Shown here: positions 1 to 64,000 of the stretch, piece by piece
How positions within the stretch are numbered: position 1 is the stretch's first letter
How the letters are laid out: each line of letters starts with the position of its first letter
NCBI RefSeq assembly: GCF_001518015.1
Contig: NZ_LPUY01000088.1
Coordinates: 1-64,000, forward strand
Reading direction: 5' to 3'
DNA: 64,000 bases
Source of the DNA: Tritonibacter horizontis
GTDB taxonomy: Bacteria; Pseudomonadota; Alphaproteobacteria; Rhodobacterales; Rhodobacteraceae
Notes under the pieces: generated by a model
What the model was told of the DNA's origin: nothing
The model's database searches: none
Seen by the model: the letters and a program-made list of their open reading frames with translations, nothing else
Position numbers and translations under genes: made by a program

Positions 1-785
1 AGGCCAAACCGGCCGCTGCCGCCGACCCCGCCGCTGCTGCCGCACCCCCCGCCGGCGCCTCCGCCGAAGCCGTCGCCAAGATGTACCAGGGCCGCGACTT
101 CGAAGAGGTCAAGCTCGACGGGATGCGCAAAACCATTGCCGCGCGTCTCACCGAGGCCAAGCAGACCATCCCGCATTTCTACCTGCGCCGCGACATCCAG
201 CTTGACGCGCTGCTGAAATTCCGCGGGGAGCTGAACAAGCAGCTCGAAGGCCGGGGCGTGAAACTCTCGGTCAATGATTTCATCATCAAGGCCGTGGCTC
301 TGGCACTGCAATCGGTGCCCGATGCCAATGCGGTCTGGGCCGGGGATCGGGTGTTGAAGATGAAAGCCTCCGACGTGGCGGTTGCCGTCGCCATCGAAGG
401 CGGGCTGTTCACGCCGGTGCTGCAGGATGCAGAGATGAAATCGCTCTCCGCCCTGTCGTCAGAGATGAAGGATCTGGCCAAACGCGCCCGCGACCGCAAG
501 CTCGCGCCGCATGAATACCAGGGCGGTGCCTTTGCCATTTCCAACCTCGGAATGTTTGGCATCGACAACTTTGACGCGATTGTGAACCCGCCCCATGCCG
601 GTATTCTGGCGGTCGGCTCCGGTGTCAAGAAACCGGTGGTTGGCGCAGATGGCGAACTCACCGTGGCCACGGTCATGAGCGTCACCATGTCTGTGGATCA
701 CCGGGTGATCGACGGTGCCATGGGCGCGGATCTGCTCAAGGCGATCGTGGACAACCTCGAAAACCCGATGGTCATGCTGGCCTGA
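1..785 (+). CDS. pdhC: Pyruvate dehydrogenase E2 (dihydrolipoamide acetyltransferase), 3' part
   Basis: The reading frame is open from the left edge, so the 5' part of the gene lies outside the window. The first ~27 codons are an Ala/Pro-rich interdomain linker; the rest is the E2 catalytic core, which transfers the acetyl group from lipoamide to CoA. The core starts with a helix containing MRKTIAARLTEAKQTIPHFY, typical of alphaproteobacterial pyruvate E2, and near the C-terminus carries DHRVIDG, the HxxxDG catalytic motif. An internal ATG at 81 is not a gene start because the linker upstream continues in frame. The gene ends at a TGA and is followed by a strong hairpin shared with convergent cysE. 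Confidence 0.95.
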   Translation, partial: AKPAAAADPAAAAAPPAGASAEAVAKMYQGRDFEEVKLDGMRKTIAARLTEAKQTIPHFYLRRDIQLDALLKFRGELNKQLEGRGVKLSVNDFIIKAVALALQSVPDANAVWAGDRVLKMKASDVAVAVAIEGGLFTPVLQDAEMKSLSALSSEMKDLAKRARDRKLAPHEYQGGAFAISNLGMFGIDNFDAIVNPPHAGILAVGSGVKKPVVGADGELTVATVMSVTMSVDHRVIDGAMGADLLKAIVDNLENPMVMLA

Positions 786-811
786 CCAACCTCTGTTCTA
801 CATAAAACAGC

Positions 812-837
812 AAAAGGGCACCTGTTGGTGCCCTTTT
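812..837. terminator. Bidirectional terminator between pdhC and cysE
   Basis: A perfect 11-bp stem (812-822 with 827-837) closes a TGTT loop. The outer part of the stem is A4/T4, so both strands end in a short U run. It lies between two convergent genes. Confidence 0.85.
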
Positions 838-878
838 ACATTTTAAAATTCAGTCCTCAGCTCATGCGGCGCATGAAG

Positions 879-1685
879 CTATTTCCCTGCCAGCACCTGA
901 TTCATGCTGACCGACGGTTGCGAACAGCCCGCCTCGCCGACGATCTTGGCCGGAACCCCCGCCACTGTCTTGCAGGGCGGCACGTCCTGCAGCACCACAG
1001 AGCCGGCCGCGATGCGCGAACAATGGCCGATGCGGATATTGCCCAGCACCTTGGCGCCCGCGCCAATCAGCACCCCGTCTTCGATCTTGGGGTGGCGATC
1101 TTCTTCTTCCTTGCCGGTGCCGCCCAGTGTCACCGAATGCAGCATGGAGACATTGTCGCCCACCACCGCCGTTTCGCCGATGACGATCGAATGGGCATGG
1201 TCGATCATGATCCCCTTGCCGATGCGCGCAGCGGGGTGAATATCGGCGCCAAAGATTTCGGAAATCCGCATCTGGAAGAAATAGGCCAGATCCCAATCGC
1301 CCTGCTGCCACAGCCAATGACCGACGCGGTAAGCCTGCACCGCCTGATAGCCCTTGAAATAGAGCACCGGCTGCAACAGGCGATGGCAGGCGGCGTCGCG
1401 TTCATAGACCGCCATCAGATCCGCCCGCGCCGCCGCGATCAGCTCGGGCTGTGCGGCATAAGCGCCATCAACGATTTCACGCAGGATCACCATCGACATT
1501 TCATTGGAACACAGCTTGGCCGCGATGCGATAGCTCAGCGCCTTGTCCAATGTCTTGTGGTGCAGAATACAGGCGTGGATCAGCCCGCCCATCAGCGGTT
1601 GCGCCTGCACCGCGTCTTCGGCTTCACTGGTGATCCGCTCCCAGACAGGATCAACCTGCCTTACGGCCTTTTGCGTTTCCGACAT
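879..1685 (-). CDS. cysE: Serine O-acetyltransferase
   Basis: It makes O-acetylserine from serine and acetyl-CoA, the first step of cysteine synthesis in the cytosol. The 268-residue product has the helical N-terminal CysE domain and then left-handed beta-helix hexapeptide repeats with DHAHSIVIGETAVVGDN and the TLGGTGK loop, which carry the active-site His and Asp residues. The ATG at 1685 is chosen because AAGGA lies 8 nt upstream and the protein then begins MSETQKAV; an in-frame ATG 36 nt further upstream lacks this support. Length matches the family (~270). It sits next to the GTA cluster, separated by the cold-shock gene. Confidence 0.94.
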   Translation of the reverse strand: MSETQKAVRQVDPVWERITSEAEDAVQAQPLMGGLIHACILHHKTLDKALSYRIAAKLCSNEMSMVILREIVDGAYAAQPELIAAARADLMAVYERDAACHRLLQPVLYFKGYQAVQAYRVGHWLWQQGDWDLAYFFQMRISEIFGADIHPAARIGKGIMIDHAHSIVIGETAVVGDNVSMLHSVTLGGTGKEEEDRHPKIEDGVLIGAGAKVLGNIRIGHCSRIAAGSVVLQDVPPCKTVAGVPAKIVGEAGCSQPSVSMNQVLAGK

Positions 1686-2061
1686 CTGCTTGATCCTTCC
1701 GTCACGGCCCATCCGCGCCATTGGGGTCTTGCGGCCGGTTCATTCCGGCCCCTAGGGGTGTTAACTTACAGATCTAAGCGCTCTCTTGCCAAGCGCAATC
1801 CCGTGATCCACCCAATCATCAATCGAGATATGAATCACCGGTGTTAAATCAGCAAAAAAATACCTAACCCCCAACCCGTGATGAACAAAAAATCCCGCGT
1901 TTACCCACTTGCCAGAGAAAAAAAAACGCGGCAAAAAAGATGGGCAACCTTATCCTATCGAAGTTCTGTTCCCTGCCGACCAGCTTCCGACGTTAAGCTG
2001 CCGGGCCGCCACGCTAGTGTGGGCGGCATAGTAAACGACCAAATCGACAAGGAACTTTGAA
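1686..2061. other. Intergenic region upstream of cysE and the cold-shock gene
   Basis: This 376-bp gap between divergent genes is clearly more A/T-rich than its surroundings, with A-runs near 1850-1940. It must hold the cysE promoter and the promoter plus probably long 5' leader of the cold-shock gene, as is usual for csp genes. I see no convincing -35/-10 pair and no credible small gene. Confidence 0.5.
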
Positions 2062-2268
2062 ATGGCAAACGGTACCGTCAAGTGGTTCAACTCCACCAAA
2101 GGTTACGGCTTTATCGCGGTTGAAGGCCGCTCCAACGATGTCTTCGTGCACATCTCCGCAGTAGAGCGCTCCGGGCTCACCGGTCTGTCCGATGGTCAGG
2201 CTGTGACCTTCGAAATCCAGTCCGGCCGCGACGGTCGCGACTCTGCTGTCGATCTGCAGTTGGCCTAA
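2062..2268 (+). CDS. cspA: Cold-shock protein (CspA family)
   Basis: A 68-residue single-domain RNA-binding protein of the OB-fold CSD family. It begins [10 protein letters not shown] and contains both RNA-binding motifs, KGYGFI (RNP1) and DVFVHI (RNP2). Such proteins melt secondary structure in mRNA and act as RNA chaperones in the cytosol. AAGGAA sits 7 nt before the ATG. A strong terminator follows 30 nt after the stop. Alphaproteobacteria carry several paralogues, so the precise csp letter and whether it is cold-induced cannot be told from sequence. Confidence 0.95.
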
Positions 2269-2297
2269 ACGCGCGACGCGGAACGACCTGACAGACG

Positions 2298-2336
2298 AAA
2301 CGCCCTGACCCCCATGCGGATCAGGGCGTTTTTTTG
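2298..2336. terminator. Terminator of the cold-shock gene
   Basis: An 11-bp stem (2298-2308 with 2321-2331) is followed on the plus strand by a run of T. The stop codon of the last GTA-cluster gene on the other strand lies inside the right arm, so the same hairpin may also end GTA transcripts, although the T run on that strand is short. Confidence 0.85.
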
Positions 2337-2623
2337 TGACCCTTGCGGCCTGACAGCGCCAGATCCAGCGCCATTTGCAGGCATTCGGCATAGTCGGCGT
2401 CGCCGGGACAGGGTTCCGTGGCCAGCGGAAATCTGCGCGCCGCCGCTCCCAGCGAACCATCGCCCCACCGGGGATGACAGCGCCCGGTGGCGGCACTTTG
2501 ACGCGCCGCCCGATGCGCGCCGTACAGGATCTGGCGACACAGGGCCCGCCGGCGCCGCGCCGGATGCGCCAGCAGCGCGCGTGCAACACTGCGCAGGTCT
2601 TCCCACAGAACCGGAGGCCGCAT
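2321..2623 (-). CDS. Small protein coupled to GTA g15 (DUF7742-like)
   Basis: A 100-residue Arg/Ala-rich protein beginning MRPPVLWEDLRSVARALL. Its ATG overlaps the TGA of g15 (TGATG), which argues for translational coupling and for a real gene. I recall a similar short protein (DUF7742) following the large GTA protein in other Rhodobacterales; that is memory, not a search. No catalytic motif, signal peptide or membrane segment is visible. Its stop lies inside the hairpin that ends the neighbouring convergent cold-shock gene. Function is unknown. An upstream in-frame extension overlapping g15 is rejected because it would read g15 out of frame. Confidence 0.7.
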   Translation of the reverse strand: MRPPVLWEDLRSVARALLAHPARRRRALCRQILYGAHRAARQSAATGRCHPRWGDGSLGAAARRFPLATEPCPGDADYAECLQMALDLALSGRKGHKKTP

Positions 2624-5600
2624 CAGCTCAGAACCCAGCCCGCCACCGGCCCCGGGCCAAAGCGGGCCGAGATCTGCGCCACTTCGACCCGGTCGCCGGC
2701 GCTCACCCCGTCGCTCAGCTGCGCGCCGCTGGCGTAGGTCCAGCCCGGCGTCGTGACCCGCTCCTCGCGCAGCACAGTGGCACCTGACAGCACCTGCACA
2801 CGATACAGCTCGCGCTCCTCGCCCAGCGGCACCTCCTCCAGATCCCAGCTGTCGCCCTCGATCCGGGTGCGGCGGATCCACGACAGGTCCAGATCCGTGC
2901 CCAGATCGCCATCGGCCGTCAGATGCGCCGGCGCGTAGGGCCGCAGCCCGCTGCCGTCAAAACTGGCGGTGACGGCCACATAGGACGGGTCGTCATGGGC
3001 CCGCCGCGCCGGACCAAAGCGATAGTCGCGGGCCACCCGGCGCTGCGACAGCGACAGGTCCAGTTGCTCCAACGCCGCATCGAGCAGCACCACATAGGAG
3101 CCCTCGGGCCAAACCTCGGGCATCAGCCCGTCGCTGCCGAACTGGCCCCGCAGGCGGGTGCGGATCAGATAGCGGTCGGGCGCGATCAGCTCGGCCTCGG
3201 CAAATTGGATCACCTCCCACTGGCCGGGCGTGCCATCGCCAATGGCCAGCCGGTTGGCGCCGTTCAGCACCGCCTGCGGCGCAACACTGTCCAGCACGCC
3301 GCCGATCAGCTCCACCTCCAGCGCCGCGCCAAGATCCCAGCGGCCCAGCGGCCCGGCGGCCAGCGGTGTCCGGGTAATCCCGACCGTGGCGCGGGCCGGC
3401 AGCAGCGCCTCCAGCGCAAATTCACTATCCAGATCAGCCCCATAGAGCGCCACCGCCCCCGGCCAGTCCCGCGCCGCCGCGCAGACATGCGGCGCATGGG
3501 GCACCTCGTCGCCCCGCATCAGCGGCAGATCAAGGAACAGCGGCAGCACCGGCACCGGCGCGGCAAAGGCCTGCGCGCGCGGCAGATCCTCGGGCAGCTC
3601 CAGCGGCTGATAGACCACCGGTTCGATCCGCACCGCCTCCAGGATCTGCGCCTCGGCCTGCTCCACCCGGTCCACCCGGTAGAGCGCGGCCCCCTCGCCG
3701 TCTTGCCCCGGCAGCTGGACCACATCGCCCGCGCCCAGATCCAGGGCGCGCGACGGCGGCAGCGCAAACCGGGCGCTGTCGCGCGAAATCCGCGATTCCG
3801 CCAGCCAGCGCTGCACCACCTGCCGCCCTTCGGCGCGCGTCAGCGTCATCGCCAGTTCGTTCTGGCTGACCGCATGGGTGGCGTCATCGGGCAGCACCGC
3901 CTCTTCGGCGACGGTGTCATGGCCACCGCCCCATTCGACAAACCGCAACCGCACCCGGCCGCTCAGCTCGGCTTCGGGGACGCGGGTCTGTTCCTGATCG
4001 CCGTCCAGTTCGGGCAGCACGGCAAATTCCGCCGCCTCCAGCGCCACCGCGTTTTCACCATCGCGCGGCCGAAACACCAAATGCCCGTCCCGTTCGATCG
4101 CGTCAAAACCGTGACGCAGCATCAAGGGTTGCAGCGCAGCGCGGGCCTCGGTCACGTCATAGATCGCATAGCCCCGCACCAGCCCCCACAGATCGCTCAC
4201 ATCGACCTCTGTCACATCGGCGCGCTGACAGATTTCGCTCACCACCGAGGCCAGGGTCCGCTGCCCGACCCGCCCGTTCAGCCAATGGCCACGGGCATAG
4301 TTGTCGCCATCGCTCCAGACCTCGCCCTGATTGGGAAAGGCGGGAAAGGGGCGCGCGTCCCAGGCCCAGACATAGGCATGGCGCATGTCGATCATCTGCC
4401 CGTCATATTCCACCGAAACCGGGTTGTTTGCGGGATCGGACCAATAGCCGATCTGGGCCCGCAGGTATTGTTGTTGAATCAGATCATCACGCATCCCATT
4501 GGAATACTTCGGCAAATGAGATTCCGAACTTTTCGGGTCGAGGAATTTATTGGGCTGGTTGGTGCCCTTGTCGATGGCGGCACAGCCCAGTTCGGTGAAC
4601 CAGATCGGCTTTGACTGCGGCACCCAAGCGGTGGGGCTGGACGCCCGCACGCCGCCGATGCGGTCATAGTGGTCCTGCTGCCACCAGTTGCGAATGTCCT
4701 TCACCCGGTAAATCCAGGGCTCCTGATAGGCGCCATCGGTGATCTCGGTGCGGATCTGCGCGTCGGCGGCCTCGGGCGAGTGGTAATACCAGTCATAGCC
4801 CTCGCCGCCCTCGATATTGGCGCGCAGATACCCCAGATCATAGATCGATCCCCAGTCCTGCGCATCCCGGTGCGCCCGGCCCGCCCGCCAATCCGACAGC
4901 GGCATGTAATTGTCGATGCCGATGAAATCCAGCTCCGGTTCCGACCAGAGCGGATCAAGGTGGAACAGATGGTCGCCCTCCGGCGTCTGGTAGCCGAAAT
5001 ATTCCGACCAATCCGCCGCATAGCCCAGTTTCACCTCTGGCCCCAACAGGCTGCGCACTTCGGCCAGCAGGTCCTGCAATGCCGCCACAAAGGGAAACCC
5101 GGCGGCGCCCCGGATCTGGGTCAGCCCGCGCAGCTCGGAGCCGATGCAAAAGGCCTCCACCCCGCCGGCCGCCGCACAGAGCGCCGCGTAATGCAGGATG
5201 AACCGGCGAAAGCCCCACTCCGGCGGGCCGCTATAGACCACCGTGCCGGCGCTGACGGTGAAATCACTGGCGCTGGCCGTACCGAGAAAGGCGGCCACCT
5301 CGGTGTCGGCCAGCGCGGTGCCATCCGGGCTGCCGGGCTGGCCCGGCGCCTGCGACAGGGTGATCCGCCCCCGCCAGGGCAGCACCGGCTGGCCCGGCGC
5401 GCCGGTATAGGGATCGACCAGGTCGTTGCCGGCCTGCTGTTCCATCAGGATAAAGGGGTAGAACATCACCCGTTTGCCCTGATCGGTCAGGTGGCGGATG
5501 CCCTCGATCACCGCCGCATCGGCCGGCGTGCCGCCATAAACCGGCGCGCCCCCGGTCTGGATCACCTCGGCGGCATGGGCCCGCGACAGGCCGCTGACCT

Positions 5601-6543
5601 GCCAGGGCATCGTGCCATCCGCCGCTGTCTGCTCCACCTTCGGGGTCAGGCTGCAGCTGCCGCAGCGCAGGTCGTCGCCGAACCAGCACACCACCATGGA
5701 GACCGCATCGGCCTGCGGCAGCTCCTGCGACAGTGCCGTGACCGAGGCCACAAGGTCGCTGTCGCCCGACATCTGGTTCAGGTTGGCGGCGCGTTTGTGG
5801 CCGGGGCCATAGTCCAGATAGACCGGCGTCGTCGCCAGACTGTATTCGCCGGTGCCGGGGATCAGCGCCACGCCGGGCACGATCTGCGCCAGATCCGCCT
5901 CATAGGTATCGCTGTCGGGCTGTTCGGCGCGCAGCACCTCGAAGGAGAACTGCGGCACCCGGTTGCCGAACCGTTCCAGCGCGAGGTTTTCAAACACCAC
6001 ATAGGCGGTGCCGCGATAGGCCGGTACTGCGCCGACGCCCTCGACCGCCTCGATCAGCGGGTCGGGTTGCTGGTCCGCCGTGCCGCGATACAGGGTCATG
6101 TTGAGCGCGCCCGGCGCGATTTCCTCGCCATCGGCCCAGATCCGCGAGACCGACGTGATCTCGCCCGCTGAAATCGCCACCGCCAGCGACAGCGCGTAGG
6201 AATAGCGGGTGGTGGTCTGGGTCGGCGCGCTGCCCTTGCCGCCCTGAGCCGTGGTGGTGGCGGTCTCGACGAATTCGGTCGCCCAGATCACCTGCCCGCC
6301 CAGCCGCATGCGGCCAAAGACCTGCGCCATCGGCGCGCCGTCGCTGGCGGTGGTGATGCGCAAACGGTCCACCTTGCCGGTCTCCACCGCGGCGCTGCCC
6401 GACCCGAGGAGACGTTCGTCGATGGCGCGGCCCAGCGTTGCCCCCACCGCGCGGCCGATGATAGCCGTGGACAGGCCCGCCACAGAGCCGCCAATCGCGC
6501 CGCCCACCGCAGCGCCTGCTGCTGCCAGAACCAATGTCGCCAT
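2623..6543 (-). CDS. GTA g15-like large baseplate/fibre protein (TIM-barrel-like)
   Basis: At 1306 residues this is the largest protein of the cluster. A Gly/Ala-rich hydrophobic N-terminus is followed by a tail-protein fold. The central part (roughly residues 440-760) is a glycoside-hydrolase-like TIM barrel with motifs such as FCIGSELRGL, YAADWSEYFGY and DFIGIDNYMPLSDW. The C-terminal half is a phage tail-3-like domain. In RcGTA the homologue forms the central fibre or 'megatron' that contacts the recipient surface. AGGAGG lies 7 nt before the ATG at 6543. The long open frames on the opposite strand are by-products of codon bias. Confidence 0.92.
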   Translation of the reverse strand: MATLVLAAAGAAVGGAIGGSVAGLSTAIIGRAVGATLGRAIDERLLGSGSAAVETGKVDRLRITTASDGAPMAQVFGRMRLGGQVIWATEFVETATTTAQGGKGSAPTQTTTRYSYALSLAVAISAGEITSVSRIWADGEEIAPGALNMTLYRGTADQQPDPLIEAVEGVGAVPAYRGTAYVVFENLALERFGNRVPQFSFEVLRAEQPDSDTYEADLAQIVPGVALIPGTGEYSLATTPVYLDYGPGHKRAANLNQMSGDSDLVASVTALSQELPQADAVSMVVCWFGDDLRCGSCSLTPKVEQTAADGTMPWQVSGLSRAHAAEVIQTGGAPVYGGTPADAAVIEGIRHLTDQGKRVMFYPFILMEQQAGNDLVDPYTGAPGQPVLPWRGRITLSQAPGQPGSPDGTALADTEVAAFLGTASASDFTVSAGTVVYSGPPEWGFRRFILHYAALCAAAGGVEAFCIGSELRGLTQIRGAAGFPFVAALQDLLAEVRSLLGPEVKLGYAADWSEYFGYQTPEGDHLFHLDPLWSEPELDFIGIDNYMPLSDWRAGRAHRDAQDWGSIYDLGYLRANIEGGEGYDWYYHSPEAADAQIRTEITDGAYQEPWIYRVKDIRNWWQQDHYDRIGGVRASSPTAWVPQSKPIWFTELGCAAIDKGTNQPNKFLDPKSSESHLPKYSNGMRDDLIQQQYLRAQIGYWSDPANNPVSVEYDGQMIDMRHAYVWAWDARPFPAFPNQGEVWSDGDNYARGHWLNGRVGQRTLASVVSEICQRADVTEVDVSDLWGLVRGYAIYDVTEARAALQPLMLRHGFDAIERDGHLVFRPRDGENAVALEAAEFAVLPELDGDQEQTRVPEAELSGRVRLRFVEWGGGHDTVAEEAVLPDDATHAVSQNELAMTLTRAEGRQVVQRWLAESRISRDSARFALPPSRALDLGAGDVVQLPGQDGEGAALYRVDRVEQAEAQILEAVRIEPVVYQPLELPEDLPRAQAFAAPVPVLPLFLDLPLMRGDEVPHAPHVCAAARDWPGAVALYGADLDSEFALEALLPARATVGITRTPLAAGPLGRWDLGAALEVELIGGVLDSVAPQAVLNGANRLAIGDGTPGQWEVIQFAEAELIAPDRYLIRTRLRGQFGSDGLMPEVWPEGSYVVLLDAALEQLDLSLSQRRVARDYRFGPARRAHDDPSYVAVTASFDGSGLRPYAPAHLTADGDLGTDLDLSWIRRTRIEGDSWDLEEVPLGEERELYRVQVLSGATVLREERVTTPGWTYASGAQLSDGVSAGDRVEVAQISARFGPGPVAGWVLS

Positions 6544-6554
6544 GTCATGTCCTC

Positions 6555-7001
6555 CTAGGGGGTCGTGCTGTCGGGAAAATCAAAGCGCGCCACGATGCGG
6601 CGGGCCCAGGGCGCGGTCAGGGCGCTGTCGACAACGCCGTGGCCGCTATAGGCGTGGATGAACCGGTCCGCCCCGCGCAGCAGGCCAAGGTGCTTGGCCA
6701 CCGCGCCCTGCCGCATGCGAAACAACACCACCTGTCCCGGCTGCAGCGCCGCGCAGGGATCGACCGCCACCAGATGGCGCAGCGCCGCCTGCCAGAGCTG
6801 TTCCTGCGCGTCGCGTTCCGCCCAGTCGCGGCAATAGGCCGGGACCACCTCTGGTTCGGTGGTGTAAAGGGCGCGCCAGACACCGCGGATCAGACCCAGG
6901 CAATCGCAGCCCGCCCCCCGCGCGGTGCCCTGATGGCGATAGGGCGTGCCCAGCCAACGCTCGGCCTCTGCCAGGGCGCGGGCGTTCATCGCGGCGCTCA
7001 T
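6555..7001 (-). CDS. GTA g14-like NlpC/P60 cell-wall peptidase
   Basis: A 148-residue NlpC/P60 family cysteine peptidase. The catalytic Cys34 lies in GCDCLGL and His104 in AKHLGLL, with a later His in FIHAYSGHGV. In RcGTA the homologous tail-tip enzyme cuts recipient peptidoglycan during DNA entry. Its start codon overlaps the g13 stop (ATGA), and g15 begins 11 nt after its stop, so the three tail-tip genes are co-translated. Confidence 0.93.
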   Translation of the reverse strand: MSAAMNARALAEAERWLGTPYRHQGTARGAGCDCLGLIRGVWRALYTTEPEVVPAYCRDWAERDAQEQLWQAALRHLVAVDPCAALQPGQVVLFRMRQGAVAKHLGLLRGADRFIHAYSGHGVVDSALTAPWARRIVARFDFPDSTTP

Positions 7002-7885
7002 CTGCGGCTGCCGCCGGTGTTTTGCCCCGCCTGTTTCGGCACCGCCATCAGCCAGTCCTCGCCGGGGATATCGGGAAAGCCCTGAAAGTTGACCAGATTG
7101 TCGAATTTCAGCCGGCAGGTCGAAAACCGCTTGTCGCAGCCCGCGGTCAGCTCCACCCGGTCGCCCGGCGCGATCTGCGCACGGATCGGCTGCCAGAGGG
7201 TGATCTGGCGGCCCGCAGCCACGCTGCGATCACTGCGGATCGCCGCCCACAGGCCCTTGGCCGCACCGTCCCACACCGTCAGGCGGCCGCCATCGAACCA
7301 TTCCGGGCCGAACCCCGGCAGTGCGTCCCAGGTGAAATGCTGGCCCTCTTCGGCGATTTTCACCTCGATTTCAGTGCGATAGCCTGCGGTGTTCAGGTCA
7401 AACCGGCAGCTGGCATCGCCCAGAACCGCGCTACAGGGTTTCTGAAACACCCGACCCAGCGGCTGGTTCAACCCTTCGGTCAGGCCCCGCAATTCGGCCT
7501 CGAACGCGCCCCCGGCACGGCGGATTTCGCCCAGGCTGCCGCGAAATTGCAGGGCGCGTTGGCTGACATCGACCCAGTTCACCAGCCAGGAGCGCACCTC
7601 GGCCCCGTCATAGCGCCCGGCCTCGATATCCGCCTCGCGCACCGCGCCGGAGGTCAGCACCCCCAGCGCCTCGCTGTTGTCCACCGACAGGCCCGTGCTC
7701 TGCATCAGGCTGCGCGCCGTCAGACCCGTGCCCGCGCGAAACACGATCCCGTCAAAGCTGAGATCGCAGTCATGGTCGGTAAACCCCAGCTCAATGCCGT
7801 CGCTCCGGGTCACCGCCCAGGCGCGGCACAGGGTGGTGGCGCCGCTTTTCAAATGCGCATTCAGCGCCTCTTTCATCGCGATCAT
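6998..7885 (-). CDS. GTA g13-like hub protein (DUF2163 / BR0599)
   Basis: A 295-residue baseplate hub protein. The N-terminal ~160 residues match the DUF2163 type and the C-terminal part the phage BR0599 type. Four cysteines in pairs (KPCSAVLGDASC and AGCDKRFSTC) are placed as in the RcGTA hub, where they hold an iron-sulfur cluster. The first ATG overlaps the g12 stop as TGATG; an alternative ATG three codons downstream (MKEALNAH) cannot be excluded. Confidence 0.92.
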   Translation of the reverse strand: MIAMKEALNAHLKSGATTLCRAWAVTRSDGIELGFTDHDCDLSFDGIVFRAGTGLTARSLMQSTGLSVDNSEALGVLTSGAVREADIEAGRYDGAEVRSWLVNWVDVSQRALQFRGSLGEIRRAGGAFEAELRGLTEGLNQPLGRVFQKPCSAVLGDASCRFDLNTAGYRTEIEVKIAEEGQHFTWDALPGFGPEWFDGGRLTVWDGAAKGLWAAIRSDRSVAAGRQITLWQPIRAQIAPGDRVELTAGCDKRFSTCRLKFDNLVNFQGFPDIPGEDWLMAVPKQAGQNTGGSRR

Positions 7886-8517
7886 CAGACCCGGACCTCC
7901 ACCACTGGCACGTTTGGCGCTTCGCCCGCCTGGAACGAAGCGACACTGGTCAGAATGCGGTCGGTATCGAACCGCACCGGCACGTCGAATTCAAAGCCGG
8001 CATTGATCTCGCGGCCAATCTCTGGCGCATAGGCCAGCGTCACCTGCCCGGTGGTCGCATCAAGCGCATAGTCGACCCCCTCCACCAGCGCCTCCTGACC
8101 GATGCCAAGCCGCACGCTGCTGGCCACCGGTTTGGTGATCGGGCGCAGATAGGAATAGGCGCCGGAGCGATAGCGTTTGGCCAACTGGAACACCCGCCGC
8201 GCGCCGTCCCCGGTGGCGATGGTCTGATCCTCAAAGGTCAGGTCCTGGCCCGGAAGAGCCGAGGAATAATCGGTCCAGTCTTTCCAGCGAAACCCATGAA
8301 GCTGGCCCTGACGCGCTTCGAAAAACGCGATCAACTGGGCGATATCCTCCAGGGCGCGCAGGCCAAGCCCCGCGTCATAGCGGCGGCGCGCATGGGCCCA
8401 GGGGCTGTTGCGCTCCTCATGGCCATTGGCCAGCGTCACCACATCCGTGCGCCGCTCTGGCCCGCCGACAGAGCCGAACGAGAGCGTTTCCGGAAATCGA
8501 ACTTCGTGAAAACTCAT
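7885..8517 (-). CDS. GTA g12-like distal tail protein (DUF2460)
   Basis: A 210-residue DUF2460 protein beginning MSFHEVRFPETLSFGSVGG, a recognisable N-terminus of this family. In RcGTA the homologue is the distal tail (Dit-like) ring joining tube and hub. The ATG at 8517 is chosen for the family N-terminus and an AAGGGG-like ribosome-binding site about 7 nt upstream; in-frame codons further upstream overlap g11 and are not used. Its stop overlaps the start of g13. Confidence 0.92.
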   Translation of the reverse strand: MSFHEVRFPETLSFGSVGGPERRTDVVTLANGHEERNSPWAHARRRYDAGLGLRALEDIAQLIAFFEARQGQLHGFRWKDWTDYSSALPGQDLTFEDQTIATGDGARRVFQLAKRYRSGAYSYLRPITKPVASSVRLGIGQEALVEGVDYALDATTGQVTLAYAPEIGREINAGFEFDVPVRFDTDRILTSVASFQAGEAPNVPVVEVRV

Positions 8518-8530
8518 GGGCTTACCCCCC

Positions 8531-9187
8531 TTATCTATTGCGATTTCCGCGCGCCAGCATGCGCCCCATCTGCGCCGCGATCTGCCCTTTGGACCGGGCA
8601 AACCCCGCCACATCCGGGGTCGTGACATTCATCACCACGGTGGCGCCGCCACCGCCGCGCGTCCTCACCCCGAGACTGCCGTCAGACCCACGCGCCAGGG
8701 GCAGGATCGCCTCCGGTCCCGCTTCGCCCATCAGGCCAACACCGCCGCGCATGGGAAATTGCACCGGCGAGGACACCACGCCGCCGCGCGCGAAGGGCGT
8801 CACCCGCCCCTGGCTGAAGGCGGCGCCATCGGCAAAGGGCAGAATGCCCCCGACCAGCGCGCCGATGCCGTCGCTGACCAGCCCGCCGAGGTGATCGGTC
8901 ACCGGTCGGGTGGCGGATTTGAACGTCGTGTTGATCATCGTGCGCGCCAGACCTTCCAGCGCCGTGCCCAGACTGTCGCCATCGACCACCAGATCCTTCA
9001 TCGCGCGGCGCAGACCTCGGGACAGGCCGGTTTCAAAATCCGCCGCATCCGCCTGGGTCGCGGCAAATGCGGCGCGCACCCGGTCCATTTCGCCAGTGAA
9101 CTGTGCCGCCATCCCGGCCGCATCGCCGAGGCTGTCTTCCAGCTGCGCGCCTTCGGTCTCGAAGGTGGAAAAGCTATTTTCTGTCAT
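8531..9187 (-). CDS. GTA g11-like tail tape measure protein
   Basis: A 218-residue tape measure protein, very short compared with phage tape measures, consistent with the short GTA tail. The N-terminal half is helical and charged; the C-terminal half is Gly/Ala-rich with RGGVVSSPVQFPMRGGVGLM and GEAGPEAILPL, a pattern characteristic of phage tail length proteins. GGAG precedes the ATG by about 8 nt. It lies 3 nt after g10.1 and 13 nt before g12. Confidence 0.92.
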   Translation of the reverse strand: MTENSFSTFETEGAQLEDSLGDAAGMAAQFTGEMDRVRAAFAATQADAADFETGLSRGLRRAMKDLVVDGDSLGTALEGLARTMINTTFKSATRPVTDHLGGLVSDGIGALVGGILPFADGAAFSQGRVTPFARGGVVSSPVQFPMRGGVGLMGEAGPEAILPLARGSDGSLGVRTRGGGGATVVMNVTTPDVAGFARSKGQIAAQMGRMLARGNRNR

Positions 9188-9190
9188 GGG

Positions 9191-9421
9191 TTACTCCGTG
9201 GTGTTGAGGTCAGACTGCGGGGCTGGTACGGCGCGATGTTCCGGATCTGGAAACTGCGCCATCAACCGCGACAGCCGGTCGCGATCCATCGGCGGGTTTT
9301 GCGCCTCGAGGTTCAGCATCAGCTGCAGCTCGGCCGGGGTCAGCCGCCAGAAGGCCTCCGGCGACAGCCGCAGCTGGACCAGCCCGGCCCGCATCAGCGC
9401 CGACCAGTCCAGCGTCTTCAT
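9191..9421 (-). CDS. GTA g10.1-like tail assembly chaperone
   Basis: A 76-residue helical protein (MKTLDWSALMRAGLVQLRLS) with the WRLTPAELQLML segment typical of the short tail assembly chaperone of GTAs. It overlaps g10 by 4 nt (ATGA). g10 and g10.1 sit between the major tail gene and the tape measure, the position where siphophages carry their G/GT chaperone pair. Confidence 0.88.
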   Translation of the reverse strand: MKTLDWSALMRAGLVQLRLSPEAFWRLTPAELQLMLNLEAQNPPMDRDRLSRLMAQFPDPEHRAVPAPQSDLNTTE

Positions 9422-9741
9422 TCCGGCCCCGCCGGGCGGGCGAAACTGCGCGCCAGAAGCTGCGCCGCCGCCTGTGCCGCCATCAGGATGCCGCCGTCGA
9501 TCTCCGCCTGTGCCAGATCAGAGCGGGACAGATCGACCCCGCCTCCGCGCAGCCCCGCCGCCAGCAACGCCAGCAGGTCAGCAGAGGAAAACCGCCCGGT
9601 TTCAAACCGTTGCACGAGGGAGATCAAGTCACCTTCGGAGAGGTCCGCCTCCAATTCCGCCAGCGCCCCGAGGGTGAGTTTCAGGATCCGGCGCTGGCCG
9701 TTCAGGACCAGGGCAACCTCGCCCGCATAAGGATTCGCCAT
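9418..9741 (-). CDS. GTA g10-like tail assembly chaperone
   Basis: A 107-residue protein of the GTA g10 / tail assembly chaperone type, with LTLGALAELEADL in the first third. The ATG at 9741 (MANPYAGEVAL) is chosen because GAGGGGG lies 6 nt upstream. A GTG at 9756 that overlaps the g9 stop (GTGA) is the alternative and would add five residues. It probably binds the tape measure before tail tube polymerisation. Confidence 0.88.
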   Translation of the reverse strand: MANPYAGEVALVLNGQRRILKLTLGALAELEADLSEGDLISLVQRFETGRFSSADLLALLAAGLRGGGVDLSRSDLAQAEIDGGILMAAQAAAQLLARSFARPAGPE

Positions 9742-9752
9742 GCCGGTCCCCC

Positions 9753-10166
9753 TCACGCAGCGGTAAAGGTCAGCGCCCCGGCCGAGGCCAGCGACAGCTC
9801 ATAGGTGGCCTCGCCATTGTGGCTGCCGGCATATTCCAGCGCGGTGACCTGAAACGGCCCCTGCACGGTGCCGAAATCCGGGATCACCACCTGAAACTCC
9901 GGCGTCTCGGCCTCGAAAAACAGCTGCCGCGCCCGTTCGTCCGTGTCCGCATCGCGAAACACCCCGGACCCGGAGAGGTTGGCCGAGCGCACGCCCGCCC
10001 CGCCCAGCAGCTCGCGCCAGCCACCAGAGCTGTCCAGACTGGTGACATCGACGCTCTCGGCGTTGAAGCTGATACGGGTGGCCCGGAGGCCTGCGATTGT
10101 GGTGAAACTGCCGGTTCCGGTCATGTCCACCTTGATCAGGAGATCCTTGCCGTTTTGCGCGGTCAT
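9753..10166 (-). CDS. GTA g9-like major tail tube protein
   Basis: A 137-residue phage tail tube protein (TP901-1 type) beginning MTAQNGKDLLIKVD and containing a typical beta-sandwich pattern ending AGALTFTAA. The ATG at 10166 has AAGGAG 9 nt upstream. That ribosome-binding site lies in the loop of a short inverted repeat (see the separate entry at 10170). The gap of 35 nt to g8 is the largest among the tail genes. Confidence 0.92.
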   Translation of the reverse strand: MTAQNGKDLLIKVDMTGTGSFTTIAGLRATRISFNAESVDVTSLDSSGGWRELLGGAGVRSANLSGSGVFRDADTDERARQLFFEAETPEFQVVIPDFGTVQGPFQVTALEYAGSHNGEATYELSLASAGALTFTAA

Positions 10167-10169
10167 CTG

Positions 10170-10188
10170 TTTAGCTCCTTGTGCTAAG
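10170..10188. promoter_or_regulatory. TTTAGC-N7 dyad over the g9 ribosome-binding site
   Basis: The 19-bp stretch reads TTTAGC-N7-GCTAAG on the plus strand. On the g9 mRNA it would place the AAGGAG ribosome-binding site in the loop of a short hairpin. A near-identical sequence occurs in the opposite orientation at 16924-16942, upstream of g1. Confidence 0.45.
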
Positions 10189-10201
10189 CGATTGAGAAAA
10201 T

Positions 10202-10609
10202 TCAGCTGTCTTCGACGCGGGCCGAGAACCGCAACGTGATGCTGCGGTCGCCGTTGGCCTGTCGCGCCGCCTTTGCGCGGTCGAACCACAGCCCGACCAG
10301 ATGCCCCCGCGACAACGCCAGCGGCGCGTCCACCAGCGCATCAGAGATCGCCGCGGCCGCGCGTTTGGCGGCGCTGAACCCGGTCGCCTCGGCCACCACG
10401 GTGACGGTAAACCGATGCAGCGCCCCGGCCCCGGTCACGTCGGACCGGTCGCGAACGGTTTCGGCCCCCAGCATCACATAAAGCGGCGGCACCGGACCGG
10501 CGGGCACCATGTCGTAGATCGCCGGTCCGACCTCTGCGGTCAGGGCCGCATCGCCGATCAGCCGCTGATAAACCGCCTGTTGCAGCGCTTCGGAGATCGC
10601 ATAGGTCAT
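10202..10609 (-). CDS. GTA g8-like tail terminator-like protein (DUF3168)
   Basis: A 135-residue DUF3168 protein beginning MTYAISEALQQAVYQRL. Homologues (HK97 gp10 / tail completion type) cap the tail at the neck. Its ATG overlaps the g7 stop (ATGA). A much longer in-frame extension upstream is a shadow of g7. Confidence 0.9.
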   Translation of the reverse strand: MTYAISEALQQAVYQRLIGDAALTAEVGPAIYDMVPAGPVPPLYVMLGAETVRDRSDVTGAGALHRFTVTVVAEATGFSAAKRAAAAISDALVDAPLALSRGHLVGLWFDRAKAARQANGDRSITLRFSARVEDS

Positions 10610-10944
10610 GTGGCCAACTCCTCTGTTGCGAAACAGGTCAGGTAGCGACCAGAGGCATCCCGCTCCGCCACCGCGTCGATCTTGAACAGCCGCGTGCCCT
10701 CGCGAAACCGCTGGTCCGGCCTGGGCCGCGACAGCGCCCCGACCGCTGCGGCGCGCACCGTGATCCGGTAGCGTTGCAGCGACAGCGCAGTGCCCCGTCC
10801 AGCGGCCTCGCGCCCGGTCAACGCCTCCAGCGCCGCCCAGAGCACCCCAAGTTCGACCCAGCTGATGCTGTGGCCGCCGGCGCCATCGCTGACGGTTTTG
10901 GGGGCTTCCAGATGCAAGGGTCGGTTCAGGCGCGGCGCCGTCAT
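10606..10944 (-). CDS. GTA g7-like head-tail adaptor (head closure)
   Basis: A 112-residue protein with the SPP1 gp16-like head closure pattern (PRLNRPLHLEAP near the start and later YRITVRA). The ATG at 10944 forms an ATGA overlap with the g6 stop and is preferred to a GTG at 10953. Confidence 0.9.
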   Translation of the reverse strand: MTAPRLNRPLHLEAPKTVSDGAGGHSISWVELGVLWAALEALTGREAAGRGTALSLQRYRITVRAAAVGALSRPRPDQRFREGTRLFKIDAVAERDASGRYLTCFATEELAT

Positions 10945-11546
10945 GTCCGCCACTCCGCGCTGCGGCCCAGACCAAGGCGCGGCACCCGGTATCGGTCCAG
11001 AAGGCTCACCACCCCAAAGGGCATGCAGCCGGCATGCAGCCGCGTCTCGTCGCGGTATTCGTAGTAATGCGCCGCCAGCAGGAACACCGCCTGCGCCAGA
11101 TCAGCGGGCAGATCGTCCCAGACGGCGCCAAATCCCGCCGTGAACCGCAGCACCACGCTGCCGCCGGTGGCGATGCTGGGCCAACCCGACCCCAACGGCA
11201 CCAGGCGCGGGACATGGCTGTCGGGCGCCAGGCTGTAGGTCGCCGCGGGCACCTCGGTCTCTGCGCCGGTGGGCGACACCAGCGCCACCTGCACCACGGT
11301 TTGGACCGGCGCCACCGGCAGGGTCACCACCGCGGGCCAGGCCGACAGGTGCCAGTCATAGTCCCGCTGCAACAGCGCCTTGCCGATGCGGGATTCGATC
11401 GCTGCGACGCTGGCGCGCAGAAAGGCCAGAAGCACCGCATCCTGCAGGCTTGCCTCGCCAAATCCGGTGCCCAGCCGCAGATGTGCCTTGAACGCCTCAA
11501 GCGGCAGAGCGCTGTCCGGCACCGGGGTTGTCTCGTGCAAAATCAT
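10941..11546 (-). CDS. GTA g6-like head-tail connector
   Basis: A 201-residue phage gp6-like connector adaptor. It begins MILHETTPVPDSALPLEAFK, then has the helical RASVAAIESRIGKALLQRDY segment typical of the family and a later helix around LAQAVFLLAAHYYEYRDE. GGAG lies about 9 nt before the ATG. It is separated from the capsid gene by 161 nt containing inverted repeats, one of only two long gaps in the cluster. Confidence 0.9.
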   Translation of the reverse strand: MILHETTPVPDSALPLEAFKAHLRLGTGFGEASLQDAVLLAFLRASVAAIESRIGKALLQRDYDWHLSAWPAVVTLPVAPVQTVVQVALVSPTGAETEVPAATYSLAPDSHVPRLVPLGSGWPSIATGGSVVLRFTAGFGAVWDDLPADLAQAVFLLAAHYYEYRDETRLHAGCMPFGVVSLLDRYRVPRLGLGRSAEWRT

Positions 11547-11590
11547 GCCTTCACTCCGCTGAAAACTCTCTCTCCGTCACAGGGGGTTGG

Positions 11591-11665
11591 GGCGGGTGCG
11601 CACCGGGACTGCCGCTCGGACGGAGGGAGCAGCTGGACGACAGCCCCATGGGGCACGCACCCGCC
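11591..11665. repeat. Inverted repeats between capsid gene and g6
   Basis: A 10-bp inverted repeat pairs 11591-11600 with 11656-11665, and a 12-bp perfect palindrome lies at 11643-11654. There is no T run, so this is not a classical terminator. Its place directly after the capsid gene suggests an mRNA-processing or stabilising structure. Confidence 0.5.
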
Positions 11666-11707
11666 GACGGGACCGGTTTGCCGGCTCCGTCATCCGGGGA
11701 GGAGCAG

Positions 11708-12904
11708 TCAGCTCACCCCGAATTTCAGCAATTTGATCGCCGCAAAGTCGCTGACATCACCGCCAACCCGTTTGGTGGCGTAAAACAGCACATGTGGCTT
11801 GGCCGAGAAGGGATCGCGCAGGATGCGCAGGTCGGGCCGTTCGGCGATGGTATAGCCGGCCCCAAAGTCGCCGAAGGCAATCGACAGGCTGTCAGAGGCG
11901 ACATCCGGCATATCCTCGGCCACCAGCACCGGATAGCCCATCAGCCGCGCAGGTTCCCCCGCCGCCAGCCCGTCGGACCACAGGAAGCGGCCATCGGCGT
12001 CCTTCAGCTTGCGGATCAGGCCGGCGGTTTTGGAATTCATCAGGAAGCTCGCGCCCGCGCGATACCGGGCATCCAGCGCATAAACGAGGTCGATGATCGC
12101 ATCCGCCGAACCGATGTCGCCGTCGCTGCCGGTCGCCACATAGCCCAGCGATCCCCAGCTCCAGCTGTCGTTGTCGACCGCCGTGTGGTTCAGGATGCCG
12201 CGCGGCTTGTCGATGCCATCGCCGGAGATAAAGCTCTGCGCCTCGGCGCGGGCGAATTTATCGGCGATACGACCCGCCAGCCAGCCTTCGATATCAAAGG
12301 CACTGTCGTCGAGCAGCCGCTGCGAGGCCTTGGGCAGCGCCGACAGCTCGTGCAGCGGTATGACAATGCGGTCGATCACCGGCGTGGCGGTTTCGCTGAC
12401 CGTGCCGGTTTCCGTGGCCCAGCCGGCGCCGACGTCAGAATGGTCGATCAGCACGTCAAAAGAGGTCGCCTCCACCGTCACCACCGAGGCCACGGCGCGG
12501 ATCGAGGCGGTGGAATGCAGCACCGATTTCACCCGCTCCGAGGTCTGCGGATCGACCAGAAAGCCGCCGTCGGAGTTCACCGCCGTGGAGAGCGCCTTGG
12601 CCTCCAGATCGAGGCCGCGAAAGCCGTCCTCGTTGCCCTGACGCAGATAGGCCTGCATCGCTTTCTGATGCGGCGCGGCCTCGGACTCGGCGGCAGCAAG
12701 ATGCGGCCGCGCCGCGGTTTGGGTTTTACGATCCAACATGGTCATACGCTCTTCCGTCTGTTTGAGTTTCAGGGTTACGTCGTCTTGGAACCCTTTGAAG
12801 TGCTGCACAAATTGCGAAACGGCCTGTTTCACGTCCTGTGCTGCGCTGCTCGGTCGCTCACCGCCTGTTTGCGGTGGGTTTGCGGCCAATAGCTGGGATG
12901 TCAT
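11708..12904 (-). CDS. GTA g5-like major capsid protein (HK97 fold)
   Basis: A 398-residue HK97-type capsid protein. The first ~100 residues are a Gln/Glu/Lys-rich helical scaffolding-like region that would be removed by the g4 protease. The mature part begins near residue 105 (TAVNSDGGFLVDPQTSERV) and holds the family motifs, including FISGDGIDKPRGILNH and the C-terminal DFAAIKLLKFGVS. AAAGGA lies 8 nt before the ATG. It is followed by an inverted-repeat gap. Confidence 0.95.
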   Translation of the reverse strand: MTSQLLAANPPQTGGERPSSAAQDVKQAVSQFVQHFKGFQDDVTLKLKQTEERMTMLDRKTQTAARPHLAAAESEAAPHQKAMQAYLRQGNEDGFRGLDLEAKALSTAVNSDGGFLVDPQTSERVKSVLHSTASIRAVASVVTVEATSFDVLIDHSDVGAGWATETGTVSETATPVIDRIVIPLHELSALPKASQRLLDDSAFDIEGWLAGRIADKFARAEAQSFISGDGIDKPRGILNHTAVDNDSWSWGSLGYVATGSDGDIGSADAIIDLVYALDARYRAGASFLMNSKTAGLIRKLKDADGRFLWSDGLAAGEPARLMGYPVLVAEDMPDVASDSLSIAFGDFGAGYTIAERPDLRILRDPFSAKPHVLFYATKRVGGDVSDFAAIKLLKFGVS

Positions 12905-12925
12905 GGGTGGTCCTTTCGGTTTGGA

Positions 12926-13507
12926 TCAGGGGGTGATTGCGGCGCGGAGCGTGGCCGCCAGGACGCGCAGCCCGGCCTCCGCCTGGTCGGATTTGACGGC
13001 AGCGGCAGGGGTTTGGTCCGGCGATTGGCGCCGGTTCAGGCGGGCCGAGGGCAACATCGGAAAGGTCACAAGCGAGACCTCCCAGAGTTGCAGCTCCTCA
13101 AGGCGGCGATGGCCCTCCTTGTCGCGGGTCGACCGGAGGGTGCGGTAGCCAATCGACAGCCCCTCGATGGCACCGGCCCGCACCAGCGCAGCGGCTTCGG
13201 CGCCCTTTTGGGTTTCCGTCAGCAACCGCCCCTTGACCCGCAGGCCAACGGCATCCTCGACCACCTCGTCCCAGACCCCGATGGGGTGGGCCGGGTCATG
13301 CTGCCACAGCATCTTGATCTTGCTGCCCCGCGCGCCATGCTGCGCCAGCGAGGCGGCATAGGCGCCGGGCGATACGATGTCGCCGCCCTGATCCGGGCGA
13401 CCAAAAAGGCTGGCGTAGCCTTCGATCCCTTCGCCCTCGGTCAGGGTCAGCGCCGTATCAACACGGGCGAATTTGGTTTCCAGCCCGTAGGCCTCCTGCA
13501 TCAGCAT
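12926..13507 (-). CDS. GTA g4-like prohead protease
   Basis: A 193-residue HK97-type (U35) prohead serine protease. The segment EGYASLFGRPDQGGDIVSPG opens the domain; the catalytic His lies in MLWQHDPAHPIG and the Ser in IEGLSIGYR. It should mature the capsid protein encoded 21 nt downstream. Two adjacent ATGs (13507 and 13501) are possible starts; the first is chosen because a GAGG-type site lies at a usable distance. Confidence 0.93.
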   Translation of the reverse strand: MLMQEAYGLETKFARVDTALTLTEGEGIEGYASLFGRPDQGGDIVSPGAYAASLAQHGARGSKIKMLWQHDPAHPIGVWDEVVEDAVGLRVKGRLLTETQKGAEAAALVRAGAIEGLSIGYRTLRSTRDKEGHRRLEELQLWEVSLVTFPMLPSARLNRRQSPDQTPAAAVKSDQAEAGLRVLAATLRAAITP

Positions 13508-13539
13508 TTCACTCTACCTCTTTGATAAACCTTGATGTC

Positions 13540-13764
13540 TCAGGGGATCTGAACCGCAAGAAAGCCCTGAAAGGCCTGTGCGAGGATCACCGCCGCGACG
13601 CCGTAGACCGTCAGCCAGAGCCGTTTTTCCAGCCGCTCCATCATCCGTTCCATCCGGTCCAACCGCCGGTTCAAGGCCTCCTGACGGATTTCCGCGACCC
13701 GTTCGTGGGCGCTGAGCCGCATCCCCGGCGTGCAGTCGAAGGGCGGCAGGGACAGGTCAGTCAT
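13540..13764 (-). CDS. GTA g3.5-like small membrane protein
   Basis: A 74-residue protein with an amphipathic charged helix (around RLDRMERMMERLEKRL) and one C-terminal transmembrane segment (LTVYGVAAVILAQAFQGFLA). It begins 8 nt inside the portal gene, with AGGAGG 6-7 nt before its ATG. The position between portal and protease matches orfg3.5 of RcGTA, whose role is not established. Confidence 0.85.
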   Translation of the reverse strand: MTDLSLPPFDCTPGMRLSAHERVAEIRQEALNRRLDRMERMMERLEKRLWLTVYGVAAVILAQAFQGFLAVQIP

Positions 13765-14968
13765 CGCCCACCTCCTGCTGGGTGCAGGGCGGCAGGCCAA
13801 GCATCTGGCGTTTTTCTGCCTCGCTGAGGAAATCGGCCTCTGCCACCCGGCGCCATTGACTGTCGCGTTCGCCTGCAAGGGCCTGCACCTGGTCGAGGTC
13901 GGGTTTCAGCTCCACCACCTCGTCGCCAAAGCGCATCAGCCAGTCCGAGAGTTTCGCTGCGACCCGGCTTGCCAGCGGCAGGATGGTGAGCCGGTAGAAG
14001 GCGCGATTGGCCTCCTGGTAGTTGGCATAGGTTGCCTCTCCCGGAATGCCGAGGAGCATCGGCGGCACCCCGAAGGCCTGGGCGATTTCGCGCGCTGCGG
14101 CGTCCTTGGTGCGGTGAAATTCCATATCCGAGGGCGAAAACCCCATCGGTTTCCAGTCCAGCCCCCCTTCCAGCACCATGGGGCGGCCAGCATTGCGCGC
14201 GCCCTGGAAATTGGCCTCGATCTCTTCGCTGAGGCGGCGGAACTGGTCGTCGGCCATCAGCCCCTGCCCATCCGAGCCGGACCAGACCAGCGCGCCGGAG
14301 GGCTGGGCCGCATTGTCCAGCAGCGATTTCGACCAGCGGGCGGCGGCGCCGTGCACCTCGACCGCGGTGGCGGCGGCCTGCATCGGTGCCAGCCCGTAAT
14401 GATCGTCCAGCGGGTGAAAGCTCTTGAGGTGGCAAATCGCCGGGCGGGCCGGGTCCATGGCAAAGCGATGGGTCTTGGCGCCGACGCTATAGTCATAGGC
14501 GACGGGCCAGCCGTCACCGCCGGGCACCACCCGCATGCGGTCGGGGCGCAGTAGATGCAGCTCGACCGGCCAGCCGTCCTCGCCCGCGACGGCCTCCAGA
14601 TAGGCATTGCCGGACAACATGAGGTTGGCATACAGCGCCTCCAGCAGTTCGGCGCGGGCCTGGGCGGCATTGGGGCGGCTGAGCAGCGTCAGCAGCGGGT
14701 GGCTGTCATAGCGTTGGTCTGCGTTTTGCAGCACCAGCGGCAGGGCGGCGGCGGCCTCGGCGATCAGTTTCACCGCGCGGTGGCCGACGGGATTGCCCAG
14801 AAACCCGACGCGGGTCAGGGAGACCGTATCGCGCGGGCCCCAGGCGGCCTGGGTGCCATTGCCCATCGGCAGGACGCGGGCGGCGGCACTGGATTTCTCC
14901 TGCGGCGCGCCGGCCTGGGCGGCATGTTCGATCTGGCGTCCCTTGCGTCGCAGCATGTCAAAGACCAT
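13757..14968 (-). CDS. GTA g3-like portal protein
   Basis: A 403-residue HK97-family portal protein that forms the DNA entry and exit ring. Family features include PVGHRAVKLIAEAAAALPL, GNAYLEAVAG, YGLAPMQAAA and REIAQAFGVPPMLLGIPG. The ATG at 14968 (MVFDMLRRKG) is chosen for AGGAG 6 nt upstream; the frame continues upstream without a ribosome-binding site. It is separated from the terminase gene by 204 nt holding a terminator-like hairpin. Confidence 0.94.
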   Translation of the reverse strand: MVFDMLRRKGRQIEHAAQAGAPQEKSSAAARVLPMGNGTQAAWGPRDTVSLTRVGFLGNPVGHRAVKLIAEAAAALPLVLQNADQRYDSHPLLTLLSRPNAAQARAELLEALYANLMLSGNAYLEAVAGEDGWPVELHLLRPDRMRVVPGGDGWPVAYDYSVGAKTHRFAMDPARPAICHLKSFHPLDDHYGLAPMQAAATAVEVHGAAARWSKSLLDNAAQPSGALVWSGSDGQGLMADDQFRRLSEEIEANFQGARNAGRPMVLEGGLDWKPMGFSPSDMEFHRTKDAAAREIAQAFGVPPMLLGIPGEATYANYQEANRAFYRLTILPLASRVAAKLSDWLMRFGDEVVELKPDLDQVQALAGERDSQWRRVAEADFLSEAEKRQMLGLPPCTQQEVGDD

Positions 14969-15077
14969 CGACCTCTCCTGTGGCTGGTTCTGTGTCGGGT
15001 TCCGTGTCTGGCGGGTCCGTGGCCCGTCGCTTGGGACAGAGAATGACAAACCAACCTGAAGATCACGCCAGCAGGGC

Positions 15078-15106
15078 GTTCGCAGGGGGCGCAACACCCA
15101 AGTCAA
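15078..15106 (-). promoter_or_regulatory. Candidate promoter upstream of the portal gene
   Basis: On the minus strand TTGACT (15101-15106) is a near-consensus -35 box; at 17-bp spacing the hexamer is GCGAAC (15078-15083), a poor -10. It lies about 110 nt upstream of g3 and just after the hairpin that follows g2. Confidence 0.3.
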
Positions 15107-15123
15107 CACCCTGATGCGTAACG

Positions 15124-15150
15124 AAAAACGCCCGCGCAGGGCGGGCGTTT
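15124..15150 (-). terminator. Terminator-like hairpin inside the GTA cluster, after g2
   Basis: A perfect 10-bp G+C-rich stem (15126-15135 with 15141-15150) is followed on the minus strand by a run of five T. It begins 23 nt after the terminase stop, so the GTA transcript must read through it to reach the portal gene. Confidence 0.75.
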
Positions 15151-15172
15151 CATGGTCAGGATCAGACCTGCG

Positions 15173-16516
15173 TCAGAGCGCGCGGGCGCGCGGACAGCGC
15201 AATCGGGCGGCCGGTTCCACCAGCAGCGCATAAAGCGCCCAGACCAGCGCATCGAGCCGGTCCGGCGAGCCCTCGCCCTGATAGCCCTGCGGAGTCATCT
15301 GGCACATCTGATCTTCCAACGCGTGCAGCCCCGGCAGGTGAAACACGCGCCCCTGTTCATAGAGCGCCGCCACCGGTTCGGCCCGCGCCGCCTTGCCCCG
15401 GCTGGCATGCAGCGGCGTGAAGGGGACCAGCGGATCAACCTGCCGCAACAGGGTTTCCACCAGCGATCCCCCCTGGTTGACCTCGGCCACCAGGCGGTCG
15501 GCCTTGAAGGCGTCACAGGCGGCAATGGCGGTGGTGGCCCAACTGAGCGGCCCCTGCCCCTGCACCGTCCGGTCGGCCAGTATATAGGCGCGCCAGTTCT
15601 GCGGCGGCCCCTGGATCTGCGCCCCGGCGACCACGATGCCGCAGGCGTCGGAGCCTTTGTGGGCGCTGACGGCGGGATCGACCGCCACCACGATGCGGTC
15701 CAGCTGCGGGGCCTCGGGCTGCAGCAGATCGCCCAATTGGGCGGCGGACCAGAAGGCGCCCTCCACATCGGCCAGCATATGGCCATCCAGTTCCTGCCGG
15801 GCCAACCGGGTGCCCGCATACCGCGCCCGCACCTCGCGCAGGAAGGAGCGGGCCAGATTGGCACGGTTCGCCTCTGTCGGCGCCTGGGTGGTGACGGTGG
15901 AGGGGCTGTCGAGCAGCCGTCGCAGCACCGGCGCATTGCGCGGCGTGGTGGTCACACAGACGCGGGGCGCGCGGCCAAGCCGCAGGGTGAACTGCAACAT
16001 GTCCCAGGCCTCCTGGCCCCGTTTCCATTTGGCCAGTTCATCGACCCAGGCGGCATCGAACTGGGGGCCGCGCAGCGCCTCGGGGTCGGAGGCGGAAAAG
16101 GCCTGCGCGGTGGCACCATTGGGCCAGCAAAGCTTGCGCTCACCGGCCCGCCATTCGGGGCGACGGTCTGGCGGCACAGAGGCCAGAAGGCCGCTGTCGC
16201 CAAAGATCATCACGTCGCGCACCTGGTCGTAGGTCTCGCCCACCAGCGCCACCCGCCGCGCCAATCCCGGATCACGCGGGCCGTCGCCCTCGACCTGGCT
16301 GCGCACCCATTCGGCGCCGGCACGGGTCTTGCCCGCGCCACGCCCGCCCAGGATCACCCAGGCGTGCCAATCGCCCGGCGGCGGCAATTGATGCGGCAAA
16401 GCCCAGAGATCAAACACAAACGGCGCCGCCGCCAGGGCGGCCTCATCCATCTCCTCCAGCATGATCCGGGTCATAAATTGCGGCATGGAGGCCAGCCAGG
16501 CGGCGTTCGATCTCAT
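15173..16516 (-). CDS. GTA g2-like terminase large subunit
   Basis: The DNA-packaging motor: ATPase plus nuclease. Walker A is GGRGAGKT (about residues 57-64 from the chosen start), Walker B ends in VDELAKW, and the nuclease domain holds VAVDPAVSAHKGSD and SPDRLDALVWALY. The start is uncertain. The ATG at 16516 (MRSNAAWLASM) keeps the conserved N-terminus and overlaps g1 by 74 nt; a TTG at 16582 would add 22 residues, and later ATGs would cut conserved sequence. No candidate has a good ribosome-binding site, suggesting coupling to g1. Confidence 0.93.
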   Translation of the reverse strand: MRSNAAWLASMPQFMTRIMLEEMDEAALAAAPFVFDLWALPHQLPPPGDWHAWVILGGRGAGKTRAGAEWVRSQVEGDGPRDPGLARRVALVGETYDQVRDVMIFGDSGLLASVPPDRRPEWRAGERKLCWPNGATAQAFSASDPEALRGPQFDAAWVDELAKWKRGQEAWDMLQFTLRLGRAPRVCVTTTPRNAPVLRRLLDSPSTVTTQAPTEANRANLARSFLREVRARYAGTRLARQELDGHMLADVEGAFWSAAQLGDLLQPEAPQLDRIVVAVDPAVSAHKGSDACGIVVAGAQIQGPPQNWRAYILADRTVQGQGPLSWATTAIAACDAFKADRLVAEVNQGGSLVETLLRQVDPLVPFTPLHASRGKAARAEPVAALYEQGRVFHLPGLHALEDQMCQMTPQGYQGEGSPDRLDALVWALYALLVEPAARLRCPRARAL

Positions 16517-16796
16517 CTCGGGCGGCACCGAGGTCAAAGGCCACCATTCCGATGGCACCAGGGGTCTGTTCACGTTCGACAAGGGTTTTCTCCACCTTCT
16601 GGATGTCGCGGATCAGACCGTCGAGCTTGGCGATCTGGGGTTTCAGCGCTGTGGTATCTGGATTGATGTCCAGCTCGGCCTCGAATTGGGCGAGGTAGCT
16701 CTCGCTGGCCCTGCGGGCGCGCCTGAGACTGTCGTGCAGGGATTGCAACAGATCGCTACTGGTGGCGATCAGCTGCTCTGGGTTGGGCATTGTCAT
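16443..16796 (-). CDS. GTA g1-like small terminase
   Basis: A 117-residue helical, charged protein (MTMPNPEQLIATSSDLLQSL, later IAKLDGLIRDIQKVEKTL) in the position of RcGTA g1, the small terminase that helps select and load DNA. The ATG at 16796 gives the expected length; a GTG at 16931 would add 45 residues rich in Pro/Gln and has no ribosome-binding site. Weak sequence conservation is normal for this gene. Confidence 0.8.
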   Translation of the reverse strand: MTMPNPEQLIATSSDLLQSLHDSLRRARRASESYLAQFEAELDINPDTTALKPQIAKLDGLIRDIQKVEKTLVEREQTPGAIGMVAFDLGAARDEIERRLAGLHAAIYDPDHAGGDG

Positions 16797-16923
16797 GAGG
16801 ATGTCTTGCCTCTTTTCGTTGGTCCGAAAAGAGAAACCAGGAGATGTGATCCGCCTGCCCGCTGGCCTGTCAGGTCCAGCTGGCTGAGTTGCGGTCTCCA
16901 GATTTTCCGGCTGCTGATCCTGT

Positions 16924-16942
16924 TTTAGCACAGGGAGCTAAA
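16924..16942. promoter_or_regulatory. TTTAGC-N7-GCTAAA dyad upstream of the GTA cluster
   Basis: A perfect 6-bp inverted repeat with a 7-bp spacer, about 130 nt before the g1 start. The minus-strand sequence TTTAGCTCCCTGTGCTAA differs by one base from the plus-strand sequence at 10170-10187 over the g9 leader. Spacing suits a dimeric regulator. Confidence 0.5.
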
Positions 16943-17088
16943 GGTCAGATGAGGGGAGCGCGCGGCGCCGGGGCAACACCTGTGCCGCGCGCGCCGGAGC
17001 AGAGCGCCGCCGTCGGCAGGTCCGACGGCCTGTCGTCCCGCCGGTCAGCCCGCAAACAGGCCGGCAAACAGGTCAGAAAACCGGCATG

Positions 17089-17117
17089 AAAAAGGGGGAG
17101 CAGACGCCCCCCCTTTT
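17089..17117 (-). terminator. Terminator of mltG
   Basis: A stem of AAAAGGGGG (17090-17098) with CCCCCTTTT (17109-17117) gives five U on the minus-strand transcript. It lies 38 nt after the mltG stop and separates the fab-mltG block from the GTA promoter region. Confidence 0.8.
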
Positions 17118-17154
17118 CGGTTCTCTCGGCATGTGTTCCGCCCCGGGGCGGTGC

Positions 17155-18303
17155 TCAGTTGTTGCCGGCTTCGATCTCGCGCCATTTGGCGACGTTGCGA
17201 TTGTGCTCTTCCAGCGTTTCGGCAAAGGCATGACCGCCGGTGCCATCCGCGACAAAGAACACATAATCGGTGGTGTCCGGGTTCACCGCTGCAATCAAGC
17301 TCTGCAGGCCGGGATTGGCGATCGGCGTTGGCGGCAGCCCCTCGATCACATAGGTGTTCCAAGGGGTTACGCCACGCAGCTCACTTTGCCGCAGGCCGCG
17401 GCCCAGCACGCCTTCGCCCTTGGTGACGCCATAGATCACGGTCGGGTCGGTCTGCAGACGCATGCCGCGTTTCAGCCGGTTGGTAAAGACGGAGGCAACC
17501 ACCCCGCGTTCCTCGGCAACGCCGGTTTCCTTTTCGATGATCGACGCAAGGATCAGCATTTCTTCGGGGGTGGTGACGGCGGCATCCGAGCTGCGGGCCT
17601 CCCAGGCATCGGCGATGCGCTTGTCCTGGCGGGCCTGCATTTCGGCCAGCACCGTGGCACGATCCGTACCGGGGCGCACCTCGTAGCTGTCTGGCGCCAG
17701 GCTGCCCTCTGGCGGGCGGCGACCAGGGTCACCGTCCAGCACATCCATCGCCTTCAGCGCCTCGACCACCTGCCAGCTGGTCACGCCTTCGGCCAGCGCG
17801 ATGCGAAACCGGGTGTCGGCCTCGGCTTTTTTCTGCTGGTAGATGGCGGGGGTCTCGTCCACGCCGGGCGTGAATTCCGCCCGTTCGACAAAGGCGTTGG
17901 TGGCGGGATCCAGTTCGCGCACCTCGGCCAGAACACGGGTGACACCGACACGATAGACGATCTCCGTCCCGCAGGTGGACGCCCCGCCGCGGGTGATCTG
18001 ATCGACGATTGTGTCCATCGAGGCACCGGGCGGCACCAGATAGCTGCCGGCCTTGAGCGCGTCGGCCTTGTCGGAATATTTCACCCCGATGCGAAAGACC
18101 GCGCCGCTGGACACCGCACCGTCGTCTTCCAACCGGCGGCTGACACGGGACATCGTGCTGCCGCTGGGCACCTGAAAGCAGATGGCGGTGTCGAGGGGGC
18201 CCTCGGCGGTGTATTCGTTCTTGCCCCACAGGATGACGCCTGCAAACAGAAAGAGCCCCACGATCAGGATCGTGAGCATGTTCGAGGCCAGGCTGCGCCA
18301 CAT
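17155..18303 (-). CDS. mltG: Endolytic peptidoglycan transglycosylase MltG
   Basis: A 382-residue inner-membrane protein that cleaves nascent glycan strands and is thought to set glycan chain length. One N-terminal transmembrane segment (residues ~9-27) is followed by a LysM-like region and the YceG domain. Catalytic Glu257 lies in LASIIEKET, and TDPTVIYG and NTYVIEGLPPTPI are family signatures. The ATG follows the fabF TGA after one base, so the two are co-translated, as is common in alphaproteobacteria. Confidence 0.96.
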   Translation of the reverse strand: MWRSLASNMLTILIVGLFLFAGVILWGKNEYTAEGPLDTAICFQVPSGSTMSRVSRRLEDDGAVSSGAVFRIGVKYSDKADALKAGSYLVPPGASMDTIVDQITRGGASTCGTEIVYRVGVTRVLAEVRELDPATNAFVERAEFTPGVDETPAIYQQKKAEADTRFRIALAEGVTSWQVVEALKAMDVLDGDPGRRPPEGSLAPDSYEVRPGTDRATVLAEMQARQDKRIADAWEARSSDAAVTTPEEMLILASIIEKETGVAEERGVVASVFTNRLKRGMRLQTDPTVIYGVTKGEGVLGRGLRQSELRGVTPWNTYVIEGLPPTPIANPGLQSLIAAVNPDTTDYVFFVADGTGGHAFAETLEEHNRNVAKWREIEAGNN

Positions 18304-18304
18304 A

Positions 18305-19573
18305 TCAGTCGCTCACTTTCCCGAAGACCACCGACGCATTGGTGCCGCCGAAGCCGAAGGAGTTGGACAAGGCCACGTTGATTTCGCGCGGGCGCTTGAC
18401 GTTGGGGGCCAGATCCAGCGGTGTGTCAACTGCCGGATTGTCGAGGTTGATGGTGGGCGGGGCCACCTGATCGCGGATCGCCAGCAGCGAGAAGATCGCC
18501 TCGATCGCGCCCGCGGCGCCCAGCAGGTGGCCGGTGGCGGATTTGGTCGAGGACATCGTCGCCTTGGCGGCGGCATCGCCCAGCAGGCGCTCGACCGCGC
18601 CCAATTCGATGGTGTCGGCCATGGTCGAGGTGCCATGAGCGTTGATGTAATCCACCGCCGCAGGCTCCAGGCCCGCGTTTTTCAGGGCGGCGCGCATGGA
18701 CCGTTCGGCACCATCGCCATCCTCAGACGGCGCGGTGATGTGATAGGCATCGCCGGACATGCCGTAGCCCAGAACCTCGCCATAGATCTTGGCCCCACGG
18801 GCCTTGGCGTGTTCGTATTCTTCCAGCACCACGATCCCGGCGCCCTCGCCCATGACGAACCCGTCGCGGTCAGCGTCATAGGGCCGCGAGGCCTTGGTCG
18901 GGACATCGGCAAATTTGGTCGACAGCGCCTTGCAGGCGTTGAAACCGGCGATCCCGATTTCGCAGATCGCGGCCTCGGCGCCGCCGGCGATCATCACCTC
19001 GGCGTCGCCCGCCCGGATCATCCGCGAGGCATCGCCGATGGCATGGGCACCGGTGGAACAGGCGGTCACCACGGAGTGGTTTGGCCCTTTGAACCCGTAG
19101 CGGATCGACACCTGACCGGAGATCAGGTTGATCAGCGCCCCCGGAATAAAGAAGGGAGAGACCCGGCGCACGCCGCGTTCCTTGATCAGCACGGCGGTGT
19201 CGGCGATGGAGCTGAGCCCACCGATGCCGGAGCCGATCATCACGCCGGTGCGCAGCAGGCTTTCTTCGTCCTCGGGGGTCCAGCCGGCATCCTTGACCGC
19301 CATTTCGGCCGCCGCGATCCCATAGAGGATGAAGTCGTCGATCTTCTTTTGATCTTTCTTGATGACCCAGTCATCGGGGTTGAAGGTCCCGTCGCTGCCA
19401 TCGCCCCGGCGCACTTCGCAGGCATATGTGGTGGCAACACCGCTGGCGGCCGTATCAAAGCGGGTGATGGGCCCGCCGCCGGACTGGCCGTCCAGAAGCC
19501 GCGTCCAGGTCTCCTCCACGCCAGTGGCAAGTGGGGTCACGAGGCCCAGTCCGGTAACAACAACTCGACGCAT
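18305..19573 (-). CDS. fabF: 3-oxoacyl-ACP synthase II
   Basis: A condensing enzyme of fatty-acid elongation, 422 residues. The Cys-His-His triad is visible as Cys172 (ACSTGAHAIG), His313 (NAHGTSTMAD) and His349 (KSATGHLLGAAG). The start MRRVVVTGLGLVTPLA is standard and has AGGAG 8 nt upstream. It is followed directly by mltG. acpP and fabG-fabD lie further upstream on the same strand but are separated by the HisA-like gene and a terminator. Confidence 0.97.
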   Translation of the reverse strand: MRRVVVTGLGLVTPLATGVEETWTRLLDGQSGGGPITRFDTAASGVATTYACEVRRGDGSDGTFNPDDWVIKKDQKKIDDFILYGIAAAEMAVKDAGWTPEDEESLLRTGVMIGSGIGGLSSIADTAVLIKERGVRRVSPFFIPGALINLISGQVSIRYGFKGPNHSVVTACSTGAHAIGDASRMIRAGDAEVMIAGGAEAAICEIGIAGFNACKALSTKFADVPTKASRPYDADRDGFVMGEGAGIVVLEEYEHAKARGAKIYGEVLGYGMSGDAYHITAPSEDGDGAERSMRAALKNAGLEPAAVDYINAHGTSTMADTIELGAVERLLGDAAAKATMSSTKSATGHLLGAAGAIEAIFSLLAIRDQVAPPTINLDNPAVDTPLDLAPNVKRPREINVALSNSFGFGGTNASVVFGKVSD

Positions 19574-19795
19574 TCCTTGCTCTCCTCAGACTTAAGCAAT
19601 TCGTCCACCCAAATAGCTTGGAATGGCCAAAAGGTGCAAGAGCCGGAAGCCACAGCCGGCGAAACCTGCGAAATTGTATTAACTCTGAGTGAAAAATCGC
19701 CGAGCCATAAGGGTTTGGTAAGGTTGTTCAGAAAGAGTAAAGGGTGGACGAAGCAAAGAACCGGGGTTCTCCCATATGAGGCTCTTCTCTAAATT

Positions 19796-19828
19796 CAGGC
19801 CGTAGACGGAAGATGCGTCTGCGGCCTG
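19796..19828. repeat. 13-bp intergenic hairpin
   Basis: Arms 19796-19808 and 19816-19828 pair over 13 bp with one G-T mismatch around a 7-nt loop. No T run follows on either strand, so it is a structured element rather than a terminator. Confidence 0.6.
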
Positions 19829-19921
19829 ATCTATGTTCTGAGGCTCCGTTCTGCCGCGCCTGAGCGGCCAGACGGTCCCGTCTGTTGCCCCAGATGCTCC
19901 GGCCCGCGACACCTAAACATT

Positions 19922-19969
19922 CAGCCAGACATGCGGCCAGGCGTGCAGCCAGACATACGGCAAGACGTG
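19922..19969. repeat. 24-bp imperfect tandem repeat
   Basis: Two copies (19922-19945 and 19946-19969) share 21 of 24 bases, and each copy is itself built of two related 12-mers starting CAGCCAGACAT and CGGC. Partial third copies blur into the flank. Confidence 0.7.
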
Positions 19970-20160
19970 CAGCGGCCCCGACGCCATATCGCCTGTCGCG
20001 TCGCCTGTCGCGCGCCGTCCCCTGTCGCCCTGACCATCGTGTCGCCGCTGAGGTCCTGCCGCCGGTCATAGGCCGACCCTTTACCGCCACCGGTCACAAC
20101 CTGTTGGCCGGTCTCGCCTGCCCCCTGTGGGTGCAAGGCGGAGCAGAGCCAGCGACCGGG

Positions 20161-20904
20161 CTAGAGGAACGCCGCCACCGGTTCCGCCTCGGGCTGGGCG
20201 GTGTGCAGCGCCTCATGCAGGGTCAGGGTCTTGTTGAACAGCGCCCGCCCGACCAGCGCCCCGGCGATATTGTGAATATACTTCAACCGCGAGATGTCGT
20301 CCCGGGCGCGCACCACGCCGCTGGCGATGACCGGCGATTTGGCATGTGCTGCCAGGCTGGAGATCACACCAAGCTGCGCCTCGACATGGCTCGTATCGCT
20401 TTCGATGTCGGTCACGAGAATTCCGGCAAAGGGGCTGTCCTCGAAGGCGTCGATAAAGGCTTCGGGCGTCCAGGCCCCGGTCTTGCGCCAGCCTTCGGTC
20501 ATCACCTGCCCTTGCCAGACATCCACCGCCAGCACGATCTGGTCCGGGTGATACCGCGCCAGCTCTGCCACCGCCGCCGGATCATGGGCGGCCAGGGTGC
20601 CGATCACCAGGCGACCGGCGCCTTTTTCAATCCAGTGCTCCGCCCGTTCGCGGGTGCGTATGCCGCCGCCAAGCTGCACCGGGATGCCGACACTGCGGAT
20701 GATCTCTTCGACCAGCGCCTCATTGCCGGGGTCCCCCTGCACAGCGTTGAAATCAGTCAGATGCATCCAGGCGCAGCCGGCCTCGGCAAAACTGCGGGCC
20801 GTGTCCACCGGATCGACATCCCAGATCATCGGCGTGTCGAGGTTGCCCCGGTCGAGCGACACACAGCGCCCGTTCAGCACTTCCATCGTCGGGTAAATCA
20901 TCAT
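20161..20904 (-). CDS. HisA-like TIM-barrel protein with altered active site
   Basis: A 247-residue (beta/alpha)8 barrel of the HisA/HisF family. Phosphate-binding loops are present (LGGGIRTRE near residue 80, IGT at 101-103, ASGVV, VGRALF), and the second catalytic Asp is kept as Asp128 in LAVDVW. The first catalytic Asp, in the PALDLIDG motif of HisA, is replaced: the segment reads YPTMEVLNG, so Asp becomes Glu8 and the next Asp becomes Asn11. It is not in a his operon. GGAGG lies 9 nt before the first of two adjacent ATGs. It may be a ProFAR-isomerase paralogue with another substrate; function is not assigned. Confidence 0.8.
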   Translation of the reverse strand: MMIYPTMEVLNGRCVSLDRGNLDTPMIWDVDPVDTARSFAEAGCAWMHLTDFNAVQGDPGNEALVEEIIRSVGIPVQLGGGIRTRERAEHWIEKGAGRLVIGTLAAHDPAAVAELARYHPDQIVLAVDVWQGQVMTEGWRKTGAWTPEAFIDAFEDSPFAGILVTDIESDTSHVEAQLGVISSLAAHAKSPVIASGVVRARDDISRLKYIHNIAGALVGRALFNKTLTLHEALHTAQPEAEPVAAFL

Positions 20905-21012
20905 GCTCAGTCACCTCCGCAACGGTCATAATGGTGACGACAGTAGCACAGGATGCAGTGACTGTGGCGTATAGGCTGCGTAAATGGTGCCCACCAGCCG
21001 CCCCGGGCGAAC

Positions 21013-21045
21013 AAAAAGCGGCGCTTTCCATCCGGAAAACGCCGC
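21013..21045 (-). terminator. Terminator of acpP
   Basis: Stem 21018-21029 with 21034-21045 (12 bp, one G-U pair, 4-nt loop), followed on the minus strand by five T. It isolates acpP from the HisA-like gene. Confidence 0.9.
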
Positions 21046-21088
21046 CTTCTAAATCACGAATTCGTGAGGTTTCTCGTCGAGGTCCGGT

Positions 21089-21322
21089 TCAGGACGCTTC
21101 GGAGATGAATTTCACTGCGTCGCCGAAGGTCTGGATGGTCTCGGCCGCGTCGTCCGGGATCTCGATGCCGAACTCTTCTTCGAACGCCATAACCAGCTCA
21201 ACGGTGTCGAGGCTGTCTGCGCCAAGGTCGTCGATGAAGGAGGCGCTCTCGGTCACTTTGTCCTCTTCCACACCCAGGTGCTCTACAACGATCTTCTTCA
21301 CGCGATCTGCGACGTCGCTCAT
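21089..21322 (-). CDS. acpP: Acyl carrier protein
   Basis: A 77-residue acidic carrier protein. The phosphopantetheine site is Ser37 in [16 protein letters not shown] lies 7 nt upstream of the ATG. It lies between fabG and fabF on the same strand, is preceded by a 237-nt gap with its own candidate promoter, and is followed by a strong terminator, so it is probably monocistronic and highly expressed. Confidence 0.98.
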
Positions 21323-21474
21323 GTCTATTCCTCGTTTTTTTCAGGGCAAAGGTGCCCGGTGTTGCCCTTGCCCACTCGGGAGGGATTTCGTTGCCCAAGC
21401 GGGCGGTGGGTTCCTCATATCGAATGAGGCCGCGTCAGCATGACGTGACGCCAGCCAACACGAAAGATGGTGGG

Positions 21475-21502
21475 CCTATAGCACAGACACAAGCCAACGC
21501 AA
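21475..21502 (-). promoter_or_regulatory. Candidate acpP promoter
   Basis: On the minus strand TTGCGT (21497-21502) and TATAGG (21475-21480) are separated by 16 bp, about 150 nt upstream of acpP. The match to consensus is moderate. Confidence 0.35.
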
Positions 21503-21559
21503 ATGGTTTCCACCTTGCGGCGCGGCATTGCCTGTGGCGCTGTCTGGCCGCGCCGAGCC

Positions 21560-22297
21560 CTAGATCATCGCCATGCCGCCGTTGACATGCAGCGTGGTGC
21601 CAGTGACATAGGCGGCCTCGGTGGAGGCGAGATAAAGCACGGCTGCGGCGATCTCTTTCGAATCTCCCATCCGCCCGGCGGGGATCTGGGTCAGGATCGC
21701 GTCCTTCTGGGTGTCGTTCAGCTTGTCGGTCATCGCGGTGGCGATGAACCCGGGCGCGACCGCATTCACGGTGATGCCCCGATTGGCGACCTCATAGGCC
21801 AGCGATTTGGACATGCCCACCATGCCCGCCTTGGAGGCAGCATAGTTGCCCTGGCCGGGATTGCCGGTGGCCCCCACGATGGACGAGATGTTGATGATCC
21901 GGCCCCAGCGGGCTTTCATCATGCCGCGCAGAACTCCCCGGCACAGGCGCATGGTGGAGGTCAGGTTGACGTCCAGCACGCTTTGCCATTCCTCGTCCTT
22001 CATCCGCATGAACAGGTTGTCCTTGGTGATGCCGGCATTGTTGACGAGGATATCGACAGAGCCCATCACCTCAGCCGCCTGTTTCGGCAGCGCCTCGACC
22101 GCGGTGGCATCCGAGAGGTTGCAGGTGAGCACATGGGCCCGTTCGCCAAGCTCAGCTGCCAGTTCCTGCAGCGGGGCTTCCCGGGTGCCGGAGAGCGCAA
22201 CAGTCGCCCCCGCTGCGTGCAACGCCCGTGCGATATCGCCGCCGATGCCACCGGAGGCACCGGTAATGAGGGCTGTCTTGCCAGTCAGATCAAACAT
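21560..22297 (-). CDS. fabG: 3-oxoacyl-ACP reductase
   Basis: A 245-residue short-chain dehydrogenase reducing 3-oxoacyl-ACP with NADPH. TGASGGIGG is the Rossmann loop, NNAG is present, and the catalytic Ser139, Tyr152 (NYAASKAG) and Lys156 are in place. GAGGA lies 8 nt before the ATG. It follows fabD by 96 nt on the same strand; the gap holds a G+C-rich 7-bp hairpin at 22323-22341 without a T run. Confidence 0.97.
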   Translation of the reverse strand: MFDLTGKTALITGASGGIGGDIARALHAAGATVALSGTREAPLQELAAELGERAHVLTCNLSDATAVEALPKQAAEVMGSVDILVNNAGITKDNLFMRMKDEEWQSVLDVNLTSTMRLCRGVLRGMMKARWGRIINISSIVGATGNPGQGNYAASKAGMVGMSKSLAYEVANRGITVNAVAPGFIATAMTDKLNDTQKDAILTQIPAGRMGDSKEIAAAVLYLASTEAAYVTGTTLHVNGGMAMI

Positions 22298-22393
22298 GTT
22301 TTTTTCCTCAAGTCTGTGAACAGGCCGCCCGCGGGGCGGCCGTCGGAATTTTCCCTGCCGCAGGGCCGGCAGATATAGGGGACCGGACCTCGA

Positions 22394-23329
22394 TCAGGCC
22401 TCAAGCACGGCTTTGACATCTGCATCGGTGCCGACCTGCCGCGCGGCGAGGTCTCGGTCGATCTTGCGGATCATGCCAGAGAGCGCCTTACCAGCCCCGA
22501 TTTCCCAGAACTCGGTCACGCCCGCAGCGGCCATCGCCCGCACGCTTTCGCGCCAGCGCACGGAGCCTGTCACCTGCTCGACCAGCAGCGCGCGGATGGT
22601 GTCGGGGTCGCTGACGGCGGCGGCGCGGACATTGGCAAAGAGCGGCACGGCAGGGGCGGTGATCGTCACCCCGGCCAGCGCCTCGGCCATGACATCAGCG
22701 GCGGGCTGCATCAGCGCGCAGTGGAACGGGGCAGAGACCGGCAGCATCACGGCACGTTTGGCGCCCTTGGCCTTGGCGATTTCGGCGGCGCGTTCCACGG
22801 CGGCCTTGTGACCAGAGACCACGACCTGCGTCGGGTCATTGTCATTGGCGGCCTGGACCACTTCCCCCTCGGCGGCGGCCTCGGCGGCGACCTCTTTCAC
22901 AGCGTCGAAATCCAGCCCCAGGATCGCCGCCATGGCGCCGATCCCCACCGGCACTGCGCTTTGCATCGCTTGGCCGCGGGTGCGCAGCAGACGGGCCGTG
23001 TCGGCCAGGCTCAGCGCGCCTGCGGCAGCCAGCGCGGAGTATTCGCCCAAGGAATGGCCCGCCACGCAGGCCGCCTTGGTGATGGTGATCCCTTCGGCCT
23101 CCAGCGCGCGCATGGCGGCCAGCGAGGTGGCCATCAGGGCGGGCTGGGCGTTCTGGGTCAGGGTCAGGGTTTCGATATCGCCCTCCCAGATCACATCGCT
23201 CAGACGCTCGCCCAGGGCCTCGTCCACTTCATCAAAAACCGCGCGTGCCGCGGGATAGGCCTCTGCCAGGGCCTTGCCCATTCCGATGGTTTGCGCGCCC
23301 TGTCCGGGAAAAACGAATGCGATCGACAT
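22394..23329 (-). CDS. fabD: Malonyl-CoA:ACP transacylase
   Basis: Loads malonate onto ACP for fatty-acid synthesis. 311 residues; the nucleophile is Ser93 in GHSLGEYSAL and the partner His203 is in PFHCALMQPA, with FVFPGQGAQ at the N-terminus. The ATG at 23329 is chosen over one four codons upstream because GAGG lies 5 nt before it and the protein then starts MSIAFVFPGQG as usual. First gene of the fabD-fabG-acpP series. Confidence 0.97.
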   Translation of the reverse strand: MSIAFVFPGQGAQTIGMGKALAEAYPAARAVFDEVDEALGERLSDVIWEGDIETLTLTQNAQPALMATSLAAMRALEAEGITITKAACVAGHSLGEYSALAAAGALSLADTARLLRTRGQAMQSAVPVGIGAMAAILGLDFDAVKEVAAEAAAEGEVVQAANDNDPTQVVVSGHKAAVERAAEIAKAKGAKRAVMLPVSAPFHCALMQPAADVMAEALAGVTITAPAVPLFANVRAAAVSDPDTIRALLVEQVTGSVRWRESVRAMAAAGVTEFWEIGAGKALSGMIRKIDRDLAARQVGTDADVKAVLEA

Positions 23330-23529
23330 GGCTGTCCTCATTCATGAAACTGTCGTTCATTGGGGTTTAGACGGGGCTTTGGCGACGTACAAGCATTGGG
23401 TTTGGCGAATTTCGCCCCCGTCGCCCGCGCACCTTGGCTGTGCATTCGCGAAGGGCGGCGAATATTGCGCCGCTCTGGCGTGTTGTTAGGGTAAGACGCA
23501 CCCAGACCATTTCACAGGACCCACGCCCC

Positions 23530-24759
23530 ATGCCCCGCCAAAACACCCCCCAAAGCTATGGCACAGTCGCGAAAAGTTTTCACTGGCTGACTGCGCTGCT
23601 GATCCTGTCGGCCTTCCCACTGGGCTATGTCGCGCACAATCTGGCCCACCACATCCAAAGCCCCGCCTTCGACGGCGCGCAGGCGACGATTGATCGCGCC
23701 ACGTTGCTGTTCTCGCTGCATAAAACCATTGGAGTTGCGGTGTTCTTTACCGCGCTGCTGCGCATACTCTGGGCGCTGACCCAGGAAAAACCCGGTCTGC
23801 TGCACCCGGATCGCAAGCTGGAGGCCTGGGCCGCAGAAACCGCGCATTGGGTGCTGTATGGCGCGATGGTGCTGGTGCCACTGTCGGGGTGGATCCATCA
23901 TGCGGCGGCTGATGGGTTTGCGCCGATCTGGTGGCCCTTTGGTCAATCGCTGCCGCTGGTGCCGAAATCCCTGTTCGTGTCCGACCTGTTCGCCACCATC
24001 CATTTTTACGCGATGCTGCTGTTGGGGGCGACCATACTGGCCCATGTGGGCGGCGCCCTGAAGCATCATGTCATCGACAAGGACAGCACCCTGATCCGCA
24101 TGTTGCCGGGGCGCGCGGCGTTGCCGCAACCGCCGGCGCAGCATCACTCCGCCCTGCCCTTTGTTACCGCACTGGCGGTCTGGCTGGCGGTCCTTGGCGG
24201 CAGTGCCGTGCTGTTCCTCAGCACCCATGTCGGCACGCCGACCGCCGTCAGCGGTGGCCAGAGTGCTGCCAGCTCCGGCTGGGCTGTGGACAGCGGCAGG
24301 CTCGGGATCGAGGTGGTGCAGATGGGCAGCACCGTCAGCGGCAGCTTCGCGGATTGGAGCGCCGACATCACCTTTGCCGAGCCGGAGGCACCGGGGCCAG
24401 CGGGCCGCGTCGCGGTGACCATCGCGATCCCCTCGCTAACGCTGGGATCTGTCACGAAACAGGCCATGGGCGCGGATTACTTTGACGCCGAAACCTATCC
24501 GACCGCAGATTTCACCGCCGATATCGTCCAGCTTGACAATGGCGATTACGAGGCCCGCGGCACCCTGACCATTCGCGACCAGAGCGTGCCGACCACCCTG
24601 CCCTTCACATTGGAGCTGGACGGCGACACCGCCCGGATGCAGGGGCGCACCACGGTCAGCCGGATGGATTTCAACGTCGGTGCCGGCACCAAGGACGAAG
24701 GCACGCTGGCCTATGCCGTGGACATCACGGTCGATCTGGAAGCCACCCGGGTCGAGTGA
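23530..24759 (+). CDS. Cytochrome b561 - YceI fusion protein
   Basis: A 409-residue membrane protein in two parts. Residues ~1-190 are a four-helix cytochrome b561 domain with candidate haem-ligand histidines in SFHWLTALL, LFSLHKTIG and TIHFYAML through LAHVGGALKHH. A further membrane segment (~205-228) leads to a periplasmic YceI lipocalin-like domain (~235-409). The ATG at 23530 starts MPRQNTPQSYGT, with AGGA 10 nt upstream. It probably passes electrons between quinol and a periplasmic partner; YceI domains bind isoprenoid quinones. The last 12 nt including the stop are repeated just downstream. Confidence 0.88.
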   Translation: MPRQNTPQSYGTVAKSFHWLTALLILSAFPLGYVAHNLAHHIQSPAFDGAQATIDRATLLFSLHKTIGVAVFFTALLRILWALTQEKPGLLHPDRKLEAWAAETAHWVLYGAMVLVPLSGWIHHAAADGFAPIWWPFGQSLPLVPKSLFVSDLFATIHFYAMLLLGATILAHVGGALKHHVIDKDSTLIRMLPGRAALPQPPAQHHSALPFVTALAVWLAVLGGSAVLFLSTHVGTPTAVSGGQSAASSGWAVDSGRLGIEVVQMGSTVSGSFADWSADITFAEPEAPGPAGRVAVTIAIPSLTLGSVTKQAMGADYFDAETYPTADFTADIVQLDNGDYEARGTLTIRDQSVPTTLPFTLELDGDTARMQGRTTVSRMDFNVGAGTKDEGTLAYAVDITVDLEATRVE

Positions 24760-24794
24760 CCCAGGCCCAGTCGAGTGACCCTGCCCCAAACGAC

Positions 24795-24827
24795 CCCTGC
24801 CGCGCCTTGGATCAAAGCGCGGCAGGG
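24795..24827. terminator. Hairpin between convergent genes
   Basis: A perfect 11-bp G+C-rich stem (24795-24805 with 24817-24827). It lies between the convergent b561-YceI and solute-binding-protein genes; neither strand has a clear T run. Confidence 0.55.
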
Positions 24828-24851
24828 ATGCGGGATCAGTACCGCAGGAGT

Positions 24852-25634
24852 TTAGTGGCCAAGATACTGATCGCCCAGCGTGTCACGATAGCGGTCCGCC
24901 CAGGCGCGGTTGATCGCGGCCAAGGACCCATCGGCGACGGCTTCGGCGTGGCAGCGATTGAAATCCGCCGTCAGCGCCTCCGAGCGGAAATACATCCCGT
25001 AATCTGACGGCGCAAAGATCGCCTGGAAGGTGACATCCTGATTGGGATCGAACATCAACTCCCCGGCCTGATCGCGCAGCTGGCGATTGTATTCGGCAAA
25101 GATCATGCCATCGCCGATCACCGCATCGACCCGCTGGCCAAAAATCATCCGGCTCTGGCCGATCTGATCGGCGATTTCCTTGTAGCTTTTGAACGCGGGA
25201 ACGGCGTCCTTCAGCCCCGGAATGATGTCGGACGCGCCCATAAACGCGATCACCGACTGACCCGAAAGCGCCGAGAGGTCGCTGTAGGCCGCACCGTTCT
25301 CCGCAAGCGACGACACCCCGTTTTGATACTGGATATAGGCCTCGGTCGCATGGCCGGGCAACGGCATGCCCAGCGGCACGGTCGCCACCGCATCGCCCTT
25401 GCCCTGCGCATAGGATTTCCAATGACGGGTAAAGGGCTGGATTTCAAAGGTCACCGTATGACCGCAGCGCTCCATCACCGAGGAAATCACCTCCGCCTCG
25501 CGGCCACTGCCATCGCCATTGAACATCGGTGGCAGGTCACCGGCCAGAATGGTCAAGGCCTCGGCGGCGGCGGTGGTGGGCGCCTGCAGGGCAGACAGGG
25601 TGACGGCAGTCGCGAGGAAGGTGGCTTTGAACAT
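24852..25634 (-). CDS. Periplasmic solute-binding protein, family 3-like
   Basis: A 260-residue secreted protein with a signal peptide (MFKATFLATAVTLSALQAPTTAAA) and the family-3 (amino-acid-type) binding fold: ILAGDLPPMF at the first strand and GQRVDAVIGDGMIFAEYN in the second lobe. AGGA lies 8 nt before the ATG. No matching permease or ATPase is adjacent; the neighbouring permease belongs to another transporter class. It could be a sensor-type or orphan binding protein. The ligand cannot be predicted. Confidence 0.8.
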   Translation of the reverse strand: MFKATFLATAVTLSALQAPTTAAAEALTILAGDLPPMFNGDGSGREAEVISSVMERCGHTVTFEIQPFTRHWKSYAQGKGDAVATVPLGMPLPGHATEAYIQYQNGVSSLAENGAAYSDLSALSGQSVIAFMGASDIIPGLKDAVPAFKSYKEIADQIGQSRMIFGQRVDAVIGDGMIFAEYNRQLRDQAGELMFDPNQDVTFQAIFAPSDYGMYFRSEALTADFNRCHAEAVADGSLAAINRAWADRYRDTLGDQYLGH

Positions 25635-25766
25635 CGGCTAGGTCCTGATCGTTGGCAGTCGGAAGTGACTTCTGATCAAGCTCTCCCGTGCAGGTTTACG
25701 ATCCTTTAACAGCGCCCGAAGTTTCCGTTCTGGATGCAAGGCGTTTTAGGCCAAGTTTACACAGGT

Positions 25767-26540
25767 CTAGTGCAAGCCCGAGGTCAGCCCACGCATCAGC
25801 CAGCGTTGGGACGCCAGCAGCACGACGCCGGGCGGCACCATTGCCAGCACCGCAAGCGCCTGCCCCTGCACGGTTCCGGGTCCGGCGCGCGCGACGCCCC
25901 CCACCACGGTGACAAGATCCTGCCGCGTGGTCGACAGCATCATCGGCCAGACGTACTGGTTCCACCCCAGGACAAAGAAGATGGCAAACAACGCCGCAAC
26001 CATCGACACGGACATCGGCAAAAGAATATCCCAGAGACAGCGCAGCGGCCGCGCGCCATCAAGGCGGGCCGCCTCAATCAGCGTCTTTGGCACCTGTTGC
26101 AGGAATTGGCGAAAGACCAGCACGCCAAACCCGCTGGCCACAACCGGCAGCACCATGCCCGCGTGGCTGTTCAAAAGCCCCAGCCGGTGGACAATGGCGA
26201 AACTGGGCAAGATCCGGGTTTCAATCGGAAAAAACATCGCCAGGAGCATCGCTCCGAAGATCCATTCGCGCCCCGGCACCGGGAAAAACACCAATGCGAA
26301 AGCCGCCAACAGCGACAGACCGGTCGCCAGACCCGCAACGCCAAGCGCCAGGAGCAGCGAATTGGCGAACATCCGGCCAAGACCGACATCATAGCCCAGC
26401 ACCCGCTCTGCCGTGACCAGCAGGCGCAGCTCTGCCCAGACATCGCCCGCAGACAGCAGGGACGCGCCCAAGGTCGCGACCGGCCCCACCATGACGATGC
26501 AGCCAACGATCAAAATAAGATGGTCAAACACCCTGGACAA
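25767..26540 (-). CDS. Orphan ABC transporter permease, UgpE-like
   Basis: A 257-residue inner-membrane permease with about six helices, closely resembling UgpE of glycerol-3-phosphate importers, including MFFPIETRILPSF and the EAA loop EAARLDGARPLRCLWDILLP. The start appears to be a TTG at 26540 with AAAGG 8-9 nt upstream. UgpA, UgpB and UgpC partners are absent. Only a short in-frame tail ending in TGA at 26553 precedes it, possibly the remnant of a lost partner. It may therefore be a non-functional relic or work with components elsewhere. Confidence 0.8.
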   Translation of the reverse strand: MSRVFDHLILIVGCIVMVGPVATLGASLLSAGDVWAELRLLVTAERVLGYDVGLGRMFANSLLLALGVAGLATGLSLLAAFALVFFPVPGREWIFGAMLLAMFFPIETRILPSFAIVHRLGLLNSHAGMVLPVVASGFGVLVFRQFLQQVPKTLIEAARLDGARPLRCLWDILLPMSVSMVAALFAIFFVLGWNQYVWPMMLSTTRQDLVTVVGGVARAGPGTVQGQALAVLAMVPPGVVLLASQRWLMRGLTSGLH

Positions 26541-26623
26541 ATCGGTAGCCTTTCACATCGAACCGGTGGCCCCAATGCCCTCAGCCAGCCCGGGTTTGTC
26601 AACCAAAGGATTGATCGGGATAC

Positions 26624-26655
26624 AAAAACCCACCGACCCGGATCGGATCGGTGGG
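26624..26655 (-). terminator. Terminator of the yceI gene
   Basis: Stem CCCACCGA (26629-26636) with TCGGTGGG (26648-26655), followed on the minus strand by five T; 37 nt after the stop of the YceI gene. Confidence 0.85.
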
Positions 26656-26692
26656 CAATCTGCAAGATCTGTGAGCTGAAATGCGGGCCGTG

Positions 26693-27268
26693 TTACTCGG
26701 CCTTCATCGCCTCGATCGAGATGGAAACCTGGACTTCGTCGCTGACATAGGGTGCGAACTGGCCCAGGTCGTAGTCAGAGCGCACAAGCGTCGTGGTGGC
26801 ATCGAAACCAGCCCAGGGTTTGTTTGCCATCGGGTGATCGCCAACCTGGTTCAGCTTTGCGTCCAGGACCACGGATTTGGTCACGCCATTCAGCGTCAGG
26901 TCGCCGGTGATCAGCGCCGTGTCGTCGCCTGTCACCTCGATGCCGGTGGAGCTGAAGGTCACCATTTCATCATCGGTGGCACCAAAGAAATCATCGGACA
27001 TGAAATGCTGCGTGCGCTTTTCCCAGCCAGTGATCATCGATTTCACGGGCATGGAGACCGATACGGTGGAGTTCGCCGGATCTTCCTGATCGAACATGAT
27101 CTCGCCCTCGAAACCAGAGAACATGCCGGTCCCTGTCGAGAAACCAAGGTGGTTATAGGTGAAGACGATCTGGCTGTGGCTTGCATCCAGCGTGTAGCGT
27201 TCCGGCGCGGCAAAAGCAGAGGTGGCGGCGGCGGCTGTCAGCGCGGCGGCGAGCAGGAATTTTTTCAT
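26693..27268 (-). CDS. Periplasmic YceI family protein
   Basis: 191 residues with a clear signal peptide (MKKFLLAAALTAAAATSAFA) and a complete YceI lipocalin-like domain (YTLDASHSQIVFTYNHLG at its start, FGATDDEMVTF later). Such proteins bind polyisoprenoid or quinone lipids in the periplasm. The ATG at 27268 is set by the signal peptide and GGAG 9 nt upstream. A second YceI domain is fused to cytochrome b561 2 kb away. Confidence 0.92.
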   Translation of the reverse strand: MKKFLLAAALTAAAATSAFAAPERYTLDASHSQIVFTYNHLGFSTGTGMFSGFEGEIMFDQEDPANSTVSVSMPVKSMITGWEKRTQHFMSDDFFGATDDEMVTFSSTGIEVTGDDTALITGDLTLNGVTKSVVLDAKLNQVGDHPMANKPWAGFDATTTLVRSDYDLGQFAPYVSDEVQVSISIEAMKAE

Positions 27269-27622
27269 GGGGTTGGACTCCAGTGTCTTGGGTTTGTGTC
27301 GATGATTGCAATGTCGGCTATGCGGGGGCGAAGTACTATTCCGCAAAAGCCAACATAGGGTGTTGGTACATGAACACCCAGCCTCGCGAGATTATTCACT
27401 GCAGACTCACATCAAGTTGATGGCCCGCGGCTTTGCCGGGTTGCTGGGGGGCACGGCGCCGGGTTCACCGGATTTAAGGCGTGGGATCTGGGGCGCGCTG
27501 CCATCGTTCAACCCGTCCCGGCAGGTGGCGGCGGTCGGGGGCCAGATCACCCCCGCCGACAGCAGGCCGCCCCCACCGGGCGTGGAATTGAAAAGCTCTT
27601 TTCCGGGTGGCGCGCTGGCGGC

Positions 27623-27649
27623 TTGCGCTTTGCAGCAAACCCGTCTATG
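27623..27649 (+). promoter_or_regulatory. Candidate rpsF promoter
   Basis: TTGCGC (27623-27628) and TCTATG (27644-27649) with 15-bp spacing, about 110 nt upstream of rpsF. Moderate match only. Confidence 0.35.
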
Positions 27650-27658
27650 CGGGGGCTT

Positions 27659-27710
27659 CCTTCCGTATCACTTTGATCCGCGCAGACTCTCGTGGTGGGG
27701 CAACGGAAGG
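27659..27710 (+). promoter_or_regulatory. Candidate structured leader of rpsF
   Basis: CCTTCCGT (27659-27666) pairs perfectly with ACGGAAGG (27703-27710), enclosing 36 nt, in the 5' untranslated region of rpsF. S6:S18 leader structures in other bacteria repress rpsF operons; the position fits, but the specific S6:S18 consensus is not proven here. Confidence 0.35.
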
Positions 27711-27759
27711 CGAATTTGCCCTGCCTATGAAATGCGCCCAGACACAAACAGGAGTTCGC

Positions 27760-28128
27760 ATGCCTTTCTATGAGCATGTTATGATTGCGCGTCAGGACTT
27801 GTCCAACACGCAAGCTGAAGGCCTCATCGAACATTTCGGTGCTGTTCTGTCCGACAACGGCGGCAAGCTGGTCGAGCAGGAGTACTGGGGCGTCAAAACG
27901 ATGGCCTACAAGATCAACAAAAACCGCAAGGGTCACTACGCCTTCCTGAAAACCGACGCACCTGCTTCGGCGGTTCAGGAAATGGAGCGTCTGATGCGCC
28001 TGCACGACGACGTCATGCGCGTTCTGACCATCAAGGTCGAAGAACACGCCGAAGGTCCGTCTGTTCAGATGCAGAAACGTGACGAACGCGACCGTGGTGA
28101 CCGTGGCGACCGCCGCGAGCGCCGCTGA
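27760..28128 (+). CDS. rpsF: 30S ribosomal protein S6
   Basis: 122 residues beginning MPFYEHVMIARQDLS, the usual alphaproteobacterial S6 start, with AGGAG 5 nt upstream. The C-terminal tail is highly charged (RDRGDRGDRRERR). First gene of rpsF-rpsR-rplI. S6 pairs with S18 in the platform of the 30S subunit. Confidence 0.98.
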   Translation: MPFYEHVMIARQDLSNTQAEGLIEHFGAVLSDNGGKLVEQEYWGVKTMAYKINKNRKGHYAFLKTDAPASAVQEMERLMRLHDDVMRVLTIKVEEHAEGPSVQMQKRDERDRGDRGDRRERR

Positions 28129-28156
28129 TCTTAGCTTGAGAAAAGGACGCTAAATC

Positions 28157-28384
28157 ATGGCAGCCAAACCGTTTTTCCGTCGTCGCAAAGTATGCCCCTT
28201 CTCGGGCGACAACGCGCCGAAGATCGACTACAAAGACACCCGTCTTCTGCAGCGCTACATCTCTGAGCGCGGCAAGATCGTTCCCAGCCGTATCACCGCC
28301 GTTTCGGCAAAAAAGCAGCGTGAACTGTCCCGTGCGATCAAACGCGCACGTTTCCTCGCCCTGCTGCCCTACGCTGTGAAGTAA
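28157..28384 (+). CDS. rpsR: 30S ribosomal protein S18
   Basis: 75 residues: [14 protein letters not shown] at the start and [19 protein letters not shown] in the core are S18 signatures. AAAGGA lies upstream of the ATG. It follows rpsF by 28 nt and is part of the same transcript. Confidence 0.98.
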
Positions 28385-28396
28385 GGAGACTGACAC

Positions 28397-29023
28397 ATGC
28401 AAGTTATCCTTCTTGAACGCGTTGCAAAGCTTGGCCAGATGGGCGACGTCGTCGACGTCAAACCCGGCTTCGCACGCAACTACCTGCTGGCACAGGGCAA
28501 GGCCAAGACCGCCTCTGCCGCCAACATCGAGTCTTTTGAAGCCCAGAAAGCGCAGCTTGAAGCCCGCAACCTGGAGACCAAGAAAGAAGCCGAGGCGCTT
28601 GGCGAAAAGCTCAGCGGCCAGCAGTTCGTCGTGATTCGCTCTGCCTCCGATGGTGGCAACCTCTACGGCTCCGTCACCACCCGTGACGCGGCTGACGTGG
28701 CAACCGAGGAAGGTTTCTCTGTTGACCGCAAGCAGGTCATCATCCGCGAGCCGATCAAAGCGCTGGGTCTGCACATCGCAGAGGTGCATCTGCACCCCGA
28801 AGTGATGGTCACCATCGAACTGAACGTCGCCCGTTCCGTCGAAGAAGCAGAGCTTCAGGCCTCCGGCAAGTCCATCCAGGAACTGGCCGCTGAGGAAGAA
28901 GCCGCAGCAGAGTTCGAAATCTCCGAACTGTTCGACGATATCGGCAGCGCGGCGTCTGACGATGACGAGGGCGATGCCCCGGTCGCGTCCGACAACGCTT
29001 CTGACGAAGACACAACCGCCTGA
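28397..29023 (+). CDS. rplI: 50S ribosomal protein L9
   Basis: 208 residues. The L9 N-domain ([20 protein letters not shown]) is followed by the connecting helix and C-domain. From about residue 155 there is an acidic extension (rich in Glu, Asp, Ala), making it ~60 residues longer than the E. coli protein; similar tails are common in Rhodobacterales. AAGGAG lies 8 nt before the ATG. Last gene of the operon, ended by the hairpin at 29053. Confidence 0.97.
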
Positions 29024-29052
29024 TCAGGCTGATATGTCTTGGATCAATACCG

Positions 29053-29080
29053 AAGGGCCGCCCCATCCGGGCGGCCCTTT
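29053..29080 (+). terminator. Terminator after rplI
   Basis: Perfect 11-bp stem (29053-29063 with 29069-29079) followed by a short T run. It lies between rplI and the convergent flagellin gene. Confidence 0.75.
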
Positions 29081-29110
29081 GCTGTTGGCCGGTCCGCGTG
29101 CCAGGCCATG

Positions 29111-29962
29111 TTATTGTCGGAACAGGCTCAGGATCAGGCGCGGCGCATCATTGGCAATGGTCAGCGACTGTATCGCCAGCTCCTGCTGCGTCTTGAGCGC
29201 GGCAAGCCGGGCCGAGGCCTCCTCCATATCCGTATCGACCATGGTGGACACCCCCCGCTGCATCGCGTCCGACAGCCGCCCGACGAACTCCGATTGATCC
29301 TCCAGCCGTGCCGCAGAGGCGCCGAGGCTTGCCGCACCGGTGATCGCGGTCTGCAGGAAGCCTTCGATTTCAGCCAGGGCAGAGGCGGCAGAGGTGGTGT
29401 CGGTGATGGCGGTCAGACTGGCCGTGAGGTCCAGCTGCGCTTCGAAATCGACAGAGTCCACGGTGATTTGGCTGGCGGTGACAGTGCCGCCCGGCCCGAC
29501 CCGGTTCAATGAGGACAGAATGCCCAATTGGGTGGCGCCGCTGCCGTCCAGATCGGTTGACAGGAGGTTGGCGCCGTTGAATTGCGCGGCAGCAATGATC
29601 GCCTCGATCTGTTCGACCTTAGAGGCGATATCGGTCTGAATGGTATCATGATCCACGTTCTCTGACTGGGCAGAGACGATCAATTCCTTGATTTCGGTCA
29701 GTTTTTCAACGATCTGCTCGGCACCTGCAGATGCGACGGCAACCGTGGCCTCCCCCAATGCAAGCCCATCCTCGATCGCGCGAAACCCGGCAATGTCGGA
29801 TTCCATAGTCTTGGAAATTGCCCAGACAGCGGAATTGTCCTTGGCCGATCCAATCCGTTTGCCGGTAGAGATCGAGGTCTGGACATCAGTCAGATCCTCG
29901 TTGATGCCTTTGAGAGTACGCAGGGCAACCATCGCCCCAAAATTCGATAAGAGACTGGACAT
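29111..29962 (-). CDS. Flagellin (copy 1)
   Basis: A 283-residue short flagellin. The N-terminal D0/D1 helices (SSLLSNFGAMVALRTLKGIN, then ISTGKRIGSAKDNSA) and the C-terminal helix (LAIQSLTIANDAPRLILSLF) are conserved; the variable middle is small, as in other roseobacter flagellins. It is exported by the flagellar type III system and polymerises into the filament. It lies 3' of a near-duplicate copy on the same strand. A CtrA-like site may lie upstream. Confidence 0.95.
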   Translation of the reverse strand: MSSLLSNFGAMVALRTLKGINEDLTDVQTSISTGKRIGSAKDNSAVWAISKTMESDIAGFRAIEDGLALGEATVAVASAGAEQIVEKLTEIKELIVSAQSENVDHDTIQTDIASKVEQIEAIIAAAQFNGANLLSTDLDGSGATQLGILSSLNRVGPGGTVTASQITVDSVDFEAQLDLTASLTAITDTTSAASALAEIEGFLQTAITGAASLGASAARLEDQSEFVGRLSDAMQRGVSTMVDTDMEEASARLAALKTQQELAIQSLTIANDAPRLILSLFRQ

Positions 29963-30263
29963 ACGTTTATTCCGTCATTCGGGACTGACTTTGGCCCCAT
30001 TGGTTTACGTCTCCGTTGAGAGACAACAATGCGTCATTCAGACCCTGCCAGCCCTGAAACAGAGCGGCGCCATCTTTGTTGAGATGCTCTTAAACCTTAG
30101 TTCAAGAAGTTTACCGGTCCGTTAACGTCAACAGTGCCGGTCTGAAGGTCGCCTGCCTAACGATCTAAAAACGCGTTTGAAATCAGAAAGGTCACTTTAT
30201 TGACGAACGAAATCGCCGGCCCCCAAGGGGCCGACGACAAAATCAGATCCGTCTAGAACGGTC
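29963..30263. other. Spacer between the two flagellin genes
   Basis: 301 bp. At 30111-30125 the plus strand reads TTAC-N7-TTAA, one mismatch from the CtrA box TTAA-N7-TTAA, about 150 nt upstream of flagellin copy 1. The rest shows no gene; a 37-codon open stretch ending at the ribosome-binding site lacks a usable start. Confidence 0.4.
30218..30232 (-). terminator. Weak terminator after flagellin copy 2
   Basis: GGCCCC-CAA-GGGGCC (30218-30232), 31 nt after the stop of copy 2, followed on the minus strand by a short ATTTC stretch. Confidence 0.5.
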
Positions 30264-31109
30264 TTATCGGAACAGTTGCAGCAGCGAACTGGGCGCTTCG
30301 TTCGCAATCGTCAGCGACTGCGTTGCCAGATCTTGCTGGGTTTGCAGGGCTGAAAGGCGCGCCGAGGCTTCTTCCATATTGGTGTCCGTCATCGTCGACA
30401 CACCCAGAGACATGGAGTCCACCAATTCCGCGACAAACTTGGACTGATCTTCCAGTCGTGCAGCATCCGCACCCAGCGCCGCGGCACCAGTGATCGCAGT
30501 CTGCAGGAAGGTCTCGATATCTTCCAGCGCCGAGGCAGCGCTGTCTGTATCGGTGATCGACGTAAGATCAGACGCCAGATCCAGGCTGGATTCAAACCCG
30601 ACGGCGTCGATGCTGATTTCAACCGCTGTCACGGTGCCGCCTGCGCCTTCACGGTCAAGCGATGCCAGAACGCCGAGCGAGGACTCGGTGCCATCAACCG
30701 TGTCTTTCAACAGGTTTGCACCGTTGAACTGGGCTGCGGAGATGATCGCTTCGACCTGTTCGACCTTGGAGTCAATGTCGGTCTGGATCGTCGCGTGATC
30801 CACGTTCTCGGACTGAGCGGAAACGATCAGTTCCTTGATTTCGGTCAGTTTTTCAACGATCTGCTCGGCGCCGGCAGATGCAACGGCAACAGTCGCTTCG
30901 CCCATGGCGAGGCCTTCTTCGATGGCTTCAAAGCCAGCAATGTCGGATTCCATGGTCTTGGAAATCGCCCAAACCGCAGAATTGTCTTTGGCGGATCCGA
31001 TTTCTTTACCAGTCGAAATGCTGGTCTGTGTATCGTTCAGTTCGTCGTTGACGTTCTTGAGGGTCTGCAGAGCGACCATTGCGCCGTTGTTTGTCAAAAT
31101 GCTGGACAT
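30264..31109 (-). CDS. Flagellin (copy 2)
   Basis: 281 residues, strongly similar to copy 1 over its whole length; residues ~46-58 and ~75-105 are identical or nearly so in both. It has the same D0/D1 ends and short middle. AGGTG lies upstream of the ATG. A sigma70-like promoter lies about 240 nt upstream, so the two copies may be separately expressed. Confidence 0.95.
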   Translation of the reverse strand: MSSILTNNGAMVALQTLKNVNDELNDTQTSISTGKEIGSAKDNSAVWAISKTMESDIAGFEAIEEGLAMGEATVAVASAGAEQIVEKLTEIKELIVSAQSENVDHATIQTDIDSKVEQVEAIISAAQFNGANLLKDTVDGTESSLGVLASLDREGAGGTVTAVEISIDAVGFESSLDLASDLTSITDTDSAASALEDIETFLQTAITGAAALGADAARLEDQSKFVAELVDSMSLGVSTMTDTNMEEASARLSALQTQQDLATQSLTIANEAPSSLLQLFR

Positions 31110-31467
31110 AGAGCACCTATCTTGGATTTAGGGTGGTATTTTGTATCCACCCCTATTCAGGTTGTCCCGTTACACGGGGGCGAGTGGTCCCGTCCTAAAC
31201 CTGCATCCCACCTCCCGGTGTCAGCGCCATCCGTCACCAGATGCACCGTTACATTGCCATAAAATCACTTACTCAAACCTTAATCAGCAACGGCCGGTTT
31301 CCTACAATTTTAACACTCCTGAATGAATTCCTAATCGACGAAAAATCTACAAAAACTTCGGTTGTCATTGTCAAAAATGCTATGTTTTCATCTTCTCCAC
31401 TGGGCACCGGGCGCAGCTATGACTTGAGCGAGACATTTATTGCATTCTTGATGATGAGGTTCCGAAA
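31110..31467. other. Intergenic region between flagellin copy 2 and the small lipoprotein
   Basis: 358 bp, A/T-rich between 31250 and 31420. It contains a candidate minus-strand promoter (31346-31374). No gene is seen. Confidence 0.5.
31346..31374 (-). promoter_or_regulatory. Candidate sigma70 promoter of flagellin copy 2
   Basis: On the minus strand TTGACA (31369-31374, perfect -35) and TGTAGA (31346-31351) are 17 bp apart in an A/T-rich stretch. Confidence 0.45.
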
Positions 31468-31689
31468 ATGACCGTTTCCCACTTTATTCTGACCTTGGCG
31501 GCGCTTGGTGTTCTGTCGAGCTGTGGACCGTCCTATGTCCAAAAGGCACGTGCCCAAGGCGCGACCTATCCGCTTGTTACGGCCAGCTCAGCTGCGGCCG
31601 GATGCGCAGCAGATACAGGCCAAGCGGGACAAACCTATCGGGAAGCCGCGCTGGGGCCCTGCGCCAGCCGGGTCCAGAGCGGCCAATAA
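31468..31689 (+). CDS. Small predicted lipoprotein
   Basis: 73 residues with a signal peptide and lipobox (LSSC, Cys19), so probably a lipid-anchored periplasmic protein of about 55 mature residues with two further Cys. GAGG lies 8 nt before the ATG. I recognise no family. It precedes a second lipoprotein with a transglycosylase domain on the same strand. Confidence 0.55.
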   Translation: MTVSHFILTLAALGVLSSCGPSYVQKARAQGATYPLVTASSAAAGCAADTGQAGQTYREAALGPCASRVQSGQ

Positions 31690-31859
31690 GGCAAGCGTGA
31701 ATTCCATGCTGCCGTCGACCAAACAGGCCGGCAGATGCGCCGATTTCAGCGCAATCCGGCGCGGATCGGCGAACCTCCGCGCTTGGCTGATCGAAAGACT
31801 TGCCGAAATGCGATGCGTGACTAACCTGCAGGCAGCGAAACAGGTCCGAGATCCAAACC

Positions 31860-32327
31860 ATGCACCGTCGTCACTTTTTGTGCGCCTTGGCGGCTTTTTC
31901 CCTCAACTCCGTGGCAGGCTGTGCCAGTACCGAAAAGGTCAGTCGCACCTACAGCCCGCCCCTCTTTCCAAATGAGACTCCGGAGCTGCGGAAAAAAATC
32001 AACTACTGGGCCGATCATTACGAAGTACCGCGCAGCCTCGTTCACCGGCTGGCGATCCGTGAAAGCACCCATCGCCCCTGGGCCACCAACCGTCCCTATT
32101 ACGGATTGTTGCAGATCCTGCCGGCCACCGCGCAATCCATGGGCTTCGACGGCACACCAGACGATCTGCTCGATGCCGATACCAATCTGAAATATGCGGT
32201 GCGCTACCTCCGAGGGGCCTGGATGCTGGCGGATGGCAGCCAGGACCGGGCGGTCAAACATTATTCACGCGGCTATTACTACGAAGCGAAACGGCGCGGC
32301 ATGCTGCGAGAGACTGGTTTGCGATAG
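31860..32327 (+). CDS. Lytic transglycosylase lipoprotein (SLT domain)
   Basis: 155 residues: signal peptide with lipobox VAGC (Cys21), then a compact SLT domain with catalytic Glu68 in LAIRESTHRP, and YYGLLQILPATAQSMGF typical of the GLMQ-type motif. It should cleave peptidoglycan as a membrane-anchored exo- or endo-lytic enzyme. The ribosome-binding site is weak. Position near flagellins might hint at local wall opening, but that is speculation. Confidence 0.88.
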   Translation: MHRRHFLCALAAFSLNSVAGCASTEKVSRTYSPPLFPNETPELRKKINYWADHYEVPRSLVHRLAIRESTHRPWATNRPYYGLLQILPATAQSMGFDGTPDDLLDADTNLKYAVRYLRGAWMLADGSQDRAVKHYSRGYYYEAKRRGMLRETGLR

Positions 32328-32476
32328 CGTAAATCCCCGTCGCTTGATTCCTGTTTTTGTGTAAACTGACCAAATGGTCACAAATGGACCTTTTGCAATA
32401 CGGTCGTCACATGACGGGGCTACCCCTCAGGGTCGGGGCCCCATCCCGGGACAGCCATCATTTTCAGGAGTAGAAC

Positions 32477-34435
<1,959 letters not shown>

Positions 34436-34471
34436 CCCACTGCATCCCAGCAGCAATTCACGAGAAACGAC

Positions 34472-34504
34472 AAGGCCGCGCAGCAACGCTGACGCGGCCT
34501 TTTT
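34472..34504 (+). terminator. Terminator of cpdB
   Basis: Stem AAGGCCGCG (34472-34480) with CGCGGCCTT (34493-34501), followed by T. Confidence 0.85.
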
Positions 34505-34563
34505 GCCCCCTGCGACGCTCCCGTTTTCGACCGTGCCGCTGCACAATGACCCGGCTGTCACGC

Positions 34564-34592
34564 AAAAGACCGCCCCGAGGGGCGGCCTTTTT
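34564..34592 (-). terminator. Terminator of tig
   Basis: CCGCCCC (34570-34576) pairs with GGGGCGG (34579-34585) and the stem extends into A4/T5 flanks, giving T4 on the minus strand and T5 on the plus strand. Confidence 0.8.
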
Positions 34593-34627
34593 CAAACCTC
34601 ACTGGACAGCACCGCTGCCCGCGGGTC

Positions 34628-35959
34628 TTATTCTTCTTCGAGGGCTTCGACAGCCTTCTGCAGGTCCTCTTTGGACACTTCTTTTTCGGTCACATTGGCC
34701 TTTTCAAAGACCAGGTCGATGACCTTGTCTTCAAAAATCGGCGCCCGCAGCTGCTGCTGCATCTGCGCGTTCTGCTGGATGAACTCAAAGAACTGACGTT
34801 CCTGGCCAGGGTACTGGCGCGCCTGCTGCATGATCGCCTGGGTCATTTCCTGGTCGGTCACTTCGATTTCGGCTTTCTGACCCATTTCGGCCAGCAGCAG
34901 CCCCAGACGCACGCGGCGCTCGGCCAGCTTGTTGTGTTCGTCCGTGGTTTCGATTTCGGGGTGATCGTGACCCTTCACTTCGGGGTTTTCTTCATGCCAC
35001 AGCTGGTGGGCAATCTGCTTGGCCTCGGCTTCGAGCAACGACGGCGGCAGGTCGAAGGAGACCAGATCGGCCAGGGCGTCGAGCGCGGCACGCTTCATCA
35101 CCTGACGGGCGGCACCGGCATATTCCGCTTCCAGACGCTCGGAGATCTGACCTTTCAGCTGGTCCAGATCTTCGGCGCCGAATTTCTTGGCCAGCTCGTC
35201 ATTGATCTCGGCCGCCTTGGGGGCTTTGATTTCCTTGACGGTGCAGGAGAAGACGGCCTCTTTACCGGCCAGGTTTTCAGCGCCGTATTCTTCGGGGAAG
35301 GTCACGGTCACGTCTTTTTCGTCGCCGGCCTTCACGCCAACCAGCTGCTCTTCGAAGCCGGGGATGAAGGAGTTGGAGCCGAGTGTCAGCGGGTAATCTT
35401 CGGCGGATCCGCCGTCAAAGGCCTCGCCGTCGACCTTGCCGACGAAATCAATCACAACCTGATCGCCATCCTCGGACGCGGCACCGTCTTCACGGGCTTC
35501 AAAGTCCTGAGCGGAGGCCGCGAGGTTTTCAAGCGCTTCGGTCACGGCTTCGTCTTCGGCCTTGACGATCAGCTTGTCCAGGGTGACGCCGGACACGTCA
35601 ACTTCGGGGATCTCGGGCAGCGCTTCATAGGTCATCTCGACCTGGACGTCGTCGCCTTCTTTCCAGTCTTCGTTGGTCATTTTGACGTCGGGCTGCATCG
35701 CGGGGCGGTCGCCGGACTCTTCAAAGTGCTTGCTCATCGCACCGTCAACAGCTTCCTGCATCACTTCGCCCATCAGGCGCGCGCCGAACTGCTTTTTCAA
35801 GAGCGGCATCGGAACTTTACCCTTGCGGAAGCCCTTCATCTCGATTTCGGGCTGCGCTTCGGCCAGTTTGATCTGGACCTTCTGTTCCAGCTCAGTCGCC
35901 GGAATCGTGATTGCGTAGCCGCGCTTCAGACCTTCGTTCAGAGTCTCAGTAACCTGCAT
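34628..35959 (-). CDS. tig: Trigger factor
   Basis: A 443-residue ribosome-bound chaperone and peptidyl-prolyl isomerase. N-terminal ribosome-binding domain with the [12 protein letters not shown] signature, central FKBP domain ([16 protein letters not shown]) and a long helical C-terminal domain ending in an acidic stretch. The second of two adjacent ATGs (35959) gives [11 protein letters not shown] and has GGGGA 5 nt upstream; the first would add one residue. Confidence 0.97.
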
Positions 35960-36260
35960 CATATTCCCCATAGAGATTCGGGGCGCGCGCGCAGGCTCCG
36001 CCCCCAGACAATTTGTGGCCTTCTATTGGCCGGCGACGCGCGGTGCAAGGGGCATTGACCCGGAACCGCCCAACTAGGTGCGCAAAGGCAAGGTTTATCG
36101 GTCTGCGCCGGGCGGATCACGGGGTTTGCCCCGACCACCCTGCCCCGTCAGACAGCAAACGCCCCCGGAAGAAAATCCCGGAGGCGTTGCCGAATTGGAC
36201 GGACGCGTGGTCGATCAGGTCACGAGGTAAAAACCGAACCGACCCACTGCCCCGCCGAAT
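35960..36260. other. Region between porin and tig
   Basis: 301 bp holding the porin terminator at 36158-36188 and, next to tig, its presumed promoter, for which I see no clear hexamers. Confidence 0.5.
36158..36188 (-). terminator. Terminator of the porin gene
   Basis: 11-bp stem (36158-36168 with 36178-36188) containing one G-T pair, followed on the minus strand by TTTGC; about 70 nt after the porin stop. Confidence 0.65.
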
Positions 36261-37376
36261 TTAGAACTTCCAGCGCGCCCCTGCGAGGATCGCCTGGCCG
36301 TCCTGATAGGTGGTCGCGGTGTCGTCGTAGGAATACTCACGATAGGCGACGTAGGCTTCGAGGTTCTGTTTGTCGAACTTCTGCACCGCAGCAATGCCAA
36401 AGGATTCTGCGGTATCGCCGACGGAGGCCATGTCGGACCCGTCATAGTAATCCATCGAGAAGGAGGTCTTGCCCGCCGCGATCAAGGAGGCGGTATAGCC
36501 GACCTTGACGAAACCATAGTTGCCGCCGGTGTCCCGATCGCCGCCTGCGACGCTCAGTGACAGACCTGTTGGTTCATGCAGAACCGCAGCCGAGGCAATG
36601 GTATCGCGCCGTTCGGCACCGGATCGGTCGGTCCAGTTCACAGCAACCGCGCCTTCAACCGTGAAATCACCGAGGTCGTCGTTGGCATAGTTCAGCGCGA
36701 TGTCATATTGCTCGGTATCGGCGTTTTCGGTCAGGATGTCCTCACCATAGGACGCAGAAATGGTGAAGCCTGCGAATTCCGGCGAGTCGTAGCGGATGCG
36801 GCCGCGACGGGAGCCATCAAAGGTGGCGAAAACGTCGCCCACTTCGACCCCTGTCAATGCGCCCGCCGCGTCGCGCAGGAAGTATCCCCCAGCGGCATCG
36901 GCAACGGAGGCATTGGCCGCCACACCGGTGCCGGACAGATCGATCCCGGTGGCGCCATCAGCCGCCATCGAGCCCTGACCGATGGAGAAGACGCCAGACC
37001 GCGGGGTGTGCCATTGCAGGTCAACATGGCGCAGGTCGCTCCGGGTCCAGTCGGTCACGTCGCCCTGGTCGTTCTGGTTGACGCCATCGGTGCCGCGCAG
37101 GGACAGAGAGGTCTCGAACCGGAACTTCAGCGTGTTCTCGCCAAAGGGCTGCTCGACCCAGAACCCCAGCCGGGATCCGGAGTTGGCATTGTCGAGCAGG
37201 CGGCTGAAATCTTCCTCGCCGTCATCATAGGACTGGAAGGTTGGGTTTACCTGGCCGTACCACTGAAACGAGCCACCATTTTCGGAGGTATAGGTCGGAC
37301 CCGCCGATGCGGGCGCCGCGAGGACGGTTGTCAAGGCAAGCGCGCTGGCGCCCGCCGCAATCATTTTGGTGCTCAT
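36261..37376 (-). CDS. Outer-membrane porin
   Basis: 371 residues with a signal peptide (MSTKMIAAGASALALTTVLAAPASA) and a 16-strand-type beta barrel ending in Phe (ILAGARWKF), the C-terminal signature recognised by the BAM machinery. It resembles the general porins of Rhodobacteraceae. AGGAG lies about 10 nt before the ATG. A perfect 16-bp palindrome lies 126-141 nt upstream. Confidence 0.9.
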   Translation of the reverse strand: MSTKMIAAGASALALTTVLAAPASAGPTYTSENGGSFQWYGQVNPTFQSYDDGEEDFSRLLDNANSGSRLGFWVEQPFGENTLKFRFETSLSLRGTDGVNQNDQGDVTDWTRSDLRHVDLQWHTPRSGVFSIGQGSMAADGATGIDLSGTGVAANASVADAAGGYFLRDAAGALTGVEVGDVFATFDGSRRGRIRYDSPEFAGFTISASYGEDILTENADTEQYDIALNYANDDLGDFTVEGAVAVNWTDRSGAERRDTIASAAVLHEPTGLSLSVAGGDRDTGGNYGFVKVGYTASLIAAGKTSFSMDYYDGSDMASVGDTAESFGIAAVQKFDKQNLEAYVAYREYSYDDTATTYQDGQAILAGARWKF

Positions 37377-37733
37377 GATATGAGTGCTCCTAAGTCATTT
37401 GCAGGCCGGCCATCCTCCATCCCCGGATCCGACCTGTCGGAGAGCTAACATGTAAGAATTTCAGGAACAGGTCTTGAAAACCGGCGAAACTAAACGGGTC
37501 AGTTCACATTTGTGAACCGCCTGCACAAACAGCATTTTTCCGCCAGTACGGGTCCGGAACACGGTATTCGAGACGAAAATTTCAACCGCCAAAGTTTGCA
37601 AATTTCAACATGTTGCCATGTGGTTTTTGCAAGTCTCCGCGCCCAATCCGCCGCCGAGGCCAGAATCAACGCCCCGCCCGCTCCGCTTCATCTGCCTTGC
37701 CAGAGCGCGACGCGCGCCGTAGGAAACGGCGGC
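37377..37733. other. Region upstream of the porin
   Basis: 357 bp without a gene between the porin start and the 3' end of the response regulator. It contains the palindrome at 37502-37517 and presumably the porin promoter. Confidence 0.5.
37502..37517. promoter_or_regulatory. Perfect palindrome GTTCACA-TT-TGTGAAC
   Basis: Two perfect 7-bp arms around TT in the upstream region of the porin gene. The size and symmetry suit a dimeric repressor or activator; no regulator is identified. Confidence 0.5.
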
Positions 37734-38114
37734 CTACATCAGGGAGCGCAGAAATTCTGACGGAACCGGTTTTTCACAGAAGTCGGTGACGACCGGATGG
37801 CGATAGGCGCGCTCCGCATCGACCTGCGCCATCGAGGACGAACAGATAAAAAGCCGCGTCGGATTGGACAGGTCAGGATAGAGTTTCTGATAGGCGTCGG
37901 CAAATTCGAACCCGCTGAGACGGGGCATGTTGATATCGACAAAGACGCAATCCAACTGCGACCGCCCCTGCTGCGTCAGGTATCCCAAAGCGTCCTCAGC
38001 ATAGCAAAACTCGACAAGTTCTGCCCCGGCATCCACCTTGCGCAGGCTGCGCTTGAAGAAATAGCGATCCGCGTCGCAATCATCCACCAGCAGGATTTTG
38101 AACGGTTTTGTCAT
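37734..38114 (-). CDS. Single-domain response regulator
   Basis: 126 residues forming one receiver domain with no output domain: acidic pocket Asp11/Asp12 (LLVDDCDADRYFF), phospho-acceptor Asp60 (VFVDINMPRLSG) and Lys115 (CEKPVP). The Rcp1/CheY-like pattern suggests phosphotransfer or protein-protein signalling. It lies 342 nt downstream of a hybrid histidine kinase on the same strand, its likely partner. No good ribosome-binding site precedes the ATG at 38114, which is chosen because it gives the standard N-terminus. Confidence 0.9.
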   Translation of the reverse strand: MTKPFKILLVDDCDADRYFFKRSLRKVDAGAELVEFCYAEDALGYLTQQGRSQLDCVFVDINMPRLSGFEFADAYQKLYPDLSNPTRLFICSSSMAQVDAERAYRHPVVTDFCEKPVPSEFLRSLM

Positions 38115-38456
38115 ATTTGGCGCCCGGAATGCATGGTCGCGCGGACCGAAGTCGCGGAGTCCGTCACAGCCACTGTGAACGCATCGCCCATATTCACACA
38201 CATCCTAACGCTAGACCGAAGGCCTGGAACACCAATTACCAGCCCATATTTATTCACAGACGGTAAATAGTTCGGAAACATCGCCGCTTCCTTTGCACCT
38301 AATGCGAGAGTTCCCCTGTTCAACGCCGATTTCAGCCGGGCCGAGAGGGCCCGCCGCGCGGCCCCGGACCGCCGGTCAGTTTTCCATGCGACATCAAGGG
38401 GCAGACGCGGACTCCAGTTTCAATTTTACGGGTTTCGTCAATTTTTCCCCACGCGT
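38115..38456. other. Region between hybrid kinase and response regulator
   Basis: 342 bp without a gene. G+C-rich inverted sequences lie near 38335-38385 after the kinase stop, and a more A/T-rich stretch near 38210-38280 could hold a separate promoter for the response regulator. Confidence 0.45.
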
Positions 38457-40274
38457 TCAGGCCGCATCCTTTTGGGTGGCGAACCTGATCGCTTCGGCCA
38501 GCTTTGTCGCATTGATCGGCTTGGCAATATAGGTGCACATGCCAGAGGTCAGGCCAAGGTCGATGTCTTCCTGGCTGTAGTTCGCTGACAGGCCGATGAT
38601 CTTGACCGGGGGAATGGCATTTTCCATCTCCAGCTTCTTGATCTGGCGCGTCGCTTCCAGCCCGTCCGTCTTGGGCATCCGGATATCCATCAACACGATG
38701 TCGGGTTTCCAGGTCTGGATCGCGGTCATCGCCTCCTGCGCGCACATAGCGGACTGGATGTCGACGCCCATCTTGTTGAGCACTCGCTCGGCCACCAGAA
38801 CATTGACCCGATTGTCATCGACGATCAGCACCTTGAGGTCCTCCGCGATGAAATGCGCCGGAACAACGGCTGTGTCTTGGGGCGCTTCGGCCGCTTCGAC
38901 CGGGAAACAGAACCGGAAACAGGTCCCGACGCCGGCCTCGCTTTCGACGTCGATCTCCCCGCCCAGAGCCTGGGCAATGTTCTGCGAGATCGACAGCCCA
39001 AGGCCAGATCCACCGTAATCCTTGATGATCTCGTCATTGGCCTGCTGGAATTGCAGGAACACTTTGGAGATGTCCTGTTTCGAAATCCCGATCCCGGTAT
39101 CAACAACGGAAAGGGAGACATCATAGTGCGACCCGACGCGCCTTGTCTCCAGGATCACGCTGACGGACCCGACATGGGTGAATTTGACCGCATTGCTCAC
39201 CAGGTTGGTCACAACCTGGCGGATCTGGCTGCTGCGGCTTCGGATCCAGACGGGGTCGGCATTGGCGTCGTCCTGAAACCGGACGTCGATCCCCTTGTTG
39301 CGCCCCTCAGAGCCGAACAGCGCAACGATATCCCGGCACAGGTCGGTCAGGCAGAAGACTTCTTTCTCGTCCGCTTCGCCCATCACCTCCCCGCGCGAGG
39401 TCCCAAGGATATTGTTCAGCAGTTGTAGCAGCGCATGGCCGCTCTTGTTCACCAACTGGATCGTCGCCTTCTGGTCATTGGTCAAATTCGTGTCGCTCAG
39501 CGTTTCGGTCAGCCCAATGATGCCGTTCAGCGGCGTCCTGATTTCGTGGCTCATCAAGGCCAGGAACATGGTCTTGGAGCGCGACGCGGCCTCGGCCTTG
39601 TCCTTCTCGCTCTGAAGCTGCTGATGCGCCGCAACAACCGACCGTTCCATCGGCAAGTAGACCAGGCGCACTGCAATCCCCGCCCCGATCCCAAAAAAGA
39701 TCAGCGACCCAATGATATAGAGATACGGATGCGTCCGGGTGGCGCGAAAAGAATTGGCTTCCTGCTGCCAGATCTCCGTATAGAGCGGCAGCAGGGCATT
39801 GGTTTTCTCAATCGCCATTTCGGCGATCTTGACCATTGTCCGTTTGGTATTGTTGTTTTGCCGCTCGTTCAGCATCCGCCCAAAGTGCAGCACCTGTTTG
39901 AATTCCGAGATCGGGTTCTGCTGCGCCCGCTCCAGCAGGCTTGCGGTCAGCTCGGAAAATCCGTCGCTCTTCTGCGCCGCTTCCAGCAGTTTGAGCGCAT
40001 TTTCAGCCGTATGCGCCGCACTTCGTATTCTGCGGTGCGCCAGATAGGCCTCCTCAGGCTGCGGGTTTTGCACCAGCACCTCAAACGCGGTCGACAATTC
40101 GGTCAGCGACGTCAGCGCCATATCAAGGGCGGCGAGGTTTTTGCCAAACGCACGTTCCGCGTTTTTGCCCACAAGGGTTCCCAATGTTGACAGAACGGCA
40201 AACAGAAAAAGAAAGGACAGCGCCAGCAAAATACGCTTTCGCATGTAAGATTTTGAAATGGAATGATCCGTCAC
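38457..40274 (-). CDS. Hybrid sensor histidine kinase / response regulator
   Basis: 605 residues. Two transmembrane segments (~14-36 and ~183-205) bracket a ~145-residue helical periplasmic sensor. Then come the dimerisation/phosphoacceptor domain with His243 (MSHEIRTPLNG), the ATPase domain (NLVSNAVKFTH, DTGIGI, GGSGLGLSI) and a C-terminal receiver with Asp530 (LMDIRMPKTDG). The start is a GTG at 40274, supported by GAGGA 6-7 nt upstream; a GTG eight codons earlier lacks this. The signal sensed is unknown. Confidence 0.93.
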   Translation of the reverse strand: MTDHSISKSYMRKRILLALSFLFLFAVLSTLGTLVGKNAERAFGKNLAALDMALTSLTELSTAFEVLVQNPQPEEAYLAHRRIRSAAHTAENALKLLEAAQKSDGFSELTASLLERAQQNPISEFKQVLHFGRMLNERQNNNTKRTMVKIAEMAIEKTNALLPLYTEIWQQEANSFRATRTHPYLYIIGSLIFFGIGAGIAVRLVYLPMERSVVAAHQQLQSEKDKAEAASRSKTMFLALMSHEIRTPLNGIIGLTETLSDTNLTNDQKATIQLVNKSGHALLQLLNNILGTSRGEVMGEADEKEVFCLTDLCRDIVALFGSEGRNKGIDVRFQDDANADPVWIRSRSSQIRQVVTNLVSNAVKFTHVGSVSVILETRRVGSHYDVSLSVVDTGIGISKQDISKVFLQFQQANDEIIKDYGGSGLGLSISQNIAQALGGEIDVESEAGVGTCFRFCFPVEAAEAPQDTAVVPAHFIAEDLKVLIVDDNRVNVLVAERVLNKMGVDIQSAMCAQEAMTAIQTWKPDIVLMDIRMPKTDGLEATRQIKKLEMENAIPPVKIIGLSANYSQEDIDLGLTSGMCTYIAKPINATKLAEAIRFATQKDAA

Positions 40275-40468
40275 GTAAATTCCTCGTCGGCGAGACACGA
40301 CCTTTTACGTAGTATTTGCTGGAAGTTAAGGATGCTTGAACGCCCCGGCCCAAAACGCGCCGCCCCGTGACGGCCTGCAGCGCGCGCAGGCAGCGGAACC
40401 GGACAGCGCGGCACCCGCGGCGGCCACAGCCACCAAAAACCGGTTGATCTGTGATCTACACGGAAAAG

Positions 40469-40553
40469 TGGTGCGGGTGGAGGGACTTGAACCCCCACGC
40501 CTTGCGGCGCCAGAACCTAAATCTGGTGCGTCTACCAATTTCGCCACACCCGC
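40469..40553 (-). tRNA. tRNA-Leu (anticodon UAG)
   Basis: 85 nt including an encoded CCA (40469-40471). The acceptor stem GCGGGTG pairs with CACCCGC, the D-arm contains AATTGGTAGACGC, the anticodon loop is TTTAGGT in a CCAGA/TCTGG stem (anticodon TAG), a long class II variable arm follows, and the T-loop is GGTTCAAGTCC. It lies alone between the hybrid kinase and the Hint-domain gene. Confidence 0.97.
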
Positions 40554-40751
40554 ACGACCATCGGGAATTCCCCGATGTGAGGCCGCTGATTAGCAGAGCT
40601 TTTTGAGGGATGCGAGAGGAATTTGCACCTTCCGGCAGCAATTTCAGCGCGTCCCGGCGCCGCGCCCCCACCAGCCCCCACAGCCAGGCCTTCTTTCGCC
40701 ACATTCCTGTCGCACAAAGCGCCCGTCGGGTTTTATCACCGGAGAGCGCCC

Positions 40752-41270
40752 ATGTCCTACCACCGCCCCCACACACCGCCGCCCAAAGGCGATAGTGGCC
40801 TGTGTCCGCAGACACGCGGCCTTGCCCCCCTCAGCGGCATGGTCGCCGGAACCGATGTTCTGACCCGCGCTGGGTTTCGCAAGGTGGACGAGCTAGGCCC
40901 CGGCGCAGACGTCATCACCCGCGACCGGGGGCTTTGCCCGGTCACCGCGGTGACGCATGTCTCCGGTCGCAGCCGCATGGTGCATTTTTCCAAATCCGCG
41001 CTTGGCGACGCCGCACCACAGGCGGGGATCACATTGCCCGCGCATCACCTTGTGCTGGTGCGGGACTGGCGGGCGGAGGCGATGTTCGGAAAACATGAGG
41101 CCCGCGTGCAAGCGGCCGCTCTGATAGATGACGCCTACATAACTGACGCGGGAATGCAGGAGGTGACCTGCCTGCAACTGTGGCTGCGCCACCCCGCCAT
41201 TCTCTACGCGCGCGGGTTGGAACTCTTCTCCGCCCATGAGTTCGACAGCCAGCTCCGCCCCCAAGTCTGA
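40752..41270 (+). CDS. Stand-alone Hint-domain protein lacking the nucleophilic Cys
   Basis: 172 residues, almost entirely one Hint (hedgehog/intein) domain of the type frequent in Rhodobacterales. The first block normally reads C-F-x-x-G-T; here it is SGMVAGTDVLT, so the Cys nucleophile is absent. The following VDELGPGADVITRD and the LPAHHLVLVRDW block with its His are conserved. No signal peptide and no calcium-binding repeats are visible. The ATG at 40752 has GGAG 7 nt upstream. It is probably inactive in self-cleavage; the role is unknown. Confidence 0.75.
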   Translation: MSYHRPHTPPPKGDSGLCPQTRGLAPLSGMVAGTDVLTRAGFRKVDELGPGADVITRDRGLCPVTAVTHVSGRSRMVHFSKSALGDAAPQAGITLPAHHLVLVRDWRAEAMFGKHEARVQAAALIDDAYITDAGMQEVTCLQLWLRHPAILYARGLELFSAHEFDSQLRPQV

Positions 41271-42080
<810 letters not shown>

Positions 42081-42127
42081 ACAAACCACCAAAAACACCA
42101 AAGCTTTTTGACGGAGGAAAACTTCAA

Positions 42128-43534
42128 ATGAGCAAGGACGCAGTTCTTAAGCTGATCAAGGATGAAGAGGCGGAATACGTCGACATCCGCTTCACCGACC
42201 CACGTGGCAAACTGCAGCACGTGACCCTGATGTCCGATCAAGTCGACGAAGACTTCCTCGACGAAGGCTTCATGTTCGACGGGTCCTCGATCGCCGGCTG
42301 GAAATCCATCGAAGCCTCCGACATGAAACTGATCCCCGATACCAATTCGGCCTATGTGGATCCTTTCTACGCGGAAAAAACTGTCTGCATTCATTGCTCT
42401 GTTGTCGAACCCGACACCGGTGAAGCCTATGACCGCGACCCGCGCGGCACCGCCGAAAAAGCCGAAGCCTACCTCAAGGCGACCGGGATCGGCGATGTGG
42501 CCTACATGGGCCCCGAAGCGGAATTCTTCCTCTTTGACGATGTGCGTTTCTCCAACTCCATCAACAAAGTGTCCTATGAGGTCGATGCAACCGACGCCTC
42601 CTGGAACACCGATGCGGAATTCGAAACCGGCAACATGGGCCACCGTCCCGGCGTCAAGGGCGGCTACTTCCCGGTCAACCCCGTCGACGAAGCCCAGGAC
42701 CTGCGCTCCGAGATGCTCTCCACCATGAAGCGTCTGGGCATGAAGGTCGACAAGCACCACCACGAGGTGGCGTCCTGTCAGCACGAACTGGGCCTGATCT
42801 TTGACAGCCTGACCAAACAGGCCGACGAGCTGCAGAAATACAAATACGTGATCCACAACGTGGCCCACGCTTACGGCAAATCCGCCACCTTCATGCCCAA
42901 GCCGATTGCCGGCGACAACGGTACCGGCATGCATGTGAACATGTCGATCTGGAAAGACGGCAAGCCGCTGTTTGCAGGCGACAAATACGCGGATCTGAGC
43001 CAGGAAGCGCTGTATTTCATCGGCGGCATCCTGAAGCATGCCAAGACGCTGAACGCCTTCACCAACCCGGCCACCAACTCCTACAAGCGTCTGATCCCGG
43101 GCTTCGAAGCCCCCGTTCTGCGCGCGTATTCCGCCCGCAACCGTTCTGGCTGCGTGCGTATTCCATGGACCGAATCCCCGAAGGCAAAACGCGTCGAAGC
43201 GCGCTTCCCCGATCCGGCGGCAAACCCCTATCTGGCGTTCGCAGCCCTGCTGATGGCCGGCCTTGACGGCATCAAGAACAAGATCGATCCGGGCGAAGCC
43301 ATGGACAAGAACCTCTATGACCTGCCCGCAGAAGAGCTGGCCGGCATCCCCACAGTCTGTGGCTCGCTGCGCGAAGCTCTGGAATGCCTGGCGGCAGACC
43401 ACGACTTCCTGCTGCAGGGCGACGTGTTCACCAAAGGCCAGATCGAGGGCTATATCGAGCTCAAGATGGAAGAGGTCGAAACCTACGAGCACACGCCTCA
43501 CCCGGTTGAATACGGCATGTACTACAGCTGCTAA
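42128..43534 (+). CDS. glnA: Glutamine synthetase, type I
   Basis: 468 residues, dodecameric GSI-beta type that makes glutamine from glutamate and ammonium. [10 protein letters not shown], the [13 protein letters not shown]-binding region and NRSGCVRIP are conserved, and Tyr397 (NLYDLP) is the adenylylation site, so GlnE control is expected. GGAGG lies about 10 nt before the ATG. Second gene of glnBA; a strong terminator follows. Confidence 0.98.
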
Positions 43535-43556
43535 TCCCGGCTTGGTTGTGAACGAC

Positions 43557-43586
43557 AAAGAGCGCCCCAATCGGGCGCTCTTTTTT
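43557..43586 (+). terminator. Terminator of glnBA
   Basis: 11-bp stem (43557-43567 with 43573-43583) followed by T6. Confidence 0.92.
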
Positions 43587-43690
43587 CGTTCGGCATCTCT
43601 GGTCGTCTCAAGGGGCCTGGCCGCGCGCCCCTCGTTGCCGTGGTGCATCGCTTGTCCGCTCTCGCGTGCCCAACGTGCCGTTCAATTTTA

Positions 43691-43719
43691 TTGACTGTTC
43701 AGTCAACTACCTCTATCCT
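43691..43719 (+). promoter_or_regulatory. Promoter with embedded palindromic operator
   Basis: TTGACT (43691-43696), a 17-bp spacer and TATCCT (43714-43719) form a good sigma70 promoter. The -35 box is the left arm of a perfect palindrome, TTGACTG-TT-CAGTCAA (43691-43706), of the kind bound by TetR-type repressors. Confidence 0.6.
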
Positions 43720-43726
43720 CTTTTTG

Positions 43727-43839
43727 TCCGGGGGCCGCGCTTGCCCCCACCAGGATCAACACCTTCTCCGCATTTGGTTGTCTGCGTGATGACCACGCTG
43801 CGGCAGGGCGTCTCGCCTCCCAGTGGGCGCCCTTTTTTT
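43727..43839 (+). ncRNA. Candidate small RNA between glnA and the Hsp70-like gene
   Basis: From the predicted start near 43727, the transcript would contain a hairpin with GGGGGC/GCCCCC arms (43730-43735, 43743-43748), a second with GCGTG/CACGC (43784-43788, 43794-43798), and a final one with AGGGCG/CGCCCT (43805-43810, 43828-43833) followed by T7. This gives about 112 nt with its own promoter and terminator. A C/U-rich loop (CGCCTCCC) could pair with ribosome-binding sites. A short frame from the ATG at 43789 lacks a ribosome-binding site. Inferred from sequence only. Confidence 0.45.
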
Positions 43840-43920
43840 CCCCACAGGTCAGATCCCGGTTGAGCGGTTTTCGCGCATGTTGTAGGGCTGCCAGCCTTGT
43901 AAAGCGCGAGAGATGGCCCA

Positions 43921-45177
43921 ATGCCCCGACCCCAGACCCTTGGCATCGATTTTGGAACTTCGAACTCTGCCGCCGGGGTGACCGTGGCCGACCGACCTTG
44001 GCTTGTCGAACTGGAGCCGGGCGAAACCACGCTGCCAACAGCAATCTTTTTCGACAGTGACACCAAACAGATGCGGATTGGCCGCAGCGCGACGCGCGCC
44101 CTGGTCGAAGGGGACGAGGGCCGTTTCATGCGCGCCCTCAAAAGCCTGCTCGGAACACCGCTGCTGTATGAGAAACGCCGACTGGGCGGCGTGATGATGG
44201 ATTTCACCGATGTGATCGCGCATTTCCTGCGCGAGGTGAAAACACGGGCCGAAACGGCAACCCGGCTGGAATTCAGCCACGCGCTGTCAGGGCGCCCGGT
44301 CAAGTTTCACTCCAAGGATGAGGCCCGCAACGCCCGCGCCGAAGAGGATCTGCGGGCCTGCTATCTCAAGGCGGGGTTCGCGGATGTGCGATTTCTCAAC
44401 GAACCCGAAGCGGCACTGCGCGCGGCCCGGCCACATCCCGGCATAGGTCTTGTGGTGGACATCGGCGGCGGGACCTCGGATTTCACCTGTTTTGAACAGA
44501 CCGCAACCGGCGGCAGCACGATCCTGGCCAGCCACGGCCTGCGTCTGGGGGGCACCGATTTCGACCGCCAGATCAGCATCGACCATGTGATGCCGCACTT
44601 GGGCCGTGGGGCGATGATCCGCAACAGCTTTGGCAGTGGCACCCTGCCCGCCCCCAGTCGGATGTTCAACGATCTGGCGACCTGGGCGATGATCCCGTTT
44701 CTTTATAGCGCCGACAGCCGTCGCGCGGCCCAAGACCTGGCGCGCAACGCCGAAGATCCGACGCAATTGACCCGTTTGGTGCGGGTGCTGGACGAGGAAC
44801 TGGGCCATGATCTCGCCTTTGCCACCGAGGCGGGCAAGATCCGGGCGAATTCCAATGGCCCGCACGGCGAAGCTGCAATGATTGACCTCCGGCTGATCGA
44901 CCCTGGACTGGCGGCCCCCCTGACCGGCACCGCGCTGAACCAGACCCTGGCCGCCATGGTCGACGACATCCGCGCCGAAGCGGCAGAGACCCTGCGGCTG
45001 GCAAATATTGCCCCTGATGCCGTGGACCGGTGCGTCATGGTCGGTGGCTCCGCGCTGTTGTCGGCCGTCAGGGACGCAATGCAGACCCTTTGCCCGAATG
45101 CAGAGATAGAGACCGAGCGCGCGATGACGGCCGTTGCCGACGGGCTTGCCCTTGCGGCACAGGATGCGGTGTTCTGA
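43921..45177 (+). CDS. Hsp70-like ATPase, YegD type
   Basis: 418 residues. It has the actin/Hsp70 nucleotide-binding fold: phosphate-1 motif LGIDFGTSNS, phosphate-2 VVDIGGGTSDF, and adenosine motif VGGSALLSAV, but no substrate-binding domain or lid, like E. coli YegD (~450 residues). Probably a cytosolic chaperone-related ATPase of unknown client. The ribosome-binding site is weak. Its promoter region adjoins the candidate small RNA. Confidence 0.88.
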   Translation: MPRPQTLGIDFGTSNSAAGVTVADRPWLVELEPGETTLPTAIFFDSDTKQMRIGRSATRALVEGDEGRFMRALKSLLGTPLLYEKRRLGGVMMDFTDVIAHFLREVKTRAETATRLEFSHALSGRPVKFHSKDEARNARAEEDLRACYLKAGFADVRFLNEPEAALRAARPHPGIGLVVDIGGGTSDFTCFEQTATGGSTILASHGLRLGGTDFDRQISIDHVMPHLGRGAMIRNSFGSGTLPAPSRMFNDLATWAMIPFLYSADSRRAAQDLARNAEDPTQLTRLVRVLDEELGHDLAFATEAGKIRANSNGPHGEAAMIDLRLIDPGLAAPLTGTALNQTLAAMVDDIRAEAAETLRLANIAPDAVDRCVMVGGSALLSAVRDAMQTLCPNAEIETERAMTAVADGLALAAQDAVF

Positions 45178-45262
45178 ACGGGTTTCCCCCTAAAAAGGGG
45201 ATGATCCGCGCCTGCAGTTCTGCGTAGATTGGAAAACAACACCCTGTTGTTCGAGGTTCCCC

Positions 45263-46078
45263 ATGCGCTTTTTCCGCCCAGCTGGCATATGTTTTCTGAC
45301 CTGCCTTGCCGTTCTGGCAATCCCCACGACAAGCGACGCCGCCAGTTGCGGCAATACCGCCGCCGGGTTTGAGGCCTGGAAGTCCGACTTCGCCCGCACG
45401 GCAATACGCGCCGGTGTACGCCAATCGGGGCTTCAGGCGCTGGCCAATGCCCGCTACGCAACCGGCACCATCAGCGCGGATCGCAACCAGAAGAGCTTTC
45501 GATACACGCTGGAAAAATTCATGCAGATCCGTGGCGCCAACACCATTGTCGCCCAGGGCCGCAAACGAAAGGCCCGCAACGCCGAGTTCTTTGCCGCACT
45601 CGAGAAAAAATATGGTGTGCCTGCCGGTCTCCTGATTGCCATTCATGGCATGGAAACCGCCTTTGGCAGCTATATGGGCGACAGTCAGGTTGTCTCGGCG
45701 ATTGTCACGCTGACCTATGACTGCCGCCGTGCGGCGTTCTTTGAACCCCATGCAATCGGGGCGCTGAAACTTGTCGATCAGGGCGCCATCACCTCAAATA
45801 CCCGCGGCGCCAAACATGGGGAACTGGGCCATACCCAGTTCCTGCCCGGCAACGCGCTGGCCTATGGGCAGGACTGGAACCGCGACGGGCGGGTGGATTT
45901 CTATGACATGGGGGATGCGCTGGCTTCGACTGCGCATTTTCTGCGCAAGAAAGGGTGGAAGCCCGGACGCGGCTACCAACCGGGTGACGCGAACTACGAG
46001 GTGCTCAAACAGTGGAATGCCGCCACCGTTTATCAGCAATCGCTTGCCATTATGGGGCGTCAGATCGACGGATCCTGA
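45263..46078 (+). CDS. Lytic murein transglycosylase, MltB-like
   Basis: 271 residues with a signal peptide (to about residue 27, TTSDAASC). The SLT_2 domain has catalytic Glu131 in AIHGMETAFGSYMGD, then GELGHTQFLPGNALAYGQDW and DGRVDFYDMGDALASTAHFL, all typical of the MltB family. It is probably periplasmic and soluble rather than lipid-anchored. It lacks the C-terminal peptidoglycan-binding domain seen in some relatives. Confidence 0.92.
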   Translation: MRFFRPAGICFLTCLAVLAIPTTSDAASCGNTAAGFEAWKSDFARTAIRAGVRQSGLQALANARYATGTISADRNQKSFRYTLEKFMQIRGANTIVAQGRKRKARNAEFFAALEKKYGVPAGLLIAIHGMETAFGSYMGDSQVVSAIVTLTYDCRRAAFFEPHAIGALKLVDQGAITSNTRGAKHGELGHTQFLPGNALAYGQDWNRDGRVDFYDMGDALASTAHFLRKKGWKPGRGYQPGDANYEVLKQWNAATVYQQSLAIMGRQIDGS

Positions 46079-46351
46079 GGCGCGACTCCGCCAAAAACAA
46101 TCAACACCGCATCAGGAAGATTGTAACAGCTGAGGCATCAATATGGCCACGGCGCGCCCATCTTTGGCCCCAATCCAAGGACCTGAACGCCAGCAAGGCG
46201 ATTTAATCTATTGAATTTTAATATATTTTTATTTGCCTTGTTTCGCCCGGATGGAGATCTCGCGACGTAGATAAAACCGCCAGCTCTGTCAAACTTTCCG
46301 CTCTTTCAAATTTTATCTTGTTTGTGAACGCAATCGAAAGAGGATTTCACG

Positions 46352-47332
46352 GTGCTGGATCAGATGACACAGAATGTGTCCGCGACCACGTTTCGCGGCA
46401 GACTGGGATTTGCGACGCGCGATGAAACAGCGCTGGCAACGGCGTCGACCAGCGTGGTGGGCACACTCGAAGACTACGGCCATGAGGTCGACCAGTTCCA
46501 AGCCCGGCGCGCGCATCGGATCCTGTTGGAATGCGATCACTATATGATCGAGCTGCGCCACCGCCGCAGCCCCTCGCCCATGCGCCAGTTGAACGGCACC
46601 GCTTGCCGAAGCGAGCTGGACGTGATTTTCAAGCCGCGCTTCCCCGAAAAAACAGATGAGGAATTGACCGAGCTGTTGTTGGCCCGCGTTCTGCACAGGC
46701 TGCTGACGCAGCTTGATGCGACCACGGTGGAATGGCTCGACACTGCGGTTGTGCTTGATCGCGCCGCCTTCCTCGCGGTTTTTGCACCAGAGGCCGACGA
46801 TATCGCCGCAGATATCCAGATCCCGGTCGATCGGGACGGCGCACGACCGGTTGGACGGCGTGACCCGCGTCGCGCGCGACCGGTTCTGGCCTTTGACAGC
46901 TATGCCGCACGGATGGAAATCCCCCTGTTGCAAGGCGAAATTCTGGACGGGGACGACGCGCCCCACCAACGGGCCGAACAGAACCGTGCGCCCGTCTCGC
47001 CCTTTGCACCGGTGGAGGAAACCCTCGGTGCCATCACCATCGAATGCGACCGCATCATCGAGCGGCGCAAAACGGCGACTCCAGGCCAGTTTTCCGGCGC
47101 CTATCAGAAAATGTCCGGGCTTATTGCACGGCCCAATTGGACCGCGAACGTGGTTTCGGCCTGGGCGCTCACCGCGATCCTCGCGATTTTTGCCCTGCCG
47201 CTGGGCGTGACCGCCGCGGCTGTCAACCTTGTCCGGGGAGGCGATATTCGCTTTAGCGTTCAGATGATGGGGGTGCTGACTCTCTTGATGTTCCTGCAAT
47301 CGTCAGAGCTGGTCCACGCCGCCCTGCGGTAG
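46352..47332 (+). CDS. Hypothetical membrane protein of unknown function
   Basis: 326 residues, start GTG at 46352 with GAGGA 7 nt upstream (an ATG four codons later lacks spacing). A long soluble N-terminal part (~1-262) is rich in Arg, Asp and Glu (e.g. HRILLECDHYMIEL, RFPEKTDEELTELLLARV). Two hydrophobic C-terminal segments (~268-290 and ~300-318) suggest a tail-anchored cytosolic protein. The upstream 273 bp are unusually A/T-rich (near 46205-46240). I recognise no domain. Confidence 0.75.
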   Translation: MLDQMTQNVSATTFRGRLGFATRDETALATASTSVVGTLEDYGHEVDQFQARRAHRILLECDHYMIELRHRRSPSPMRQLNGTACRSELDVIFKPRFPEKTDEELTELLLARVLHRLLTQLDATTVEWLDTAVVLDRAAFLAVFAPEADDIAADIQIPVDRDGARPVGRRDPRRARPVLAFDSYAARMEIPLLQGEILDGDDAPHQRAEQNRAPVSPFAPVEETLGAITIECDRIIERRKTATPGQFSGAYQKMSGLIARPNWTANVVSAWALTAILAIFALPLGVTAAAVNLVRGGDIRFSVQMMGVLTLLMFLQSSELVHAALR

Positions 47333-47436
47333 TTGCCCGCTGACAAAAGCCGCGGGATCGGCGCCACGCCGCACAGCCCCGCTCCTCCAAATCCCGCTTT
47401 TCCAAATCCCGCGTATTCAATGACCCAGGCCCCAAC

Positions 47437-47478
47437 AAAAAAGGGGCACGGGATTTTCATCCCCGGGGGTCAGTGCCC
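47437..47478 (-). terminator. Terminator of the DUF3445 gene
   Basis: GGGCAC (47444-47449) pairs with GTGCCC (47473-47478), with an inner GGGAT/ATCCC pairing; on the minus strand T6 follows. The right arm includes the stop region of the gene. Confidence 0.6.
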
Positions 47479-48225
47479 GCCCCATTGCGCCAGGACATCC
47501 TGCCGCCGCATCACCGTTGTGTGGATCGAAAACACCACCGCACGTGTGTGGGGCAAGCGATAGATGGATTGCAATTCGCTGCGCAGGAAATGCTGGGTGT
47601 CAGGGGTTGAGGTGGGCCGGGGGTCGGCCTCGCGGCGGGGTTGGTGCAGGCTGGGGTCCGCGTACCACAGGGCATTGATCCGCCACAACGGTCGCCCTGG
47701 CTGGACACCATCAAACAATCGCTGCACCCGTCGGGCCACATCGCCTGTGTACGACGACACCGGGTTGTGGATCGCGACAAGTGGCTTTTGAAACTTCTCC
47801 GCAAGGGTCCAGCTGGCGGGAAAGCACAACACCGCTGCGGTCAGAACATGCTCGGCAGCACCCTCTGGCTTTTGCAGCAGACACAGATCCTGTTGCACCA
47901 GACGGCCCAGCGTCACCATCGGGGCGTCGCGGTCCAGCGGGACGATCTGACCATCGGGGCGGTGGACCTGTTCCGCAGCGCCCGAAACGCCATACCGAAG
48001 CGCCATCACCAGATCCAACAGCTCTTGCGCCGCCTCCTGCGCTGCCGGATCGGCCCGCAACACATCGTCGCGGGCGGTCGCCAACAGCCGGTCCCGCGCG
48101 GCCATCTGGGCGGCAAATGCGGTGTCGAACTCAAGCCATGCCTCCGGGTTCAGCGGCTGTATCCCGGGAAGCCGCTGGGGGATCAGTGGGTTATAGGGGA
48201 TGGAGGTCTGGAGAATCTCAGTCAT
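47470..48225 (-). CDS. DUF3445 / haem-dependent oxidative N-demethylase family protein
   Basis: 251 residues of the HODM family (formerly DUF3445). Signatures include KPLVAIHNPVSSYTGDVARR, WRINALWYADPSLHQP and the C-terminal FLRSELQSIYRLPHTRAVVF. Characterised relatives bind a PAS-like haem and demethylate small amines such as dimethylamine. The ATG at 48225 has AAGGA 8 nt upstream. No methylamine genes adjoin, so the substrate is open. Confidence 0.85.
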   Translation of the reverse strand: MTEILQTSIPYNPLIPQRLPGIQPLNPEAWLEFDTAFAAQMAARDRLLATARDDVLRADPAAQEAAQELLDLVMALRYGVSGAAEQVHRPDGQIVPLDRDAPMVTLGRLVQQDLCLLQKPEGAAEHVLTAAVLCFPASWTLAEKFQKPLVAIHNPVSSYTGDVARRVQRLFDGVQPGRPLWRINALWYADPSLHQPRREADPRPTSTPDTQHFLRSELQSIYRLPHTRAVVFSIHTTVMRRQDVLAQWGGH

Positions 48226-48274
48226 GGAGCAGATCCTTAGCAGCTGCATCACCCTGATGCACGAACGTACAGTT

Positions 48275-49231
48275 TCACTGCGCTGGTGCCAGTGGGGACA
48301 GTTGCGCCAGAACCCCATGATGGTCGGAATTGAATTTCGGCATCACGGTAATATCGCCCCAGCCGTTGGGGGCGAGCACATGATCAATCCCGACTGAGTA
48401 GTCGACGACCGGCAGGTCGAAGGTGCCCACATAGGGACCAACGCGCGCCATGCCGCCGGCCGCAGCGATCTGGCCAACCGCTGTCGACCACGCCACCGCG
48501 TTGAAATCGCCGGCCAGCACCATCGGGCCCTGCAATGCCCCAAGCTGCGCCACGGTTTCTGCCACTTTGACCTCCTGCCCGTAGGGCCAGGGCCACGGCA
48601 GGTGCAGCGCCGCCAGCCAGACAGGGCCCTGATCGGTCCGCACCTGCAACGCCGCCAGCCCAAGGTCGGGCTGGCACGGCAGCCGCGCGATAACATCCCA
48701 GTCGCGGGCCAGCACGGCCACGCCACCGGTTTGGCGAAAGGGACAGAACTGCTGCACCGGGTAGTGCGCCTGCAGCGCCGTCAGCACGGTCTTGTTGCGC
48801 GCGGAGACCTCCTCCAGCGTCACAACATCCGGCTGCAACTCCAGGATCGTTTTGACCAGCGCAGCGTTGCCACCGTTCTTGTAGAGCATGTTCTGCTGGT
48901 AGAGCGTCAGCCCCTCGCCTGCCGGCCCGGCGCGCAGAGCGCGATCCGCGCCAGGACTGTGCCCAAACCAATTCACCAACAGCGCAAACGTCGCCACAAG
49001 CCCTGCAAGCGCCGCCACCGGCGCCTGTCGCAGAACAAAGGCAAAGATCATGGCGATGCCCGCGAAGGGCACCCGAAACACCGCAAGACTGTCGCCGGCA
49101 GGGTGCAGCCCACCGAGGTATCCGGCCACAAGGCAGAACAGCGCCAACCCCAGGATCACCCAGCACAGGCGCCGCAGCACGGCAATCACCTGTTTTGTCG
49201 CCGCAGCAGAAGTCACAGTCGGAAATGTCAC
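48275..49231 (-). CDS. Membrane-anchored endonuclease/exonuclease/phosphatase-family protein
   Basis: 318 residues. Two or three N-terminal transmembrane segments (within ~1-95) are followed by an EEP domain: LYQQNMLYKN, DVVTLEEVS, ALHLPWPWP, VLAGDFNAV and the C-terminal GIDHVL and SDHHGVLA. The active-site Glu, Asp, Asn and His are present. It probably acts as a phosphodiesterase at the membrane; the substrate is unknown. The GTG at 49231 overlaps the Nudix stop (GTGA) and is preferred over a GTG seven codons upstream. Confidence 0.82.
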   Translation of the reverse strand: MTFPTVTSAAATKQVIAVLRRLCWVILGLALFCLVAGYLGGLHPAGDSLAVFRVPFAGIAMIFAFVLRQAPVAALAGLVATFALLVNWFGHSPGADRALRAGPAGEGLTLYQQNMLYKNGGNAALVKTILELQPDVVTLEEVSARNKTVLTALQAHYPVQQFCPFRQTGGVAVLARDWDVIARLPCQPDLGLAALQVRTDQGPVWLAALHLPWPWPYGQEVKVAETVAQLGALQGPMVLAGDFNAVAWSTAVGQIAAAGGMARVGPYVGTFDLPVVDYSVGIDHVLAPNGWGDITVMPKFNSDHHGVLAQLSPLAPAQ

Positions 49232-49779
49232 AGGCCCAACCGTTCCCGCCACAGGGGCAATTTACGGGCTACGACCCGCACGCTGTCCGCTCCCGTGAAC
49301 CGATCCAGCTCTGACAGAGGCACCCAGGCCAGCGCATGCGACTCCGCACTCGCCCGCGCCTCGCCCCGCTCTGCCACAAACAGGTAGCGCACATCGTGGT
49401 GAAGATGCGCCGGCGCATTGGCGGTCGCGGGGATTTCATGAATGTCCACATCAAAAACGTCGGGCGTCAACAACCGAAGACGCGACAGGCCGCTTTCCTC
49501 ATAGGCTTCTTTCTGGGCGACGAAACATGCGTCCATGATCCCATCGCAATGTCCCCCCAACTGCAACCACCGGTCCAGTTTGGCATGATGGGTCAGCAAG
49601 ACCGATGTCAGATCCGACGACAGCACAAAGGCAGATCCGGTGACATGGCCGGTCGTGGGATCGCGGTCAAAGGCCAACGGCTGGTCATGGCAAAAGCGCG
49701 CCAGACGGTGCCACATCTGCCGGTCGCGCCCGTCCAGCGGCTGGAACCGCCCGATGCCGTTGATCTGCTCGACCTCCAT
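49228..49779 (-). CDS. Nudix hydrolase family protein
   Basis: 183 residues with a Nudix fold. The Nudix box is partly degenerate: it reads GGHCDGIMDACF and then KEAYEESGL, so the REUxEExGU half is kept with Lys for Arg, while the usual early Glu is missing. AAGGAG lies 6-7 nt before the ATG at 49779. It overlaps the downstream EEP-family gene by 4 nt. Substrate unknown. Confidence 0.85.
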   Translation of the reverse strand: MEVEQINGIGRFQPLDGRDRQMWHRLARFCHDQPLAFDRDPTTGHVTGSAFVLSSDLTSVLLTHHAKLDRWLQLGGHCDGIMDACFVAQKEAYEESGLSRLRLLTPDVFDVDIHEIPATANAPAHLHHDVRYLFVAERGEARASAESHALAWVPLSELDRFTGADSVRVVARKLPLWRERLGL

Positions 49780-49894
49780 GTGACGCTCCTTCACCTTCCC
49801 GTGACGCCTGCCACCGCAGCCTTGTCGTGCCCCGCCCATCCGCACAGTTTAGAAAGATCGCCCCGCAAAAGCCAAGCCTTGGAAAGCCCGTCTT

Positions 49895-51148
49895 ATGCCC
49901 ACAGAACGTCTCACCTTTTCTGGTCACGCCGGGCATCAGCTGGCGGCCCGGCTCGACCTGCCGACCGGCCCGGTCCTGGCCACCGCCCTTTTTGCCCATT
50001 GCTTCACCTGTTCCAAGGACATCCCCGCCGCTCGGCGGATTGCCGCGCGTCTGTCGGCGATGGGCATTGCGGTCTTGCGCTTTGATTTCACCGGGCTTGG
50101 CCATTCCGAGGGGGAATTTGCCAATACCAGTTTCAGCTCCAACGTTCAGGACCTGATTGCCGCGGCGCGGGAACTGGCCAGCCGCAACATGGCTCCGGAT
50201 CTGCTCATCGGGCATTCGCTTGGCGGTGCGGCAGTACTGCGCGCCCGTGCCGGCATTCCCTCGACCAAGGCAGTCGTGACCCTTGGCGCGCCGTTTGACC
50301 CCGGTCACGTGGCCCATCATTTCGACCATGCGCTGGCCGCCATCCAGCGCGACGGTCAGGCCGAAGTCACGCTGGGTGGACGGCCCTTTGTGATCGGGCG
50401 GGACTTTGTCGACGACATCGGCCAGGTCGAATTGGCCACCGCTATTGCGGATTTGAACGCTGCACTCCTGGTCCTGCACGCACCGCGCGACGATACTGTT
50501 GGCATCGACCAGGCTGCCGAGATTTTTCAGGCCGCGCGCCACCCCAAGAGCTTTGTCACCCTCGATGATGCGGACCACCTGATCACCGATGCGAGGGATG
50601 CGGAATATGCCGCCGAGGTCATTGCCACCTGGGCCACCCGCTATGTGGAGATGAAACCGCCGGCCCCGCCCCCCGGCGCCCCCGAGGGGGTCATCCGGGT
50701 CACCGAAGCTGACCGCGACGGATTTCTTCAGGATGTTCAGAACGGCCCGTTTCACCATCTTCTCGCGGATGAGCCAGAAGCCTATGGTGGCAACAATCGC
50801 GGTCTGTCTCCTTATGGTTTTCTGGCGGCCGGACTTGGCGCCTGCACGTCGATGACGCTGCGGATGTATGCCCGCCGCAAGGGCTGGCCACTGGAGACGA
50901 TCAGCGTCGAGGTCTGCCATGACAAGGTCCACGCCCAGGATGCCATTCCCTCCGGGCCCGCGATGATTGACCGCTTCATGCGGGTGATCCAGTTGCGCGG
51001 CCCCCTGGATCAGGGTCAGCGCGACAAGCTGCTGGAAATCGCAGATAAATGCCCGGTGCACCGGACCCTGGAACAGAGCGCCCGCGTCGACACCCGCATT
51101 GAAACCGCGCCCGACGCACCAGACCTCTTCGTCGACCCCTCGGGCTAG
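49895..51148 (+). CDS. Alpha/beta hydrolase - OsmC fusion protein
   Basis: 417 residues in two parts. Residues 1-~255 are an alpha/beta hydrolase with nucleophile Ser in LLIGHSLGGAA, an acid region LHAPRDDTV and His in LDDADHLI. Residues ~270-410 are an OsmC/Ohr-type domain with its two redox cysteines in GLGACTSMTL and DKCPVHRTLE. Such bifunctional proteins are known from proteobacteria; they may hydrolyse an ester and reduce organic peroxides. Divergent from the Nudix gene; purB follows. Confidence 0.92.
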   Translation: MPTERLTFSGHAGHQLAARLDLPTGPVLATALFAHCFTCSKDIPAARRIAARLSAMGIAVLRFDFTGLGHSEGEFANTSFSSNVQDLIAAARELASRNMAPDLLIGHSLGGAAVLRARAGIPSTKAVVTLGAPFDPGHVAHHFDHALAAIQRDGQAEVTLGGRPFVIGRDFVDDIGQVELATAIADLNAALLVLHAPRDDTVGIDQAAEIFQAARHPKSFVTLDDADHLITDARDAEYAAEVIATWATRYVEMKPPAPPPGAPEGVIRVTEADRDGFLQDVQNGPFHHLLADEPEAYGGNNRGLSPYGFLAAGLGACTSMTLRMYARRKGWPLETISVEVCHDKVHAQDAIPSGPAMIDRFMRVIQLRGPLDQGQRDKLLEIADKCPVHRTLEQSARVDTRIETAPDAPDLFVDPSG

Positions 51149-51299
51149 ACCACGGGAAAGCCGCGCAGACCGGTCCACGCGCGCCGCGCACAACGCCCGG
51201 GGGCTGACCCTGCCTGCGGCCCTCCTCTTGCCGTTTGTCCCGGTGTCGCTTATGACGCCGGATATCTGCCGCGCAAATCTGACAGAGGTGCATTCGCCT

Positions 51300-52604
51300 A
51301 TGATCCCCCGCTATTCCCGCCCCGACATGGTTGCCATCTGGTCACCCGAGAGCAAGTTCCGCATCTGGTACGAGATCGAAGCCCATGCCTGCGACGCCAT
51401 GGCCAACCTCGGCGTGATCCCGCGCGAAAACGCAGACGCGGTCTGGAAAGCCAAGGACGTGGAATTCGACGTCGCTCGCATCGACGAGATCGAAGCCGTG
51501 ACCAAACATGACGTCATCGCCTTTCTGACCCATCTGGCCGAACATGTCGGCAGTGACGAGGCGCGCTTCGTGCACCAGGGGATGACGTCTTCGGATGTCC
51601 TGGATACCTGTTTCAACGTGCAACTGGTGCGCGCCAGCGACCTGCTGCTGGTTGGCGTGGACAAATTGCTTGCGGCGCTGAAAAAGCGCGCGCTGGAGCA
51701 TAAGGACACCGTCCGCGTCGGGCGCAGCCACGGCATCCACGCCGAACCGACCACCATGGGCCTGACCTTTGCGCGGTTCTACGCCGAGATGGACCGCAAC
51801 CGGGCCCGTCTGGTCGCCGCGCGCGCGGAAATCGCCACCGGCGCCATTTCTGGCGCGGTTGGCACCTTTGCCAATATCGATCCAGCGGTCGAAGAACATG
51901 TTTGCGCCCAGCTCGGCCTGACGCCGGAGCCGATCTCCACCCAGGTGATCCCGCGCGACCGTCACGCCATGTTCTTTGCCACCCTCGGCGTGATCGCCTC
52001 GTCGATCGAAAACATCGCGGTCGAAATCCGCCACATGCAGCGCACCGAAGTGCTGGAAGGCGCGGAGTTTTTCTCCATGGGCCAAAAAGGCTCCTCCGCG
52101 ATGCCACACAAGAAAAATCCGGTGCTGACCGAGAACCTGACCGGTCTGGCGCGTCTGGTCCGCATGTCCGTGATCCCGGCGATGGAAAACGTCGCCCTCT
52201 GGCACGAGCGGGATATCTCGCATTCCTCGGTCGAGCGCGCGATTGGTCCGGATACCACCGTGACGCTGGATTTCGCCCTGCATCGTCTGGCCGGCGTGAT
52301 CGACAAAATGCTGGTTTACCCGCAGAACATGCTCGACAATATGAACAAATTCCCCGGTCTGGTGATGTCCCAGCGCGTCTTGCTGGCCCTGACACAGGCG
52401 GGTGTCAGCCGCGAGGACGCCTATTCCATGGTACAGCGCAATGCGCTCAAGGTTTGGGAGGAGCGGCTCGATTTCCGCGAATTGCTGCTGGCCGACGGCG
52501 AGGTGGTCGCCGCTTTGGGCGAGGATGGCATCAACGAGAAATTCGACATGGGCTATCACACCAAACATGTCGATACGATCTTCAAACGTGTGTTCGGCGA
52601 CTGA
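51300..52604 (+). CDS. purB: Adenylosuccinate lyase
   Basis: 434 residues. It acts twice in purine synthesis, releasing fumarate from SAICAR and from adenylosuccinate. The fumarase/aspartase-family signature SSAMPHKKNP is present, with TSSDVLDTC and GRSHGIHAEPTT further upstream. The ATG at 51300 gives MIPRYSRPDMVAIW, the normal N-terminus; an upstream in-frame ATG would add 67 low-complexity residues. AGAGG lies about 10 nt upstream. Confidence 0.97.
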   Translation: MIPRYSRPDMVAIWSPESKFRIWYEIEAHACDAMANLGVIPRENADAVWKAKDVEFDVARIDEIEAVTKHDVIAFLTHLAEHVGSDEARFVHQGMTSSDVLDTCFNVQLVRASDLLLVGVDKLLAALKKRALEHKDTVRVGRSHGIHAEPTTMGLTFARFYAEMDRNRARLVAARAEIATGAISGAVGTFANIDPAVEEHVCAQLGLTPEPISTQVIPRDRHAMFFATLGVIASSIENIAVEIRHMQRTEVLEGAEFFSMGQKGSSAMPHKKNPVLTENLTGLARLVRMSVIPAMENVALWHERDISHSSVERAIGPDTTVTLDFALHRLAGVIDKMLVYPQNMLDNMNKFPGLVMSQRVLLALTQAGVSREDAYSMVQRNALKVWEERLDFRELLLADGEVVAALGEDGINEKFDMGYHTKHVDTIFKRVFGD

Positions 52605-52657
52605 CCTCTCCCGACGGAGATGACCCGGCTGGCATCAACCGGCGGAAAAGTACCCCC

Positions 52658-52689
52658 ATGGCCTCGCCTCTTTTGGCGGGGCCATTTTT
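52658..52689 (+). terminator. Terminator of purB
   Basis: 11-bp stem (52658-52668 with 52675-52685, one G-T pair) followed by T5. Confidence 0.9.
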
Positions 52690-52802
52690 GTCAGACCCGT
52701 CAACAGCGGCAAAGCCGGTGATCACGGTTTCGTGAATGAAGAGTTTGCGCCCCTGCCGTGTTTTCATCGTAGTCACATATGACAAGCGCACAGGAGGTTA
52801 TC

Positions 52803-53336
52803 ATGCGTCTCACAGCTCTCGCCGTTGCACTCGTACTCCCGATTTCTGTTTTCGCTGCCGGAAGCGACAGCACCACACCGCCAACACCCAGTGAAACCAC
52901 CAAGAAATGCTGGGGCAAGCGGGTCTGGGATCAAGAAACCCAAAAATGCGTGAAGCCGGAAGAATCGTCGATGAACGGCCAGCAATTGTTGGAAACCGCG
53001 CGCGAGCTGGCCTACCTGGAGCGGTTCGACGATGCGCAGGCCGTGCTCGCCGCGCACCCGGATCAGACGGATAGCCGGGTGCTGACCTATTGGGGGTTCA
53101 CCAATCGCAAATTGGGTCGAACCGACCTTGCCAACGACTATTACGAACAGGCAATCGCGCAAAATCCCGACAACATCCTTGCGCGCAGCTATATGGCACA
53201 AGGCTTTGTGGCCAATGGAGAATATGCTCAGGCCCTGGCCGAATGGAAGGAAATCAAGGCACGCGGCGGCGCTGGCACCTGGGCCGAAGCCTCCCTGCGG
53301 CGCGCAATCGAAACTGGTGTGACCGTTAACTACTAA
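52803..53336 (+). CDS. Periplasmic TPR protein
   Basis: 177 residues: signal peptide (MRLTALAVALVLPISVFA), a low-complexity Thr/Pro stretch, a two-Cys segment (KKCWGKRVWDQETQKC) and then about three tetratricopeptide-like units (LAYLERFDDAQAVLAAHP, KLGRTDLANDYYEQAIAQNP). AGGAGG lies 5 nt before the ATG, which decides the start over an upstream ATG. It is likely a scaffold for protein contacts in the periplasm; no partner can be named. fliG follows on the same strand. Confidence 0.82.
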   Translation: MRLTALAVALVLPISVFAAGSDSTTPPTPSETTKKCWGKRVWDQETQKCVKPEESSMNGQQLLETARELAYLERFDDAQAVLAAHPDQTDSRVLTYWGFTNRKLGRTDLANDYYEQAIAQNPDNILARSYMAQGFVANGEYAQALAEWKEIKARGGAGTWAEASLRRAIETGVTVNY

Positions 53337-53414
53337 ACTTCAGGCTTTCTTTACTGCTGAAGGCCTATCGTGACCCATGACAGAAAGAGAATCTTTTCGG
53401 GTCTAGGTTCAAGA

Positions 53415-54524
53415 ATGGAACAATCATCAGCGTTAGCGCTCCCTATGGCGCCACTGGGCGGCGGTCTTGACAGTTTTTCGTCACCCTCGCCGTCCCCGTC
53501 TCTCATGGGGGGCAGCCCACAACTTAGTGGGAAAGCCAAAGCCGCAATCGTCGTGCGCCTTCTGTTGAACGAAGGCGCCGACGTACCGCTCGAAGAGCTG
53601 CCTGACGATCTGCAGCTGGAGTTGACGCAGCAAATGGGCAAGATGCGTCTGGTGGATCGCCAGACCGTCGAGGCCGTTGCTGCCGAATTTGCGGAGCAAC
53701 TTGAAAATGTGGGGCTCTCCTTCCCCAACGGTCTGGCAGGTGCCCTGACCGCGATGGAAGGAAAAATCAGCCGCCACACCCATTCCCGGCTTCGCAAAGA
53801 AGCGGGCGTGCGGCAGTTTGGCGACCCCTGGGAACGGCTGCGCAAACTGCCGCCAGAAGACCTGGCGCAACTCGCCCAGGCCGAAAGCACCGAGGTGGCC
53901 GCGGTTCTGCTCTCCAAGATCGACACCGCCAAGGCGGCCGAGATGTTGCAGCACCTGCCGGGCCCGCTGGCCCGCCGCATCACCTATGCGGTCAGCCAGA
54001 CCAGCAATGTCACGCCGGACACGGTGGACAGGATCGGCCTGTCGCTGGCGTCGCAAATCGAAGCGCGGCCCCAGGTCGCCTTTGAGCAGACGCCGGGTCA
54101 ACGGATCGGCGCCATCCTCACCCAATCGCAAGCCGCGAAACGGGAGGAGGTGCTGACGGCACTGGACGAGGAAGACGAGGAATTCGCAATCGACGTGCGC
54201 AAGTCCATCTTCACCTTCGCGCTCATCGCGCAAAAGGTCGAAGCCGTGGATGTGCCGAAACTGGTGCGGGCGCTCGGGCCGCAAGAGATCACCACCGCGA
54301 TCGCCTTTGCAACCGAAGAAGACGACGTCGCCTCGGTCACGTTCCTTCTGGAAAACATGTCCTCGCGGATGGCCAACAACCTGCGCGAAGAGGCAAACCA
54401 GCTTGGCCGGATCAAGCGCTCCGATGGCGAAGCGGCCTTTGGCCTCATCGTCAATACCCTGCGCGAGATGGTCGTCAACGGCGATATCGAACTGAAGTCA
54501 GACGACGGCGACGACGACGATTGA
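53415..54524 (+). CDS. fliG: Flagellar motor switch protein FliG
   Basis: 369 residues. FliG N, middle and C domains are recognisable: KAKAAIVVRLLLNEG at the N-domain start, LRKLPPEDLAQLAQAE in the middle and IFTFALIAQKVEAVD in the C-domain, where stator contacts lie. The tail is acidic (DDGDDDD). The ATG at 53415 (MEQSSALALP) is preferred for spacing to TAGG; an ATG at 53370 is also possible. It stands apart from any other flagellar gene in the window. Confidence 0.9.
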   Translation: MEQSSALALPMAPLGGGLDSFSSPSPSPSLMGGSPQLSGKAKAAIVVRLLLNEGADVPLEELPDDLQLELTQQMGKMRLVDRQTVEAVAAEFAEQLENVGLSFPNGLAGALTAMEGKISRHTHSRLRKEAGVRQFGDPWERLRKLPPEDLAQLAQAESTEVAAVLLSKIDTAKAAEMLQHLPGPLARRITYAVSQTSNVTPDTVDRIGLSLASQIEARPQVAFEQTPGQRIGAILTQSQAAKREEVLTALDEEDEEFAIDVRKSIFTFALIAQKVEAVDVPKLVRALGPQEITTAIAFATEEDDVASVTFLLENMSSRMANNLREEANQLGRIKRSDGEAAFGLIVNTLREMVVNGDIELKSDDGDDDD

Positions 54525-54631
54525 TCTCCGTCCGTGCCTGATTTCAGGTCCCGTTTGCACGCAGTCCCGTTTGCACGCTGTCCCGATGGCCCAGGACGAT
54601 GGGCGACCGGGGCTGGCCCGCAAGACACGAA

Positions 54632-54659
54632 AAACCCGCGCCGGATCTGGCGCGGGTTT
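54632..54659 (+). terminator. Terminator of fliG
   Basis: Perfect 11-bp stem (54632-54642 with 54649-54659) followed by CTTGT. Confidence 0.8.
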
Positions 54660-54729
54660 CTTGTCCCTGCCGTCCGGGGCCGCTATGGTGTACCGTCGCC
54701 GGACAACGATCTAGGACAGGCCCGACCCA

Positions 54730-55674
54730 ATGCCCGCTGCCCCTTCCGAGCTAACCCGCTCCGAACGTTTCAAATATTTCTCGATCAATCTGCTTCTTCG
54801 GGGCCTGATTGGCGGGTTGAACCTGATCCCCTACCGTCGGCGCGTGTCGGCAATGGGCTGGGTGCTGCGCCAGCTCGCACCGATCACCGGGTTTCACAAA
54901 CGGGTGCGGCGCAATCTGGCCTACACGCGCCCCGATCTCAGTCCTGCCGAGGTGGAAACCCTCTGTCATGAGGTTGCAGACAATGTCGGCCGCACCCTGG
55001 CGGAGCTTTACGCCGGCGCGCCATTCTGGGCCCGGGCGCGTGCTGCACCGCTGACCGGTCCGGGCCTTGCGGCCCTGAACGCCGCCCGCGCTGCTGGTCA
55101 GCCGGTGGTGCTGGTGACCGGGCATTTTGGGAACTACGATGCGGCGCGCTCCAAACTGGTGCAAATGGGGTTCAACATGGGGTCGTTGTATCGCCGCATG
55201 GCAAACCCCTATTTCAACGACCACTATGTCAAAGCCATCTCTGCCACCGGCAAACCGATGTTCCAGCAGGGCAAACGCGGCATGGTCGAGATGGTGCGCC
55301 ACCTCAAATCCGGTGGCAATATCGCCATCGTGGCGGATATGCATGCCCAAGGCGGGCAATACCTGCCGTTTTTTGGCCGCCCGGCGCTGACCTCCACGGT
55401 TCCGGCCGAACTTGCGCTGAAATACAAGGCGGCCTTTATTCCGATCTATGGCATCCGCTGCGACAACGGTCTGGATTTCGAGGTGCACCTGTCGGACGAG
55501 ATCCCCCATAGCGATCCCGTCACCATGACACAGGCGGTCTGCGACGATCTGGAAACCCAGGTGCGGGCGCATATGGGTCAGTGGTTCTGGGTCCACCGGC
55601 GCTGGAAACCCATGCATGACACACCGCATCCCGATGCGCCGAAAAGCCCGCCGCCGCCTGCGGCCGGAGCCTAG
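54730..55674 (+). CDS. Lysophospholipid / lipid A acyltransferase (LpxL family)
   Basis: 314 residues of the LpxL/HtrB family, which adds secondary acyl chains to lipid A or related lipids on the inner face of the inner membrane. One N-terminal membrane segment (~18-34) and the HX4D motif in TGHFGNYDAAR are visible, as is WFWVHRRWK near the C-terminus. The acceptor is not certain. It is convergent with the DUF1223 gene, whose stop overlaps its end by 4 nt. Confidence 0.9.
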   Translation: MPAAPSELTRSERFKYFSINLLLRGLIGGLNLIPYRRRVSAMGWVLRQLAPITGFHKRVRRNLAYTRPDLSPAEVETLCHEVADNVGRTLAELYAGAPFWARARAAPLTGPGLAALNAARAAGQPVVLVTGHFGNYDAARSKLVQMGFNMGSLYRRMANPYFNDHYVKAISATGKPMFQQGKRGMVEMVRHLKSGGNIAIVADMHAQGGQYLPFFGRPALTSTVPAELALKYKAAFIPIYGIRCDNGLDFEVHLSDEIPHSDPVTMTQAVCDDLETQVRAHMGQWFWVHRRWKPMHDTPHPDAPKSPPPPAAGA

Positions 55675-56378
55675 TTCACCCGCGCAGCCGCCAGAACAGC
55701 GCCATAAGGCCATTCCTGAACCAGCACAGCTGCCGGCATGTCGTCCGGCAGGGTGACCGTCATATCAAACGGCGTCGTACCATCCCAATCGGACAGAACC
55801 TCGTGGCTGGCGACCACATTGGCGTAATCCAGCGTATGGCCCGCCAATTCGCCTCGTTTGATCGCAACCCGGCGCAGGGGCATATAGCGGACCAGCTGGA
55901 CGCGCAACGCCTCGGCTCGCTGCGGCTGGAGCGCGGGCATCGACACCGACAATTCCGTCCCCGACAGTCGAACCGCGATGTCGACCTTGGCGGCATGGCC
56001 CAGATAGCGTTCCATCACCTCGGCGACTTGCATCGCATCGGCGCCCACCACATCCTCCTGCCCCATGATGATCATCTGCGGCGTGTAGATCATGTTGCGC
56101 CCCGCCACATGGGCATATCCCCGCTGACGGTCAGTGTGATCGGGGTCCGCGAATTGATCCGTCCAGCCGATATAATCCCAGTAATCGACGTGATAGGCCA
56201 AGGGCAGAATGTCGTCCCGCTGCGCCATCCGCTGCAGCAACGCATCCGCCGGAGGACAGGACGAACAGCCCTGCGAGGTGTAGAGTTCCACCACCACCGG
56301 CGACGGATCCGCAGCAAGAGGCTGAGAAACTGCGCAAAGCGACGCAAAAAACAATGTGGGAAGCGAAATAAAACGCAT
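55671..56378 (-). CDS. DUF1223 thioredoxin-like secreted protein
   Basis: 235 residues with a signal peptide (ends near residue 22) and a thioredoxin-like domain with the CxxC pair Cys38/Cys41 (TSQGCSSCPPAD), then HVDYWDYIGWTDQF, characteristic of DUF1223. It is presumably a periplasmic thiol-redox protein. The ribosome-binding site is weak. Alphaproteobacteria often carry this family near acnA or ccm genes, as here. Confidence 0.9.
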   Translation of the reverse strand: MRFISLPTLFFASLCAVSQPLAADPSPVVVELYTSQGCSSCPPADALLQRMAQRDDILPLAYHVDYWDYIGWTDQFADPDHTDRQRGYAHVAGRNMIYTPQMIIMGQEDVVGADAMQVAEVMERYLGHAAKVDIAVRLSGTELSVSMPALQPQRAEALRVQLVRYMPLRRVAIKRGELAGHTLDYANVVASHEVLSDWDGTTPFDMTVTLPDDMPAAVLVQEWPYGAVLAAARVN

Positions 56379-56597
56379 GAGTCGCCCGTCCGGTTGTTAG
56401 GGTTACGGGTGTAGGCGGCCCGCTCAGCGATGGCCAATCAATCATTCTTGAGAGGTGTGACAGCAAAAACCGCCAAAACTGTGTACGATTGCATACAAAT
56501 TATCAGGCAACCTCGTTTCTTCTATTGAATGAGGCGACTGCATGATGCAGATAAGCCGCAGCGAAGTCCCTATTTGTCACTCATGAGGGAGGCCAAC

Positions 56598-59345
56598 ATG
56601 CCTATCACCGTCGGACAGGACTCTGCCAAAACACGCAAATCGCTCAGCGTGAATGGCAAGTCGATTTCCTATTACTCGATCCCCGCCGCCACCCAAGCCG
56701 GTCTTGGTGATTTCTCCAAACTTCCGGCGGCCCTCAAGGTTGTGCTGGAAAACCTCCTCCGCTTCGAGGATGGCGGCTTCTCCGTCTCCACGGACGACAT
56801 CAAGGCCTTTGGCGAATGGGCTGCAAAAGGCGGCAAGAACCCGCGCGAGATCGCCTATCGCCCAGCCCGTGTGCTGATGCAGGACTTCACCGGCGTGCCT
56901 GCCGTGGTCGATCTGGCCGCCATGCGCGACGGCATCAAGAACCTTGGCGGCGATGCCAACAAGATCAACCCGCTGGTGCCTGTCGACCTCGTGATCGACC
57001 ACTCCGTGATGATCGACGAATTCGGCAACCCGCGCGCGTTCCAGATGAACGTGGACCGCGAGTATGAGCGCAACATGGAGCGCTATACCTTCCTGAAATG
57101 GGGTCAGACCGCATTTGACAACTTCCGCGTTGTGCCCCCCGGCACCGGCATCTGCCACCAGGTGAACCTGGAGTATCTGGCACAGACCGTCTGGACCGAT
57201 ACCGACCAGAACGGCGAGGAAGTGGCCTATCCCGATACGCTTGTCGGCACCGACAGCCACACCACCATGGTCAACGGCGCCGCCGTTCTGGGCTGGGGCG
57301 TGGGCGGCATCGAAGCCGAAGCGGCCATGCTCGGCCAGCCGATCTCCATGCTGATCCCCGAGGTTGTCGGGTTTGAGCTGACCGGCGCGATGATGGAAGG
57401 CACCACCGGCACCGACCTGGTGCTGAAGGTCGTCGAAATGCTGCGCGAGCTGGGCGTTGTTGGCAAATTCGTCGAATTCTACGGCTCTGGCCTCGACAAG
57501 CTGCCGCTGGCGGACCGGGCGACCATCGCCAACATGGCACCGGAATACGGCGCGACCTGTGGTTTCTTCCCGATTGATGCGGAAACCATCCGCTATCTGG
57601 AAAACACCGGCCGCGACAAGGACCGGATTGCCCTGGTCGAGGCCTACGCCAAGGAAAACGGTTTCTGGCGGGACGAGACCTATGCGCCGATCTATACCGA
57701 GACCCTGAGCCTCGATATGGGCACCATCGTGCCTGCGATCTCTGGCCCCAAGCGTCCGCAGGACTACGTGGCGCTGGACGCCGCCGCGCCCGCGTTCAAA
57801 AAGGTGGTCTCCAACTATCGCGGTGTCGATGCCTCGGCCGATGCCAGCGACATGGCGGCAGAGGGTCCGGCACCGACCGCGCCGATTGATCCGCGCAAGT
57901 CCCACCCGGTTGCAGGCGAAGACTACCAACTGCACGACGGCTCTGTTGTGATCGCCTCGATCACCTCCTGCACCAACACCTCGAACCCCTATGTGATGAT
58001 CGGGGCCGGGCTGGTGGCGAAAAAGGCGCATGAACGTGGCCTGACCCGCAAGCCTTGGGTGAAAACCTCGCTTGCGCCAGGCTCGCAGGTTGTTTCCGCC
58101 TATCTGGAGGCCGCCGGTCTGCAAGAGCATCTCGACGCGATTGGCTTCAACCTCGTTGGCTATGGCTGCACCACCTGTATCGGCAACTCCGGTCCGATCC
58201 AGAAAGAACTGTCCGAAGCCATTGCCGAAGGCGATCTGGTCGCAACCTCGGTCCTGTCCGGCAACCGCAACTTTGAGGGTCGTATCTCTCCGGATGTGCG
58301 CGCCAACTATCTGGCCTCGCCGCCGCTGGTCGTGGCCTATGCGCTGGCCGGCGACATGAATGTCGATCTGACCAACGACCCGCTGGGTCAGGACCAGGAC
58401 GGCAACGATGTCTATCTGAAAGACATCTGGCCGACGACACAAGAAGTCGCGGATCTGGTCCAGGAAACCGTCACCCGTGACGCCTTCCTGACCAAATACG
58501 CCGACGTGTTCAAAGGCGACGAAAAATGGCAGGGCGTGGATGTTCCGGATCAGGAAACCTACGACTGGCCCGCGACCTCGACCTACATCCAGAACCCGCC
58601 CTATTTCCAGGGCATGGCGGCGGAACCCGGCACCATCAAGGATGTGGTTGGCGCCAAAACGCTGTTGATCCTGGGTGACATGATCACCACCGACCACATC
58701 TCACCGGCCGGTTCCTTTGCCACCACCACGCCAGCGGGCGAATATCTGCTGGATCGTCAGGTGCAACCGCGGGAGTTCAACTCCTACGGATCGCGCCGGG
58801 GCAACCACGAGATCATGATGCGCGGCACCTTTGCCAACATTCGGATCAAGAACGAGATGCTCGACGGTGTCGAAGGCGGCTACACCAAAGGCCCCGATGG
58901 CAAGCAGACTTCGGTCTTTGATGCGTCGATGGCCTATCAGGAAGCAGGCACGCCGCTGGTCATCTTCGGTGGCGAGCAATATGGCGCCGGCTCCTCCCGC
59001 GACTGGGCGGCCAAGGGCACGGCCCTGCTCGGTGTCAAAGCGGTCATCGCCGAAAGCTTTGAGCGTATCCACCGCTCCAACCTGGTTGGCATGGGCGTCA
59101 TCCCGTTCGAGTTTACCGGCGGCGACACCCGTAAATCGCTCGGCCTGACCGGCGATGAAACCGTGGATATCAAAGGCTTGGAAAGCGTCACGCCGCTGCA
59201 AGAAGTCACCTGTGACATCACCTATGCAGATGGCAGCAGCAAATCCATCACGCTCAAGTGCCGGATCGATACAGCCCCCGAAATCGAGTACATCGAAAAC
59301 GGCGGCGTCCTGCACTACGTGTTACGCAAGCTTGCCAAAAGCTGA
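56598..59345 (+). CDS. acnA: Aconitate hydratase A
   Basis: 915 residues; interconverts citrate and isocitrate in the TCA cycle with a [4Fe-4S] cluster. Cluster cysteines lie in ITSCTNTSNP and GYGCTTCIGN; GTDSHTTMVNG and GSSRDWAAKG are further signatures. The ATG at 56598 has GGGAGG 6 nt upstream and gives MPITVGQDSA; an in-frame ATG 69 nt upstream is not used. An imperfect dyad, TGTGTACG-AT-TGCATACA, lies about 115 nt upstream. Confidence 0.97.
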   Translation: MPITVGQDSAKTRKSLSVNGKSISYYSIPAATQAGLGDFSKLPAALKVVLENLLRFEDGGFSVSTDDIKAFGEWAAKGGKNPREIAYRPARVLMQDFTGVPAVVDLAAMRDGIKNLGGDANKINPLVPVDLVIDHSVMIDEFGNPRAFQMNVDREYERNMERYTFLKWGQTAFDNFRVVPPGTGICHQVNLEYLAQTVWTDTDQNGEEVAYPDTLVGTDSHTTMVNGAAVLGWGVGGIEAEAAMLGQPISMLIPEVVGFELTGAMMEGTTGTDLVLKVVEMLRELGVVGKFVEFYGSGLDKLPLADRATIANMAPEYGATCGFFPIDAETIRYLENTGRDKDRIALVEAYAKENGFWRDETYAPIYTETLSLDMGTIVPAISGPKRPQDYVALDAAAPAFKKVVSNYRGVDASADASDMAAEGPAPTAPIDPRKSHPVAGEDYQLHDGSVVIASITSCTNTSNPYVMIGAGLVAKKAHERGLTRKPWVKTSLAPGSQVVSAYLEAAGLQEHLDAIGFNLVGYGCTTCIGNSGPIQKELSEAIAEGDLVATSVLSGNRNFEGRISPDVRANYLASPPLVVAYALAGDMNVDLTNDPLGQDQDGNDVYLKDIWPTTQEVADLVQETVTRDAFLTKYADVFKGDEKWQGVDVPDQETYDWPATSTYIQNPPYFQGMAAEPGTIKDVVGAKTLLILGDMITTDHISPAGSFATTTPAGEYLLDRQVQPREFNSYGSRRGNHEIMMRGTFANIRIKNEMLDGVEGGYTKGPDGKQTSVFDASMAYQEAGTPLVIFGGEQYGAGSSRDWAAKGTALLGVKAVIAESFERIHRSNLVGMGVIPFEFTGGDTRKSLGLTGDETVDIKGLESVTPLQEVTCDITYADGSSKSITLKCRIDTAPEIEYIENGGVLHYVLRKLAKS

Positions 59346-59368
59346 TCTGCGCTCCATTGAACTCTGGA

Positions 59369-59398
59369 AAAAGGGCGGCAAAAATGCCGCCCTTTTTT
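59369..59398 (+). terminator. Terminator of acnA
   Basis: AAGGGCGGCA (59371-59380) pairs perfectly with TGCCGCCCTT (59385-59394), loop AAAA, then T4. Confidence 0.93.
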
Positions 59399-59483
59399 GT
59401 ATTCTTCACGCTAGTGACACAAAGGTAAGAGTTTCGGCCCATAATCCAACCATGTGATGCAAATTGCAAAGTTAGGTCGAGAC

Positions 59484-59828
59484 ATGATTGCCATCGTTAC
59501 CAAGTACCCTGCCCGTCGAGAAAAATTTGACGACCTGCTCGCCTTTGTCACCAACCTTGTGAAAGACAAAGACAAGATTCGCATCGGCTGTTCGGAATCA
59601 CATCTATACGCCTCGCCAAACCGGGACGAAATTCAGGTTGCCAGCATCTGGGAAAGCCTGGAGTATTACGAACGCTACGTGGACGAGCTTGTGTCCCGAT
59701 TTGCCGTCCTCGACCTGCAATCAGAGCTTCTTCGCGATGAGGTTCGCATCGAAGTCTACGACACGCTGGACGCTGGAATGATCAATCAGGTTCCGCTGCG
59801 GTCGGAACGGCATCAGCCGCACGCATAG
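59484..59828 (+). CDS. ABM-like small protein
   Basis: 114 residues resembling the dimeric ferredoxin-like antibiotic-biosynthesis-monooxygenase (ABM) fold: MIAIVTKYPARREKFDDLL, then IGCSESHLYASPNRDEI and ASIWESLEYYERYV. The ATG at 59484 has AGG 7 nt upstream and starts the first strand; an earlier ATG at 59454 has no ribosome-binding site. The assignment is from pattern only. Confidence 0.65.
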   Translation: MIAIVTKYPARREKFDDLLAFVTNLVKDKDKIRIGCSESHLYASPNRDEIQVASIWESLEYYERYVDELVSRFAVLDLQSELLRDEVRIEVYDTLDAGMINQVPLRSERHQPHA

Positions 59829-60044
59829 TCACACCACGATGCAGCCTCGGTCCGTGGGGCCGACATTCTGTTGCGCCTCACCGGTCCACAGGCTGCTGAT
59901 CCAGACGCAGTGTGTCTCGTGGCGTGTGGTTCGTGCAGGAAGATCCCATGATCCGTCCCGATGTGCTGACTGTATCCGGTGGCGACCGCCTGCAATCCGT
60001 TCACCGCACAGGAGCGCTCAGGGCGCGCGCGCCTGCACACGAGG

Positions 60045-60587
60045 TCACTCCGCTGTGGCGGCCTTTTCCAGCGCCGGGCGAATGGTGCTTTCCAAGACAC
60101 GCGCGGTGATCGGTCCGGCGAACCGCAGAACGATTTTTCCGGCGCCATCAATCACATAGGTTTCCGGCACGCCGTACAGCCCCCAATCCAGCGCCATCCG
60201 GCCACTGGCATCCTGGCCGATCGCAGCATAGGGGTCCCCCAGTTCCGCAAGAAAACTCTCCGCGTTGCGGAGCTGGTCCTTGTAGTTGACCCCATAGATC
60301 GGCAGGCCTTCGGCGGCGAGGGCCTCCAGACTGGGGTGTTCTGCGCGACAGGGCCCGCACCAGCTGGCCCAGTAGTTCACCAACTTGACCTCTCCGTCAC
60401 GCAGGGTGGCATCGTCAAAGCTGGCCTTGCCGGGAAAATCGGTCAGCACCACGGGCGGCGCGCCTGCGCCCTCCCGCGCCGAGGGCAGGCTTTCGGGGTC
60501 GTCACGCCCCATGCCAACCAGCGCGAGGCCAACAAAACTGGCAAAAACCACCAAAGGGATCGCCATCACGGGGGAGATTTTAGCCAT
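60045..60587 (-). CDS. ccmG: Cytochrome c biogenesis thiol reductase CcmG/DsbE
   Basis: 180 residues: one N-terminal membrane anchor (~7-25) and a periplasmic thioredoxin domain with Cys77/Cys80 (WASWCGPCRAEHP) and YGVPETYVID, the cis-Pro/Glu region typical of CcmG. It reduces apocytochrome c before haem attachment. Its ATG lies 8 nt inside ccmD, with AGGA 9 nt upstream. Last gene of the ccmABCDG run. Confidence 0.95.
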   Translation of the reverse strand: MAKISPVMAIPLVVFASFVGLALVGMGRDDPESLPSAREGAGAPPVVLTDFPGKASFDDATLRDGEVKLVNYWASWCGPCRAEHPSLEALAAEGLPIYGVNYKDQLRNAESFLAELGDPYAAIGQDASGRMALDWGLYGVPETYVIDGAGKIVLRFAGPITARVLESTIRPALEKAATAE

Positions 60588-60735
60588 TGCGTTCAATCCT
60601 GTGTTCGACTTCGCGCAAACGCGCCCGTATTTTCGCGCCCCGCCGCAAAGTGAGGACCAACAGCCCCAACAGCAACAGCAGCGACACCCCATAGGCGGAG
60701 AGAACCGTATCGGTGTATTTTCCCAGATCAGGCAT
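60580..60735 (-). CDS. ccmD: Haem exporter protein CcmD
   Basis: A 51-residue single-pass membrane protein, too short for most gene finders: MPDLGKYTDTVLSAYGVSLL, then a Leu-rich helix and a basic cytoplasmic tail. It overlaps the ccmC stop by 8 nt and the ccmG start by 8 nt. Size, topology and position between ccmC and ccmG are those of CcmD, which helps CcmA-B-C release haem-loaded CcmE. Confidence 0.88.
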   Translation of the reverse strand: MPDLGKYTDTVLSAYGVSLLLLLGLLVLTLRRGAKIRARLREVEHRIERNG

Positions 60736-61465
60736 CTGCGGCCATCCTCTCGCGTGCGATCAGCGCCGCCATGCGCCGGGCGCGAATTTCGGTACCAGTG
60801 CGATAAAACACCAGCGCCACAAAAAACACTGCGAACCCGGCCATGCAGGCATAGAGCGGATAGGCAAAGACATCCGCCACGTTTTCCTCCTTGTCCAGCG
60901 ACAGAGAAGCCCCCTGGTGCAGCCCCTGGTTCCAGAAATTCACCGCATAGCGCGACAGCACCGCAAAAACGGACCCCACCAGACAGAGGATCGCGGTCAG
61001 ATCCGCCGCCGTGTCCGGGTTATCTATGGCTTCCCACAGGGCGATATAGCCAAGGTAGAAAAGGAACAGCACCAGGAATGAGGTCAGCCTCGGGTCCCAG
61101 GCCCACCAGGTGCCCCACATCGGCTGCCCCCAGATCGCCCCGGTCACCAACGCGATCAGCGTCATCACAATCCCCACCGGGGCGGCGGCACGGGCGGCCA
61201 GGGCGCTGACGTGATGGCGCCGGATCACCCAGATCAGCGAGGCCACAAGCATCATGAACCAGGCGTTGATTGCCATCAGGGCCGCAGGCACATGCAGATA
61301 GATGATCTTTACCGTGGCACCCTGACGATAATCGTCGGGCGTGAAGAAAAAACCCCAGATCAGCCCGCCCAGCATCAAAACGGCCGACAGCCCCCAGAGC
61401 GGCGGCAACAGCCGTTCGCTGGTGGTCAGGAACTTTTTCGGATTGGCATATTCCCAGATCGACAT
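60728..61465 (-). CDS. ccmC: Haem handling protein CcmC
   Basis: 245 residues with six transmembrane helices. The WWD domain is WGTWWAWDPRLTS, and the flanking periplasmic histidines lie in IIYLHVPAA and NQGLHQGASL. It loads haem onto CcmE. The ribosome-binding site is distant (AGGAG 13 nt before the ATG). Confidence 0.97.
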   Translation of the reverse strand: MSIWEYANPKKFLTTSERLLPPLWGLSAVLMLGGLIWGFFFTPDDYRQGATVKIIYLHVPAALMAINAWFMMLVASLIWVIRRHHVSALAARAAAPVGIVMTLIALVTGAIWGQPMWGTWWAWDPRLTSFLVLFLFYLGYIALWEAIDNPDTAADLTAILCLVGSVFAVLSRYAVNFWNQGLHQGASLSLDKEENVADVFAYPLYACMAGFAVFFVALVFYRTGTEIRARRMAALIARERMAADA

Positions 61466-61509
61466 GAGGGCTATCTAGCTCCTGTTTGGAGGCATCGCAA
61501 TCACCTCGG

Positions 61510-62166
61510 CTAGCGCAAATTGACGCGCAGCACGGCGGCAGACGCAAAGGGCATCAGGGCGATGGTGCCAAGGGTGAGGCCCGCCAGCATCAACAGTGGT
61601 GCCTCCAGCGGCAAATGGCTGGCACCGCGCCGCGCCACCTCGGCCCCAAAGATCAAGACCGGCACATAGAGGGGCATCACCAGGAGAGACAACAGCAAAC
61701 CGCCGCGTTTCAATCCAACCGTCAGCGCGGCACCAAACGTGCCGATGACCGACAAGGCCGGGGTGCCGATCAGCAGCGAGAGGGTGATCCATAGATAGCC
61801 GGGCGCTGGCAAATTCAGCAGGACCCCAAGCAAAGGCGCGGCCAGAACCAGCGGCAGCCCCGTCGTCAGCCAATGGGCCAAGGCCTTGATCGAAACAACA
61901 GCTTCCAGCGGCACCGGCGCGGTGGCCAGCAGATCCAGCGAGCCATCTTCCCAATCCAGCGCCAAAACCCGGTCGAGTGACAACAGACAGGCCAGCAACG
62001 CTCCGAGCCACAGCACCCCCGGAGCGATCACCGCCAGGGTTTCCGGGGTCGGACCGACCGAGAACGGGACCATCACCGTGACGATCAAAAAGAAGGCCAG
62101 CCCAAGGCCAAAGCCACCGCCAGCGCGCAAGGCCAGCCGTAAATCCCGCAGCAGCAGCGCGCTCAC
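61510..62166 (-). CDS. ccmB: Haem exporter permease CcmB
   Basis: 218 residues, six hydrophobic segments; [13 protein letters not shown] and [12 protein letters not shown]-like loops match CcmB. Start is GTG at 62166, overlapping the ccmA stop (GTGA). With CcmA it forms the ABC unit that uses ATP to free holo-CcmE. Confidence 0.95.
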
Positions 62167-62774
62167 AGAAATCCCCCCTCGTCGGCGACATAGGCCGCTG
62201 AAGTCGCCCGGAACGGGGCCAGATCCAACACGCGGCCCGCCACCCCAAGGTCGATATGGGTCGCCATGATCGCGGCGCCGCCGCTGTTCAGATGGCCCTG
62301 AACCATGGCGGCAAACAGCGCCACCGAGGTGCCATCAAGGCTGACGGTCGGTTCATCAAGCACCCAGACCCGCCGCCCTGTCACCATCAACCGGGCCAGG
62401 GACAGCCGTCGTTTCTGCCCGGCCGACAGCCCGCCCGCCGGACGGTCCCGCAACGCCTGCAGGTCCAAGGCCGCGAGCGCAGGCGTGATGGTGACCACGC
62501 CAAAGACCTTTGCCCAGAACTGAAGGTTCTCTGCCACTGTCAGGGTCGGCTTGAGACCATCCGCATGGGCCCCATAGGCGATTTCGTCCAGGTCGCAGAT
62601 AAGCTCGCCGTGCAGCGGTGGCTGAAGGCCTGCCAGTGTCCGCAACAGCGTGGTCTTGCCGCTGCCATTTGGGCCGCGCAGGATCAGGGCCTCACCCGCG
62701 CCAAGCGTGAAGGACAGGCCCGTCAAAACCGGCAGGCCGCCGCGGCTTACGCCCAGATCCCTGGCTTCTATCAT
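62163..62774 (-). CDS. ccmA: Haem exporter ATPase CcmA
   Basis: 203 residues, ABC ATPase. Walker [12 protein letters not shown], signature [14 protein letters not shown] and Walker [13 protein letters not shown] are intact. GGAGG lies 4 nt before the ATG. First gene of the ccm run; an Mth938-like gene lies 129 nt upstream on the same strand. Confidence 0.96.
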
Positions 62775-62903
62775 CCTGCCTCCGAAATGCGGTCGAACGT
62801 GTTTAGCGCGTTGTCTCGACAGTTGAAACGGCGCATTTGTCCGATCCCGACCGGTGCGATCTCAGGCTCTGACCTGCATCGGTCAAACACCGCAAGACTG
62901 CGC

Positions 62904-63257
62904 TCAGACCGGCAAAGCCGCCAACGCGATACGCCGGCCTTCTGAGAGCAGGACATTGTAGGTGCGGCACGCCGATGGCGAGTTCATCACCTCGACCCCG
63001 AGGCCGGCCTCTTCTAGGGCCGCGCGCAGATCGCCCGGGATATGCGCAATCTCGGCGCCGGTCCCGATGAACAGCACGTCAACCTCGCCCGCCAGCGCCA
63101 ACAAGGCCGCGCGGTCAGCATATCCGCCCCAGGGCTGCGTGCCTGTGGCACCGGTCAGGATCGCGCCTTCTTTGACGACGCCGCCAACCCGAAAAAATCC
63201 TGCGCCGTAGCCGTCGATCGGCACGGCATCGGAATACACCACCTCGTTTAGACGCAT
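62904..63257 (-). CDS. Mth938-like domain protein (DUF498)
   Basis: 117 residues of the Mth938/AAMDC family (RVGGVVKEGAILT at residues ~23-35, LFIGTGAEIAHIP, LGVEVMNSPSACRTYNVLLS). Small cytosolic proteins of unknown function, in alphaproteobacteria often next to secF or ccmA as here. The ATG at 63257 has AGGAG 7 nt upstream; the frame continues upstream without support. Confidence 0.92.
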   Translation of the reverse strand: MRLNEVVYSDAVPIDGYGAGFFRVGGVVKEGAILTGATGTQPWGGYADRAALLALAGEVDVLFIGTGAEIAHIPGDLRAALEEAGLGVEVMNSPSACRTYNVLLSEGRRIALAALPV

Positions 63258-63424
63258 GGGATTTCTCCTGTTCTGGCATGGGGCTGCACGGTTTGCACCC
63301 TGCGTATCATGCCAATTGCGCCGCCGAAACCGGCAAGTGTCGCTGCCGCGACGCTCTGTCTCAGGCGTTCTGGACCTTTTGGCAGGCAAGAGCCGGCCGC
63401 GCATTTGCCGGGTGGTTTCGACAA

Positions 63425-63456
63425 ACGAAAACAGCCGCAGCGCAGGCCACGGCTGT
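63425..63456 (-). terminator. Terminator of secF
   Basis: ACAGCCG (63431-63437) pairs with CGGCTGT (63450-63456), followed on the minus strand by T4; 24 nt after the secF stop. Confidence 0.6.
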
Positions 63457-63480
63457 GTTTCATTGCAAGCGGGTAAACCC

Positions 63481-64000
63481 TCAGGCGTCGATATTGGCGA
63501 ACTGATTGCCGGTGGTCTTGTCCGGTTTGGACCAGTCCCGCGTCACCCCAAGCCACAGCAGGATCGTCGATGCCACAAAGATCGACGAATAGGTGCCGAT
63601 CACCACGCCCCAGATCATCGCAAAGACAAACCCACGGATCACATCGCCGCCCAGCACATAAAGTGAGATCAACGCCAGAAGCGTGGTGACAGAGGTCATC
63701 ACCGTCCGGCTGAGCGTTTCGTTGATCGAGATATTGAGGACTTCGGACAGTGGTTTCTGCTTGTAGCGCCGCAGGTTCTCGCGCACCCGGTCAAAGACCA
63801 CCACCGTGTCGTTCAGCGAATAGCCGACAATGGTCAACAGGGCTGCGATGATCGCCAGATCGAATTTGATCTGCAATTCGGAAAAGACCCCGATGGTCAG
63901 GATGACATCGTGAACCAGCGCCACAACCGCCCCGAGCGCGAACTGCCATTCGAACCGCAGCCAGATATAGACCAGCACCGCGCCAATCGCGAGCACCACG
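63481..64000 (-). CDS. secF: Protein translocase subunit SecF, 3' part
   Basis: The C-terminal ~173 residues; the 5' part lies beyond the right edge. Five transmembrane segments remain, with family motifs VHDVILTIGVFS, SLNDTVVVFDRVREN and the helix around MTSVTTLLALISLYVLGGD. SecDF helps pull proteins across the inner membrane using proton motive force. Followed by a terminator and the Mth938-ccm genes. Confidence 0.97.
   Translation of the reverse strand, partial: VVLAIGAVLVYIWLRFEWQFALGAVVALVHDVILTIGVFSELQIKFDLAIIAALLTIVGYSLNDTVVVFDRVRENLRRYKQKPLSEVLNISINETLSRTVMTSVTTLLALISLYVLGGDVIRGFVFAMIWGVVIGTYSSIFVASTILLWLGVTRDWSKPDKTTGNQFANIDA

Follow-up and report, generated by a model that had tools for sequence, protein, structure and literature searches.

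The stretch of DNA considered here (the 'window'; 64,000 nt of Tritonibacter horizontis) contains, in the interval between glnA, encoding a type I glutamine synthetase, and a gene for an Hsp70-like protein (43557-43920), a compact element made up of a promoter, an operator-like dyad and three predicted hairpins, the last of which forms an intrinsic terminator (Table 1). The glnA gene is closed by a terminator of its own, and the Hsp70-like gene, which lies outside the element, is preceded by a conserved block that is present also in relatives without the element. A promoter scan recovered the promoter that a first-pass annotation of the window had described, with its -35 hexamer sitting in one arm of the dyad; the same TTGACT and 17-bp spacing can likewise be read in the homologous elements of two other species (G001 and G005). 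The 'perfect 16-bp palindrome' of that annotation turned out to be a 7 + 2 + 7 arrangement, TTGACTG-TT-CAGTCAA, in which the central TT is not self-complementary and TTGACT forms the left arm, such that the operator overlaps the -35.

Table 1. The element, its predicted parts and its neighbours, by position in the window
Feature	Position	Strand	Basis
glnA, type I glutamine synthetase; upstream neighbour	42128-43534	+	TIGR00653, 651.8 bits
glnA terminator: hairpin 43557-43583 plus T-run, between glnA and the element	43557-43590	+	Terminator scan, sequence
BetI box TTATTGACTGTTCAGTCAACTA; core dyad TTGACTG-TT-CAGTCAA, 43691-43706	43688-43709	.	Generalised-box scan; boxes before betI1, betC and betB
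Promoter: -35 TTGACT (43691-43696), 17 bp, -10 TATCCT (43714-43719)	43691-43719	+	Promoter scan
Candidate sRNA, about 112 nt	43726-43839	+	Start placed near 43726-43727 from the position of the -10; homologous elements at L009:796-950 and L064:2107-2266 (minus)
Predicted hairpin 1, not clearly conserved	43726-43756	+	MFE fold
Predicted hairpin 2, not clearly conserved	43768-43803	+	MFE fold
Terminator hairpin (43805-43833) plus T-run; stem kept in three species	43805-43839	+	Terminator scan, fold, alignment
TCGCCTCCCAGTG, 13 contiguous pairs (one G-U) with the BCCT-like transporter leader	43813-43825	+	
Conserved core CCTCCCAG, 8/8 in three species	43816-43823	+	Alignment
Conserved block ahead of the Hsp70-like gene, which it probably serves as promoter	about 43857-43899	+	Relatives with and without the element
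Hsp70-like gene; downstream neighbour, outside the element	43921-45177	+	Pfam HSP70, 57.4 bits

Taken alone, neither the dyad nor the promoter is beyond chance. Seven dyads of the 7-N2-7 type occur in the window against an expected 4 to 6, the 4 kb scanned gave one promoter-like match against a shuffle mean of 1.1, and a search of the T. horizontis genome with the 16-base core, allowing up to 2 mismatches, revealed no enrichment (8 sites, against 19 for the reversed control). What raises the element above chance is its conservation in two more species, together with the identity of its operator as a BetI box, of which this genome holds two sites only.

The minimum free energy fold of 43726-43839 comprises three hairpins (-48.6 kcal/mol, z -2.17), with 6 of 200 shuffled sequences folding as well; this fold and the terminator scan bear out the three hairpins, the last with a T-run, that had been noticed before. 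The earlier view that no protein is convincingly encoded also holds, in that the open reading frames of the three homologous elements have no start codon and frame in common. No Rfam family matches the element at its gathering score (the sole such match in the window is a tRNA gene at 40472-40553 on the minus strand), and at a lax threshold the best score over the element is 13.9 bits, for Atu_C4, whose gathering score is 80; STnc and MicX matches at the same lax threshold were set aside, being weak and lying mostly over the glnA terminator. With its own promoter, an intrinsic terminator and no conserved reading frame, the element has the features of a trans-acting sRNA as far as these can be judged from sequence, and we regard an sRNA gene at this place as very probable.

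The Hsp70-like gene is present in 17 of the 18 genomes of the genus (a contig search for relatives of its protein returned four loci), and in eight of them the end of glnA lies no more than 600 nt upstream (G000, G001, G004, G005, G006, G010, G011 and G016). The element occupies this interval in three of those eight genomes, and thus in three of the 18: T. horizontis itself, G001 (L009:796-950) and G005 (L064:2107-2266, minus strand). A covariance model built from the three elements and run against 195 relatives, the 18 of the genus included, found full-length matches in these three only (131-158 bits), with at most 25.1 bits elsewhere among the matches listed; absence carries little weight for G015, which is 67% complete, and for G004, which is fragmented. 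The 14 lower matches that we read by eye contained no homologue, and were gene terminators apart from a BetI box (L112) and a CCUCCUCCUCCC RNA (L120). The latter (G027:C1:975862-975901 with the 170 bases before it) is in itself RNA-like, with four hairpins and loops CCTCCTCCTCCC, resembling the CcsR/CCUCCUCCC anti-Shine-Dalgarno RNAs. A similarity search of the element against 61 relatives gave matches in five genomes, which beyond T. horizontis were short pieces only, one pointing to G005 and a second to the box at betC in G011; a plasmid collection searched with 43660-43920 yielded no match, and the pattern box-N92-122-CTCCCAG, sought in a sample of 394 family genomes that did not include G001 or G005, occurred in the T. 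horizontis genome only. In the glnA/Hsp70-like interval of G011, positions L021:1315-1359 match the end of the model (12.8 bits, E 0.019) and may be the remnant of a decayed element.

Within the three-species alignment, conservation is concentrated at the two ends: 15 of 18 columns are identical in the operator, 23 of 29 in the terminator and 8 of 8 in the loop core CCUCCCAG, as against 18 of 76 in the body, a figure slightly above that of shuffled sequences (mean 11.6; one in 60 as high). The first-pass annotation had looked to covariation for support of the stems, and with three sequences to compare this was forthcoming for the terminator, where all 11 pairs are kept in every sequence; the two upstream hairpins fared less well, since of their 15 pairs eight are disrupted in one or more sequences and six are doubly changed. 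The three bearers do not form a clade in a phylogeny of the Hsp70-like protein (16 rows, G004 and G015 being left out), and G016, the sister of G005 (99/97 support), is without the element; one gain followed by several losses is the simplest reading of this history.

Scanning for further copies of the operator proved decisive, as it identified the box of the choline repressor BetI. When 198 family genomes were searched with a strict pattern, WTTGACTGNNCAGTCAAW, 15 sites came to light at 14 places (reversed control, 7), and at seven of these places (L065, L068, L070, L071, L073, L074 and L077) the box lies directly upstream of a betI1 orthologue, at one (L075) upstream of betB and at one (L072) near a betC-like gene (48% identity); the other five have no bet gene, and one of them (L067, in G025) adjoins a different TetR gene. 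Of the seven box-adjoining regulators, the five that were scanned match TIGR03384 (198-218 bits) and NF001978, the regulator at L077 falling just below the TIGR03384 cut-off of 201.3. A generalised box, TTATTGAYTGNNNRRTYAATAA with up to 2 mismatches, has two sites in the 4.86-Mb T. horizontis genome, one at the betC promoter and the other at the sRNA promoter, against none for the reversed pattern, which matched once over all 18 genomes of the genus. Seven genus genomes carry such a box upstream of betC (T. horizontis, G001, G005, G007, G009, G011 and G016), and that of G011 agrees with the sRNA box at 20 of 22 positions, the 16-bp core being identical; the betC leaders of six box-bearing genomes, inspected by eye, showed no sRNA-like body.

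The sRNA promoter has the ATTGA...TCAAT dyad of the BetI type, and its right half-site, CAGTCAA, is that of the betC and betI1 boxes. All three sRNA boxes and all seven betC boxes of the genus are of the N8 form, a spacing that we take the E. coli bet operator to share, although the sRNA boxes of G001 and G005 end in TTAA and not TCAA. The assignment of the operator as a BetI box is therefore well supported by the sequence comparisons, and the small RNA under a TetR-type operator that had been proposed for this locus gains both support and a name for its putative TetR protein; if the sRNA is transcribed, it is highly probable that BetI is its regulator.

Similar dyads turned up at other genes. 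A BetI-like box, TTATTGGCTG..ATCAATAA, lies just upstream of a gene for a TauE/SafE-type exporter at L258 (G001:C66:161344) and L263 (G005:C11:309356), the G001 copy scoring 168 bits against Pfam TauE; as BetC frees sulfate from choline-O-sulfate, one could imagine the BetI regulon having a sulfur-export branch. The dyad TTGACTGTTTGGTCAA at L252 (G010:C26:3562) and L262 (G011:C86:8274, ...GGTAAA), which we call RutR-like on the basis of what we take to be the RutR consensus, precedes a gene for a PreA-like dihydropyrimidine dehydrogenase (286.9 bits with the PreA model, below its cut-off of 335). A further box-like dyad, TTATTGACGGCCCACTCAATAA, and its counterpart in G009 precede the gene of a small protein (MSESWKPTDYPS...) at L260 (G016:C45:426677) and L261 (G009:C3:3177679).

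All three bearers of the element have a gene for BetI1 (in T. horizontis at G000:C95:443-1018), and with the T. horizontis protein as query an orthologue was found at E 1e-45 or better in 21 of 61 relatives. Outside the clade of T. horizontis (taken as G000, G001, G005, G007, G009, G011 and G016), all 14 betI1 orthologues have a BetI-type dyad upstream, 12 of them TTGA-N8-TCAA, 13 TTGA-N4-TCAA and 11 both, nested, which suggests that both forms go with BetI1. Within the clade, no box is found within 250 nt upstream of betI1 in any of the seven genomes, so that the regulator gene has a different arrangement there; this, along with the question of spacing, lowers our overall confidence slightly. 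The gene orders themselves differ: in the T. horizontis assembly, betI1 (L059:443-1018, minus strand) sits close to the end of a contig, behind a gene for an ABC transporter, with betC on another contig, and in G001 (L269) box, betC and betI1 follow one another on the same strand, a sign that rearrangement of the bet cluster has taken place within this genus.

Much of what can be expected of such a box comes from Ruegeria pomeroyi DSS-3, for which BetI1 is described as protecting 29 bp that include the -35 of betI1C and as responding to choline, with betB as a further target (PMC12442346). The BetI1 palindrome is printed there as ATTGACG*CGTCAAT, an N4 form with its half-sites 4 bp closer, and BetI2 is described as controlling the betI2-betTA divergon through other boxes that share AAACTTGAAC (PMC12442346). 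The same source portrays choline and choline-O-sulfate as found everywhere in the environment, and as compounds from which bacteria, roseobacters with two BetIs among them, draw carbon, nitrogen and osmolytes (PMC12442346). In the T. horizontis genome a second BetI (on C66) faces a transporter gene, and the region between the two contains AAACTTGAAT, an arrangement that fits this picture of BetI2.

That transporter is our candidate target. The gene (L058:1687-2892, minus strand) encodes 402 amino acids, has betI2 opposite it (3090-3677, plus strand) and is followed by betB. The protein scores below the cut-off against Pfam BCCT (E 0.0053), and the PDB contains no relative of it at an E-value of 1 or below; of its 11 tblastn matches, six are annotated as BCCT family transporters and are plasmid-borne, and it is 61.8-63.1% identical to proteins on large replicons of Pseudoalteromonas. 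From these matches, and from its place between betI2 and betB, we provisionally take it to be a short, divergent BCCT-like protein of the BetT type.

The loop core CCUCCCAG was picked for its conservation, before any targets were examined, and proved complementary to this transporter's ribosome-binding site. Sites of the form CTGGGAGG-N3-9-ATG number 21 in T. horizontis, 27 in G001 and 22 in G005 (reversed control 1, 1 and 0); when the frame behind the ATG was translated for all 70, many proved to be only short frames, and the one gene common to all three lists is the transporter that faces betI2 (91-97% identity among the three). In T. horizontis, UCGCCUCCCAGUG can pair with CACUGGGAGGUGA over 13 contiguous base pairs, one of them G-U, at -29.1 kcal/mol, a value equalled by 2 of 7526 pieces of the window and by none of 96 ORF leaders. 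In G001 and G005 the pairing covers 8 bp and is unexceptional, being equalled by 368 and 647 of the 7526 pieces and by 4 and 9 of the 96 leaders, where the T. horizontis window serves as background for all three genomes. The predicted folds leave CUCCCA unpaired in the T. horizontis RNA and mainly CCC in the other two, and the transporter Shine-Dalgarno sequence falls within a small predicted hairpin, TTCAC-TGGGAG-GTGAA, such that a loop-loop pairing would be possible. Of the 17 BetI loci that we read (that of G006 being a betI1 locus), 7 have CTGGGAGG at the transporter, four of the seven in genomes without the RNA (G004, G007, G009 and G016), and G010 and G011 have CTGGGAGT. The evidence for this target, all of it from sequence, is thus strong in T. 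horizontis only, and we propose the transporter as the main target of the RNA tentatively, at somewhat less than even odds.

Synthesising these observations, we suggest, with a probability of roughly 0.65, that the element encodes a BetI1-repressed, choline-induced sRNA which probably damps uptake by pairing with the transporter leader. On this model we infer that, when choline is absent, a BetI1-type BetI would bind the box that contains the -35 and hold the promoter shut, and that choline, whether imported or freed from choline-O-sulfate by BetC, would relieve this repression, giving rise to an RNA of about 112 nt that ends at the intrinsic terminator. The terminator loop CCUCCCAG might then pair with the Shine-Dalgarno sequence of the BCCT-like transporter mRNA and reduce its translation; the mRNAs lowered would be that of the choline transporter, or those of other transporters with GGGAGG leaders. 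Such a circuit would be an incoherent feed-forward loop, in which choline switches on the uptake gene by way of BetI2 and simultaneously damps it by way of BetI1 and the RNA. We speak here of 'relief of repression' and not of 'release', as the E. coli BetI-DNA complex is reportedly stimulated by choline (so the title of a paper has it), and release by choline is uncertain. A more elaborate and rather doubtful version would have the RNA join both BetI branches as a riboregulator, docking loop to loop at the Shine-Dalgarno hairpin and imposing a pulse or a ceiling on choline import.

A BetI-controlled sRNA might instead act, much as AbcR or GcvB do, chiefly on other mRNAs with GGGAGG leaders, such as those for TRAP and ABC substrate-binding proteins, with the transporter match being incidental. 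Several CTGGGAGG-leader genes found in a single genome do resemble solute transporters by eye, the ribosome-binding site of the transporter is identical in four genomes that have no RNA, and the pairing in G001 and G005 is weak; but none of these other genes is common to the three genomes, and the sole common one belongs to the choline cluster, which leaves this alternative well short of even odds. Should the RNA have no targets at all, the locus would be an idle or decaying unit of promoter and terminator under BetI repression, or its box a mere BetI decoy, for which the hardly conserved body and the patchy occurrence (three of the eight genomes where glnA is followed by the Hsp70-like gene, with a sister species lacking the element) could be adduced. 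We consider this improbable, because the loop core CCUCCCAG, although dispensable for termination, is identical in 3 of 3 sequences despite the drift of the body, and both ends of the element have been kept in three separate lineages.

Two other readings would take the element out of choline metabolism altogether. Its operator could belong to a different TetR-family protein, for example RutR with its link to pyrimidines, so that the RNA answers another signal: TTGACTGTTTGGTCAA and TTGACTGTTTGGTAAA, 2-3 changes away, precede the PreA-like gene in G010 and G011, and the strict box of L067 in G025 stands beside a TetR gene that has no BetI match. Set against this are the CAGTCAA half-site of the betC and betI1 boxes, the identical 16-bp core at betC of G011 and the presence of BetI1 in all three bearers, and we judge such a regulator very unlikely. 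As for a product of the glnA 3'-UTR, comparable to GlnZ, or a leader of the Hsp70-like mRNA, either of which would imply nitrogen or stress control, position is all that speaks for them. The first-pass annotation had suggested links of both kinds; the one to nitrogen control falters on the terminator that glnA has to itself (43557-43583) and on an operator that points to choline metabolism, and the one to the Hsp70-like gene on the conserved block by which that gene is preceded even where the element is absent, in addition to which the element has its own promoter and ends in a terminator before the Hsp70-like gene. This pair of readings seems to us very improbable, and a BetI1-repressed, choline-induced sRNA remains the preferred account.

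If this account is true, then, as far as the literature searched shows, the sRNA would be the first described under BetI: searches for choline or BetI/BetT together with sRNAs returned no BetI-controlled sRNA among the matches listed, and no paper was found that combines an sRNA with TetR-family repression. The study of sRNAs in R. pomeroyi reports 99 putative sRNAs and includes a glutamine synthetase family protein in its 'Functional roles' table, its main text making no mention of glnA, choline, BetI or Hsp70 (PMC4809877). Choline sensing in these bacteria would gain an RNA branch beside its protein targets, and the proposal could be tested directly, as it names both a repressor and a candidate target and predicts a pairing of 13 bp.

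The proposed logic has precedents in SgrS, GcvB and RyhB, sRNAs that stand under a metabolite-sensing regulator and act on genes of the same metabolism; here the sensor would be BetI, of the TetR family, and the signal choline, and no sequence relation is claimed. GlnZ, the sRNA of the glnA 3'-UTR in Enterobacteriaceae (PMC9731577), shares with the element its position downstream of glnA, but the latter has its own promoter behind the glnA terminator, and a GlnZ-like origin is unlikely given these separate signals. The 'cuckoo'-type CcsR/CCUCCUCCC RNAs of alphaproteobacteria, as they are described (PMC3927594, PMC10253847), are likewise small RNAs with an anti-Shine-Dalgarno hairpin loop; they carry several CCUCCUCCC loops, whereas the element has a single CCUCCCAG loop, placed in its terminator, is without a ccaF1-like partner and has a promoter of the BetI type in place of an RpoH one, and we did not assign it to that family since its several CCUCCUCCC-loop hairpins are absent here. 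AbcR1 and AbcR2 (PMC5461406) resemble the candidate as alphaproteobacterial sRNAs with transporter mRNAs for targets, which in our case are predicted, and to some degree also in the anti-Shine-Dalgarno loop; they differ in promoter control, and the element matches no Rfam family at its gathering score. In regulation the element resembles the BetI1 regulon of R. pomeroyi DSS-3 (betI1C and betB), in which a TetR-family choline sensor is described as acting at a box over the -35 with the same ATTGA/TCAAT dyad, and relatives of whose betC, betI1 and betB carry the box; the members known from that account are protein genes and its printed spacing is N4, as compared with N8 and a putative RNA gene here (PMC12442346).
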